DNA of 64,000 nucleotides from Actinostola sp. cb2023 (Eukaryota > Cnidaria > Anthozoa > Actiniaria > Actinostolidae). Shown here one piece after another: positions 1-64,000 of the stretch. Position 1 is the stretch's first letter. Each line of letters opens with the position of its first letter. Where the stretch lies: NCBI GenBank assembly GCA_033675265.1, contig JAUJYZ010001112.1, positions 1-64,000 on the forward strand, written 5' to 3'. Position numbers and translations under genes: made by a program. The notes beneath the pieces were generated by a model, which had not been told where the DNA came from, did not search any database, and was given only the letters and a program-made list of their open reading frames with translations.

Positions 1-16
1 GGAGACTTTTCAAAAC

Positions 17-380
17 ACATGTCTATCGTTTTAGTCTGGACGGCAAAAACGGAGCTTTTCAGAAACGCTTACGTCCCAACCGGAACATTTCCGAGAAACT
101 CTACGTCACAACTCAGCCCAGTTTCCCGCCGGAATAGCCGATAGTATCGCTGGCACTACTGGAGTATGCGTATTGAACAGAAAAAAAACGTCCGAGCAGA
201 GCCTGGTGACGAAAACGCATCTTTGGATCATCGTTTTCATCCCCTAGTGTGGACGGTCGAAAACGATGTAAAAACGCTAGTGTGGACGCAGACTGCTTTT
301 TATTCGTTTTCGGTCAAAGGCGGGAAAACGGAGGTTTTCAAAAACGGATCAGTGTGGACTAGGACGGGGCCTCAGTACTC
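17..380. repeat. Dispersed repeat with 'gtgtggacg' modules
   Basis: Short modules of the type gtgtggacg / gtctggacggcaaaaacgg / ttttcaaaaacgg recur about every 40-100 bases, in the style of degenerate MITE ends. Clear inverted arms are not seen. The open frame across it is not protein-like. It fills the space before the first coding exon. Confidence 0.35.
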
Positions 381-482
381 TGGGCACAAACAATGACTAA
401 ATTCAATGGCTCTTCGGTCACTACTACATTCTTATATTTAGAACTCTCACTTATAGTTGTTATATATATTTTAAATTCTCAG

Positions 483-1475
483 ATGTCGGAGCTTTTCTCG
501 AGAGCCTGAAAGGACGACTAAACGAAGTCCAAATTCTCAAACTCGAGTTACTGAAAGAACGCAAGAAACACGAAGACACCAAGCGACAGTTGGACGAAGT
601 GAAAAGCAACCGCACCTCAGCGGTTTTCAGCGACTACGACAGCTCTTGCTGCAGTGGATTTGACAGCTCCGATGTGGAGATGTTACTCAAGGAGCTCGAA
701 GAAGAGAAAAAGCGTCGAGAAGCAGCCGAAAGAAGGACCACCGAAATTGCAGAAAGTCATCAATTTTTTCTACGCCATTTCAAAAGCCTTGAGGATGTTA
801 GTCAACATACAACATGGAGAGACACTTTGCCATGGAAAGCAGCCTCTGTTGCGGACCTTTGCTTGTCTGATCGAGGCTCAAATCGCTTTAACAGTTGCAG
901 GGAAGTAACAAAGTGGCCAAGTATTGACAGCGGGGCGCAGATGAAGGAGTTCACAAGCTGTAGAAAACTCGTTCATAGAGGACGACAACACGGGCGTCTT
1001 AGCTCTGGCCGAAAAGGTGACTCTGCTTGAGTCTCAGCTCGAAGACGAGGTAAACAAACGCGAAGAAGCAGAATTTGAAATCATGAAACTGGCATCCGAT
1101 AACCGGGATTTACACGATGAGCTCTTCGAAACGCGCGACCGACTATTCGCCGCAAGTCAACATGACATAAGAGAAGATGACTTCGACGGGGACATGTGGG
1201 ACCCAGAATACACGGAACAATGCGCTACTCGTGATGACAGTATGTCTTCGTACGAGGTGTTTACACTTGGTCGAATTGCATCGTGTCCCTCCTTGAACCA
1301 AGACAACTTTGCGTGCAATCAGCATGACGATGTACAACTACGACTCGGTCGTAGGCGCATGAGCAGACCGGTATCATACCATGGCGACACGAGTATGTCT
1401 CACGTGTGGCGAAATCGTAACACCGAGCATTACGAGATGGACCAGTACGAAGATGAAATTAAAAAGAAAACTTGA
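483..1475 (+). CDS. 3' part of an unidentified coiled-coil protein (two exons)
   Basis: Seen: an exon opens after the acceptor tctcag at 483. It encodes a charged Leu/Glu/Lys/Arg heptad stretch (VQILKLELLKERKK, MLLKELEEEKKRREAAERR). The frame can be carried to a second exon at 964-1475 after the acceptor ctgtag. The join 755|964 keeps phase (A + AA = Lys) and continues the heptads (LAEKVTLLESQLEDEVNK... LHDELFETRDRLF). An acidic, His/Tyr-rich, non-helical tail follows and the frame ends at a TGA at 1473-1475. The donor after 755 (GTCATC) is weak, so that boundary is uncertain. The 5' end lies outside the window. Inference: a cytoplasmic coiled-coil scaffold-type protein. I do not recognise the family. 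Confidence 0.55.
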
Positions 1476-1826
1476 CCCACGTGACAAGGATTTTAGGTTT
1501 GCACTGCGCAGACTCAAACTAGACACGTGGAATCTATACAATGACGTAGTGATGGATGGAGCTATGATCAAGTCGATAAGTAACAGAGCCAAAAGGATTT
1601 CTCTTGGCTAAAACACATTCTACATTTATATTACGTTCCCAGACTCTCTCCATCTACTCTCACGAAGTAAAGGAGAAGGGACTGGGAACAAGCCGTCCAT
1701 TCGCAAATTCAGGATTGCGCGGAAACCTGGTAACTAGTATGTTTTGCGGGGAATTATGGGACTGTTTAGGGTACGCTTCATTTTGAATACGGTGACAAGT
1801 TTGAATAGCGAGGTATCAAAGGTTGA

Positions 1827-2162
1827 AGGTGCAGTAATACGGGCAACAAAATCGTGCAACTTGTCGTGCAACATTGTTGCGTTACAAGTTGCAGAGCAAT
1901 GTTTCTCGTATTACCATCGTTCGTGCAACTTGTCGCGCAACACATTTTCGTGTTGCAGGTTACAAAACTTTGTTGCGCAAAGTAGAAGCTCTTTCTACTT
2001 CATGCAACAAAGTTTTGCAACCTGCAACACGAAAATGTGTTGTGCGACAAGTTGCACGAACGATGGTAATACGAGAAACATTGCTCTGCAACTTGCTACG
2101 TAACAATCTGAACAATGTTGCGCGACAAGTTACTGATTTTGTTGCTCGTATTACTGCACCTT
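1827..2162. mobile_element. Foldback MITE, ~336 bp
   Basis: The whole element is an imperfect palindrome centred near 1995. The left arm begins aaggtgcagtaatacgggca and the right arm ends with its complement, tattactgcacctt. Repeated gcaacttgtcg / ttgcgcaac words fill both arms. TTGAAG flanks both sides and is a candidate target duplication. ORFs on both strands are shadows of the palindrome. Confidence 0.75.
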
Positions 2163-2231
2163 GAAGTAAGTGAGTTTGGCACACAACATGCTTCCTCGTT
2201 AAAAATTGTGAAGTTACAGTCAGGTAACATA

Positions 2232-2536
2232 ATAACAAGAATATAGGTGTTGTCTCTGACTTGAAGTTTATAATTATTATTGAAAAATATTTTTCAAACA
2301 GACGTTTCGGTCTCTGATCAGAGACCTTCTTCAGTGTGATGGAAAACGTTAAAATACGAGCGCATACAATTCAAAACTAACAGCGCGCGCACGTGCTAGA
2401 GCGAGCGAAAAGTGTCTTATAGATGTCTGGTATTCTAATATAATCGTTCCCTGATTTTGAATCTTGAGATGAATGTTTGAAAAATATTTTTCAATAATAA
2501 TTATAAACTTCAAGACAACACCTATATTCTTGTTAT
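2232..2536. mobile_element. Inverted-repeat element with ~65-bp arms
   Basis: The left arm starts ataacaagaatataggtgtt and the right arm ends with its complement (aacacctatattcttgttat). Both arms carry gaaaaatatttttcaa. The loop holds a smaller palindrome, ggtctctgatcagagacc. No coding potential is seen. Inference: non-autonomous DNA transposon. Confidence 0.7.
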
Positions 2537-2995
2537 GCTTCCTCGTGTTTTACAGTAAATACTTCTCCACGCAACATAGTAGTTCCCAGTTTTCCGCGCA
2601 ACATACTAGTCCACGCAACTCCATCGTTTGTAGGAGAGGCTACAGCTTACATGATTCAGGTTTGGAAAATCTAAAACAATATTAATATATTACGAAGTTC
2701 ATTATTTATGGTCATCGGGCTGACAGATGGAGTCGCACAATTTCACGAACTTGTTTCAATCAATTAAGGGAAAGTTGAAAAACAAAACGGAAAAACGATA
2801 TAAAAACCAAAGCAAACAAATAAAACACACGTCGAGACCGTCAAGTTGGTTTGGTTTACAGATTGATACTATTGATATATATCTGCAGTTTGATTCAGAA
2901 CAAAGAATGTCGATTGTGAGACGTATTTGTGTTGGTTTGATCCTTTGGTGTTCGTGTGTGCGAACAGATCAACTAGTTATTGAAGGCAGAGAGTA

Positions 2996-3194
2996 AGGGC
3001 GCGTTCACACGGGTTCTAGATCGATCTGAGATCGTACTAGATCGATCTGAGATCGTACTAGATCGTACTGCGATCGATCTGAGATCGATCTAGGTCAAAT
3101 GCGAGGATCGATCTACAACTCCTCCAGTGTGAACGCACCCTAAGATCGATCTGAGATCGACCCAGCTAAAGCGATCTCAGTGTGAACGCGCCCC
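2996..3194. mobile_element. hAT-like MITE with gggcgcgttcacac ends
   Basis: The termini are gggcgcgttcacac and gtgtgaacgcgcccc. The interior is a run of gatcgatctgagatcg words plus an internal copy of the end motif near 3126 (gtgtgaacgcaccc). This style of end is common among animal hAT-derived MITEs; the family assignment is inference. Confidence 0.65.
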
Positions 3195-3822
3195 AAGAGA
3201 GAAGCCAGCGGTAATAATATGCTTGCAAGCTGGCAATAGAATTCCTTTCAAATAATGTACTACTTTAAGTCAGTAGAATTCTATATTTGTACAAAATACG
3301 ACGAAGAAGAAATAGATATACATCACGTGATAACTGAATGATTCTCAATTTGATTTGTTTTGTTAAAGCTGTCAACGTTGTACTACGTCGACCTAAGGAA
3401 ATGACGCAGAGGACTGGGCATAGGGAATTTTCCATCTGACCCTTCCCAGTCTCGCGCGACTTTTATTAACCTCTGTTTATGACATTTTAAAAACTGAAGG
3501 TTCTACTGTCCATTCATGACGGTGGGGAGAGGGGATTGGGGGTAACTCTCTCCCTACCCCCCTCGAGGGTCTCTCAATATAGCTAAATTTTCTGCATGGA
3601 ATTATTAAACATTTAACTAATGTTCGTGAACTCTAAGAATCCTGGCTTTTCCGAAAAAGAAAGAAAGAAAAAGACTGAGAAGGATCCTAGCTGTTCCCAG
3701 TCTCCTACGCTGCCATTCAAAAAAAAAAAAAAAAACGGCGAAAAGGAAAAAAAAGGATCCGAATATGGAGTGAAAATAAAAGCACTCGAGAACGCATCCT
3801 TCATGCATTAGACTAAAACTAA

Positions 3823-3931
3823 AACAATACTCACTGTATTCAGTCTACCAATTACGATATCAACCAATCAAACTAACCCTCGAACAATACTCACTGTATT
3901 CAGTCTACCAATTACGATATCAACCAATCAA
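3823..3931. repeat. Two-copy 60-bp tandem duplication
   Basis: The block containing caatactcactgtattcagt and caattacgatatcaaccaat occurs twice, near 3823-3871 and 3883-3931, almost identical. No gene is present from 3200 to 4790. That stretch holds only A/T-rich unique sequence and an A-run at 3720-3735. Confidence 0.8.
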
Positions 3932-4794
3932 TGTCGCGCAAAATTACTTTGAGAAGCAGCTAGAAGCATTTTTTTTTTAAACCTACTAGGACAAGAAATG
4001 AAAGGTTTCCAGTGACGTAATTAGTATCAGAACCGCGGGTCCCGGATGTCTAAACTGAAACGACGCTGTGTTACTCGACTCCCGCGTATGAGAACTTATC
4101 GAACGCGAGATTCTTGCCTAGACATTTCGACTACGACTACAATTTTAATATACAACCTCCCGGCTTATCTCCCTTTGTAATTGAATGTTAGGGGAAATCA
4201 GCAAAGCAGATATTTATGTCAGTTTGTTTAGAGCGGATTTCATAAACCAGTAATGAAAACAACACGATGGAATTAGAGGACACTAATGTGCACTAGACTA
4301 ATTGTACGAGTTGATGACGGAACACCACTATAATCCCTCGAAATCCTGTGCACTTTTCTAAAAAAGATTATACTTTATTTAAGTGCGAACTTGTTTGGAA
4401 AATGAGACGAGAAAAGATACTTGAGTATTTTACTGATCAGTTTTCATTTTAAAGATTTCAGTCCCTTCAAACTCAAGTACATGGATTGTAAACACCTGCG
4501 TCGGACATCTTTAATCTTATCCTGATTCTAAAACTAAAATCATCGACATAATTGAGATCCCTATTGTTGTTGTTAGCGACTTTATTCAAAACAGTTTTTA
4601 TTACTGTTTTTATTACCTCCCATGATTCATTGGGAACCTAGACGGACGATGAAATATGGGGTTTCAAAAACGAATAAATGTATATGGACTGGTTGGTGGC
4701 CGGGATAAAAACCCTGCCCGTTAGAGAGGTGGTCGTTGTGGGGAGGTGGCCGTTAGTAGAGGTTCGACAGTATTCAATTTCCACATGCAAACCG

Positions 4795-5310
4795 GCCTTC
4801 GCTTCATTACTCTCTCTCTTATTACTCTCTATATCTCACTCTTCATTACTCTCTCCCTCTCTTATTACTCTCTATCTATCTATCTAATATATTAACAAAT
4901 CTCTCTCTTCTAACTCACTCTTCATTACTCTCTCTCTCTTTCTCTTATACACCTATTTCAAAAAAGGTTGTCAGAGAGAAAGGAGATAGGAGAATGCTTA
5001 TTCAAAGACCAAAGTTGACTGCTGGCCAGTTTAAATTATTCTATTTTGGTTTCGTAATAATTACTTACAATTACTGAAAGCTTTATGAACTAAATTGTCA
5101 GGTTATTTGCATATACATACACATCTATAGTTCCATCTGGTCTTAGAATGACCATTCACCATTCTCCTATCGCCTTTCTCTCTGACACCTTTTTCGAAAC
5201 AGGTGTATACATATTAACAAATATCTCTTCTAACTCGCTCTCTTCATTACTCTCTCTATATAAGTATATATATATAAACAAATATCTCTCTCTCCTCTCC
5301 TAACTAACAC
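4795..5310. repeat. CT-rich low-complexity tract
   Basis: Irregular ctctctctt, attactctc and tatata runs flank and partly enclose the foldback at 4946-5210. Simple-sequence DNA with no gene. Confidence 0.7.
4946..5210. mobile_element. MITE, 'tatacacctatttc' family, copy 1
   Basis: The left end is tatacacctatttcaaaaaa followed by ggttgtcagagagaaaggag. The right end is the inverse (ctgacacctttttcgaaacaggtgtata). A second element with the same terminal motif lies at 46724-46967. Confidence 0.7.
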
Positions 5311-6184
5311 ACTGCTTTGAAAGTCCAATTTAATCTTCCAATATGAGATAATGAGAGATGACAATCAGTGATATTGCATCTTAAGTCTTTGGTTAACCCC
5401 TAGAGAAAACAACCTTGATCAGTACTTGCGATAATATGCTTTGATGTCGCAGAAACACCGCTTGAACGAGTCGAGGGAAATATTGCAACGATTGTAAAAA
5501 AAATAAAAAAATGAAATTCCTGCTTCGAAGTCGATTTCTGTATATTCGTCAGACATTCAAAATAATACGATAATAATAATAATAACTTCTTATATAGCGC
5601 ATTTCACATTGTCTCAATGCGCTTTACAACCGATGGAGGACTTTTTCGGGCTGCATATGATAGGCGCCCATGGCAGCCGCGAGCAGTACTAAAGCAAATA
5701 ATAATCTAGAATGAAGGCCAGCTAGTTGAAAATGATTTTTCTTCTCCGTTTTGCCCTCACGTTTAATAACGATGCAAAGACGCTCGTATGAATGAAAAAT
5801 AAAACGTTTTTTTACCGCTGAAAAACATGTTTTCAAACGTGCACATGTAGATGGAAGGCCTGGTGTTCAGTTATTTTATGAACTGGACTTATTTTGTCTA
5901 AAATAAAATGAAGCGGTTCTGGTCTACACAGGAGTTTAGATTTGCAGACACCATTTTGGAAGTATTTTCTGGTATTAAAGTTAGATTGACAGTGACTTGG
6001 TTTCTGATATCCCGGGCTGATATTATATCTCCATTGGTAGCACAAATACTGTGGGACAAATCATTTCATATATTATAGAGCCTTCCCTAAACCCACTCAT
6101 GAACAGATGGCAAAATACAATCAAAAGTGCTTCTCGAGTATAGTTTTCAAAGACACAATGTCCAAACAATCCATGTTTAAGTCA
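5211..6184. other. Gene-free spacer
   Basis: No supported exon. It includes an (ata)n tract at 5570-5585 followed by atagcgcatttcacattgtc, which resembles a dispersed animal repeat. Short ORFs here have no protein-like features. Confidence 0.5.
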
Positions 6185-6540
6185 CTATTCAGGTACATTC
6201 TCTAAATAACAGCCTTGTTTCTCGATTTCTTTCAGTTCTAAGCAGTATCTTTCATCGGAATCTCTCAGATTTGAGTCTCTTCTTGTATCAGTGCAGAGTT
6301 TTCTCATAACGGGTTGATATTTCTTCCACAAAAAGCTCCATATCAAGAACACAAGAGTTAGTGCTATTAGGAGACCCAAACCCAAGCAGGTTCCAAGCCA
6401 TGCACGTAGAATCAAAGTATTATAATGCCAAGAACGATGGTTGCCGCGCTGTGTCGAAGGAAGTTGGACTTCACTATCGGCATATCTGCTTTGGTTGGTC
6501 GACGAATTGGTCATGATTTTTGGCCATACAAGCCCAGCAC
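6185..6540 (-). CDS. Exon 2 of the two-TM protein (terminal)
   Basis: Begins after GATTTCAG. Carries the glycosylatable linker, the second hydrophobic segment and a charged tail ending ENVPE-stop. Confidence 0.5.
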
Positions 6541-7720
6541 CTGAAATCATGATCAGAAAGGCATTGATTGACATGTAAACACGACTAGACTATTGAGCTA
6601 GTTCTTGCAGAACTTCGTTAAAGGAAGTCGTTTCAATGTTATGGCGTATCTGGTTGTCAATCAAGAAGCCATTTCAATGTCGAGATAAACAGGAATCCAC
6701 TTTAATGTTATGGCGTGCTTCGCTATCGTTACATCTTCACAAAGTCTAAACCTTTTTTGAACTGGAAAACACGTAAAATCAATCAACGATTTTCAAAAAG
6801 GTCTCGAAAAACGATTGTTTATCTCGGATTATGTTCTCACAAAATCAGCATAAATGTAACCAAAAACAACGAGCCGACATTCCTTCAATTTGAAATCATT
6901 CTATTACCTTGTAATCGAAGTTTCTTGAAATATTCTGCAGCCCTTCACTAGCTGTCGAGGTTCGATTTAAAGTCATTCCAGACGGCTTTTCATGAGAATA
7001 CTACAATTAAAGTCGATCTAATTTACAATTCTTAATAACTTTTCCATTCAGGTTGACTGTTAATAGGTTACAGACATCTGTTTTCACTATTCGATTAGAA
7101 TTGGAGTAACGCAAATAATTGCGAGAGATTTCATTCACTCATCGACTACGCGTCAACTATAGTACACTGTCAGTAAGCTCCAAGTTTGCTGACTACATTT
7201 TTGCATAGAATGATTTCATTTCGGCTTCAGTTGCAAAGCAGTATGTAGTTGTTTGGGATTAGGGAAAAATAATATTTGAAATTCATTATAATGAAGCTTT
7301 GGAAAGCTTTTAAGCCCTTTTGAAAATAATCATTAAAAAAAAAATCATATATATATATACTACTTCATGTCCAGAGTGCAATGATGGAATTACAACAAAG
7401 TGAAACTTAAACTTTTATCGTTCTAAATATATCTTCTTTTAGAGAAATGATAATTGTGTTCACTCCAAAGTAAGAATCTGTGAACAAGAAAACACGAAGC
7501 ATGGAGGTTAGCAAAGCTTACCATTCAGATGTTGCCTCAGTCCCAAATAAACTGACGAGGAGAGGATGGCGAAGAGGCACAAGAACAAGCAGATTGTGAC
7601 CAAGCTCCTTGCCAAATGGCACCTAGATGCGGCGGGCAATTTACATTTTCTTTCGCAACTTGAAGGCACTGGGGCGTCATTATGCCAATTAAATGCATTA
7701 GTATCACCTACACTTTTCAT
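6185..7720 (-). CDS. Small two-TM-segment membrane protein, unidentified (2 exons)
   Basis: Exon 1 is 7720-7522: ATG in good context (acaccATGa), 66 codons, donor AATG|GTAAGC. Exon 2 is 6540-6185: acceptor TTTCAG|GTGC, ends at a stop. The phases match (G + GT = Gly) and give 184 residues. TM1 lies near residues 41-62 (LVTICLFLCLFAILSSSVYL) and TM2 in exon 2 (LGTCLGLGLLIALTLVFLIW). Between them are possible N-glycosylation sites (NSS, NQS). The polar tail carries Arg/Asp/Glu clusters. There are three cysteines before TM1. I do not recognise the family. The reading rests on splice phase and the two hydrophobic segments only. A type II single-pass reading, with exon 2 belonging elsewhere, is the main alternative. 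Confidence 0.5.
7522..7720 (-). CDS. Exon 1 of the two-TM protein
   Basis: Encodes the N-terminal tail with a Cys-rich piece (CERKCKLPAASRC) and the first hydrophobic segment. It ends in phase 1 at a consensus donor. Confidence 0.5.
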
Positions 7721-8646
7721 GGTGTAAGCTTCCCAACCGCTCGGTCCCGCAGTTTCGTATATCTCTACTGCAAATCAATTCGCTGTATCCAAAAATATAC
7801 AGCGTTTTGATTGTGATACAATTATTGATGAAACGATAAATGTTTTAAAAATCGTCAGAAAGTTAAAGATGGTCCAAAAGTGGCTTTTACTGAAGTCATT
7901 TCGCTTTCAATTGCAACACTTTCCTTTCCCTCTGTTTTGCCATCCAAAAAAGCGTTTCGCTGTGTTTTACAAATTTACAAAGCGTTTCGTTGCGAATTCG
8001 TTTACCAGCGAATTTAGTAAAAGTTGAACGAGCGTCAAGAGGCGTTTCCCAAGATACAGTCGAGTGAATCGTGTACTGTCCAAAGCTTCGGTTTCATTAC
8101 AATAGCTGTTTTTCTAAATGGTGTTATCATGTAAATTATATATTGTTTAATTAGCAACTTTAGGTGCTTCATTGTCAAATCGCCCAATAAAAGCCATCTT
8201 ATCATTAATACAAATCTCAGAACACGATGGTATGCAATGAAACCGGCGAGGCTTTGGCCAGTACAGGATTCACTCAACCGTATATTGGGAAACGCCTATT
8301 AATATTGCACGACGCTGATTAGAGTTTGAAAGCTAAGCAGTTGTTTATGTAACGGAATCCCTACTGAGTTCTATTCTATAGGGATTATTAAAGTACACAT
8401 TGTGCATTTTGGACATGCATATAATATTCTTCTTAAAAACATATTATTCAAAACTTGTTTCTCAATGCTTATTTATATTGTTCAATGAGAAAACTATGCA
8501 GGTAGTAAAATTGTATTGGTATAAAACATTCATTCATCAACACAGCGCGCCCGGCGTGTAAATATTAAGTAGTAGGTGGGAATATCGATTAAATGTTAAC
8601 GAACATCGACCGGGTTGAGGCCGGACAAAGAGAAAATGAAAGAGCG
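7721..8646. other. Upstream spacer, no gene seen
   Basis: A/T-rich unique sequence. An inverted pair (gaggcgtttcccaagatacagt near 8038, tattgggaaacgcctatt near 8283) suggests another ~260-bp foldback element at about 8038-8300. No exon can be supported. Confidence 0.4.
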
Positions 8647-9488
8647 AAGACAATTAACAAAGGAGTGACTGAGATAGACTGATATAGACGCACAGTAACA
8701 ACAGTGGAAGACAATTAACAAAGGAGTGACTGGGATAGACTGATATAGACGCACAGTAACAACAATGGAAGACAATTAACAAAGGAGTGACTGAGATAGA
8801 CTGATATAGACGCACAGTAACAACAGTGGAAGACAATTAACAAAGGAGTGACTGGGATAGACTGATATAGACGCACAGTAACAACAATGGAAGACAATTA
8901 AGAAAGGAGTGACTGAGATAGACTGATATAGACGCACAGTAACAACAATGGAAGACAATTAACAAAGGAGTGACTGGGATAGACTGATATAGACGCACAG
9001 TAACAACAATGGAAGACAATTAACAAAGGAGTGACTGAGATAGACTGATATAGACGCACAGTAACAACAGTGGAAGACAATTAACAAAGGAGTGACTGAG
9101 ATAGACTGATATAGACGCACAGTAACAACAGTGGAAGACAATTAACAAAGGAGTGACTGAGATAGACTGATATAGACACACACTAACAACAATGGAAGAC
9201 AATTAACAAAGGAGTGACTGAGATAGACGCACAGTAACAACAGTGGAAGACAATTAACAAAGGAGTGACTGAGATAGACTGATATAGACGCACAGTAATA
9301 ACAGTGGAAGACAATTAACAAAGGAGTGACTGAGATAGACTGATATAGACGCACAGTAACAACAGTGGAAGACAATTAACAAAGGAGTGCCTGGGATAGA
9401 CTGATATAGACGCACAGTAACAACAGTGGAAGAAAATTAACAAAGGAGTGACTGGGATAGACGCACAGTAACAACAATGGAAGACAAT
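8647..9488. repeat. 61-bp minisatellite, ~14 copies
   Basis: Unit gacaattaacaaaggagtga + ctgagatagactgatataga + cgcacagtaacaacagtgga + a, period 61. Copies differ by few bases; two late copies lack a short internal piece. Because 61 is not a multiple of three, the overlapping 60-codon minus-strand ORFs repeat every 61 bases and are artefacts. Confidence 0.95.
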
Positions 9489-9490
9489 CG

Positions 9491-10222
9491 ATGGCCATAA
9501 GTTTATCAGTTACTATACATTACTGTCTATACTGCCTTGATCTTGATCAACCGAGCACAGAGAAACTGATCCATGCTTTTGTTACCTCGAAACTGGATTA
9601 CTGCAACAGTCTTCTGTATGGTCTCCCTGATAAAGATATCTCAAAACTTCAACGTATACAGAACTCAGCCGCTCGTCTGGTTACAAAAACCAGGAGATCG
9701 GATCACATCACCCCAATTCTTCGTAAACTCCATTGGCTCCCTATACATAAACGCATCATCTTCAAGATTCTTCTCATCACATATAAGATCTTAAATGGTT
9801 TGGCTCCAAAGTACTTGACAGACTTACTCAGTCTTCACAAACCAACAAGGATTCTTCGTTCAAATGCCAATGACAACTTGCGGCTGTCAAGACCTACATT
9901 TAGAACGAAAAACTATGGTGGTCGTGCTTTCTCATCGTGTGCGCCACTACTCTGAAACGATCTCCCATTGGTCGTGAGAAACGCACCATCTACCCAATCA
10001 TTTAAACAGAGACTCAAGACTTTTTTGTTTGAACAGAACGAACCACTTACATAATTTATACTAGTCACCTTACTCCTTTGACGAGTCCCGATAATTTTTT
10101 ATAATTGTTTATATTCTTCTATATATTTATTTTCTATATTTTTTTTTATTTTTTATATTTTCTTATTTACTTGTAAAGAGCATTGAGATTTATATGTAAT
10201 GCGCTTTTTCAAGAATTAAATT
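9491..10222 (+). pseudogene. 5'-truncated non-LTR retrotransposon: C-terminal end of reverse transcriptase ORF
   Basis: The frame from about 9530 encodes a typical LINE RT C-terminal region: [62 protein letters not shown]. This is the signature seen at the end of CR1/L2/Jockey-like ORF2 proteins. The ORF is broken at 9952-9954, where a Trp codon of the usual 'W-NDLP' context is TGA. The frame then continues to about 10050. The element ends in an A/T-rich tail with (att)n at 10218-10240, as many CR1/L2 elements do. Dead 3' fragment; subfamily not determined. Confidence 0.85.
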
Positions 10223-10251
10223 ATTATTATTATTATATTATACTTTACGAC

Positions 10252-10933
10252 TTAAGGTGGTTCCAGCATAATGAATGACCTGTTTGCCGTATTTTTTAAC
10301 TCGCTCGCTCCGCGTCAATATTGCTTGGATTTTATTATGCTTAACACAAATACTAATTCAACTATTCTGCTTTTGGAAGGTTTATTCAAAATTATCATTG
10401 TAAGCCGCGTTTGTGAATGCCAGCTGATATTCAAACGACACTATTTTCACTAAAACTTCTGCCAAACGGTTTTCCCTCGTACGATTTTTTTTAAACTTCG
10501 TGAACGACCTTTTAAGGTCCATAGTGATGTTCTGACGAGGTAAGAAGAAAATTGATCGAGCCGAAGTCACGTAACAACCGATAGGTCCAAATATTGACAA
10601 CAAAAATATGAACTGGTGATTTCGGCTCGATCAATTTCCTTCTTACCTCGTCAGAACATTACTAGGGACCTTAAAAGGTCGTTCACGAAGTTTAAAAAAA
10701 TTCGTACGAGGGAAAACCGTTTGGCAGCAGTTTTAGTGAAAATAATGTCGTTTGAATATCAGCTGGCATTCACAAACGCGGCTTACAATGATAATTTTGA
10801 ATAAACCGTCCAAAAGCAGAATTGTTGAATTAGTATTTGAGTTAAGCACAATAAAATCCAAGCAATATTGACGCGGAGCGAGCGAGTTAAAAATACGGCA
10901 AACCGGTCATTCATTATGCGGGAACCACCTTAA
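10252..10933. mobile_element. 682-bp foldback element, related to the 43.3-44.3 kb palindrome
   Basis: Near-perfect inverted arms of ~340 bp. The left end is ttaaggtggttccagcataa and the right end is its complement. Both arms contain ctcgctcgctccgcgtcaat. The same sequence forms the core of the larger palindrome at 43290-44288. ORFs on both strands are mirror images. Confidence 0.85.
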
Positions 10934-10947
10934 ATAAAGTTGTAAAC

Positions 10948-11092
10948 TAGAGTGCAATTTAGAAAAGCTTGAAAACTAAATAACTAATTAGTACTAAATA
11001 GCACTAATGAAACAATAGAAAACAATAGAAATAGCACTATTTAGTACTATTTAAAGTTAGTACTATTTCACGCTTTTCTAAATTGCACTCTA
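10948..11092. mobile_element. MITE, 'tagagtgcaa' family, copy 1
   Basis: The ends are tagagtgcaatttagaaaag and its complement. The interior has tatttagtactatttaaagt. Related copies lie at 47506-47655 and 61877-61996, with a decayed piece near 26700-26800. The flanking TA is consistent with a TA target site. Confidence 0.75.
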
Positions 11093-11342
11093 AACAAAAC
11101 AATTAACAAAGGAAAAGATGATGGGAATTATATAACAATAGCTTTTTAGTAAAATAATACTTTTATTTGAAGTCTTACTTATAAAACTTATTATTACCTT
11201 CTGGTGAAACGTATATTACTATGTCTAGAGTTAACAAAGTGGAAGAATAATAAAGCGTCATATTCATTGTGAAATAAGCAAAAAATGTCATCAACATACA
11301 CTGACATAGAGGACTCTTCTGTCAACCATATTAGTGATCTCA

Positions 11343-11415
11343 GTGTCCTTAATAAAGATTATTATTATTATTAATTTCATTATTATTATCATTAATATTA
11401 TTATTATTAAACATT
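11343..11415. repeat. (ATT)n tract
   Basis: Imperfect attattatt run; simple repeat. Confidence 0.8.
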
Positions 11416-11441
11416 ACGTCATCAACATAACATAACATAGC

Positions 11442-11714
11442 CCCGACGTAATCAATCGAACGAAATCGAATTCAAAAAAAAATTGGAGCCATATTTAGGA
11501 TCGATTGGAGCCAATTGAACACAATAAGCCGATTCGTTCGGAAATCGAATGCAATCAAACATTCGATTATGTTCCGATTCAGAAATCGAATGCAGTCGAA
11601 TTCACAATTTGCTTACCATTCGATTTCGTTCGATTACCGAATGCAATCGAATCCAATCATGTGATTGCGTTCGATTGAATTCGATTTCCGCATCATTCGA
11701 GTGATTACGTCGGG
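11442..11714. mobile_element. MITE with cccgacgtaatca ends
   Basis: The left end is cccgacgtaatcaatcgaac and the right end is gattacgtcggg. The interior consists of many aatcgaat/attcgatt words in both orientations. No coding potential. Confidence 0.65.
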
Positions 11715-11754
11715 TATAACATATTGCACGTTCGTAGTTTGAACGAGCTATGCT

Positions 11755-11918
11755 CAGGGGCGGATCTAGAGATTTTGAAATCTAGAAGCTCGAAAATGCA
11801 ATTTCCATCCATTCTGGGCATCAAATGGTGGGGAGACACGGGCGAATATGTATCGGGCCCAACTCAAAAGGGGGGGGGGGCACCGGTCCCCCATGGCCCC
11901 CCCTTGGATCCGCCCCTG
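11755..11918. mobile_element. Short 'caggggcggatc' element, copy 1
   Basis: Ends caggggcggatct and ggatccgcccctg. The interior gaaatctagaagctcgaaaa, atttccatccattctgggca and a G-run also occur at 23835-24071 and about 24922-25160. Three-member family in this window. Confidence 0.7.
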
Positions 11919-12205
11919 ATGCTCCTGGACGAAACGTGTTGAAATATACTACTTACTTACTTAACGTCGATAGAATTGTACACGAGAATCAGTATATTGT
12001 TCTAACAAGCGGTTTTTTTTTCATAATGTGGCGAGAAGTGGAGCAAGGGGCGAGTCCATAGATATGCCATCCCTTCAATATAGAAAGTGTGTTTGAGACG
12101 TACATGTAGCGAATAAGAAGAGCGACTTATCAGGGTTAATGTCTATGTTGGGATCGGAGTTTTGTTGGAAGACTGAAGAGACTTTCAACATCAAATACCA
12201 ATACA

Positions 12206-12531
12206 TCAGCTCGCTGCGGTCTGGATAGTGATAAAAGGTTGAAGCTGCCGGAACACATCATTTCTTCTTATCAACTTTGCTTTATGAGCGAATTGTTTGA
12301 CGGTAGTCTCGGGCATGCTGGAACACAGAAATCCCATCATTACTCTTGTAGGGTTTTCGCCTGGTGTGTTACAAGCAGTCCTGATACCATCCCGTTCAGC
12401 CGTGGTCAACGAAAACTTGTTTGCGATGCTGTCGAAATCATATGTCCCTCCTAGGTTCTTCTTGTACAACATCGAGCAAATGTGAGCACATTCATCAGTC
12501 TCATAATCCATGAAATCCTTAAGTGTTCTGT
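12206..12531 (-). CDS. TNFR-A exon 3: death domain
   Basis: Opens after TACTTTACAG; the first codon is completed to Asp with the previous exon. Six-helix-type pattern: FDSIANKFSLTTAERDGI... VMMGFLCSSM... TVKQFAHKAKLIRRNDVFRQL. Ends TAAS-stop. The usual central Trp of death domains is replaced by an aromatic/acidic YDFD stretch. Confidence 0.8.
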
Positions 12532-15500
12532 CTGTAAAGTAAACACAATATAAACAGTCGTTTTGAATTACTGGACACAAAGAGGTCAAATGAAGGAAAG
12601 TGAGGAACGAGGGGAGTGAATGACAACTTTATATAATCATGGTACATATTACTAATACATGCAATAGCAATAATGGTTTTTATGTAAACCGTGGTAAGAT
12701 TATCAATGATGAATGAGGATGAAGGAAGGGAGGAAGTGAGGGAGGAAGGGAGGGACGAAGGGAGGGAGGAAGCAAGGTAGGGAGGAAGGAAGGGAGGGAC
12801 GAAGGGAGGGACGAAGGGAGGGAGGAAGCAAGGGAGGGAGGAAGGAAGGAAGGGAGGAAGTGAGGGAGGGACGAAGGGAGGGAGGAAGCAAGGGAGGGAG
12901 GAAGGAAGGGAGGGAGGAAGCAAGGGAGGGAGGAAGGAAGGGAGGAAGTGAGGGAGGAAGTGAGAGAGGAAGAGGTACGAAGGGAGATAGGAAGCAAGGG
13001 AGGGAGGAAGAAGGAAGGAAGGGAGGAAGGGAGGGAGGAAGGGAGGGAGGAAGGGAGGGGGAGGAAGGGAGGGAGAAAGGGAGGGAGGAAGGGAGGGAGG
13101 AAGGGAGGGAGGAAGGGAGGGAGGGAGGAAGATAGGAAGAAAGGAAAGAACGGAGGAACGAGGGGAGTGAATGACAACTTTATATAATCATGGTACATAT
13201 TACTAATACATGCAATAGCAATGATGGTTTTTATGTAAACTGTGGTAAGATTATCAATGATGAATGAGGATGAAGGAAGGGAGGAAGTGAGGGAGGGAGG
13301 GACGAAGGGAGGGAGGAAGCAAGGGAGAGAGGAAGGAAGGAAGGAAGGAATGAAGGAAGGAAGGAAGGAAGGAAGGAAGGAAGGAAGGAAGGAAGGAAGG
13401 AAGGAAGGAAGGAAGGAAGGAAGGAAGGAAGGAAGGAAGGAAGGAAGGAAGGAAGGAAGGAAGGAAGGAAGGAAGGAAGGAAGGAAGGAAGGAAGGAAGG
13501 AAGGAAGGAAGGAGGAAGGGAAGGAAGGAAGGAAGGAAGGAAGGAAGGAAAGAAGGAAGGAAGGAAGACGGTAAAAGAGGCAAGGAGAGAGGAAAGGAGG
13601 GAGGGAGAAAGGGACAAGGAAGCAAGAGAAGGAAGAAAGAAAAAAAAGGAAGGATGGATGGAAAGAAGGAGGAAGGAAGGAAGGAAGGAAGGAAGGAAGG
13701 AGGAAGGGAGGTAGAAAGGGAGGAAGACAGGGAGGGAAAAAGGAAGGAAAGAAAATAAACAAATTAAAAGCGAAATAAACAATACCATTGGGTAAAGGTT
13801 CTGGTTCATGGACCACCGGTGTCGAATAATGCGGGCTTGTAGTTCTTAACAATTCCGGTCTTCTAGCTCTTTCTTTCCTCTTTGCACGGACAAAAGCTAT
13901 CACAACAAGTATGAGAATCAAGACAACCACAATAAAAGCAGTCAGTGCAGCATGAAAGCCTGTGTTGTTATCACTGGTGCCTCCGTCGCTCTCTTTGCTG
14001 TCTCTTACTTGTAAAAGTGGAACCGCTGACCCTGTGGGTGGCTCAATATGTGGTTTTGAAGTCGGCGGTACGAGGATGGGCGTGGTGCTTTGCTCGGTAA
14101 GTGGACGCGCTCTGACCGTTGGTGTCTTGTTCAATAGTCCCAAGCGCTCCTTCAAAGTCTTTGTTGCTGAAGACGTTTTAGTTCTTGCTAGCCATCCTGT
14201 ACCTCTTTTAGAAGTAGGAGGTGCTACTGTGGGGGGACAGCCAGGGTGTCGTGGTTTACACATTCCAACCTTTCTACACCCTAACGGTGCCTGATCTTTG
14301 TCATCATGGCAGCATTTATCGCATTGTAAACAGTCAAATACCACATCACTCTTGTAATAGCCCGCTAAACAGTCTCCACACTTGGCATTTCTGCGAGGGG
14401 TGCAGACTCTCTTCACGTATCTCTTCGAACAACGTCTACAGTCCACGCAAGGCCTTGTGTTAAAATGCCTCGAGTACTTCCCTCTCGGACAATTAATACA
14501 ATTGGCTAGAGTAGTGCCCACTACCGCCTTGGTGTTACACGGGATTGTATATTCCTGTCCTGGGGGACAATCTGGACACGGTAAACATTGAACAAACGTT
14601 CTATTCTGGTCAATCCAAGTAATTTGGCTTCCTGGACAGTTAGCTGCCTGAAATATAACATCATTGATCAATCAGGATACTTTCTACATGATATGTTTTC
14701 ACATAATATTATAATAATGGAATATCCTTGTCACGATTGTCATTGATTTCTTTTCGAGGGACAAAGGGGATGATTATTCGAGGGAGGAAGGGGTGAGTCT
14801 CCTGCTCCTTTCACTTTTGTACTGGAGGGAGGAAGGGGTGAGTCTCCTGCTCCTTTCACTTTCGTATTGGAGGGAGGAAGGGGTGAGTCTCCTGCTCCTT
14901 TCACTTTTGTACTGGAGGGAGGAATGGGTGTCTCCTACACCTTTCACTTTCGTATTGGAGGGAGGAAGGGGTGAGTCTCCTGCTCCTTTCACTTTCGTAT
15001 TGGAGGGAGGAAGGGGTGAGTCTCCTGCTCCTTTCACTTTTGTACTGGAGGGAGGAATGGGTGTCTCCTACTCCTTTCACTTTCGTATTGGAGGGAGGAA
15101 GGGGTGAGTCTCCTGCTCCTTTCACTTTTGTACTGGAGGGAGGAGGAAGGGGTGAGTCCCCTACTCCTTTCACTTTCGTACTGGAGGGAGGAAGGGGTGA
15201 GTCTCCTGCTCCTTTCACTTTCGTACTGGAGGGAGGAAGGGGTGAGTACCCTATTCCTTTCACTTTTGTACTGGAGGGAGGAAGGGGTGAGCCTCCTGCT
15301 CCTTTCACTTTTGTACTGGAGGGAGGAAGGAAATAATCATATTTAGCGTTTATAAACATAAATTTGGTATTTTAGCGCGGGTATTTTAGTCCTAATATGA
15401 TATGACAAAATACAAATTCGCTCTGAACTGAGATCTTTGCGACTGCCTGAAAGCACCATGGAGGTAGCAGCAAAATATTAATAAATTCGAAAACCTTTCA

Positions 15501-16864
15501 AGTGTTTCCAAAGCGGTAGATTGCGCGAATAGTCGCTCTTCACATTTGAACGAGAGAGACGACGCGCGGGCATTATTAGATGCTTGTGTTCGACTAAGTG
15601 CGAAGGCGGGAAAAGAGCGACTGTTCGCAGTCTATTCGTAAGTGATTAAAGTGGAACATCAAGGTGTCATTAATTAGTTAATTCCCGCCTTCTTCTCCCT
15701 CGTGCCTCCACAAATATCACCGTCATTATATAAGTGTTGAATTCGACACCTAATAAATCTCATATCAATATTTCACATATATCGTGTGTAGTAGTGACGA
15801 TAGCTATCGCTATCTATACAGATAGCGACAAACATCATTGTTGTCTATCAACAATAAAGGTCACCATTACTGAACCATGCTCGAGGATCCAGCGGTTTTT
15901 GTCCGCGCTCCGAAGTCACTTCGGAGCGCGGACAAAAACCGCTGGATCCTCGAGCATGTTACTGAACATCCCGAACACGGATTTCGATTCCCCTGTATTT
16001 CAAATATATCCGAACTACTGAAATATCGTGAACCAATGATGAATGGGACTGTAACTGATGCTCACAAAGCATGTAATTAGAAAGGGACCTATATAATAGC
16101 GAACGGAGTCGACGTCCCGAGTTGTGTTCAGTTCTATAGGCATATCATGTATAACGGGTGTATAGGGAAGGCTTCTTAGATGATCGGGAATGAATCATTG
16201 TATTTCCGATCGCATTTCCGACACAAAAATTTTTTTTTATACATCCATAAACACAGTTCCTAGTCTACTAGACAATTGGCCAGATTAGCGTTAGTCGAAC
16301 GGGTTTGAACACATCTACCGATGGCGTCGTTAAGTTATATTATAAATCTTTCGATGACTCAGCTAAACTCGAATACCGATACATTCTTGTCCTAAACGCC
16401 AGTGTAATTCGTCTTTCTAGACCAATTGAGTCAATACAAACATTACTATCTCTATCTACACTTCGCTTTGAAAGAGTTCGGAAGTACAGGAACTTTGGCC
16501 TAACTTTGAATAAAGCTATCAAAATTCATCGATCACTAAACGACTGAAGCCAAGTCAAATAATGGCCGCCAGCCCGTTTAAGTCACAACGATTTAAATTC
16601 GATTTTATGTACTATGTACTTTATGAACCGCTTTAGATCAATAATCGTGATAATTTGAAGGTGTCAAAGTACTTTTAAGTGATATTAACAATTGTTTAGA
16701 GCAACAATAGGAAGAAATAACAGTCATTTAGCACACTATACACAAAAGGATGCATTCAGAATATCCAAAGCACTCACCAGTGTACGTATCACAGACAGAA
16801 TCCAAAAGAGCGAGGTCCATCTTCCCATAAATCCATTAAATAGACTGGCAATTTTTGTACTCAT
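12206..16864 (-). CDS. TNFR-A: TNF-receptor-superfamily death-domain receptor (3 exons, 424 aa)
   Basis: Exons 16864-16778, 14647-13786 and 12531-12206 join with phases 0 and 1 and consensus splice sites. Residues 1-29 are a signal peptide. About 30-155 hold paired-Cys TNFR repeats (NCPGSQ; CLPCPDCPPGQEYTIPC; CINCPRGKYS; CGDCLAGYY; CLQCDKCC). A Pro/Thr-rich stalk follows, then one TM helix near 260-283 (AFIVVVLILILVVIAFV) with a basic stop-transfer (RAKRKERARR). A death domain covers about 317-424. Family knowledge: such type I receptors trimerise on TNF-type ligands and recruit adaptors through the death domain to signal apoptosis or NF-kB. The ligand cannot be inferred. It is the most diverged of the three tandem receptors. 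Intron 2 is occupied by (GGAA)n-type DNA and intron 1 by a 45-bp minisatellite. Confidence 0.85.
12690..13760. repeat. GGAA/GGGA purine microsatellite inside TNFR-A intron 2
   Basis: About 1.07 kb of ggaagggaggga variants with an uninterrupted (ggaa)n block near 13330-13510. Two halves (12610-12750 and 13150-13290) share ggggagtgaatgacaacttt and gattatcaatgatgaatgag, so the tract includes an internal duplication of ~540 bp. Apparent FLPS/GRKE proteins are frames of the repeat. Confidence 0.95.
13786..14647 (-). CDS. TNFR-A exon 2: cysteine-rich ectodomain, stalk and TM
   Basis: Opens after ATATTTCAG, closes at CCCAATG|GTATTG in phase 1. Contains all ectodomain cysteines and the single TM helix. 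The long ORF that runs on past the donor into FLPS-type repeats is intron read-through. Confidence 0.85.
14777..15335. repeat. 45-bp minisatellite in TNFR-A intron 1
   Basis: Unit ggagggaggaaggggtgagt + ctcctgctcctttcactttt + gtact, about 12-13 copies, some 42 or 48 bp long. The unit length divides by three, so several frames stay open on both strands. Confidence 0.95.
15336..16777. other. Rest of TNFR-A intron 1
   Basis: No exon seen apart from those listed. It contains the hairpin at 15877-15957 and a short taaatagtga-type A/T stretch. An 80-codon + strand ORF at 16305-16547 has no recognisable features. Confidence 0.5.
15877..15957. repeat. Perfect 81-bp palindrome (40-bp arms, 1-base centre)
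   Basis: The arms are atgctcgaggatccagcggt + ttttgtccgcgctccgaagt and their exact complement around a single c at 15917. The outer ~20 bases of the arm recur once, singly, at 26539-26557 in the TNFR-B 5' flank. Confidence 0.9.
16778..16864 (-). CDS. TNFR-A exon 1, signal peptide
   Basis: ATG at 16864-16862, 29 codons with hydrophobic core SLFWILSVI, donor CTG|GTGAGT in phase 0. It was recognised because exon 2 opens in phase 0 without a start, and because the B and C genes have the same arrangement. Confidence 0.75.
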
Positions 16865-17639
16865 ATTTTAAAGATGATCTCTTTGCGGTTTGTAATTGTA
16901 TGGGTTGTATTGATGAATGCTGAAAGGCAGAGAAAATGTTTAGACTAAGAACTATGGAAGGATGTTCAAGGCGTTAGGATACTTACTCTAACCAGTCTTC
17001 AGGAATTCCTTTGCGTAGAGATTAGATTTACAAATAAATACATACATGTAAAGTACGTACGCAGTTGTGAGTCGATATCAGTGTGGAAAGCCAGCTTACA
17101 GTACGGGATTCCGGTTAAAATGACTGTATATAGTTTATACGCATGACTACAAGGGGATTCCCCGCAAAACAAATTCCAACACGACTACGCTTCGAACACT
17201 GTATTTTCATGCACTTTCTTGGATATTTATGATGACATATCATTCAAAGTAATATCAAAGACGAGAGTTTTGCAGAAAAAATCTAAAATAGTGACAAGAA
17301 ACCTTTGATAGGACAGTTGTTGGTCAAGGTAGTAGTGACGTCATTTCCGCTAAGATATCATTCGCCTCATTTATACCATATTTTATATTTTTTATATTGA
17401 TATTTTATATTGATATTTTAAAAATTGTCGAAATCATCGCATATAATAGAAAGTCTCATCGACAATCATTCAAAACTTACTATTCGTTGTTGGTTCCGCT
17501 TTGGTAGAACGGAAATGGCAATGACGTCATTTCCTGTATGGGCCCATAAAGGGAGTACTCAACAAAGAGGCTCCGCCCCAAAGTGCAAACCCTTCTACCC
17601 TTTCATATACCATTTTGACAGAAGAGGTAACCCCTTTCA
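16865..17639. other. Spacer upstream of TNFR-A
   Basis: A/T-rich 5' flank of TNFR-A. No exon, and no heat-shock element like that of B is seen. Confidence 0.5.
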
Positions 17640-19060
17640 CACATATACTTTCATATGTTGTACTGATAAATGAAAGATAGAAGAGCGTTTTGGCTAATAA
17701 TCGATCACTTGGATGAATCAGCAGTTAGGTGCGTCTGTTTGAGATATGGTGTCTACTCCACCCTTTACCCATTAGTTGAGAAAAGGGATACACTTTTTCT
17801 ATGAATCAAACTTTGAACTACTGATTATTCTTGGATATCAATGGAAGAATATAACAGTATTACGCTGGTGTACTTCAATTGCTTTATTACTATCGAAATT
17901 ATTGTAACAATAATTTATTCTAGTGGTAATTGAAATATATTCCTATTTTCCTCATGAATTATTAATGATTTGGATAAGTGATACAACACATAGTCGTGTT
18001 TGATTCATTATTGATTGTTCAATATTAAACTGCATTTTCATTTTTGTAATAATTATTTACATATTTGAAATATTACTTCACATCAAAGTGACCACCGTTG
18101 CTTTGCAAACACCAAAGATGAATGTCCCAACTAGTAGGTTTAAAAAAAAAATGCAACGAGGGTGCATTATTTAAGTGCCCGAGCCCATGATACCTGGCAG
18201 GCACAGAGTACGTATTTTTGTAACCTGCTATGAAATCGAAAGAGATTTCAAATCAAAAGAAAATCTGAACCATTTTTGTCGGTTATAAGCATCGTTGACC
18301 AAAAAACAGTGCTGTGTTCTATAGTTTTAAAAGGTATACTTTATAAACGCAACATGAACATTACACTGGAGCAAAGCATCATGGGCTTGTATATACAGGG
18401 ACTTTACTAAGTATGATTGACAGAAGTCTATTGCAAAAATATTACCAGTCAGGACTCATGAGGACTATTGTGGACACTAATACAAATGTAGATCAGGTAA
18501 TTTGCAAACGGCGATCACCAGTGAAGATTTGTCAATATTTCCATAAACATCATGTACAACAATACTGTACATGTGTCATATACGCATGGGGCATTATTGG
18601 TCCAAAAATAAACTTCATTACAAAATATATAGTAAGATAGGATATGAAAAATATGAAAATAATTACAATATATTCTTATAAAAATTATCACATTTGAGTT
18701 TTCTCATTTGAAAAGGTATAAAAAAAAGTATAAAATAACCAATATATACATTTCTACAAACTTGTTATAAAAGTCACAATATCAATGTTTTCCCATCAGA
18801 ATTGTGAGCTGTTGCTTGAGGACACGTATATATAATTTATTTTCTTTGTAGGTTAATTAAGGCACAGCCCAAACACATGGTTGAATAATACTTTGAGCAA
18901 ACATTCTGATTCTGATATGGGAAAACATTGAGACAAGTAGAGATACAATGGACACATTGATAAAAACATACACAATAAAATAATGTATCAGTGTAAATAC
19001 TTGGACCATTAAATGCAGTTTAATATATTGGCAGCGATTCCATGATTTAACCACTAGATA

Positions 19061-19320
19061 CAGTCATTCTCAAAACGGTTGTCCAGATGAAAAGACTACA
19101 ATACTACAATAAAGTCACGTGATTCATTATGTTTTCAATTTCTGCGCACAGAACTGCGAGTTGATACCTGCAGCGCCATTACATTCAGTTCTCACAATGC
19201 TGTGTACTTTTGCATCTCAAATTGAAATTCCACGTGAGGAAATTGAATACATAATGAATCATGTGACTTTATTGTAGTATTGTAGTCTTTTCATCTGGAC
19301 AACCTTTTTGAGAATGACTG
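19061..19320. mobile_element. 260-bp TA-inserting MITE in duplication copy 1 only
   Basis: The left end is cagtcattctcaaaacggtt and the right end its imperfect complement, ending gagaatgactg. It is flanked by TA on both sides. Copy 2 at 29176-29190 reads straight through the empty site (ctagaTAtgtcaat), which proves insertion after duplication (or precise loss). Confidence 0.9.
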
Positions 19321-20376
19321 TATGTCAATAATAAATATTATATTCAATTTAAAATCTTTGTTGCACGGCCATAAATCCTGTCAATATATACTATGCTAAT
19401 GGTAATAACGTCATGGATTAAGAACAGCAGAAATGACTAATTATGATCAGAATCCAGAATCTCCTTTGGAATTCAAAGAGCCTAGAGGAGAATTTAGATT
19501 TTGATCAGAGATCACTTAGACTTTTGCACCAACCTCTTCTATTATCGGCCTTTCAGAAATATGCAGACCAGACTCCCTCACATTAAGAGCATTGATCTGT
19601 ACAATTTGACATAAATACATAGTTGCATGCCCATACAAAATGGCTGTGAAGAAGACTAAAGAATGATAGATTCCTGAATTAAATAACTTACAGTATGTAG
19701 TTTGTAAGATTTCATGAAGCGTAAAAAGACTCAGATGAAACCTTATGAACTACATTACTAACATGTACTAACTACATGTATTACCAAGCGACAAATTACC
19801 TTGTAACTTACAACTTATAATATGTTTCTTAAGTTTCTCCCTCAAAGAGCTGAACAAGTGACTCTTATAAACACAGGAATTACACTGTCACTGCTAATGA
19901 TATTACTGCCAATAACTATGCTTGTGATCAAGGATTTTGGGCTTTTAAGGGGCATCCAATTAGGGAGCCACCAGGAAAGGGCACCCCCAGCCAACCCATT
20001 AAAGTGCATATGACATGAATTGTTTCATCACATTTTATAACACAGATCAATTATTGATAGAAATAAGTTTATCATAAAGACTATGAATAAATGGCTGCTT
20101 TTGGAGATATTTATGAAAAATGTGTTGCGATATTTTAAAACACCCTAGTTTTGTACGTTGCATGTCAATCAATGGAAATATCAATCGCTTTTAGTGGTAG
20201 AAAACAACAACAACAACAAACAAGTTTTTTGTTTATGTTGTTTTTTAAAGTTGGACAAAAGTGTTAAATCGAAAACAAAAGCAGTCATTCCACAGAAAAT
20301 TAATGATGTTTTGCTCCGTGATACTACTACCAATAATCCTCTAAACATTTCCATGTCATATACACTTTAAATAGTG

Positions 20377-20497
20377 AACAATTATTCCCCGAAGTGGAGG
20401 TGAGTAGTGGTGGATATTTACCGAGCCGCGAGTCCTCGAGCAGCAAGGTAAATATTCACCACTACTCACTGACACTGAGGGGGATAATAATTGTTTT
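20377..20497. repeat. Inverted repeat in TNFR-B 3' flank
   Basis: gaacaattattccccgaagt ... ggggataataattgtt, with nested gtgagtagtggtggatattt and its complement. Absent at the matching place in copy 2. Probably a MITE. Confidence 0.6.
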
Positions 20498-20592
20498 GTA
20501 TTTACCAAATCAGTTCCATAAAAATGGCACTTTATGAAATTCGGAGACTGTAGCGAAACGAAACGCCATTTTCAATCTCGTCCCAAAACAGC

Positions 20593-20635
<43 letters not shown>

Positions 20636-20855
20636 TGCCAAAATTACTATCCACTGATTTGGTAAATACTAATGCATGTTATCAAACTAATTCCACTGCT
20701 AAGCACACAAAACACTAACCTGGGATCATTCCTTTACATACAAGTCATGTAACTATATATTGCCATAGCTGGCATGCATGATAAAGTATTGTATTGTATG
20801 TACTCTACATGTAAGTTTAGTAGAACCTGTTTAGCGTGCAGTTTCATCGATTATA

Positions 20856-21178
20856 TCACAGTCCAGGAGATGGTTTGGTGAAGTGAGGCACCAGGATCTC
20901 GTATGCCTTTTTGTTAATATCCTTCAGTGTATTTGCAAAGTCGGGTACGGTGATGGGTGGACAAACCTCTATACATAGTTTGTCACAGAGGACCTTGCTC
21001 GGACTGCCGTTATCAACATGGATTAGACTTTTGATGGCCAACAAATCCTCATCTTTCAGGTTGTATTTTCTTGCGACTCTTTCAAAGTCCCATCTGCCAA
21101 GACGCCTTGTGTTATCAAGATGTTTATATAGCTTGTCCGCTGGCTCATTGAGATTGAGGAAGTCCTTCAAGAGCTGAT
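20856..21178 (-). CDS. TNFR-B exon 3: death domain
   Basis: Acceptor TTCTTTAG|AT. Codons run from DQLLKDFLNL to PSPGL-stop. Death-domain hallmarks: GRWDFERVARKY, DEDLLAIKSL, TVPDFANTLKDI. Confidence 0.88.
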
Positions 21179-24100
21179 CTAAAGAATGAAATGTTTTAAA
21201 TGTTATGATGGTTTGCAGACAATTTCTGAAAAAATTTCAAATTCATGTGACTTTTCCCTGACACAGTGTGTATCGAAAAACCATTCGCACCCAGAAACAT
21301 TTCAGAAATCGTTTATCGTTCGTAATGAACAATCTGAACTAACTCTCTAACTGGAAGAAGTTCGACTGATTTGTAGTCAGATAAACTTCTTGCAGTTAGA
21401 GAGTTGTTTCTATTTGTTCAACGAACAATAAACGATTTCTGAAATATTTCTGGGTGTCCAGTTTTTCGATTTGCACTGTAAAAGGTATTGCCTGGCCAAT
21501 TCCAAAATTTGCTGACTTTTCTCGACCTCAAAATCATTTCACTAATGATGAAAGACCTGGCAAATGATGTCATCGTATGCTTCAATATTCATTCAACTTT
21601 GATTATTTGCCAACAATCAGTGAATTGATCAATGAAAATTGAAGCCATTTGTCATGGTCTTGAGAACCCTGCTAATAGAGTTGTTTTCATGAGTGGGAAG
21701 TAGTTACAGTACGGTTCATGCTGTGCAGCGACTGTGCCATATCCAAGCATTCTGATAATTAGCTGCATGAGCAATGATTTTGCACACTGTGATTGGTTGA
21801 ATAGAATGTCTTTGATTTGATACCATGACGATAACTCCGTACAGTAGCTTTCTCACTCATATGAAAATCACTCTATTATATTATTGTACATGTACACATA
21901 CCATTGCTTCTATCAGGACAAGTCATTTCAATCATAGCAGTAGTTGCTTCATTCGTTGGGTCTCTGTCACTTCTTCTACAGCTGGATTTTCCCTTCCATA
22001 AATGACAGCCCCAGCACATTTTAACAGCAAACGCAACTACAAGGATCACTATAACTATGCAAAGTGATATCACAATAATCCAAGGCTTGAGGGATTTCCC
22101 TGTGTCATGTGCAGTTGTAAAAACAGCAGCAGCAGCAGTAGGGCCCTTTGTGGCTGACTTGACCATGGTTGGAGTCATCGTCTTCTGTTTTGATATAACT
22201 ATTGTATTACTGGGCTTTGGAGTGTCTGATACAGTGTCTGGCACAGTAGTTGGTACAGTAGCTGGTACTGTGTCTGCTGGTACAGTGTCTGCTGGTACAG
22301 TGGCAGGTGATGTGGTTGGTAACGTGGTTGGTAACGTGGTTGGTAACGTGGTTGGTAAAGTGGTTGGTGCACTGCTTGGGTCTCTTTTACATCTAAAGTT
22401 ATTTGGATCATAGACGTGACCTGTTAGACAACCATCACAAATGGCATTTTGATAGCTTGTGCATTTTTGTAGCACAACTTTCAGGGTGCATAAAGCACAT
22501 GGTTGACAAGCCTTGGTATTAAAGCCATCAGAGAATGTTCCAGGTAGACACATTATACATTTCCCATCTGTTCCTATATCCACTACATCGCCACAAGGAA
22601 TTGAATATTGCTGTGATTCAGGACATGGTGGACAAGCAGTACATGCTTCTATTAAACCTGTTGTTTTGTTCTTCCATGCAATGTCACTGGAAGAACATTT
22701 GATCGGTTTGCATTCAGAAGGACTGATCTGGAAAAGAAAGAAAATTGTTTGTAATAAATTTTGTAAAATTAATTTAAGGTGAGTTTGATGTTTTTTTTAA
22801 ATCTAGCTGACCTGACAGTTCTAGAATGTCTTGCACAAATGAACTATATAATAAAATAGCAGTTTCCTACTAAGGGGTGGATCATTAGAAATCTTGGGAG
22901 GGGGGGGGGGGGGGGGGGGGGGTGGGGCGAGGGGGGAATTTTTTTGAGCACGAATATTTTTTCTACCTGTATTTCTCTGCAGGATATTTTTTTCTCTCGA
23001 CTCTCACTGCTTTTCAAATTGATAAAATATTGTTGTCATTCCCGGGCTTGCTCACATTTCCAGTCACATTTTCACTACAGTGCTTTTCAACATTCTATGC
23101 CGACTCAGGCTCAACTCAGTACAGCCCCAGCTAGAAACATTCAGAATATCACTACAACTACCGGTAACTGTCATTAAGCTTTATAAATGTTTTATGATCA
23201 ACACGCCATAACTGAATAAGTACAAGGATTTCTTTCCTTAACCTTTATTTACTCAAAGAAGAGGCTTCAAATTAGGGAGATTTCAGCTGAACTAGTCATT
23301 TCCGATCGACTGAATCAGAGTCCAGTAGGTCACATTTTGCAATTTTTTTCGTGAACGTTTACGCATTAGATTCTCTCGAAAAGCCGAGCTGAGAGATTTC
23401 AGTGCCGTCTTCTGAATACATACCATAGCAAGCTCGTAAAAGAACGGTATTTATATAGGGAGCACAATTTGGCGAGCGATGAAGTCGCGAGTTCCTAAAG
23501 GGGTGCGGGGGTATGCTCCCCCGAATTTTTTTGAAGTATAGGGTCTTTGAAATAGCATTTCCTGCCTTCTGAGAGTATAGTTTCCAGTAAGTTTAAACTG
23601 ACAGAAAATTGAACTTCTGGCCGAATCGTATGGGAGTCTTACAGTGATACAACCCCCCTTAACCTAGTGATCCCCTCTCCCCCCAAATCTTATGACTAAA
23701 ATAATGACAGTTATTATTACTGGCTTTGTTTCTAGAAAAATAATGACAGCTCCCTTATAATGTTGTGTTAAGTTCCTCAATTAAGCTTTGTCTTTATCAA
23801 TTTGGTGTATTATTGCAAAAAATAATATACTACAGGGGTGGATCTCGAGATTTTGAAAGGGGGTGCTCCACTAAGGGACCGTAAGGCCCCTTCTTCTAGG
23901 GGGGTGTGGGGGCATGCTCCCCCAGAAAAGTTTGAAATCTAGAAGCTCGAAAATGCAATTTCCATCCATTCTGGGCATCAAATGGTGGGCAGACCGTGGG
24001 CGAATATGTATCGGGCCCAACTCAAAGGGGGGGCACCGGCTCCCCATGCCCCTCCCTTGGATCCGCCACTTGGTGTTTGATGTCTCACGACTTTACCAAC

Positions 24101-26220
24101 TTAATAAATGTAGATGTACTAGTTTCCGAATAAACTTTGTGACTTGTAACTGCAGTTTTGAGAATCTGAAGTTATTTCAGATAGAGTATATTCAATGTTT
24201 TTTGAAGCTGTCTTTTGATACATTTTGCCTCCAGATAGCATGTTGTGCTCCAACTTTCTTGCTTGCTTGCAGGAATTTTTTTTGGGTTGTAGGGTACTTG
24301 CAGGAATTGATTTTGGGACATATTTTCTTTGCAGGAATTTTTTTTTGGGAATTGTCACCCCCCCTCCCAACATTTCTAATGATCCACCCCTGGGGTGGAT
24401 CATTAGAAATCCTGGGAGGGGGGGTACAAATTTTTTTGAGCACGAATATTTTTTCTACCTGTATTTCTCTGCAGGATTTGTTTTTGGAGTTGGGTAGCTC
24501 TGCAGGATATTTTTTTCTCTCGACTCTCACTGCTTTTCAAATTGATAATTGTTGTCATTCCCGGACTTGCTCACATTTCCAGTCACATTTTCACTACAGT
24601 GCTTTTCAACATTCTATGCCGACGATTTTTTTGAAGTATAGAGTCTCTGAAATAGCATTTCCTGCCTTCTGAGAGTATAGTTTCCAGCAAGTTTAAACTG
24701 ACAGAAAATTGAACTTCTGGCCGAATCATGGGAGTCTTACAGTGATACAACCCCCCTTAACCTAGTGATCCCCCCTCCCCCCAAATCTTATGACTAATAT
24801 AATGACAGTTATTATTACTGGCTTTGTTTCTAGAAAAATAATGACAGCCGGCTTATAATTTTGTGTTAAGTTCCTCAACTAGCTTTGTCTTTATCAATTT
24901 GGTGTATTATTGTAAAAAGGGTGGATGTCGAGATTTTGAAAGCGGGGTGCACTACTAAGGGCCGTAAGGCCCCTTCTTCTAGGGGGGTGTGGGGGCATGC
25001 CCCCCCAGAAAATTTTGAAATCTAGAAGCTCGAAAATGCAATTTCCATCCATTCTGGGCATCAAATGGTGGGCAGACCGTGGGCGAATATGTATCGGGCC
25101 CAACTCAAGGGGGGGGGGGGGGCACCGGCCCCCCACGCCCCTCCCTTGGATCCGCCCCTTGGTGTATGATGTCTCATGACTTTACCAACTTAATAAATGT
25201 AGATGTACTAGTTTCCGAATAAACTTTATGACTTGTAACTTGTGCAGTTTTGAGAATCTGAAGTTATTACAGATAGAGCATATTCAATGTTTTTTGAAGC
25301 TGTCTTTTGATACATTTTGCCTCCAGATAGCATGTTGTGCTCCAACTGTCTTGCTTGCTTGCAGGAATTTTTTTTGGGGGTGTAGGGTACTTGCAGAAAT
25401 TTTTTTTGGGACATTTTTTCTTTGCAGGAATTTTTTTTTGGGAATTGTCACCCCCCCCTCCCAACATTTCTAATGATCCACCCCTAATAATAATTGATTT
25501 TATCTGACAAGGGACCATCGTCTTTTCGATTCGATCTTAATTATATGTATGTATGTATGTATGTATGTTATTCATCGATCCAAAAAGTGAGAATCCAAAT
25601 GAAGTTTAAGAAGAAGAAATGAAACAAAAGAAAACCGAGGAAATAATTATGGGTCGTAGGAATTCTAGCTGTGCCGTGCACACAATCACGCAGCATTTAA
25701 TTGGCTTCTCATCGAAGTCGGATTTCCATCGAACAATAAAACAAATATTGTAACTATACTAAATTCCAACCTACAAACCGACATTAGATATACTAATTCT
25801 GATCTTTTTCTCAAAAACAAAAATTGAACCTACTTCAGGTGTTCCTAAAGGTGGTCAAAGAAATATTGGTGGCGTTGCACAATAATTACTTTCAAAGGTC
25901 GGGGAATTTTTGCGTACGTGTTGTACATTGACAGCTACTATACGTTCTCGAACGACTGATCGATGTTAATTTCTCCAATATTACCGAATCATTTCAAATC
26001 GGCAAAACGATCCAGTATATATTTCCTCTTTATTTAGGCTATTGAAACTGCTTACCGACAATGAGGACTGGGCGGGGTTTCAAGTCCGAGGCGAAATGAT
26101 ATGATGGATTAAATCGCCACTTACCAGTAAACTCGAAATCATCGAGATCATCATCAAAATGGCGCTCGGATTATAAGCTGTTAGCCCTTTTGGGAAGAAC
26201 TTTGTCCGGGTAATCAACAT
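20856..26220 (-). CDS. TNFR-B: TNF-receptor-superfamily death-domain receptor (3 exons, 414 aa)
   Basis: Exons 26220-26125, 22727-21902 and 21178-20856 join in phases 0 and 1. Signal peptide 1-32. The Cys-rich ectodomain (CTACPPCPESQQYSIPC, CIMCLPGTFSDGF, CQPCALCTLK, CDGCLTGHVYD) reaches about residue 142. A Thr/Pro mucin-like stalk (PTTLPTTLPTTLPTT type, about 150-210) follows. TM helix near 247-270 (IIVISLCIVIVILVVAFAV), Cys-rich juxtamembrane, death domain 308-414 (RWDFERVARKYNLKDEDLLAI). Role by family: cell-surface receptor for a TNF-type ligand signalling through death-domain adaptors. It is the closest paralogue of TNFR-C. A perfect heat-shock element lies ~430 bp upstream of the ATG. 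Its C-terminus is 8 residues shorter than in C because GGACTGTGA replaces GGAGTTGAT. Confidence 0.88.
21283..21460. repeat. Foldback in TNFR-B intron 2
   Basis: cagaaatcgtttatcgttcg ... gaacaataaacgatttctga with inner ctctctaactggaagaagtt arms. A counterpart sits at 33800-33970 in TNFR-C, so it predates the duplication. Confidence 0.7.
21902..22727 (-). CDS. TNFR-B exon 2: ectodomain, stalk, TM
   Basis: Acceptor CTTTTCCAG|ATC, donor AATG|GTATGT (phase 1). The Thr/Pro stalk is written in a short tandem repeat (ggttggtaacgt units on the + strand, 22305-22365). Confidence 0.88.
22872..25490. mobile_element. Nested repeat cluster in TNFR-B intron 1
   Basis: Two direct copies of an ~870-bp segment lie at about 23526-24392 and 24627-25490. 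Each ends aacatttctaatgatccacc and each contains a caggggtggatc-family element. Two copies of a head segment (ggtggatcattagaaat..., 22875-23105 and 24396-24624) precede them. Poly-G runs at 22900-22922 and 25108-25121. None of this is at the matching place in copy 2. Confidence 0.8.
26125..26220 (-). CDS. TNFR-B exon 1, signal peptide
   Basis: ATG at 26220-26218; 32 codons ending SAILMMISMISSLL before donor CTG|GTAAGT, phase 0. The upstream ATG that C uses also exists here but its frame stops at TAA, so the downstream ATG was chosen. Confidence 0.7.
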
Positions 26221-26600
26221 CGTTTGGCTGTAATAAACACATGAATTATGCTATTACTTCAACACCTACAACAATTAGTAACAATTCCATATAAACATGC
26301 TGAATGGATTTGTTTATACCTTTTCTCGGGCCTTTTCTTCGTCGTTTTGTAGATTTCCATCCCAACATTTGCGTTCGCTCGTGGAGAAATGGTCTGGTGG
26401 CGGTGATCCTGTATTACTTTATGTCTGTCGTTACAAAGAAAAGAAACACTCCTGTCCATAGAAATATGGGAGATGAATGAGGATGCAACGGTGGACCTAC
26501 TCTTTTAAACTACCTTTTTTTAAATCGGGGATTCCCCCATGCTCGAGGATCCAGCGTTCCAAACAAACAGCCAATTAGCGATGAGTAAACGTGACGTTAC

Positions 26601-26608
26601 TGACGTCA
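26601..26608. promoter_or_regulatory. CRE-type palindrome TGACGTCA
   Basis: Exact TGACGTCA, with a half-site gtgacgtt just before it, ~380 bp upstream of the TNFR-B ATG. CREB/ATF-type factors bind this motif in animals. It is not preserved in the TNFR-C flank. Confidence 0.45.
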
Positions 26609-26652
26609 AAGTTTACTTTCCCGGGTTACTTTTCGCGCCAAAATATTCCAAA

Positions 26653-26677
26653 AGAAACTTCTAGAAGCTTCTAGAAC
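26653..26677 (-). promoter_or_regulatory. Perfect five-pentamer heat-shock element upstream of TNFR-B
   Basis: GAA at 26654, TTC at 26659, GAA at 26664, TTC at 26669, GAA at 26674: five alternating nGAAn units with exact 5-base spacing. This is the binding array for trimeric HSF1. It lies 430-460 bp upstream of the TNFR-B start. The TNFR-C flank retains four of five units. Confidence 0.65.
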
Positions 26678-26876
26678 AAATTGATATCCGATATGTAACT
26701 ACCTATTAAATATAGATCGTTGCGTGACTCGGTAGTACTAAATACAACCGTTAGCACCGTTGAAACAATAGAAAATACACTATTTAGTACTGTAGCGTTT
26801 TGGCCTCGGTTGTTTTCGGTTGTCCTTTACTTGGCCAACGAGAGACTGACGACTATTTATAGACACTCACAACATG

Positions 26877-27388
26877 CAGATTCGGATTGACGTCATTTTG
26901 ACGTCCCAGATTCACTGAGCAGGGGTAGGGAAGGGAAGAGCGACAACAAGACCGCCAGCTCAAACCTTCTGGAGACTCCAAACATAAACAACATAAACAG
27001 TGTGGAAGGAGCCTAATAAGTAATTCTAATACGAATTTTAAATATTTAAAAACTTGACATCACATGTTATGTTTGATTGTGTTTGTTTGAGCATTGATAA
27101 TTGACATACATTTATTGGTCTTTATTGTGTAATCATGTACAAGTTACAGCTATCAGGTGAGCCCATCCACATCACATTGAGTTATTTTATATTTTGTGTC
27201 TATTTTGCCTCCGCGGCACTAGTTTGTTTATCACCTGTTTCCAACGCTGAATCTATTCTTAGTGTTCGTTTGCAGTCCAAATTGTTAAACAATCATATTC
27301 CCTTCCCTACCCCTGCTCAGTGAATCTGCTGTCAAGCAGCAGATTCGAAAAGCTGTGTGACGTCAAAATGATGTCAATCCGAATCTGC
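26877..27388. mobile_element. Foldback element between the duplication copies
   Basis: The left end, gcagattcggattgacgtca, and inner ccagattcactgagcagggg are mirrored by ccctgctcagtgaatctgct and atgtcaatccgaatctgc at the right. The interior ORF has no recognisable product. Confidence 0.7.
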
Positions 27389-27981
27389 TGCTGATCGAAT
27401 CTGCTGCCAGAATCAATCTGGTTATTTCCCAATAGTACTATCTCACGGACATATGGTTTGCACTCTACTTTCACATGTTGTACTGGTAAATGAAAGATAG
27501 AAGAGCGTTAATTGGCTAATAATCGATCACTGGGATGAATCAGCAGCCCTTTTCAATAAATACTAAATGACAGTTTTCCCTACCATTTTCTATACTACAA
27601 TAATTCGTGAAATCCCTACCCTTTTATATACCTCCAGCCTGAAAAAGATTAAAAAAAACAATTTCAGGCAGGGAAAACCCCCCTGACCCACCAGGGGTAT
27701 GAACATTGGATGCGCACAGGCACATCTACTCCACCTTTACTCATTAGTTAGAAAAGGGATACACTTTTTCTATGAATGAAACTTTGAACTACTGATTATT
27801 CTTGGATATCAATGGGAAAATATAACAGTATTACGCTGGTGTACTTCAATTTATTGCTTTATTACTATCAAAACTATTGTAACAATAATTTATTCTAGTG
27901 GTAATTGAAATATATTCCTATTTTCCTCATGAATTATTAATGATTTGGATAAGTGATACAACACATAGTCGTGTTTGATTC

Positions 27982-28134
27982 GATACAATTGCTGGTTTGC
28001 AATACACGTCACGTTGGCCATCTTGGTTGAACTTCAACAAAAGATTGCTCATTAGTGTCTATTGTTTGTTCAACCAACATGGCCGCCGTGTCTTTATCTC
28101 TTGATTCTCAAGGGATTGATTGAAAACCAAGAAT
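27982..28134. mobile_element. ~150-bp sequence present in copy 2 only
   Basis: Copy 1 runs gtgtttgattcattattgat without it (17995-18014). Copy 2 has an insert containing ttggccatcttggttgaact and the inverse gttcaaccaacatggccg, i.e. a small foldback. Confidence 0.65.
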
Positions 28135-29191
28135 TGATTGTTCAATATTAAACTGCATTTTCATTTTTGTAATAATTATTTATATATTTGAAATATTACT
28201 TCACATCAAAGTGACCACCGTTGCTTTGCAAACACCAAAGATGAATGTCCCAACTAGTAGTTTTTTTAAAATTGCAACGAGGGTGCAGACATCAGTCTGT
28301 CATTTAAGTGCCCGAGCCCATGATACCTGGCAGACACAGAGTATGTATTTTTGTAGCCTGCTATGAAATCGAAAGAGATTTCAAATCAAAAGAAAATCTG
28401 AACCATTTTTGTCGGTTAGAAGCATCGTTGACCAAAAAACAGTGCTGTGTTCTATTTACAGTCTATAGTTTTAACAGGTATACTTTATAAACACAACATG
28501 AACATTACACTGTCGCAAGGCATCATGGGCTTGTATATACAGGGACATTACTGTTATATGATTGACAGAAGTCTATTGCAAAAATATTACCAGTCAGGAC
28601 TTTTGTGGACACTAATAGATCAGGTAATGCAAACGGCGATCACCAGTGAAGATTTGTCGATATCTTCATAAACAATCATGTACAACAATACTGTACATGT
28701 ACCATATACGTATGGGGCATTATTGGTCCAAAAATAAACTTCATTACAAAATATATAGTAAGATAGGATATGAAAAATATCAAACTTACAATATATTCTT
28801 ATAAAAATTATCACATTTGAGTTTTCTCATTTGAAAAGGTATAAAATAATTAAAGTATAAAATAACCAATATATACATTTCTACAAACTTGTTATAAAAG
28901 TCACAATATCAATGTTTTCCCATCAGAATTGTGAGCTGTTGCTTGAGGACACGTATATATAATTTATTTTCTTTGTAGGTTAAGGTTAACAGCCCAAACA
29001 CATGGATGAAAAATACTTTGAGCAAACATTATGATTCTGATATGGGAAAACATTGAAACAAGTAGAGATACAATGGACACATTGATAAAAAACATACAAT
29101 AAAATAATGTCTAATCAGTGTAAATACTTGGACCGTAATGCAGCTTAACATATTGGCAGGGATTCCGTGATTACAACTAGATATGTCAATA

Positions 29192-30179
29192 ATAAATATT
29201 ATATTCAATATAAAATCTTTGTTGCACGGCCCTTAATTCCTGTCAATATATACACTATGTTTATGGTAATAATGTCATGCATCTAGTTAAACATCACTCT
29301 GGATTAAGAACAGCAGAAGTGACTTAATATGATCAGAATCCAGAATCTCCTTTGGAATTCAAAGAGCCTAGAGGAGAATTTAGATTTTGATCAGAGATCA
29401 CCTAGACTGTCGTTTTTGCACCAACCTCTTCTATTATTGGCCTTTCAGGAATATGCAGGCCAGACACCCTCACATTAAGAGCATTAATTAGTGCAATTTG
29501 ACATAAATACATAGTTGCATGCCCATACAAAAATGGCTGTGAAGAAGACTAAAGAATGATAGATTCCTGAATTAAATAACTTACAGTATGTTTCTTAAGT
29601 TTCTCCCTCAAAGAGCAAAACTGAAGTCACTCTTATAAACACAGGAATATCACCGTCGCTGCTAATCTGGTATTAATATTACAATACTACTTCTGTTGTA
29701 GATCAAGGATTTTGGGCAAATAGGGGCTTCCAATTAGGGGGCCAGCAGGAAAGGGCACCCCCAGCCTATCCATTAGCTGAATGGATAATATATTGTTTCA
29801 TCACATTTTATAACATAGATCATTGCGATGTTTGAAAACAGACTGGTTTTGAACATTGCATGGATCATTGGAAATATCAATAATTTGCTTCTAGTGGTAG
29901 AAAACAGAAAAAACAACAAACATGTTTAATTAGTTATGTTTTCCTTGATACTACTTTACTACCAATAACCCTCTAAACATTTCTATGTCATATACACTTT
30001 AAATAGTGCATGTAACTCCAGACAAAAGTATGATAATTTTGCGACCCTGTTCCAGACAAAATGGCCAATAACAATATACTCTGTTCCAGAGTATTATTGT
30101 CATGACAATCAATGGCACGGTTGTGAAAGGCATTTTGCCGCGGTAGACATGATCTCAAATAGCCAAACTGATACCGAAG
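29192..30179. other. 3' flank homologous to copy 1, no gene
   Basis: Corresponds to 19330-20370 of copy 1. No exon seen. Confidence 0.5.
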
Positions 30180-32545
30180 AGAATCCACTCATCCTGCCAG
30201 TATCCAATCAGATACCGAAGAGAATTCACTCATCCTGCATCAATTAATTACCAATGAGAATCCACTCATCCTGCCAGTATCCAATCAGTGATACCGAAGA
30301 GAATCCACTCATCCTGCATCAATTGATTACCGATGAGAATCCACTCATCCTGCCAGTATCCAATCAGTGATACCGAAGAGAATCCACTCATCCTGCCAGT
30401 ATCCAATCAGTGATACCGAAGAGAATTCACTCATCCTGCATCAATTGATTACCGATGAGAATCCACTCATCCTGCCAGTATCCAATCAGTGATACCGAAG
30501 AGAATCCACTCATCCTGCCAGTATCCAATCAGTGATACCGAAGAGAATTCACTCATCCTGCATCAATTGATTACTGATGAGAATCCACTCATCCTGCCAG
30601 TATCCAATCAGTGATACTGAAGAGAATTCACTCATCCTGCCAGTATCCAATCAGTGATACCGAAGAGAATTCACTCATCCTGACTAGAATGAGTGAATAA
30701 TAATATAATAATTATTATTATTATTCACTCATCCTGCCAGTATCCAATGATTACTGATGAGAATTCACTCATCCTGCATCAATTGATTACCGATGAGAAT
30801 CCACTCATCCTGCCAGTATCCAATGATACCGATGAGAATTCACTCGTCCTGCCAGTATCCAATCAGTGATACCGAAGAGAATCCACTCATCCTGCCAGTA
30901 TCCAATCAGTGATACCGAAGAGAATTCACTCATCCTGCATCAATTGATTACCAATGAGAATCCACTCATCCTGCCAGTATCCAATGATACCGATGAGAAT
31001 TCATTCATCCTGCCAGTATCGAATGATACCGATGAGAATTCATTCATCCTGCCAGTATCGAATGATACCGAAGAGAATTCACTCATCCTGCCAGTATCGA
31101 ATGATACCGATGAGAATCCACTCATCCTGCCAGTATCCAATTATGATACCGATGAGAATTCATTCATCCTGCCAGTATCGAATGATACCGAAGAGAATCC
31201 ACTCATCCTGCATCAATTGATTACCGATGAGAATTCACTCATCCTGCCAGTATCCAATCAGTGATACCGAAGAGAATTCACTCATCCTGCATCAATTGAT
31301 TACCAATGAGAATCCACTCATCCTGCCAGTATCCAATCAGTGATACCGAAGAGAATCCACTCATCCTGCCAGTATCCAATCAGTGATACCGAAGAGAATT
31401 CACTCATCCTGCATCAATTGATTACCGATGAGAATCCACTCATCCTGCCAGTATCCAATGATACCAATGAGAATTCACTCATCCTGCCAGTATCCAATCA
31501 GTTATATACCGAAGAGAATCCACTCATCCTGCATCAATTGATTACCGATGAGAATCCACTCATCCTGCCAGTATCCAATCAGTGATACCGAAGAGAATTC
31601 ACTCATCCTGCATCAATTGATTACCAATGAGAATCCACTCATCCTGCCAGTATCCAATCAGTGATACCGAAGAGAATTCACTCATCCTGACGAGAATGAG
31701 CGAATAATAATATTATAATTATTATTATTATTCACTCATCCTGCCAGTATCCAATGATTACCGATGAGAATTCACTCATCCTGCATCCAATGATTACCGA
31801 AGAGAATTCACTCATCCTGCCAGTATCCAATGATACCGATGAGAATTCATTCATCCTGCCAGTATCTAATCAGTGATACCGAAGAGAATCCACTCATCCT
31901 GCCAGTATCCAATCAGTGATACCGAAGAGAATTCACTCATCCTGCATCAATTGATTACCGATGAGAATCCACTCATCCTGCCAGTATCCAATCAGTGATA
32001 CCGAAGAGAATTCACTCATCCTGCATCAATTGATTACCGATGAGAATCCACTCATCCTGCCAGTATCCAATGATACAGATGAGAATTCACTCATCCTGCC
32101 AGTATCCAATCAGTGATACTGAAGAGAATTCACTCATACTGCCAGTATCCAATTATGATACCGATGAGAATTCATTCATCCTGCCAGTATCGAATGATAC
32201 CGAAGAGAATTCACTCATCCTGCCAGTATCAAATGATACCGATGAGAATCCACTCATCCTGCCAGTATCCAATTATGATACCGATGAGAATTCATTCATC
32301 CTGCCAGTATCGAATGATACCGAAGAGAATTCACTCATCCTGCCAGTATCCAATAATTTATGATACCGATGAGAATTCATTCATCCTGCCAGTATCGAAT
32401 GATACCGAAGAGAATTCATTCATCCTGCCAGTATCCAATCAGTGATACCGAAGAGAATTCACTCATCCTGCATCAATTGATTACCAATGAGAATTCACTC
32501 ATCCTGCCAGTATCCAATGATACCGATGAGAAATTCACTTATCCT
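30180..32545. repeat. Composite minisatellite (~2.4 kb) 3' of TNFR-C
   Basis: Alternating units: tgataccgaagagaatccac + tcatcctgccagtatccaat + cag (~43 bp) and a shorter tgattaccgatgagaatcca... gcatcaat unit. An a/t spacer (gaataataatatta...) occurs twice, at ~30690 and ~31700, giving a ~1.01-kb higher-order period. Repeat-derived ORFs on both strands are not genes. Confidence 0.95.
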
Positions 32546-32574
32546 GTGGTGCTTCTGTCATTAGTTACACAATT

Positions 32575-32845
32575 TCCATGGTTACGAGGTGTGTAATCCC
32601 CTTAAAATCGCTATAATTGCAATTATGGGGCATATTCCGAGTGGATCCATATAGTAGTCAATATTGTTCTATAAGTGATTATCTATCTCTGTACCAAATT
32701 TGGTGTTTTAGTCATGCATTCCACAACTACCATGTTTACGAGGTATAGAACCCCTTTAAAACCGCTATAATTGCAATTATGGTATAGATTCCATGTGGGT
32801 CTATATTCAATATCGTTCTATAGGTGATTCTCAATCTCTGTTCCA
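32575..32845. repeat. Two-copy ~150-bp tandem repeat
   Basis: gttacgaggtgtgtaatccc / gtttacgaggtatagaaccc, followed in each case by cgctataattgcaattatgg and ctgtnccaaatttggtg. Confidence 0.7.
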
Positions 32846-32908
32846 AATTTGGTGCTTTTACCATCCCACAATTCTACTATTTACATTATCATGTACGTAA
32901 CTATATAG

Positions 32909-33165
32909 AGTACCGAAGTGTGTTATTCAACTTTTGATCCGATTTCGAAGAACATCAATAAAGAAACTTACATACCAAATTTGAGAGCAATCGGTTAAAT
33001 AGTGGCTGAGATATGGCAAGTTGAATAGATAATTTCCCCCCACAAATCACTGTAATTTCAGATATTCAACTGGCCATATCTCAGCCACTATTTAACCGAT
33101 TGCTCTCAAATTTGGCATGTGAGCTTATTGATGTTCTTTCGTGATGTCACACTTCGGTACTCTAT
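32909..33165. mobile_element. Foldback MITE 3' of TNFR-C
   Basis: Ends gagtaccgaagtgtg and cacacttcggtactc. The arms contain accaaatttgagagcaatcg, ggttaaatagtggctgagat and their inverse. Confidence 0.8.
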
Positions 33166-33342
33166 TGCCATAGCTCAGACATGCTTGCACTCTATATGTT
33201 TAGTAGAATCTGTTTAGTGTGCAGTTTCATTGATGATATTAACACAAGACACTAACCTGGGATCATTCCTTTACATTAACATGTACATAACTATATATTG
33301 CCATAGCTCAGACATGTATGCACTAAGTTTAGTAGAACCTTT

Positions 33343-33689
33343 TTAGCATGCAGTTTCATCGATTATATCAACTCCAGGAGCTGGTTTGGTGAAGTGAGGC
33401 ACCAGGATCTCGTATGCCTTTTTGTTAATATCCTTCAGTGTATTTGCAAAGTCACGTACAGTGATGGGTGGACGAACCTCTATACATAGTTTGTCACAGA
33501 GGACCTTGCTTGGACTTCCATTTTCTACATGGATTAGACTTTTGATGGCCAACAAATCCTCCTCTTTCAACTTGTATTTTCTTGCAACCCTTTCAAAGTC
33601 CCATCTGCCAAGACACCTTGTGCTATCAAGATGTTTATATAGCTTGTCCACCGGCTCATCAAGATTGAGGAAGTCCTTCAAAAGCTGAT
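33343..33689 (-). CDS. TNFR-C exon 3: death domain
   Basis: Acceptor TTCTTTAG|AT. GRWDFERVARKYKLKEEDLL and later helices match TNFR-B closely; full-length C-terminus. Confidence 0.87.
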
Positions 33690-36600
33690 CTAAAGAAAGA
33701 AATGTTTTAAATGTTATGATGGTTAATTGCAGAATTTTAATTTTTGAAAAATGTCAAATTCCATGGCTTTTCACTGACTTGTGTGTCGAAAAACTGTGGG
33801 CACCCAGAAATAGTTCAGAAATCGTTTATCGTTTGATGAACAATATGTAACGACTCTCTAACTGCAAGAAGTTAGACTGATTTGTAGTCAGATAAACTTC
33901 TTGCAGTTAGAGAGTTGTTTCAGATTGATCAACGAACAATAAATGATTTCTGAAATATTTCTGGTTGCACATGGTTTTTCGATTCGCACTGTAAAAGGTA
34001 TTGCCTGGTCAATTCCAAAATTTGATGACTTTTCTCGACCTCAAAATCATTTCACTAACGATGAAAGAGCTGGCAAATGATGTCATCATATACTTCAATA
34101 TTCATTCAACTTTGTTTATTTGTCAACAATCAGTGAATCGATCAATGAAAATTGAAGCCATTTGTCATGGTCTTGAGAACCCTGCTAATAGAGTTGTTTT
34201 CATGAGTGGGAAGTAGCTACGTACGGTTCATGCTGTGCTGTGACTGTACGTGCCGTGACTGTGCCATATCCAACAAGCATTCTGGTTAGCTGCATGAGCA
34301 ATGATTTTGCACACTGTGATTGGTTGAATATAATGTCTTTGATTCTGTACCATGACCATAACTCCGTACCGTAGGTTTCCCACTCATATGAAAATGACTC
34401 TATTATATTAATGTACATGTACACATACATATTATTATTATTACCATTGCTTGTATTCATTTCAATCATAGGAGTAGTTGCTTCATTCGTTGGGTCTCTG
34501 GCACTTCTTCTACAGCTGGATTTTCTCTTCCATAAATGACAGCCCCACCACTTTTTAACATCAAACGCAACTACAAGGATCACTATAACTATACAAAGTA
34601 ATATCACAGTAATAATCCAATACTTGAGGGATTTCCCTGTGTCATGTGCAGTTGTAGAAACAGCAGCAGCAGCAGTAGGGCCCTTTGTGGCTGACTTGAC
34701 CATGGTTGGTATAGTGGTTGGTATAGTGGTTGGTATAGTGGTTGGTATATTGGTTGGCATAGTGGTTGGCATAGTGGTTGGCATAGTGGTTGGTATAGTG
34801 GTTGGTATAGTGGTTGGTATAGTGGTTGGTATAGTGGTTTGTATAGTAGTTGGCACAGTGTCTGCTGGTACAGTGGCAGGTGACGTGGCTGGTACAGTGG
34901 TTGGTAAAGTGGTTGGTGCACTGCTCGGGTTTCTTTTACATCTAAAGTTATGTGGATCATAGACGTGACCTTTTAGACACACACCACAAATAGCATTTTG
35001 ATAGCTTGTGCATTTTTGGAGGACAACTTTCAGGGTGCATAAAGTGCATGGTTGACAAGCCTTGGTATTAAAGCCATCAGAGAATGTTCCAGGTAGACAC
35101 ATTATACATCTCCCATTTGTTCCTATATCCACTTCATCACCACAAGGAATTGAATATTGCTGTGATTCAGGACATGGTGGACAAGCAGTACATGCTTCTA
35201 TTAAACCCGTTGTTTTGTTCTTCCATGCAATGTCACTGGAAGAACATTTGATCTGTTCACATTCAGAAGGACTGATCTGGAAAAGAAAGAAAATAATATT
35301 GTTTGTAATAAATTTTGTAAAATTAATTTAAGGTGAGTTTGATGTTTTTTTAAAATCTAGCTGACCTGACAGTTCTAGAATGTCTTGCACAAATGAACTA
35401 TATAATAAAATAGCAGTTTCCTACTTACAGTGTGGACACTCGAACCGTGAACACTTCAAGTTTTTTTCGAGCTTTTTTTTTCGAACTTTCTATTGCCTCA
35501 TAGCCTTTCAAATGGAACATTGAGTTTAATCAAAATAAATCATTTTTCTGATCAATTTGCTCAATGGATAATTTATAAATATGTGTTAGAAAAAAAACAA
35601 AGTGTTCACGGTTCGAGTGTCCACACTGTAATTAGTAAGGACACCTAAACTACAATAATAATAATCATTCAATTATAATAGTTCCCATCCCATGCCACTC
35701 CCACACCTACACACTAAAACTACACCTAAACTACAATAATAATAATCATTCAATTATAATAGTTCCCATCCCATGCCACTCCCACACTACACACTAAAAC
35801 TACACCTAAACTACAATAATAATAATCATTCAATTATAATAGTTCCCATCCCATGCCACTCCCACACCTACACACTAAAACTACACCTAAACTACAATAA
35901 TAATAATCATTCAATTATAATAGTTCCCATCCCATGCCACTCCCACACACTACATACTAAAACTACACCTAAACTACAATAATAATAATCATTCAATTAT
36001 GATAGTTCCCATCCCATGCCACTCCCACACCTACACACTAAAACTACACCTAAACTACAATAATAATAATCATTCAATTATAATAGTTCCCATCCCATGC
36101 CACTCCCACACCTACACACTAAAACTACACCTAAACTACAATAATAATAATCATTCAATTATAATAGTTCCCATCCCATGCCACTCCCACACCTACACAC
36201 TAAAACTACACCTAAACTACAATAATAATAATCATTCAATTATAATAGTTCCCATCCCATGCCACTCCCACACCTACACACTAAAACTACACCTAAACTA
36301 CAATAATAATAATCATTCAATTATAATAGTTCCCATCCCATGCCACTCCCACACTACACACTAAAACTACACCTAAACTACAATAATAATAATCATTCAA
36401 TTATAATAGTTCCCATCCCATGCCACTCCCACACTACACACTAAAACTACACCTAAACTACAATAATAATAATCATTCAATTATAATAGTTCCCATCCCA
36501 TGCCACTCCCACACTACACACTAAAACTACACCTAAACTACAATAATAATAATCATTCAATTATGATAGTTCCCATCCCATGCCACTCCCACACCTACAC

Positions 36601-39600
36601 ACTAAAACTACACCTAAACTACAATAATAATAATCATTCAATTATAATAGTTCCCATCCCATGCCACTCCCACACTACACACTAAAACTACACCTAAACT
36701 ACAATAATAATAATCATTCAATTATAATAGTTCCCATCCCATGCCACTCCCACACTACACACTAAAACTACACCTAAACTACAATAATAATAATCATTCA
36801 ATTATAATAGTTCCCATCCCATGCCACTCCCACACTACACACTAAAACTACACCTAAACTACAATAATAATAATCATTCAATTATGATAGTTCCCATCCC
36901 ATGCCACTCCCACACCTACACACTAAAACTACACCTAAACTACAATAATAATAAATCATTCAATTATAATAGTTCCCATCCCATGCCACTCCCACACTAC
37001 ACACTAAAACTACACCTAAACTACAATAATAATAATCATTCAATTATGATAGTTCCCATCCCATGCCACTCCCACACCTACACACTAAAACTACACCTAA
37101 ACTACAATAATAATAATCATTCAATTATAATAGTTCCCATCCCATGCCACTCCCACATTACACACTAAAACTACACCTAAACTACAATAATAATAATCAT
37201 TCAATTATGATAGTTCCCATCCCATGCCACTCCCACACTACAACTACACCTAAACTACAATAATAATAATCATTCAATTATAATAGTTCCCATCCCATGC
37301 CACTCCCACACTACACACTAAAACTACACCTAAACTACAATAATAATAATCATTCAATTATAATAGTTCCCATCCCATGCCACTCCCACACTACACACTA
37401 AAACTACACCTAAACTACAATTATAATAATCATTCAATTATAATAGTTCCCATCCCATGCCACTCCCACACCTACAACACTAAAACTACACCTAAACTAC
37501 AATAATAATAATCATTCAATTATAATAGTTCCCATCCCATGCCACTCCCACACACTACACACTAAAACTACACCTAAACTACAATAATAATAATCATTCA
37601 ATTATAATAGTTCCCATCCCATGCCACTCCCACATTACACACTAAAACTACACCTAAACTACAATAATAATAATCATTCAATTATGATAGTTCCCATCCC
37701 ATGCCACTCCCACACTACAACTACACCTAAACTACAATAATAATAATCATTCAATTATAATAGTTCCCATCCCATGCCACTCCCACACTACACACTAAAA
37801 CTACACCTAAACTACAATAATAATAATCATTCAATTATAATAGTTCCCATCCCATGCCACTCCCACACTACACACTAAAACTACACCTAAACTACAATTA
37901 TAATAATCATTCAATTATAATAGTTCCCATCCCATGCCACTCCCACACCTACAACACTAAAACTACACCTAAACTACAATAATAATAATCATTCAATTAT
38001 AATAGTTCCCATCCCATGCCACTCCCACACTACACACTAAAACTACACCTAAACTACAATAATAATAATCATTCAATTATAATAGTTCCCATCCCATGCC
38101 ACTCCCACATTACACACTAAAACTACACCTAAACTACAATAATAATAATCATTCAATTATGATAGTTCCCATCCCATGCCACTCCCACACTACACACTAA
38201 AACTACACCTAAACTACAATAATAATAATCATTCAATTATAATAGTTCCCATCCCATGCCACTCCCACATTACACACTAAAACTACACCTAAACTACAAT
38301 AATAATAATCATTCAATTATGATAGTTCCCATCCCATGCCACTCCCACACTACACACTAAAACTACACCTAAACTACAATAATAATAATCATTCAATTAT
38401 GATAGTTCCCATCCCATGCCACTCCCACACTACACACTAAAACTACACCTAAACTACAATAATAATAATCATTCAATTATAATAGTTCCCATCCCATGCC
38501 ACTCCCACATTACACACTAAAACTACACCTAAACTACAATAATAATAATCATTCAATTATAATAGTTCCCATCCCATGCCACTCCCACATTACACACTAA
38601 AACTACACCTAAACTACAATAATAATAATCATTCAATTATGATAGTTCCCATCCCATGCCACTCCCACACTACACACTAAAACTACACCTAAACTACAAT
38701 AATAATAATCATTCAATTATAATAGTTCCCATCCCATGCCACTCCCACATTACACACTAAAACTACACCTAAACTACAATAATAATAATCATTCAATTAT
38801 GATAGTTCCCATCCCATGCCACTCCCACACTACACACTAAAACTACACCTAAACTACAATAATAATAATCATTCAATTATGATAGTTCCCATCCCATGCC
38901 ACTCCCACATTACACACTAAAACTACACCTAAACTACAATAATAATAATCATTCAATTATGATAGTTCCCATCCCATGCCACTCCCACACTACACACTAA
39001 AACTACACCTAAACTACAATAATAATAATCATTCAATTATGATAGTTCCCATCCCATGCCACTCCCACATTACACACTAAAACTACACCTAAACTACAAT
39101 AATAATAATCATTCAATTATGATAGTTCCCATCCCATGCCACTCCCACACTACACACTACACCTAAACTACAATAATAATAATCATTCAATTATGATAGT
39201 TCCCATCCCATGCCACTCCCACACTACACACTAAAACTACACCTAAACTACAATAATAATAATCATTCAATTATAATAGTTCCCATCCCATGCCACTCCC
39301 ACACACTAAGTTTCTTGATTCAGTAAAAACAAAACAGAAAAGTTATGAAGAAAAAGATTTTAGAAAAACAATATTACAACTGTATATTCTCCATCAGTTT
39401 TCATTTCTATAAATATTACAACTGATTAAAAATAATTCGGAAAAATAACACACTTTTAAGAGGGAGTGCCTATAAATTTCGACTATAGAATGCAAAATGT
39501 GAAAATGCAAAATCCTTCAAATTTAGTCAGAATGTAGGCCTAGGTGAACTCGTTATGCTGTGCAAGTTTTATTTCAATCGGGTAATTATTGTAGGAGAAT

Positions 39601-42600
39601 GGTGCCGATATTCGATTTTCGAGATCACTTCCGGTTTTGAGAGACGATTTCACGGCACTCGTAAAACCAACAATAACAAATAATTTCTTAAATTTCGCTA
39701 TACAAATGATATCATTTCGGGAAATGGAGATAATGTCTAACATTTTGTGTGTTTATCGAAGATCTTTAATAAAAAATAAATATTTTATCGATGTTTAAAT
39801 TATTTTTACATTTTTAACGTTTTTCCAAAGGCTGCATTGACAGGCTAATATCTCCGATTGCTACATCGATCCAAATGAAGAAAGTATTCCTCAGCCAAAG
39901 AACACTATTTCGTCTTGTAATATGTGGAATAAATTTTTTGGGCCACTCAAAAATTGAAATTCTAGAAGACGAAATGTTTATGCGAAAAAATCACGACTTT
40001 TGAGGTCACTCTTGAGGAAAAGACAATTATTTATTCAGTTACACGGTTCAAAATCTTGGAAATAAATTCGATCAGACCAAAGCGAATACTTGTATTGAGA
40101 AAAGACGAAACGTTTTAGAAAAAATATCACACATTCCTGGAGGGTCGAAAGCTTCATTGACGGTTGAGTTCGAATATCAAATGATTCACTTGACCTTGTT
40201 TGGAGTCAATATATTCAATATAATGTATCAATGTACCTTAATGTACTTGTATTCTTGGAGAATTAAGCCATAAAAGACTACAAGTAAACTGACAACATGA
40301 CAAGATTGTGTGACAAACACCACAGGAAGCCCGTCATAGCCGGAAACTGAAATACCTAATCAGTTTGTTATGTATTTTTTGTTATTTTTGATAACCAAGT
40401 ATTCATGTATTAACAGTTACACGATGTAAAACGTGGAGCAAATCGTATTCTCATCTATATAGTGCCTCCCCCCCCAAAAAAAACGCAGTTGGGTTTGCAG
40501 AGGGTTACGAATTTGTTCAGTTGTCTCTTCCACAAACCTGAGTTACAAGGATGATAACTTTAGTATAATTAGTAAATTGTTTTAGCATCGTTTGCAAATT
40601 ATCTTTTGTCATTCCCTTTTTATACTGTCAATCAGCCGGCGGTTTTTAAATTACGATTTTCTCACCATTTAACAGTTGACGTATATTAAGTATATAGTAC
40701 TCTGAAATTGAAGAAATCGGTCTGTGTGGCTTGGCTTTGCTGCTTTTAATTGTTGGTAGAACGTGTGATCAAAGAAAAGATAACCCAGACAAAATCCAGG
40801 TCGAAACTATTTGCGACTGTCGACGAAACATAAAACGGCATCTTGCCGGGTGTTCAGAGTTCAAACATGTAAATGCCAAATGGCATGCTTTATATGCGGG
40901 TCCGATAACATGGTTTTCAGGTTTTAGCCATGTTCTGCTGTTTTACTTTACAAAAGTTAATACGAAAGAAAAATTGAGTAACAATTACAATACACGTTTA
41001 ATAAATATGTGTTTGCAAGTGCGTATATAAAAACGCATTACTGTGTTTGAGTTGCATTTTTTGCGTTTCGTGCATGTGCATTGTGCGCTTTATTCATTCT
41101 GACCGGTACTGTACAAAAACTTGCGGACGAGCTTAAATCAGTTTGGGGAAGCGACTTAATGACAATAATTAGTATAACTCAACTCCCAAAAATTCATCAG
41201 TTTACAAAAATGTGTTAAATATTATGACGTTCCCTTTCAAAACTGCCTGTATCCGCCCTTGTTTTGCCAGAAGAAGCTGTCCCTCCGTCTTCAAGACAGT
41301 ATCACTTTTAAGTGATGCATAAATATTAGTAAGGCCAACACAAGATAGATTATTTCTACAGTCAATCAACCCAAATACAGATGGTTCAATTCATCGATAT
41401 CATGCCAATGCATGATCTACTCTGCCAGTACATTAACAATTACTGATGGGAAGTAAATTATCGGAGTGTGTTTCGATCTTCCATCTGTCTGATCGACCGG
41501 CATGACAGACAGATGGAAGATCGAAACACACTCCGACAATTTACTTCCCATCAGTAATTGTTAATGTACTGGCAGAGTAGATCATGCATTGGCATGATAT
41601 CGATGAATTGAACCGTCTGTATTTGGTTTGATTGACTGTAGAAATAATCTATCTTGTGTTGGCCTTACGCATGTGCCGCATGACAAAAAAGGAACGAATG
41701 AGGGGGTCCTGACCCCCTAGACCCATCTCCAGTATCCACCCTTGCAAGAGCAGGTAAGAATAGAAAGAAGACAACGATACATCTAAGCCTGATCTGATTT
41801 CCGATCAGTCCTGGTTAGTTTTCTCGAACTTTTTAAACCTGATAGTATGCTGACGTAGACCAAGCACGCCACGCGGCAGCCCACATATATTTCTCATTGC
41901 AAAAACATCAAAGTACAAATAAACAGTTGTTGTTGTTTAGGGGCTAGAGTAGTAACCCCACTAACTTGAACTCCTAAGGGAAATAGAAAACTGTTCGAGT
42001 TGGGTACGTTAGCTGGTTTCTACTGTATTTCAGTTTCCGGCTATGACGGGCTTCCTGTGGTGTTTGTCACGCAATCTTGTCGTGTTGTCAGTTTTAATAC
42101 TTGTACCTATCGTTTCACAACTCTATATTTTATGGCTTAATTCTCCTAGAATACAAGTACATCAAGGTACACCATTGATACATTATATTCGGAATATATC
42201 GGATCCAAACAAGGTCAAGTGAATCAGTCGATATTCGAACTCAACCGTCAACGAAGCTTTCGATCCTCCAGGAACATGTGATATTTTTTTCTAAACGTTT
42301 CATCTTTTCTCACAATGCTTTGATACGCTTTTCAAATGTCAATACAAGTATTCGTTTTGGTCTGATCGAATTTATTTCCAAGATTTTGAACCGTTTAACT
42401 GAATAAATAATTGTCTTTTCCTCAAGAGTGACCTCAAAAGTCGTGATTTTTTCGCATAAACGAGGGTTGCATTTCGTCTTCTAGAATTTCAATTTTTGAA
42501 TGGCCCCAAAAATTTATTCCACATATTACAAGACGAAATAGTGTTCTTTGGCTGAGGAATACTTTCTTCATTTGGATCGATGTAGCAATTGGAGATATTA

Positions 42601-45000
42601 GCCTGTCAATACAGCCTTTGGAAAAACGTTAAAAATGTAAAAATAATTTAAACATCGATAAAATATTTATTTTTTATTAAAGATCTTCGATAAACACGAC
42701 AAAATGTTAGACATTAGGGCCATTTATACGAGAGAAATAAGACGCGGCTTATCTTAGACGCGACTTAGATAAGACGCGAACCTCTTCGTATAAACAGCAC
42801 TTTTAGTCTAAGACGCGACTTATCGGAGAACAGCGTTCTGAGCTGTTCTTATTTTGTCCGCGTCTTAGGTCTAAAAGTGCTGTTTATACGAAGAGGTTCG
42901 CATCTTATTTAAGTCGCGTCTAAGATAAGCCGCGTCTTATTTCTCTCGTATAAATGGCCCTATTATCTCCATTTCCCGAAATGATATCATTTGTTCAGCG
43001 AAATTTAAGAAATTATTTGTTATTGTTGGTTTTACGAGTGCCGTGAAATCGTCTCTCAAAACTGGAAGTGATCTCGAAAATCGGCGCCGTTCTCCTACAA
43101 TAATTACCCGATTGAAATAAAACTTGCACAGCATAACGAGTTCACCTAGGCCTACATTCTGACTAAATTTGAAGGATTTCAAATTTTCGCATTTTGCATT
43201 CTATAGTCGAAATTTATGGGCACTCCCTCTTAAGGTTTGTAATAGACATGTTTCGACAGTTCCTCTGCTACGTCAGTATATGATAAGACCACAGGTAGCC
43301 CAAACTCTTGTTGAGAGAGAATTTGTGAAATTTAAATCGTAAAATTTTCGAAATAAATGGCAATATTTGTCTTCGTTTACCTGTGTGTTCGTGTTTTATT
43401 GTATATTTCAGTGTTTTCTGGTGATTTGGTGGTGTTTTTAGGCGGTTTTAAGGTGGTTCCCGCATAATGAATGACCGGTTTGCCGTATTTTTTAACTCGC
43501 TCGCTCCGCGTCAATATTGCTTGGATTTTATTGTGCTTAACACAAATACTAATTCAACTATTCTGCCTTTCGACGGTGTATTCAAAATTATTATTGTAAG
43601 CCGCGTTTGTGAATGCCAGCTGATATTCAAACGACACTATTTTCACTAAAACTGCTGCCAAGCGTTATTCCCTTGTACAATTCTTTTTAAACTTCGCGAA
43701 CGGCCTTTTAAGGTCCCTAGTAATGTTCTGACGAGATAAGAAAAAAATTGTTCGAGCCGAAATCACGTAACAACCGACAGGTCCAAATTTTGACAACAAA
43801 AATATGAATTGGTGATTTCGGCTCGATCAATTTCCTTCTTACTTCGTCAGAACATTACTAGGGACCTCAAAAGGCTGTTCACGAAGTTTAAAAAAAATCG
43901 TACGAGGGAATAACGCTTGGCAGCAGTTTTAGTGAAAATAGTGTCGTTTGAATATCAGCTGGCATTCACAAACGCGGCTTACAATAATAATTTTGAATAC
44001 ACCGTCGAAAGGCAGAATAGTTGAATTAGTATTTGTGTTAAGCACAATAAAATCCAAGCAATATTGACGCGGAGCGAGCGAGTTAAAAAATACGGCAAAC
44101 CGGTCATTCATTATGCGGGAACCACCTTAAAACCGCCTAAAAACACCACCAAATCACCAGAAAACACTGAAATATACAATAAAACACGAACACACAGGTA
44201 AACGAAGACAAATATTGCCATTTATTTCGAAAATTTTACGATTTAAATTTCACAAATTCTCTCTCAACAAGAGCTTGGGCTACCTGTGATAAGACGTCAA
44301 AAACTTTATCGTTAGACGATTGACAATAATTATTCTAGAATATTTTATCTGACATTGGGACGATCGTCTTTTCGATTCGATCTTATTCATCGATCTTATT
44401 CATCGATCTTACTTCATTGATCCAAAAAGTAAGAATCCAAATGAAGTTAGGAAGAAATGAATCAAAAGAAAACCGAGGTTTTGTGAATTCTATTGGGCCG
44501 TAGGAATTCTAGCTGTGCCGTGTACATAATCACGCAGCATTACAATGGCTTCTCATCGAAGTCGGATTCCATCGAACAAATTGTAACTATTCTAAATCTT
44601 TTTCTCAAAAACAAAAATCGAACCTACTTCAGGTCAAAGAACACAGAGTTACAAAATATTGGTGGAGTTGCACAATAATTACTTTCAAAGGCCGGGGGAT
44701 TTTTGTGTGCGTGTTGTACAGCTAGTATTAGTCGTTCTCGAACGACTGATCGACGTTTTAAATTAAAATTTCTCCAATGTTACCAAATCATTTCAAATCG
44801 GCAAAACGATCCAGTAAGCTTATATATTTCCTCTTTAGGCTATTGAAACTCCTTACTGATATGATATGATGGTTTAAATCGACACTTACCAGTAAACTCG
44901 AGATCATCAGAAATACCAAAATGGCGCTCGGATAGCTGTTAGCCCTTTTGGGAAGAGCTTTGTCAGGGTAATCAACATCGTTTGGCTGTAATAAACACAT
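33343..45000 (-). CDS. TNFR-C: TNF-receptor-superfamily death-domain receptor (3 exons, 429 aa)
   Basis: Exons 45000-44890, 35276-34445 and 33689-33343 join in phases 0 and 1. Signal or signal-anchor segment 1-37 (hydrophobic SAILVFLMISSLL). Cys-rich ectodomain nearly identical to TNFR-B (CPESQQYSIPC, CIMCLPGTFSDGF, CGVCLKGHVYD). A longer Thr/Pro stalk (about 158-233; IPTTIPTTMPTT repeats) follows. TM near 257-278 (WIITVILLCIVIVILVVAF). Death domain 315-429 ending DIIDETAC-stop. Its first intron is 9.6 kb and filled with repeats. The exon 2 donor (GTAATA) is weaker than in B. Function as for B by family. The start is less certain than in B (see exon 1). Confidence 0.85.
34445..35276 (-). CDS. 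TNFR-C exon 2: ectodomain, stalk, TM
   Basis: Acceptor CTTTTCCAG|ATC. Exon end AATG|GTAATA, phase 1. The stalk-coding microsatellite (ggttggtatagt on the + strand) spans 34708-34850. Confidence 0.87.
35427..35630. mobile_element. TA-type MITE in TNFR-C intron 1
   Basis: Ends acagtgtggacactcgaacc and its complement; arms ~40 bp; A/T-rich loop. Confidence 0.8.
35640..39306. repeat. 80-bp minisatellite, ~46 copies, in TNFR-C intron 1
   Basis: Unit aaaactacacctaaactaca + ataataataatcattcaatt + ataatagttcccatcccatg + ccactcccacactacacact; variants of 81-82 bp. A larger period of four units (321 bp) is visible at 36500-36990 and a ~476-bp duplication at 37150-38100. Interior copies are almost identical. 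Long ORFs through it are repeat frames. Confidence 0.97.
41329..41668. mobile_element. 340-bp hairpin MITE in the centre of the large element
   Basis: Ends gtaaggccaacacaagatag and its complement. Arms ~160 bp, centre near atcgaccggcatga. Confidence 0.8.
42717..42963. mobile_element. MITE inserted in the right arm of the large element only
   Basis: Ends gggccatttatacgagagaa and its complement, with multiple gacgcgactta words. The left arm reads gagataatgtctaac without it. TTA repeats flank it. Confidence 0.85.
43290..44288. mobile_element. 999-bp palindromic element with 7-bp target duplication
   Basis: The two arms are ~500-bp inverses meeting near 43789. Ends cacaggtagcc / ggctacctgtg. 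ATAAGAC flanks both sides (43283-43289 and 44289-44295). The inner ~680 bp is the element also present at 10252-10933. Confidence 0.88.
44890..45000 (-). CDS. TNFR-C exon 1, signal segment
   Basis: ATG at 45000-44998, 37 codons, donor CTG|GTAAGT. The start used by B (ATG 12 codons in, other frame) would hit a stop here because C lacks 4 bases (TATA) found in B. The upstream ATG restores the frame into SAILVFLMISSLL. Confidence 0.6.
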
Positions 45001-45430
45001 GAATTATGCTATTACTTCAACACCTACAACAATTAGTAACAGATATTGGTTAGATAAAAGTATAATGAAGAGGCGTTAAGTATATTAATATTGTGCAATT
45101 CCATATAAACATGCTGAATCAGTGAATGTCCCCGGGATTTGTGTACCTTTTCTCGGGCCTTTTCTTTGTCGTTTCGTTGTTTTTCATTCGACATTTCTGT
45201 TCGCTCGTGGAGAAATGGTCTGGATGGCAGTGATTCTGTATGTTTTTATGTACGTCGTCACAAAGAAGCACTTCTGTCTTCTGATGTGATAACTAATATT
45301 CAACCGGTTTGACGCTATATTACAAATATGTTAAAACGGGGATTCCCCGTTCCACATTCCTGGGGTTCCATTCGATCAAACAGCCAATAGCCGTTCGACA
45401 GGTATGACAACAAGAATGTTCCGCATTCCA

Positions 45431-45456
45431 AAGAAACTTCTAGTAGCTTCTGGAAC
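45431..45456 (-). promoter_or_regulatory. Degenerate heat-shock element upstream of TNFR-C
   Basis: GAA 45433, TTC 45438, GTA 45443 (damaged unit), TTC 45448, GAA 45453. Same position and spacing as the perfect array upstream of TNFR-B, with the middle unit broken by one base. Confidence 0.5.
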
Positions 45457-46492
45457 ATTTAATAAGCGCGGACCTACTAGTTCTTGAATGATACAACAAA
45501 CAGAACAGTGTTAATTTGCAAGCATTTGAAGGCTCACGTTTGTTTCTGAATCAAACCAAGCAATGGGAAAAATAATTAAACAAGGCATTGCTGGATATTA
45601 TTTTGTACTTTGTTTATGCTGTGTGCACCACAGCTGACCGTTATGGGAAACCTTTGTGAATTAAACTTGTAGATGTAGAAGGGAGTTTGTGGAGGTGAAA
45701 TTTGTCAAAACAAGTTCACAAAGTGACTGATCAACAGTAAAGTGACAGGGTAATAAAACAAAAATTGCAAAAAATCTGAAAAAATCAATACAACTGAATG
45801 ACATTACAGTTTCGATCAGTTTATAAACCATTTAATTTATTTTAATAGTCACACAACTACAATACGGTAGCTTATGTAGTTCAGCATAATCTTATTCTAC
45901 ATAGAATTTTGAACACTGCAACACAATACATCTATAAACATATAGCTCAAAGCGATAATAACATATTTGAAAGTTCTACAAGTCTTGCTTGGGATTCATT
46001 ATTACTCTTTTTACTTGAAACACAAGTGTTTTTAATAGCAAAATACATTCAACTATGCTTAAATACTATGATATTAATAGTTCTTCATTATTGTAATCTT
46101 TCAAAAAGGTAGTATTTTCAATGCCTTTAAAGCTGATATATCAAACTCTAAATATTATTATATCCACTCTAAATGTCTGCTAATCAGAATTATGGTATAG
46201 TTACTATGGTAACAACAAAGGGATGTCTGTTTGTTGGGTGTACCATGGCAACAAGTAAGAGAGCTAGGCTTGTGAAAATATCTGGTACATTTTGCCAGAA
46301 ATCTGGAAATTTGGCACTGAGAATAACAGAATAATAAGTTCTAGTCATGTGCTCAATTTTCTTTGGATTTGCATTAATTTAGTATTTTGTTATAATTCAC
46401 TCTGACATTTACGTGTAGCACGAATTCCATGTTAAACTCAAATCAGTGTTCACATTTTGATGAGGGTCTGATATGTGGAGTAGCAACAGAGC

Positions 46493-46639
46493 AGGGCCAT
46501 ACACAGCACAGGGGCAGTTGCCCCCCTAGCAGGGCGAAAAAGATACCAAAAAGTACTGAGAACTGTACTATTTTTATTTATTTATTGCTGTTATATACGT
46601 ACTGCACCCCCCTTGGATTTTGGGTTATGTACGGCCCTA
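46493..46639. mobile_element. Short element with agggccatacac / gtacggccct ends
   Basis: Imperfect terminal inverted repeats; interior has tttatttatttatt. No coding content. Confidence 0.5.
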
Positions 46640-46723
46640 CAGAGCGTACTATAGTGGGATTCATAAAACAGTGCCGCACATTTATTGACCTCCATGAACA
46701 TTCCACAGATGTTTTCGAAAACG

Positions 46724-46967
46724 TATACACCTATTTCAAAAAACGTTGGCATCTGAAATCTGAATCTGTGACCTAAAAACACTCGTAGCCACACTATTCA
46801 CCAATGCAGGTCTTTGCCTAAAGGTTGTGGCATATTCCAGTAATTACAAGATAGATCTCACAACTTATACCCACAATAATAATAAAGTTCTTGTGCATTA
46901 CAACCCTCTTGGTCTCAGATTTCAGATTCAGATTTCAGATGCCAACGTTTTTTGAAATAGGTGTATA
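46724..46967. mobile_element. MITE, 'tatacacctatttc' family, copy 2
   Basis: Ends tatacacctatttcaaaaaa + cgttggcatctgaaatctga and the inverse at the right. Shares its terminal 20 bases with 4946-5210. Confidence 0.8.
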
Positions 46968-47163
46968 AATGTGAGTTGAAGCACTACGATCAGGCAACTG
47001 TACATATAGCCAGGCAACAGCGCTGCTCTAAATGTTCTAGCTACACTAGTACATACCTCTCTAACACATTACCTTGATGAAGTGAAAAGCATGCATTTTC
47101 TTGTGATTAACATGTTCTAACTAACTGACCGTCCAGACTCTACTTTCCTGTACTCCATCAGCT

Positions 47164-47322
47164 TCAGAGCTGCTTATCAATCACGGCCAGTTTGTCTGTG
47201 GACGGTCCTCTCCACATCTCTTCTTCAGGTGAGTTTGGTAGTTCTCCAGATGGGGTGGTCACAGGTTGTAGTGGGTAGCTATAGTATGGCTCAGTAGGTA
47301 GGTGTTCGTACGATTGCGAATG
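47164..47322 (-). CDS. ATP2B: PMCA-like exon 9: C-terminal tail, residues 1033-1084
   Basis: Acceptor AACTCAAG|CAT; 52 codons of acidic/Pro/Tyr-rich sequence ending [13 protein letters not shown] (TGA at 47166-47164). The ending resembles a PDZ-type tail only loosely. Supported by phase and low-complexity tail composition; medium confidence. Confidence 0.65.
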   Translation of the reverse strand, partial: HSQSYEHLPTEPYYSYPLQPVTTPSGELPNSPEEEMWRGPSTDKLAVIDKQL

Positions 47323-50300
47323 CTTGAGTTAAAAAGACAAAAACAAAACATAACTGAAAAATTGCCTCACTCCACCCACATGTATAAATGGGTACATGAT
47401 TAATCTACATGTACATGGTAACTGCCTGAGGGAAAAACCTGCATTGTACATGTACAGACTGACTTGCATCCCATCTAATAAGTCTTACAAGTTACTGTAG
47501 CTAGCTAGAGTGCAAATATACTAAAACCATGAAACAACATTAACTCATTAGTGCTAAATAGCACCAATGAATCAATAGAAAACAGACGCCACACTATTTA
47601 GTGCTACATGTATTTAAAGTTAGTACTGTTTCATGGTTTTAGTGTTTGCACTCTATGTTGACAACTAAGGGAGTTACAACTAAGGGAGTTAAGCAGTGGC
47701 CAAATGCTACCCTGGTCCCAGAGCCACCGACATGCACTGCACTCTCTCTACTATATTTTGATCTGAAGCAGTGAGCTTGAATGTAGCTTCGTGGCTCTAA
47801 AATACAGTGGAGAGAGCGTATGTCAGTGGCTCTGGCACCAGGGTAGCCAAATGCCAAGGGTCTTTTGACTGGAGAATGGCCTTGACATTTTCACCAGTAG
47901 GATTACCTTTTGTGAGACTCTGGAGGTGTTTCTCATCAAGGTGATACGCCGTCCCTTTGGAGTACCTGTGGCACCACATCTGATAGACATTGGCAGCCAG
48001 GTTTTGGGGATAGAAAAGATAACCTGTGCCCATATGAGCTCAGAGAAACCAAAGAACAGGCACCACAACCACATCTCAAGCTCCATCCCAGATGTATGGA
48101 AGGCTCTTGTAAACACTTCAACTGTCAGAATCTGAAGTGACAGAAAATCAATGTTTGTGTCAAGGAATTGAATTTATTTGAAGGGACCGTGAATGTGACT
48201 TGTGATCAAAATCCAAATTCTCCCGTGGAATTCAAAGAGCCTCAAAGAGAATTTAGTGTTTGATCAGAGATCGCTCACATATACATATATGTTGTTCTTG
48301 CATGGACCCCTTCATTTATAAAACAATATAATCCATTTACCCTCCCATCCTTCTTTCCTTTCTTCCTTCCATCTTTAATTATTGATCAATCCATCAATCC
48401 ATTGTTTATTTCAACCATTCACTTTTCTCCTTCTCCTGTTCATTTCTTTTATATATTGGCAGTAAAACACTCTACATGTGTGCTGGACATATTCTAATAA
48501 ATAAAATAACATTCAGACAAAGAGTCTGGTTGTATACTGTACCTGCACAACAACTTCTAAGATCCAAATCATTATAAAAGTAAAGTTTCGGTGGATCCCT
48601 TGAAAGACGTTTCTTCCAATCACGTCCCTGCAGTTAATCTGATTAAACAGCTGCATAAACACAAATGACGTAAACACTAACGACGAATGCTGTGAAGGTT
48701 TACAGAAAGTTTCTGCCTGAAAGCCATCTTCGATGTCCAACATGTCGTCCCCGTGGAAAATCAGGAAGAACGAAATAATTACTTGGAATAGAACATGGCC
48801 GACGACATTGCGAATCAGTGAGCGACCAAGTATTGGTTTGTGTCGGCCATATGGTTTGTGTTTTAGGATGTCGTCAGATGGAACATCTCTTGTGAGGGTG
48901 AAGGATGCCAAGGAGTCCATGATTAGATTGATCCATAACATCTGTGTGGCTACTAATGGACTCCTCTGTGAAGTAGAAAATAAATCATTACAATTAATAA
49001 TCACTTGTCAAATGATTCTGTAAGACAGTCATCTGAGTGGGAAGCAGTTCAGTACAATTTGTGGTGTTTTCAAACTGCACAGTGACAAGTTTCATTGATC
49101 GTGTAGACGGTCGTCAACAAGTTTTTTTTGACAATTTTCAATTGACAAGGTTTCCTTGTTTGTGTAGACGATAAACAAGTTTTCCTTGGTGAGTTTCTGT
49201 TGTGCCCAAATTGCCTTTCAATCAGCGGAGCAACAAAAAAATTGACTCCAGTCTCCTGTCGAGCACAAACATATGGCGTCTGTAAAGACTGGGAACTAAA
49301 CTCATTAATATACCTTGCCACATTTTTCTTGTTGTCATTTTACATGAGCAAATTTCGGCCTTGACAACTTTTCCACTAGTGAAAACCAGGGCTTTACTAT
49401 ACATTTCAAAGAGCTGTCAAAATAAATGCAAAGTCTTACCCCAAAGATACAAGCCCCAACCACAATTACAATGAAGGCAGACCAAGTTATAATAAACTGG
49501 AACTGTAGGAACTTAATGACAGTGTTAAAGACATTTCTGCCCCACTTGACAGCCCAGACAATACTGCCAAAGTTGTCATTTAGAAGGATGACATCTGCAT
49601 TCTCTTTGGCGACATCTGAACCAGCCACACCCTACAACAAATACATAAAGGGGTTAAACCTAATAGACCAGGCAGGGTTGTTGCTGACTGATGGCAGGGA
49701 CAATGGTCAGGAATTGCAAAATAAAGGGCAAGGGGTAGTTCTGAGGTTATGTTAGTAGACAAGCATTGTTAATTCAATTATTGATGTTAACAATTAATAA
49801 TATTGTCATAAATACCCAACATACAGTATAGGGAAGTCACAAAGAACTTGTAAATTTTAAAATGGGTCAAAACTACCCAAGCTGCAGCTTATGTTATATG
49901 AGCTCAAACCCCTAGGCTTGGCTACATGTAAGACACAGCTTAAGTTAAAAGACCTCAAACCCCTACGCTTGGCTACATGTAAGCCACACCTTAAGTTAAA
50001 AGACCTCAAACCCCTACGCTTGGCTACATGTAAGACACAGCTTAAGTTAAAAGACCTCAAACCCCTAGGCTTGGCTACATGTAAGACACAGCTTAAGTTA
50101 AAAGACCTCAAACCCCTACGCTTGGCTACATGTAAGACACAGCTTATTGTTAAAAGACCTCAAACCCCTAGGCTTGGCTACATGTAAGACACAGCTTAAG
50201 TTAAAAGACCTCAAACCCCTACGCTTAGCTACATGTAAGACACAGCTTAAGTTAAAAGACCTCAAACCCCTACGCTTGGCTACATGTAAGACACAGCTTA

Positions 50301-53300
50301 AGTTAAAAGACCTCAAACCCCTACGCTTGGCTACATGTAAGACACAGCTTAAGTTAAAAGACCTCAAACCCCTAGGCTTGGCTACATGTAAGACACAGCT
50401 TAAGTTAAAAGACCTCAAACCCCTACGCTTGGCTACATGTAAGACACAGCTTATTGTTAAAAGACCTCAAACCCCTAGGCTTGGCTACATGTAAGACACA
50501 GCTTAAGTTAAAAGACCTCAAACCCCTACGCTTAGCTACATGTAAGACACAGCTTAAGTTAAAAGACCTCAAACCCCTACGCTTGGCTACATGTAAGACA
50601 CAGCTTAAGTTAAAAGACCTCAAACCCCTACGCTTGGCTACATGTAAGACACAGCTTAAGTTAAAAGACCTCAAACCCCTACGCTTGGCTACATGTAAGA
50701 CACAGCTTAAGTTAAATGACCTCAAACCCCTACGCTTGGCTACATGTAAGACACAGCTTATTGTTAAAAGACCTCAAACCCCTAGGCTTGGCTACGTGTA
50801 AGACACAGCTTAAGTTAAAAGACCTCAAACCCCTACGCTTGGCTACATGTAAGCCACACCTTAAGTTAAAAGACCTCAAACCCCTACGCTTGGCTACATG
50901 TAAGACACAGCTTAAGTTAAAAGACCTTAAACCCCTAGGCTTGGCTACATGTAAGACACAGCTTAAGTTAAAAGACCTCAAACCCCTACGCTTGGCTACA
51001 TGTAAGACACAGCTTATTGTTAAAAGACCTCAAACCCCTAGGCTTGGCTACATGTAAGACACAGCTTAAGTTAAAAGACCTCAAACCCCTACGCTTAGCT
51101 ACATGTAAGACACAGCTTAAGTTAAAAGACCTCAAACCCCTACGCTTGGCTACATGTAAGACACAGCTTAAGTTAAAAGACCTCAAACCCCTACGCTTGG
51201 CTACATGTAAGACACAGCTTAAGTTAAAAGACCTCAAACCCCTACGCTTGGCTACATGGACACAGCTTAAGTTAAATGACCTCAAACCCCTACGCTTGGC
51301 TACATGTAAGACACAGCTTATTGTTAAAAGACCTCAAACCCCTAGGCTTGGCTACGTGTAAGACACAGCTTAAGTTAAAAGACCTCAAACCCCTACGCTT
51401 GGCTACATGTAAGACACAGCTTAAGTTAAAAGACCTCAAACCCCTAGGCTTAGCTACATGTAAGACACAGCTTAAGTTAAAAGACCTCAAACCCCTAGGC
51501 TTAGCTACATGTAAGACACAGCTTAAGTTAAAAGACCTCAAACCCCTACGCTTGGCTACATGTAAGACACAGCTTAAGTTAAAAGACCTCAAACCCCTAC
51601 GCTTGGCTACATGTAAGACACAGCTTAAGTTAAATGACCTCAAACCCCTACGCTTAGCTACATGTAAGACACAGCTTAAGTTAAAAGACCTCAAACCCCT
51701 AGGCTTAGCTACATGTAAGACACAGCTTAAGTTAAAAGACCTCAAACCCCTACGCTTGGCTACATGTAAGACACAGCTTAAGTTAAATGACCTCAAACCC
51801 CTACGCTTAGCTACATGTAAGACACAGCTTAAGTTAAAAGACCTCAAACCCCTAGGCTTAGCTACATGTAAGACACAGCTTAAGTTAAAAGACCTCAAAC
51901 CCGCAGGCTTAGCTACATGTACATGTAAGACACAGCTTAAGTTAAAAGACCGCGAAACCCCTACGCTTGGCTACATGTAAGACACAGCTTAAGTTAAAAG
52001 ACCTCGAACCCCTACGCTTGGCTACATGTAAGACACAGCTTAAGTTAAAAGACCTCAAACCCCTACGCTTAGCTACATGTAAGACACAGCTTAAGTTAAA
52101 AGACCTCAAATCCCTAGGCTTAGCTACATGTAAGACACAGCTTAAGTTAAAAGACCTCAAACCCCTAGGCTTAGCTACATGTAAGACACAGCTTAAGTTA
52201 AAAGACCGCGAAACCCCTAGGCTTAGCCAAGCCACAGGTTAAGTTAGACAATGCCAAACCCCTAGGCTTAGCTAAGCCACACCTTAAGTTAGATGACCTC
52301 AAACCCCTAGGCTTAGCTAAGCCACACCTTAAGTTAGATGACCTCAAACCCCTACGCTTAGCTAAGCCACACCTTAAGTTAGACGATCTCAAACCCCTAG
52401 GCTTAGCTAAGCCACACCTTAAGTTAGATGACCTCAAACCCCTAGGCTTAGCTAAGCCACACCTTAAGTTAGATGACCTCAAACCCCTAGGCTTAGCTAA
52501 GCCACAGCTTAAGTTAGACAATGTCAAACCCCTAGGCTTAGCTAAGCCACACCTTTAGTTTGACAACGTCAATCCCCTAGGCTTAGCTAAGCCACAGCTT
52601 AAGTTACATGACCTCAAACCCCTAGGCTTAGCTAAGCCACACCTTAAGTTAGATGACCTCAAACCCCTAGGCTTAGCTAAGCCATGGCTCAGTTTAAAAT
52701 GTGCTGTTTTGAACCACAAAGCATAGCAATCTAAAATGTTAGTCACGCTTACCATAGTAAAGCCAACATCTGCTTTCCTCAGGACTGGTCCATCATGGAT
52801 ACCTGATCCTGTAACAGCTACAATCTCTCCCTGTGGCTGCAGGTGGCTCTCCATGATTCCTTTAACAAGAGTATACTTATCTCTAGCTGAAGACCTGGCC
52901 AGGACACGGAGCTTTGGCCACATGGTGTTAAACCTGTCATTATTGATCTGGTGAAGCAATATTGGTGGAAATATTGTCCAGTAATACAGTACTGCTTAGA
53001 AGTATGTTAACATTTTTTGTGTGTAGGGAACTTCTGTGTGGAGTCTGTGTGGGGTCCTAGTGTAGACTACACTCAACTTTTCCCCTCATTACAGGCGTGA
53101 CTGACTTTTACATTTACATACAGCCGTTAATTTGTGTTTCCGAAAGAAATTGCATATGTCTAGAAATACACGTACGATGTTGAATCAACTGAACTTCTAT
53201 TTTCATCAGCTTGTGTCATATTTATTGAAATGTCTGATTCAAACATCTTACAAACAAACAAATTACAACATGCTTTTCCATTTCTGTCGGAACTTTACCA

Positions 53301-56300
53301 TAAAGTAGAACATCATGCAAGCCTGAAGAAAGTTTCATGTACAGGGCTTATGGTAGGATGCGCGGATGCGGAACCACATAATTTGGCTTGCTCCGCATAA
53401 TCCGTATAATCCGGCAATTCCCGTATAATCCCGCATAATTTGGAGAAATTTGTAGAAAATCATAAAACAGGTATCTATTTTCACTATTTCTCAAAGATTC
53501 TTCTCAGTAGATTTCCTTCCCAAATCGTCGAACATTATTATTATTATTATTGGACAATTCACAACGGGAATGACAACTTAGGCGTTCTATGTTGAAAACC
53601 GCAGGGGCTTGTTGTCTAAATTTCGATAGAACGTGTCTGTGTTTACATAAATTTTCTGTGGGAAAACGTGAATTCTTTTGAAATCGAGTTTCTCCACAGC
53701 ATTTTGCGAGTTCAATTATGGTTTAAAAACATGGATAATTTTGTTGTAACAGAGGAAATTAAACGGAAACATCACGAAGCGATAAATGTTTCAGCTCGAG
53801 ATCGAGTAAATCAATACCCACGTGCAATCTTGTACGGAATACTTAGGTTCAGTTGACGTTTAATGTAGACTTTCTTGTACATAGATTTTTTTCAACTACC
53901 GGATGTTTATTTCGGCCGTTTGTAAATATCGCGTTACGAAAGAAAACTGAGAATATGCAAATTATTGTGAGAACGGCTCTCTCTGATTGGTCGGAAACAG
54001 CCCTTAATAATGAAGGACTCATTCATTTCAAGTTTCAATTCAGTTTCAAAAGGACAGGAATGAAGCATGCAAGAGAAAGTGCCTCTAATTTGAAGCAATA
54101 TAAGCTTGTTTGAAGTGAAACACGATTAAACAATTTTATTTCTGCTAAAAATGAATGACGTCATCCGGCATAATTTTCCGCATAATTCGCGATTTTCCCC
54201 ACATAATTCCCCAAAAAATCCTGCATAATTTTGATTTCCCCCCGCATCCTACCATAAGCCCTGTATGTATCTTCACTTTACAATAAGACGATAAAGGTGG
54301 CGAAAAGTTTAAAATAATGATGATAATAATATTGATGATGATGGCATCATCATACGTATTTTTACTTATTCAACATGAGTGACAGTGGTGTATGTGATTG
54401 ACAAACTAGAGCTGAAGGTGTGGCATTGGCTGACGGCATGCAGCAAACATCACAGTTATTATTTATAACCCCAAGCTACAATGTAGTATTATGGTGGACT
54501 AGACTACCTCAGCGAATAGGGGACTAAGAGGTCATGTGACGTCACCTTCTTAAATCAAGTAACAGAAAATTTGCATATGTACTCATATCGAGTTGCTCTT
54601 TTCATTTCTGGAGTTCATTTTGACACTGCTGTTCGATTGAAGGGGCGGGGTCACGTGACCTCTTAGTGCAAGTCCCCCATTACATCTATCTCAGTGTGTG
54701 CAACTGTGGCAATTGTTTTAAGGTGATTGAAGCAAACAGAGTAAACCTTTACCTGGCCATTTGGATCTCTGATGTAATTATTAAAGTCTTGTCCATTGTA
54801 AATAAGGTAATCTTCTTGTGGTCTGATGATACCACATTTAATGGCTACAGCCCTTGCTGTGTTCACGTGATCACCAGATACCATACACACTCTAATACCA
54901 GCCATTGTACACTTGTTGATAGCTTCTGGCACCTAGGAATAACACATTGAATAAATTACTTCATGCAAGTTGAACCTCAGCTCGGTCGCCTCCTTACATT
55001 AACACCCATGTGTCTAATAATAGGTACACAATCAATGCAGAGGGTCCAACCATTTCATATGTACTGTACAATGTACAAAGTCTTATGTGACAAAATGAAA
55101 TTCAGTTAAGGTTAAATTCAAGACAATGTTGGCCAACAGTTCTCATGTGAGACTGCGACCATGTGTATGTTCTGCAATTGAAGGGTTCCCTGCAAGAACA
55201 ACGTAAGTGATCTCTAATCAAAATCTAAATTCTCTTCGAGATTCTTTGAATTTCAAAGGAGAATTTGGGTTTTGATCACAAGTCACTTACTCCGTTCTTG
55301 CAGGGAGCCCTTCAATTGCATTCTGAGTGTTTGTTGATTCTTGTGGATCACTGTCAGAGTGCTTGCTTGTGCATACTGTGAATTGTAGCAGATTCATTTC
55401 TAGCACCCATCCCTGTCCGTGGTCTTCGCTTAGGGTAAGTATTGGTTAGGTAAGTACTCCACTGTTTTATGCAGTGTGACATGAGCTCGGAGGTGATGGA
55501 CTGTGACAGGGTTGCCATGGTTACCTCATTGATGTGTTTGGACATGCAGCGCCAGCACATCAACCTTACGGCACCTAATCCCAATGCTCATCTACTGGCG
55601 ATGAGTTTAAATATTGCTTATTTATTTACATTTAGGAATGTGAACCAAATGTACAGCATGTACTTATACACTGTATTCAAGCATGTACCTCTTCTCTGAC
55701 TGGGTCTTCAATACCAACAACGGCCAACAATGTAAGATTGGATAACACTGAGTCTTCCTTTTCAAAGTCTACATCATCTAATATGTACAACAAAGACACT
55801 ATGTAAGATTTTATTGGATATAGTAATCAATATGGTACACATGCTGTGATTGGTCGAGCGCCGTGTATTATTGGAGTACAGACACACAGATGTAGTTGCA
55901 AAATAATGACGTTGCAAATTTTCTCAAACTATTAGATTTATTCTGTTTTGCTGTGTGTCTGTACGCTTGTACTATAGTTGCACAGAGAGACATCAACATG
56001 TGGTGAGAACAACAGTCACGTCACAAAAAATATATTTGATGTAAATCTAGAATAATATTTGTAATGTATAATAAAGTTTGTTATTAATAAAAATAAAAAT
56101 AAATAAAAAATATAAAAAATAAAGAAATAAAAAAACAGTCACGTCACTTGACTTCGTCTCGTGGCATACTTTTTTGTTCTCACCACATTCACGTCAAAAT
56201 TAGAGTTCCGTCTGTGTTGTAGTGCAGTAGTTTGCATGGGTGACTTAGGGGCCGTCGACATATTCACCTTTCCCCGCTTAACGTCCACTGGACGTTTAGG

Positions 56301-59300
56301 TCAGACCCCCTCCCCCCCTCCCTCCTTAACGTCCACTTGGAATTTCCTGTTTTTCGTATTGAAAATGCGTGGGAATGGTTTTGCATTCGGCAACATGACT
56401 CAAAACAAACGGTAGCAAACAACAGTCCATGGTTCTTTATGCCTCTGGAAAATCCTCAAAACTGCGCCCATTCCATGTAGTTCACTTCATTTTCCTTAAT
56501 AACACTTATTTTGTATCCGCTCTATATCTTGCCTCTACGACTAATTCTGGCTATTACTTGTGCACAATATATTCGGTCAGTCTCTGCCATTTTGTCCGAC
56601 TAATTCCCAATGAACGCTGGGATACCACAGGTAATCCAAGCATTCTCGTACCTAAGCCACCGCAAACAGAGGTGGTCCATGATTTTTGATAGTTTATATC
56701 AGAATCTATTTATATAACACCGAAGTTTGTAAGAACGTACCACCAGTTTGTTCGTTTTATCTTTGCTTTCTTTTTGTTTTCAACATGAAGTAAAAAAAAT
56801 CTTTTTTTTTTAAATGCCCCACACTAACGTCCAAATTTTTTCCCGCCTTATCCCCTCCCCCCCTAAACGTCCAGTGGACGTTAAGCGGGGAAAGGTGAAT
56901 ATGTCGACGGCCCCTTAGTGGGAAAGGATGACAAGTAGTGGGGGATAAGGAGAAGGGAGGGGAGAGAAAGAGCAGAGGGAGGAAGAGGAACATGGCTTTT
57001 CTGTTCTTCACTCTCTTTCTGATTTACTCTCCCTTTTCTCACTGTCATCCAAAATCACAGCTGCACTAGCCTCCTTTGCAGATGTTCTTAGAGGGCGGTC
57101 CTAAAAACCCAAATTTAGGACCACCCCAAAGGACGTCAGCAAAGGAGACTACAGCTGTGCAAGCTAGTATTGAATCTCGACTGTAGTCTAAATTATTGAT
57201 TCAAATTATTTGATCCAAAGAAAAGCATGGACAACATCTTGACATTCTTGAGGGAAGGTGCCACCTCAGAAACCTCAAGTCTGTATGTCTACTGCTAATG
57301 AAATGATTGGTTTTAAATCATCTCTCTGAATAGTCTCAGTGTCAGGATATGAAAATCCAACCAACCAACTCAATTATATAGCGAAGTCCTGACAAAAGTA
57401 GTCCAAAACTAAAGAAACGGGGAATATCTGTTTAGATGTATAACAATAGTTAAAAAAAAAAAGTCTTACAATAGTAATAGTTACAATAGTCTTAGTTTAT
57501 TTTAATTAATTAGCAATTATTAATAATTCCTTGCATTTATTTTCTAGAATTAAATCTTTCATTTCAGTATTTATTATTAGTATTGCCCATATTCCTGTAT
57601 TGAAGCTGTGACAAGTACAGTATAAAGTCGTTTTCATATGAGTGGGAAACCTACGGTACCATGACACTCAAGTGGCTTCCTTTCTAGACCAATCAAAAAG
57701 CATGCAGATGTATCTCATCCAATCAAAGTCTTTCAATATGGCATGGGATGGTACCGTAATGTTCCCACTCGTACGCAAATGACTCTATTGTTAGTGAATT
57801 ACCTTCCTCTGAGACACTTCTACTTGCCAAGCATACAATCCTCAATGCTTGTTCTTGCATGGGGTTAATCACGTCACTCAGCACCCTCTCCACATCTTCC
57901 TTATCAAAAGTCTTTAACTGGCCATCAGTAGAATATGTCGATACACATCTTGGCAATATGATCTCTGCGGCACCTTTGGTGTAGATTTTATATACTCCTT
58001 TTTCAGGCCTAGTAACGGTCGTCATGGATTTCCTCGCAGGTGTGAACTCATATAGTTTAGTGAAGCTTTCTTCAGGATTGTCATCGCGCCATTGCTGGTA
58101 GGTCTCACCGATGTCAATAATGAATTGAAGCACTGCGCAGTCTGTCATGTTACCAGCTTGAATTGGTAGTTTATCTGGACTCGTAGATGGCTGTACAATT
58201 TTTAAATAGTTGTCAATGAATGCTGTTAAGTTACATTAAATAATTTAGGTGCTATAATTTTATCACAGCCAAAATGTGTTTGCACAAAAAGTGATTCTCA
58301 GTGGAAGCGACAACTGGCAGAATTATTCTGTCTGTCAAGACAAGAGTAGCTTTCTGTTCTGCTTTAAAATTGAAGGGGTCCCTGCAAGAATGGAGTAAGT
58401 GACTTGTGATCAAAACCCAAAATCTCCTTTGAAATTCAAAGAATCTTGAGGAGAATTTAGATTTTGATCAGAGATCACTTACGTTGTTCTTGCAGGGAGC
58501 CCTTCAATTTGCCTCTGTGTGTTAACTTGTACAGAAATATTGTCACTACACACCTGCTTTGGGCCAGCTGTCTATAAATCTACTGAGAACACTGTAGCCT
58601 AGTACATGTACTACATATTCTGCTGGTTTCGTTCAGAATACGTATATTTTATAATTGAATAATAATAATTATTGATAAATAAACACATATAAATAAAATT
58701 AAGAAAAAAATAACAAATAAGGAAATGAAACTATAGTGTACGCAAATCAATATTGATCACTGTAATACACACAAACAAAGAAAATTATTATCCATGGATA
58801 AGGAATAATTATTCCGAACCAGAAATTGTTGTTGATGAATTGTAGTACCTTAGTGACACATCTTAGTAGTAATGTTAATCTCCTTCACAGCCATTTTTAA
58901 GAGTGAGACTAAAAACAGCTGCAAAGGAGACTGTGGTAATATGAACACAAGAATAATTTTTTTTCATATTATTCATATTATAACAAAAATTACAATAATA
59001 TTTGGAGAGAAAAAAATACAAAAAAGTAAAATGTAAAATGTTGTAAAATGTTAATAAATTGTAAAGTAAAACTTACAATAATTCTTGAAGTATAACTTGT
59101 ATTAATAGAAATACCCTTGCAAAGCTCCACAAACAGATTGCTGGGTATCTTCTCCTTATAGCTCCTTGGATCTCCCTCCAATACTTTATTTGTTGTGTAG
59201 AGCTTAGTCACATGCATGCGGTGCTCAGTAAGGACACCAGTTTTATTGCAACAAATGTTTGTTATGTTGCCCATAGTCTCAATGATCTCCATGTTCCTCA

Positions 59301-60480
59301 CCAAACTCTGGTTATCATACATCATTTTGGTGCAAAATGCAAATGCAAAAGTGGCTGCAAGTGGGAGGCTCTCTGGAATAGACACAACAAGGACGACCAT
59401 GCCCATGATGAAAGCCCTGACATACTCGTTGATATGCCGTGGATGAAATTCAAGGCCTTGCTGAGAGTATGCATGGACACTGAATCTGATCATGATGACG
59501 AGCATGGTTACTAGAGCGATGGCTACTCCTACGTAGCCAAGGCCGATGGCAACTTTGTTAATCTTTCCTTGCAGCGTACAATTATCCTCCTTGTGTTTTC
59601 TCAGTAGGGTAAGATTTTCTTTGCTTTGCTGCTCATTGTCTATATTTATTTCCAAGTTGCTGGGTCGTTTGACAACCTTAGCTTTTAATGTGGCCTGATG
59701 TATCTTGGTTGACTCACCGACAGCAAGGACGATAAATCTTGCATTCCCACGGGTGACGTGGGTTCCTGAATATATCAGTGGGTCACCATTCACATCTTTA
59801 CCAACAAGACCACTGCTTGCCAATGCTAATTCATTAACTTCTAGATCAGTACTTTGGACAATGATGCCATCAGCAGGAACAACAGAGCCACTCTCAACGA
59901 TACAAAGCTCACCAACTGTTAAGTTCTCACGCAGTATCTCCTTGATGTCACCATCCCGTACAACAATGACTTTCTGCTCCAAGTGCACTCGCTTTTCTTG
60001 GTAGCGGAAGTCTGAATCCTTTAAGTAATCACTTAGTGCAGATACGAATACCATTACTATGACCATCACAAGGATGCCAATACCTTCATACCATGCAACC
60101 ACAATCTTATCAGTTCCATCACACCTCTCAGGAAAGACAATGCCCAGGATGAGTGACAATAGAGCCCCTATTGCAAGAACCATCAGCACCCAATCCCGCA
60201 TTGCATTCAAAAGAAGGCCGAAGAAACTTTTAGGAGGACTCAGAGGGACTGAGTTAACTCCAAAGACACCACAACGGTGAGTTAGAGCCTCTTCAAAACC
60301 CATCACCCCTTGCTTTTGTGAAGTGTGCAACTTTCTGATGATGGTGTTGAGACCACTGTCAAAGTTGTCTTCAAGGAATCGTAGCACTTCTTTTCCTGGT
60401 TGCTCCATGACTTCCACCAGTCTCTCTCTCGTCAAGTCTGCAAAGTTAGGGATTGCTCTATGGTCTGTATGGTCTGCCAT
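47164..60480 (-). CDS. ATP2B: PMCA/ATP2B-like P-type ATPase with degenerate catalytic motifs (9 exons, 1084 aa): probable pseudoenzyme
   Basis: Nine exons join with consistent phases and GT/AG sites. The order is that of PMCA: TM1-2, actuator, TM3-4, P, N, P, TM5-10, short tail. Family-specific stretches are clear: [53 protein letters not shown]. Function-deciding residues are changed: the phosphorylated Asp of DKTGT is Asn412 (NKTGV), TGES is SSGL (222-225), TGDGTND is TGSGIHD (733-739). Kept: KGA(A)E (540-544), GDHVNTA, DPVR, Glu370 of PESLP, Asn829 and Asp833. In true PMCAs this cycle expels Ca2+ across the plasma membrane; without the aspartyl-phosphate site it should not pump. No stop or frameshift is present, so it is not an ordinary pseudogene. 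The tail lacks an evident Trp-anchored calmodulin-binding helix. Possible roles (Ca2+ sensor, scaffold, regulator of real pumps) are inference. Confidence 0.9.
47506..47655. mobile_element. MITE, 'tagagtgcaa' family, copy 2 (PMCA-like intron 8)
   Basis: Ends tagagtgcaaatatactaaa and its complement; interior tgtatttaaagttagtactg as in copy 1. Confidence 0.75.
47707..47846. mobile_element. 'ctaccctggt' MITE with 7-bp TSD, copy 1
   Basis: Ends ctaccctggtcccagagcca and its complement. CCAAATG on both sides (47700-47706, 47847-47853). Inserted in intron 8 of the PMCA-like gene. Confidence 0.88.
47907..48131 (-). CDS. ATP2B: PMCA-like exon 8: residues 958-1032, TM10 and start of tail
   Basis: Acceptor CACTTCAG|ATT. 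TM10 is [20 protein letters not shown]. The tail [17 protein letters not shown] follows and the donor AAG|GTAATC was chosen because it keeps phase into exon 9. Confidence 0.8.
48187..48290. mobile_element. Fragment of the 'cttgtgatcaaaat' MITE family
   Basis: gtgacttgtgatcaaaatcc ... tttgatcagagatcgctcac, the core of the elements at 55173-55320 and 58368-58509; further cores near 19440-19530 and 29330-29405. Confidence 0.65.
48543..48965 (-). CDS. ATP2B: PMCA-like exon 7: residues 817-957, TM6-TM9
   Basis: Acceptor TTCACAG|AGG, donor CAG|GTACAG. Carries the TM6 Ca2+-site motif INLIMD (Asn829, Asp833), [16 protein letters not shown]7, TM8 ([11 protein letters not shown]) and TM9. Confidence 0.92.
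49440..49631 (-). CDS. ATP2B: PMCA-like exon 6: residues 753-816, TM5
   Basis: Acceptor TTGTTGTAG|GGT, donor [28 protein letters not shown], then KFLQFQ and TM5 ([19 protein letters not shown]). Confidence 0.9.
49890..52690. repeat. 51-bp / 45-bp minisatellite in PMCA-like intron 5
   Basis: About 46 units of agacacagcttaagttaaaa + gacctcaaacccctacgctt + ggctacatgta (51 bp), then from ~52220 about ten units of a 45-bp relative lacking the catgta piece. A unit with cttattgttaaaag recurs every ~250-310 bp, giving higher-order periods (50142, 50449, 50752, 51003, 51308). Both unit lengths divide by three, so several frames stay open. Confidence 0.97.
52753..52947 (-). CDS. ATP2B: PMCA-like exon 5: residues 688-752
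   Basis: Acceptor CTTCACCAG|ATC, donor ATG|GTAAGC. Encodes [20 protein letters not shown] and the altered P-domain motif [18 protein letters not shown]. The Mg2+-coordinating first Asp is Ser735 and the Asn is His738; Asp739 is kept. Confidence 0.9.
53341..54264. mobile_element. 924-bp inverted-terminal element in PMCA-like intron 4
   Basis: Ends acagggcttatggtaggatg and its exact complement, with ATGT flanking both sides. Subterminal repeats ccgcataat / cataattcc. Interior ORFs (62 and 86 codons) show no transposase motif. Confidence 0.85.
54753..54932 (-). CDS. ATP2B: PMCA-like exon 4: residues 628-687
   Basis: Acceptor TTCCTAG|GTG, donor CAG|GTAAAG. Encodes [26 protein letters not shown] (TGDNVNTARAIA in PMCAs; the Asp is kept). 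Confidence 0.9.
55173..55320. mobile_element. 148-bp MITE with splice-like ends, PMCA-like intron 3
   Basis: Ends tgcaattgaagggttccctg / cagggagcccttcaattgca. A GTAAGT at 55203 and a TTCTTGCAG at 55295-55303 frame a 101-base interior. The other strand has the same signals. Confidence 0.8.
55689..55777 (-). CDS. ATP2B: PMCA-like exon 3: residues 598-627
   Basis: 89-bp exon with acceptor ATATTAG|AT and donor GAG|GTACAT. Encodes [16 protein letters not shown], the DPxR hinge before the second half of the P domain. Confidence 0.9.
56245..56917. mobile_element. 673-bp inverted-terminal element, PMCA-like intron 2
   Basis: Ends taggggccgtcgacatattc / gaatatgtcgacggcccctta. Subterminal cgcttaacgtccactggacg mirrored at the right. 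Interior ORFs unrecognised. Confidence 0.85.
57626..57785. mobile_element. 'gagtgggaa' MITE, PMCA-like 3' of exon 2
   Basis: agtcgttttcatatgagtgg + gaaacctacggtacc, mirrored by ggtaccgtaatgttcccact. Related sequences lie in intron 2 of TNFR-B (~21685-21870) and TNFR-C (~34195-34400). Confidence 0.7.
57803..58190 (-). CDS. ATP2B: PMCA-like exon 2: N domain, residues 469-597
   Basis: Acceptor TTGTACAG|CC, donor GAAG|GTAATT. Contains [11 protein letters not shown] (GNKTECALL in PMCAs), ARKSMTTV and the ATP-site [11 protein letters not shown]. Confidence 0.9.
58368..58509. mobile_element. 142-bp MITE with splice-like ends, PMCA-like intron 1
   Basis: Same family as 55173-55320. GTAAGT at 58395 and TTCTTGCAG ending 58495 again frame exactly 101 bases. 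Confidence 0.8.
59077..60480 (-). CDS. ATP2B: PMCA-like exon 1 (coding): residues 1-468
   Basis: Start chosen at ATG 60480 (aaaATGg), just after a possible acceptor CTACAG|GC near 60502 that would splice a 5'-UTR exon; an in-frame ATG at 60516 is the alternative. Encodes TM1-TM4 and the actuator domain with SSGL in place of [13 protein letters not shown] (Ca2+ site) and CCNKTGVLT in place of CSDKTGTLT. The Asn codon is AAT at 59247-59245. Donor ATT|GTAAGT. A single 1.4-kb exon for this part is unusual for animal PMCA genes, which normally split it. Confidence 0.92.
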
Positions 60481-60516
60481 TTTCTTTAATACTTCCGTGC
60501 CTGTAGATTGTAGCAT

Positions 60517-61480
60517 AAGCTTAAGTTATAAGACTTATGTTTATTGAGGTCGCGCAAAATATTTACACTGAATCGCCATAACAAATTCCACGTACATAGC
60601 AAATTAGAAAGTTTCATTGAATACCTACCTACAAAATGAACTGTGTAACTGTAAGCTTCAACAACGATCGTTGTATCGAACAAAACTGATGAACAATGTG
60701 ATGGTGAACTCCCGAGCTAGGCGTTGCATGGCACTCGAGCTAATGCCAAATCAGCACAAGCTTTTAGTTCGCCAACCTAGGACGCAATAGCAAAGGGAGC
60801 TTGAGCATATCTTAATCAAACAGCAAGCAATAATGAAGTACAGAAAAACGTCCAATGTACATACAGGTGTAGTTAGAGACAAGCCACACTATCACAATGC
60901 AACTCAACTTCCAACGCAAAAAGGACAAACAACACAACGGCGAAAACGAAAGAAGACACAGCAAAATCACAATTGACAGAGTAGTCTTTGGAGCATTATA
61001 CTAGTGGTTGTCCTACCTTTGTTGTGCAAGAAATACAAGATAGAAGAACAGTGTTATTAGACTGAACAACGTGCTCACACCCGTACGTCCTCACACCCGC
61101 CAAATCAAGTTTTCCTTGAATTGCCGGCCGATAGAGCCTGGGAACTAGCGCTTGCGAGTTGTTCTAACATACTTTACTTCCGGTTATAAGGACACAACGG
61201 TCACCACCCGGTCACCAGAAATATTTATTAGCTTCTATAACAACATGTATCAGCATGGGTTTTAATTACGACGCATTGGCCCTGGTATTTCATATTCAGA
61301 TGAATTAAAAAGAAGACATCAAAGAGGCAAGACGAGAGTGCCGTACTGATCGCTTTACGTGGTCTCAGTTAAAAAACGTTTATCAAGTTAGCGTGATATA
61401 AACTGTGTATAACTAGTTTTACTGTTGACATAATAAATGTGGATGTTTCGAGAAAGACAAGAAATACTCTGAGTACCAGT
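60517..61480. promoter_or_regulatory. 5' flank of the PMCA-like gene
   Basis: Probable 5'-UTR and promoter area. A possible 5'-UTR donor (minus strand AAAG|GTAGGA) lies near 61017, matching the acceptor near 60502. No TATA box or other firm element could be identified. Confidence 0.35.
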
Positions 61481-61876
61481 CTCATTATATGACCCCAGCG
61501 CGTAAGCGCAATCACAAGAAAATGAAAAAAAAAATCCTTAATTACGCTTGTAAGTGATCTCTTGTCATTCTTGTACTTGCGCTTATGCTTGCATCAGGCC
61601 AGTTTTCACACAAAGCCTCTTGCGCTTATGTTTGCGTCGCTAGTGAAAAGGACTGTGTTTTTCTCAAAAACGCAATCCCTACGAAAGTTAAAACTGACGC
61701 AGTTCTCAGATGTGACCCCAAAGGATCATGGGATTTACTCCGTTCGATCGATTTTTTAAACTACTCGTTGCCATTTGGACATATTATTTCGTGAATGTGC
61801 ATGGAACTAGTATACCTGAAAGATGTTAGAAGCGTGAAACAGTACTAACTATAAATAATAGTACTAAGAGCCGTAC

Positions 61877-61996
61877 TAGAGTACAAACAATAAAAGCGTG
61901 AAATCCTTTGTTTTCTATTGTTTCATCACTCTATTTAGTACTATTTAGTATTATTTAGATTTAGTACTATTTCACGCTTTTAGTGTTTGTACTCTA
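61877..61996. mobile_element. MITE, 'tagagtgcaa' family, copy 3
   Basis: Ends tagagtacaaacaataaaag / cttttagtgtttgtactcta, with tatttagtactatttagtat inside. Confidence 0.75.
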
Positions 61997-62245
61997 ATAT
62001 ATCTCACCTTATCAGTCGACTACCAGTTCGTTCCGTGTATCTGTCGTTTTTTGAGCTGAGGCTGACTGGCAAGCTCGTGACCGACAAACTATTGGACCTT
62101 GTTCGATGAAAGCCAATGACACAATGAAACTACTAATTATTACCAAGCAAAGTTTTATTTTCAACTACTCTTATTTTGCAACAACGCTTAAATCCGTTGA
62201 AACATGTCATGGGATAAAGGAGGGAATTTTATGCTAATTTGGTAG

Positions 62246-62675
62246 CCATGGCCCCGCTTACGCACAACAAATCAAGCGGGGACGTCGTCCCAAGGTTATC
62301 ACACCTGCCGATATATTAAAATATCCACTGATCAAAGTCAAGGTACCATGTATACATCTAGTATCTACTGATGCGGTCCGAGGTCCGAAGAACGCAGTTG
62401 ACTTCACACCGTGTGTACTTCCGTTTAGTGAGCCCCCTGAGCCCAGAGACACGAGGAGATTGGCGTTACTCAACTCTCATCCCCGACTCTCATCCCCGAG
62501 ATCAGAAACGTTGGAACAAAGGTCAGTAAATTGGCCAGAAGTAACTTATTTAGCCACAGGCAGCCCAACCATTGCTATACAAATATATTTGTATAAGCGC
62601 GTCTTTTTTTATGGGTTTCCTGTGGAAGACCGCGCGCACACAAAAGTTGGGTTCCCTGTGCATAGAAATGTGTAA
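62246..62675 (+). other. Open frame of ~143 codons, possible exon
   Basis: After a possible acceptor TTTGGTAG the frame is open with no ATG at its head: QQIKRGRRRPKVITPADILK, PLIKVKVPCIHLVSTDAV, PFSEPPEPRDTRR, ending at TAA 62675. Composition looks protein-like at the beginning but weak at the end. The opposite strand is also open over 62258-62473. Not recognised; may be chance. Confidence 0.2.
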
Positions 62676-62969
62676 TGTTGGGCTCCCGCCGCCTGTGATT
62701 TAGCCCGTACATATGTTACGATAATTTGTAGGCGCGTGTTCAGTCTCTTCATCACCGACACTCACAACAATAAACTAGATTATCCATTTTAACCACCTTT
62801 ATTTTAACATAAGTTAAATCCCCAAATACCACTGAGGACTGACAATACCATAATTATATAATACTAGCTTACACGAATTGCAACAAAACCTACTGGAATA
62901 CAGATGTACACCTAACAAAGGTAAAGCCAATCTAATGATGGCGATTTTACTCGGGCTACTTGTGGCAAG

Positions 62970-63090
62970 CTACCCTGGTCCCAGAGGCACTGACCTACAC
63001 TCTCCCTTAACGAACTTTAAAAAAAGTCCGTTAAGTGAGGGAAAGTCCGTTAAGGGAGAGTGTAGGTCAGTGCCTCTGGGACCAGGGTAG
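62970..63090. mobile_element. 'ctaccctggt' MITE with 7-bp TSD, copy 2
   Basis: Ends ctaccctggtcccagaggca / complement. TGGCAAG on both sides (62963-62969, 63091-63097). Inner cgttaagggagagtgtaggt arms. Confidence 0.9.
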
Positions 63091-63097
63091 TGGCAAG

Positions 63098-64000
63098 CAG
63101 GCCGAGTTGAGTAGTTCATATAACTATATCATCCTAAACATACATAGCAATATCGTTGAGTAGGCACTGAATTCTCTATGAACGTAGATTATTATCATTT
63201 GAGGCTTTCTTTTATATCAATACAAATCTGTTTGGCAGTTCAGCGGCTCATCACGGGTTAAGTTGCGCGCGTACATGTACATGGTGGATATGATCAAGTC
63301 CATTTTTCACAAAAATAGTAGCAATTAATAAAATGATTAAGTGTATGTAATAGTTTATTGTCTGTTTTACTGGCCAATCGTTTTTTTTTTTCTGGTTCCG
63401 TTTCTTTCAAAGGGAAATAATAATAACTAAATTTGCATGCGCCATATCCAATGCTGTATAAAATGAGTCCCCACTTTCATGGATATAATCATGCCAAAAA
63501 CTGACCTACAAGGATGTAGCCAGCATATTGGTAGATCAGAGTCTACAATTCTTTTACCCTAACAGTAATTTTGATGCTCTCGAATATCAGATATATCGTT
63601 TTTAAAAATGTCCATGTTGCAGAGTGCTCTGCCGCTGACCGGGCCTACAAAAGTGAATATCCTGAAAACGTCCCTGATGGGGCCTTATTACTCAAGTGTA
63701 AAAGTCGATATATAAGTGGGAATGAAAAACAGATAGGAACGAAAGAATGAAGTAAAGAAAAGAGAAAAGAAAAAAACAAAGGAAAACTGAAGCAGAAAAA
63801 GAAATTGGGAAATGAAGAACAAAGAGAAGATCAAAAGAAAATGAAAAAATACAAGAATACAAAGAAAGAAACGAAAAAAAAGAGGAAAAACAGAAAAATA
63901 TTCGCTGCATGGAAGATGAAGTACGCGTGTTTCACTAAGTTCATCTAGATTGTATTTAACACTGTATTAATAAATAGCTTACACACGTTTTCCTTGTAAC
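63098..64000. other. Gene-free end of window with a purine-rich tract
   Basis: No exon seen. 63720-63900 is an A/G-rich low-complexity run (aaagaaaagagaaaag type). Confidence 0.6.

Follow-up and report, generated by a model that had tools for sequence, protein, structure and literature searches.

The 64,000 nucleotides of DNA analysed here (the window) contain a PMCA-type gene, PSE1, whose product is almost certainly dead as a catalyst and is very probably maintained by selection as a protein. A second gene of the same genome, on contig C806, has lost the same catalytic functions, and in both genes the Ca2+ ligands of the pump are retained. The reading that we favor, with somewhat better than even confidence, is that PSE1 is a Ca2+-binding pseudo-pump that has been retained for a role other than catalysis, which we infer to be that of a scaffold or a regulator.

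Gene structure and family membership

The model of PSE1, drawn from sequence alone like that of the C806 gene, comprises the following elements.

47164..60480, minus strand: PSE1, PMCA-type pseudo-pump, sequence-based model of nine exons and 1084 aa
59077..60480, minus strand: exon 1, residues 1-468, with the N-terminus, M1-M4, the A domain and the phosphorylation loop
57803..58190, minus strand: exon 2, nucleotide-binding (N) domain, KGA retained
55689..55777, minus strand: exon 3, hinge, DPVR retained
54753..54932, minus strand: exon 4, P domain, with SGD for TGD
52753..52947, minus strand: exon 5, P domain, with GSGIHD for GDGTND
49440..49631, minus strand: exon 6, M5, Q797 retained, latch Asn changed to T801
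48543..48965, minus strand: exon 7, M6 with N829 and D833 retained, then further helices
47907..48131, minus strand: exon 8, last transmembrane region
47164..47322, minus strand: exon 9, C-terminal tail, positioned from frame and splice site, not from homology

The spliced frame is 3255 nt long and runs through 1084 codons without an internal stop. Every intron, eight in all, has a GT donor and an AG acceptor. The start codon is of our choosing; an in-frame ATG 36 bases upstream precedes a likely splice acceptor. PSE1 scores 689.2 bits against the PMCA-type model TIGR01517, above its curated cut-off of 507.05, and 858.8 bits against human PMCA1. Judged by these scores, it is a full-length member of the family and not a chance open reading frame. 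Five domains are above cut-off and follow one another in the order of a PMCA, namely PF00690 (Cation_ATPase_N), PF00122 (E1-E2_ATPase), PF13246 (N-domain), PF00702 (HAD) and PF00689 (Cation_ATPase_C). By descent, the predicted protein is a P2B Ca2+-ATPase (PMCA). A Pfam profile search at E 1e-3 gives no match in PSE1 to PF12424, the calmodulin-binding autoinhibitory domain.

Most of intron 5 is occupied by a large minisatellite (49885-52684 of the window), with 51-base units in about 52 copies and 45-base units in about 14 copies. Elsewhere in the window, two similar receptor-like ORFs lie on the minus strand (21876-22796 and 34200-35327). Both match the TNFR cysteine-rich domain PF00020, the second above cut-off and the first just below it. 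Downstream of each, on the same strand, is one of a pair of related ORFs of 126-136 aa (20856-21236 and 33343-33753), for which a Pfam search gave no match. A further ORF on the minus strand (12680-14671) is cysteine-rich and receptor-like and then runs into a long low-complexity repeat of Leu, Pro, Ser and Phe.

Loss of the catalytic loops

P-type ATPases are defined by the aspartyl-phosphate that they form, and it is in their TGD and GDGxND loops that Mg2+ and phosphate are held. In alignments that include human PMCA1, ACA8 of plants and ACT1, the active neighbouring gene (see below), four catalytic loops of PSE1 are each altered, at the following places.

59245..59247, minus strand: codon AAT (plus strand ATT), Asn412 in CCNKTGVLT, in place of the phosphorylated Asp
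59812..59820, minus strand: phosphatase loop of the A domain, TGES changed to ASS (residues 221-223), Glu gone
54876..54878, minus strand: S646 (TCT), in place of the Thr of TGD
52795..52806, minus strand: S735-G-I737-H738 (TCA GGT ATC CAT), in place of the first Asp, the Thr and the Asn of GDGTND

The initial annotation had placed Asn412, encoded by AAT, at the P-type phosphorylation site, and this is confirmed by the plus-strand ATT and by a gap-free alignment of 22 residues with the phosphorylation region of human PMCA1. The loop as a whole has changed from DKTGT to NKTGV. The same annotation called the gene otherwise intact over its nine exons, which holds for the frame and the splice sites but not for the enzyme, as the TGES, TGD and GDGxND loops are altered too. 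In the A domain LTGES has become L-ASS, so that the loop is one residue shorter. Within the catalytic loops K413, D648 and D739 are still present, and so are the nucleotide-binding Lys of the N domain (KGA) and the DPVR of the hinge. In the text available from PMC10654040, the Asp is assigned to phosphorylation, the A-domain Glu to the phosphatase step and the N-domain Lys to ATP binding. The predicted PSE1 protein thus lacks features that define a catalytic P-type ATPase: the phosphorylated Asp, the Glu of TGES and the TGD and GDGxND loops in their active form.

The loops have not been lost significantly faster than other invariant columns. Among columns invariant in active pumps, PSE1 keeps 14 of 26 in the catalytic loops versus 196 of 283 elsewhere (Fisher p 0.13), so that 87 of these 283 other sites are altered in it. 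The corresponding numbers for the C806 gene are 11 of 26 and 169 of 282 (p 0.10, also non-significant). Since this bulk test is non-significant for both genes, the case for dead catalysis rests on which residues have changed.

The active neighbour and tandem origin

On the same contig, just beyond the window, lies ACT1 (C1445:81935-66613, minus strand), with canonical TGES, DKTGT, TGD and GDGTND motifs, 60.6% identity to human PMCA1 over 944 columns, and a PF12424 match of 43.0 bits. ACT1 is upstream of PSE1 in head-to-tail arrangement, with about 6.1 kb between the end of ACT1 and the start of PSE1. Six of the eight introns occupy identical alignment columns in the two genes with the same phase, and the other two agree in phase and fall in gapped stretches. 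The two proteins are 43.5% identical. From the adjacency, the common orientation, the intron plan and this level of identity, PSE1 looks like an old tandem duplicate of a PMCA. In a dN/dS comparison of PSE1 with ACT1, dS is undefined by NG86, and LWL85 gives dN 0.50 and dS 2.08, the latter saturated.

The trees, with ACA8 as the far taxon, bear on this origin as well. ACA8 pairs with PMCA1, and the dead clade is thereby joined to ACT1, in 191 of 200 replicates of the N-half alignment, in 192 for the whole alignment, and in 194 for the whole alignment with the full C806 model. The C-half tree gives no decision between ACA8 with PMCA1 (70/200) and ACT1 with PMCA1 (81/200).

A second inactive pump in the genome

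The PMCA-like gene on contig C806 has Lys (AAG) at the site of the phosphorylated Asp, in the loop CVKKHGVLT. Its other loops are also altered: the A loop reads L-KQS, TGD has become TGA, and the GDGTND region reads ASGIHD. In its hinge the DP of DPVR is lost (EETR). Up to the last placed exon, the frame of the model stays open through 1027 codons, in nine exons that are bordered by GT-AG; the last exon is unplaced. A spare N-domain-like exon (C806:361125-361521) and an exon-1 end (C806:361552-361761) are present between exons 3 and 4, next to an extended stretch of simple repeat, and the model leaves out the spare N-domain-like exon (361521-361125). The locus may consist of two fused tandem copies or two partial genes, or it may carry alternative exons.

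In searches of the genome (424 Mb), exon 1 of PSE1 gives at least eight matches: PSE1 itself, ACT1 (two pieces), C806 (one), C464 (two pieces), and two weaker ones, which are other P-type pumps with normal DKTGT. Exon 7 gives at least five, namely PSE1, ACT1, C806 and two pieces of C1222. PF00122 has 16 matches in the genome, and the analysis covered all of them but one on C1435 and those on C30 and C963. At least three PMCA-type loci (PSE1, ACT1 and C806) are found after removal of redundant contigs. C464 is a redundant copy of C806, 99.3% identical, with 11 mismatches and 46 gap openings in 11.3 kb (exon 1 has one single-base gap and no substitution), and it was dropped from all counts, so that the second dead gene is not counted again as an allele or a duplicate contig. 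C1222, a candidate for a fourth PMCA with stops, was likewise dropped: it is a gap-noisy copy of the 3' end of ACT1 (97.6% identity to C1445:64158-68350, with 9 mismatches and 80 gap openings). Its match to the 3' end of ACT1 extends over 4.2 kb, beyond which it diverges from C1445, and it would thus appear to be chimeric or a structural variant.

Shared loss followed by retention

PSE1 and the C806 gene group together in every tree. FastTree gives their grouping local support of 1.000 (N-half), 0.999 (C-half) and 1.000 (whole), and it is recovered in 200 of 200 bootstraps with each of these alignments, which overlap. The result is the same with the whole C806 gene model in the tree (support 1.000, 200/200), and in the quartet without ACA8 the two split off together, again in 200/200. 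Out of 310 columns invariant in the three active pumps, 63 are altered in both dead genes, and in 19 of the 63 the replacement is the same, including D735S, T737I, N738H, T416V and N801T. The two genes also have in common the block SGIHDGP and the deletion of one residue in the TGES loop. The unanimous grouping, the 19 identical replacements and the common deletion indicate that inactivation most likely preceded the split of PSE1 and C806. Both genes have diverged fast (branch lengths of 0.42-0.60 for PSE1 and 0.30-0.51 for the shared stem), and since the taxa are few and the branches fast, long-branch effects may have some part in the grouping, although the common TGES deletion and the block SGIHDGP speak against such an artefact.

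After the loss, the proteins continued to be constrained. Over 1001 codons, PSE1 and C806 differ by 0.47, 0.334 and 0.68 at the three codon positions, compared with 0.726, 0.732 and 0.75 for unrelated sequence. Their fourfold sites are saturated (a difference of 0.728 over 180 sites). Since second positions differ by only 0.334 when fourfold sites are saturated, purifying selection is judged to have acted on both proteins since their shared inactivation. With its catalytic residues lost, its gene under selection and its fold predicted from homology, PSE1 would count as a pseudoenzyme. The initial annotation had taken it for a kept pseudoenzyme, and the four altered loops, the open gene, the second dead paralogue and the purifying selection after the shared loss bear that proposal out. 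A search for outside relatives was of little use for a eukaryotic gene: prokaryote contigs gave four bacterial loci that encode relatives, at 23-25%, and viral contigs gave none.

The Ca2+ site and the release latch

The residues that bear on ion binding and release are at the following positions, as located by alignment.

59371..59373, minus strand: E370 (GAG), Ca2+ ligand in M4, equivalent to PMCA1 E433 and PMCA2 E412, retained
48915..48929, minus strand: N829 to D833, Ca2+ ligands in M6, equivalent to PMCA1 N891/D895 and PMCA2 N869/D873, retained
49485..49487, minus strand: T801 (ACT), at the position of the PMCA2 latch N841

The Ca2+ site of human PMCA1 is given as E433, N891 and D895 (PMC6127144, in the part available). 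The single Ca2+ site of a PMCA, made of the M4 Glu and the M6 Asn and Asp, is thus predicted to be present in PSE1, and the ligands are retained in the C806 gene also. Q797 of PSE1 aligns with Q837 of PMCA2, a member of what is termed the Q837-D873 bracket in the accessible text of PMC12488499. According to the same text, N841 of PMCA2 acts as a latch, which interacts with PtdIns(4,5)P2 and then participates in Ca2+ release. This position is Asn in four of four aligned active pumps (PMCA1, PMCA2, ACA8 and ACT1) and Thr in both PSE1 and the C806 gene. The comparison of the lipid pocket covered K347 and Q351 of PMCA2, K334 being unmatched in numbering. At the K347 position PSE1 has Lys and C806 has Trp, and even ACT1 fails to retain Q351.

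Alternatives to a retained pseudo-pump

Asn412 could be the product of a sequencing or assembly error, or of RNA editing, with the real protein being an active pump. A-to-I editing could make AAT read as Asp, and the assembly does contain indel-noisy redundant contigs. Such an origin is extremely unlikely, and a single error or editing is rejected as the whole story, because neither could restore the lost TGES Glu, S735 (TCA), H738 (CAT) or V416 (GTC), and because in the C806 gene the site is occupied by Lys (AAG) and the other losses are shared. It is very unlikely that PSE1 is an active ATPase of changed chemistry, for example one in which ATP binding and hydrolysis are regulated without a phospho-enzyme. 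Nucleotide binding may indeed persist, as KGA and DPVR are retained, but GDG has lost its first Asp and ND its Asn as well (S735 and H738), and in the C806 gene the DP of DPVR is also missing.

The fast evolution seen in the PSE1 branch and in the stem shared with C806 is in keeping with a pseudogene early in decay or with a protein that is now unused. We regard this as unlikely: the 1084 codons contain neither a stop nor a frameshift, every splice site is intact, the constraint on codon positions persists after the shared loss, and a second, equally dead gene has also been kept open. A Ca2+ leak or channel, in which the pump scaffold with its ion site would conduct Ca2+ passively for want of gating driven by phosphorylation, draws on the pattern, seen in two genes alike, of retained ion ligands combined with altered catalytic loops and an altered release latch. 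It too is improbable, as pumps of the PMCA kind open the ion site to one side at a time and no feature in our analysis marks an open pore. The Ca2+ site of PMCA1 is described as cytosol-facing (PMC6127144, in the part available).

Proposed role of PSE1

In the reading of PSE1 as a retained pseudo-pump, a tandem duplicate of a PMCA would no longer form or hydrolyse the aspartyl-phosphate but would still fold as a PMCA, with the single transmembrane Ca2+ site present. The protein would reside in the membrane, in a state that is E1-like and binds Ca2+, would be unable to run the cycle, and may still bind ATP and Ca2+. Its effect would then come from binding, in that it serves in a Ca2+-dependent way as scaffold or regulator for the active pump or for a Ca2+ channel; the action of SPCA2 on Orai1 is a model for the latter. 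We put the chances that PSE1 is such a Ca2+-binding scaffold or regulator at about even. Loss of the latch (N841 to Thr) and of a calmodulin-binding tail that can be recognised as such is in keeping with a protein no longer subject to the controls of a pump. More speculatively, PSE1 and C806 might represent a Ca2+ pump lineage turned membrane Ca2+ sensor, where Ca2+ binding would switch the binding of a partner and drive no transport. This is suggested by the retention of the transport site and the Q-D bracket, the Thr at the latch in both paralogues and the loss of the ATP chemistry, and we regard it as rather unlikely.

Relation to known systems

The closest known system is the PMCA itself (P2B; human PMCA1, 6a69, and PMCA2, 9gsd), which PSE1 resembles in full-length homology, domain order and the E/N/D Ca2+ site with Q797, and whose exon plan, as found in the neighbouring active gene ACT1, it follows. 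It differs from the PMCAs in having neither the phosphorylatable Asp, the TGES Glu, the first Asp and the Asn of GDGxND, the latch Asn, nor a match to the PF12424 tail. For a function beyond pumping, the nearest likeness is SPCA2, also a P-type Ca2+-ATPase. In the portion of PMC7827456 available, SPCA2 activates Orai1 without ATP hydrolysis, and the pump-dead Asp-to-Asn mutant D379N still raises resting Ca2+, a pump-independent function thus surviving Asn at the phosphorylation site. The D379N mutant is a direct precedent for Asn at this site stopping pumping. However, natural SPCA2 pumps and D379N is a laboratory mutant, whereas the loss in PSE1 is natural and extends to four catalytic loops.

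Other P-type relatives resemble PSE1 in part. The P4-ATPase-like domain of Plasmodium GC-beta is naturally degenerate, with most signature residues unidentified, but it is described among the P4 (lipid) type domains of guanylate-cyclase proteins (PMC6592433), and it is no stand-alone copy of a Ca2+ pump with a retained ion site. A UniProt survey found 22 of 9,634 P-type ATPases without an intact DKTGT, an alteration that PSE1 has in common with them. Unlike PSE1, these are reported as single point mutations, some of them perhaps sequencing errors according to the authors, and no duplicated clade dead at several loops is described in the available part of that survey (PMC3896382). In Caenorhabditis elegans, a pump-independent function has been suggested for the P-type ATPase CATP-1, but CATP-1 has its Asp (D409), it is a Na,K-type pump, and its pump-independence is debated (PMC11631496, in the part available). 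Among open-licence papers, none was found with both "pseudoenzyme" and "P-type ATPase", and among the papers listed by related searches there, none names a P-type pseudoenzyme.

Two such dead genes coexist with an active pump in one genome. Pump-independent functions of these proteins are otherwise argued from laboratory mutants, and PSE1 and C806, with natural damage to four loops and long retention, would provide a native case. PSE1 may also offer a direct test of whether the ion site of a pump can, on its own, act as a sensor.
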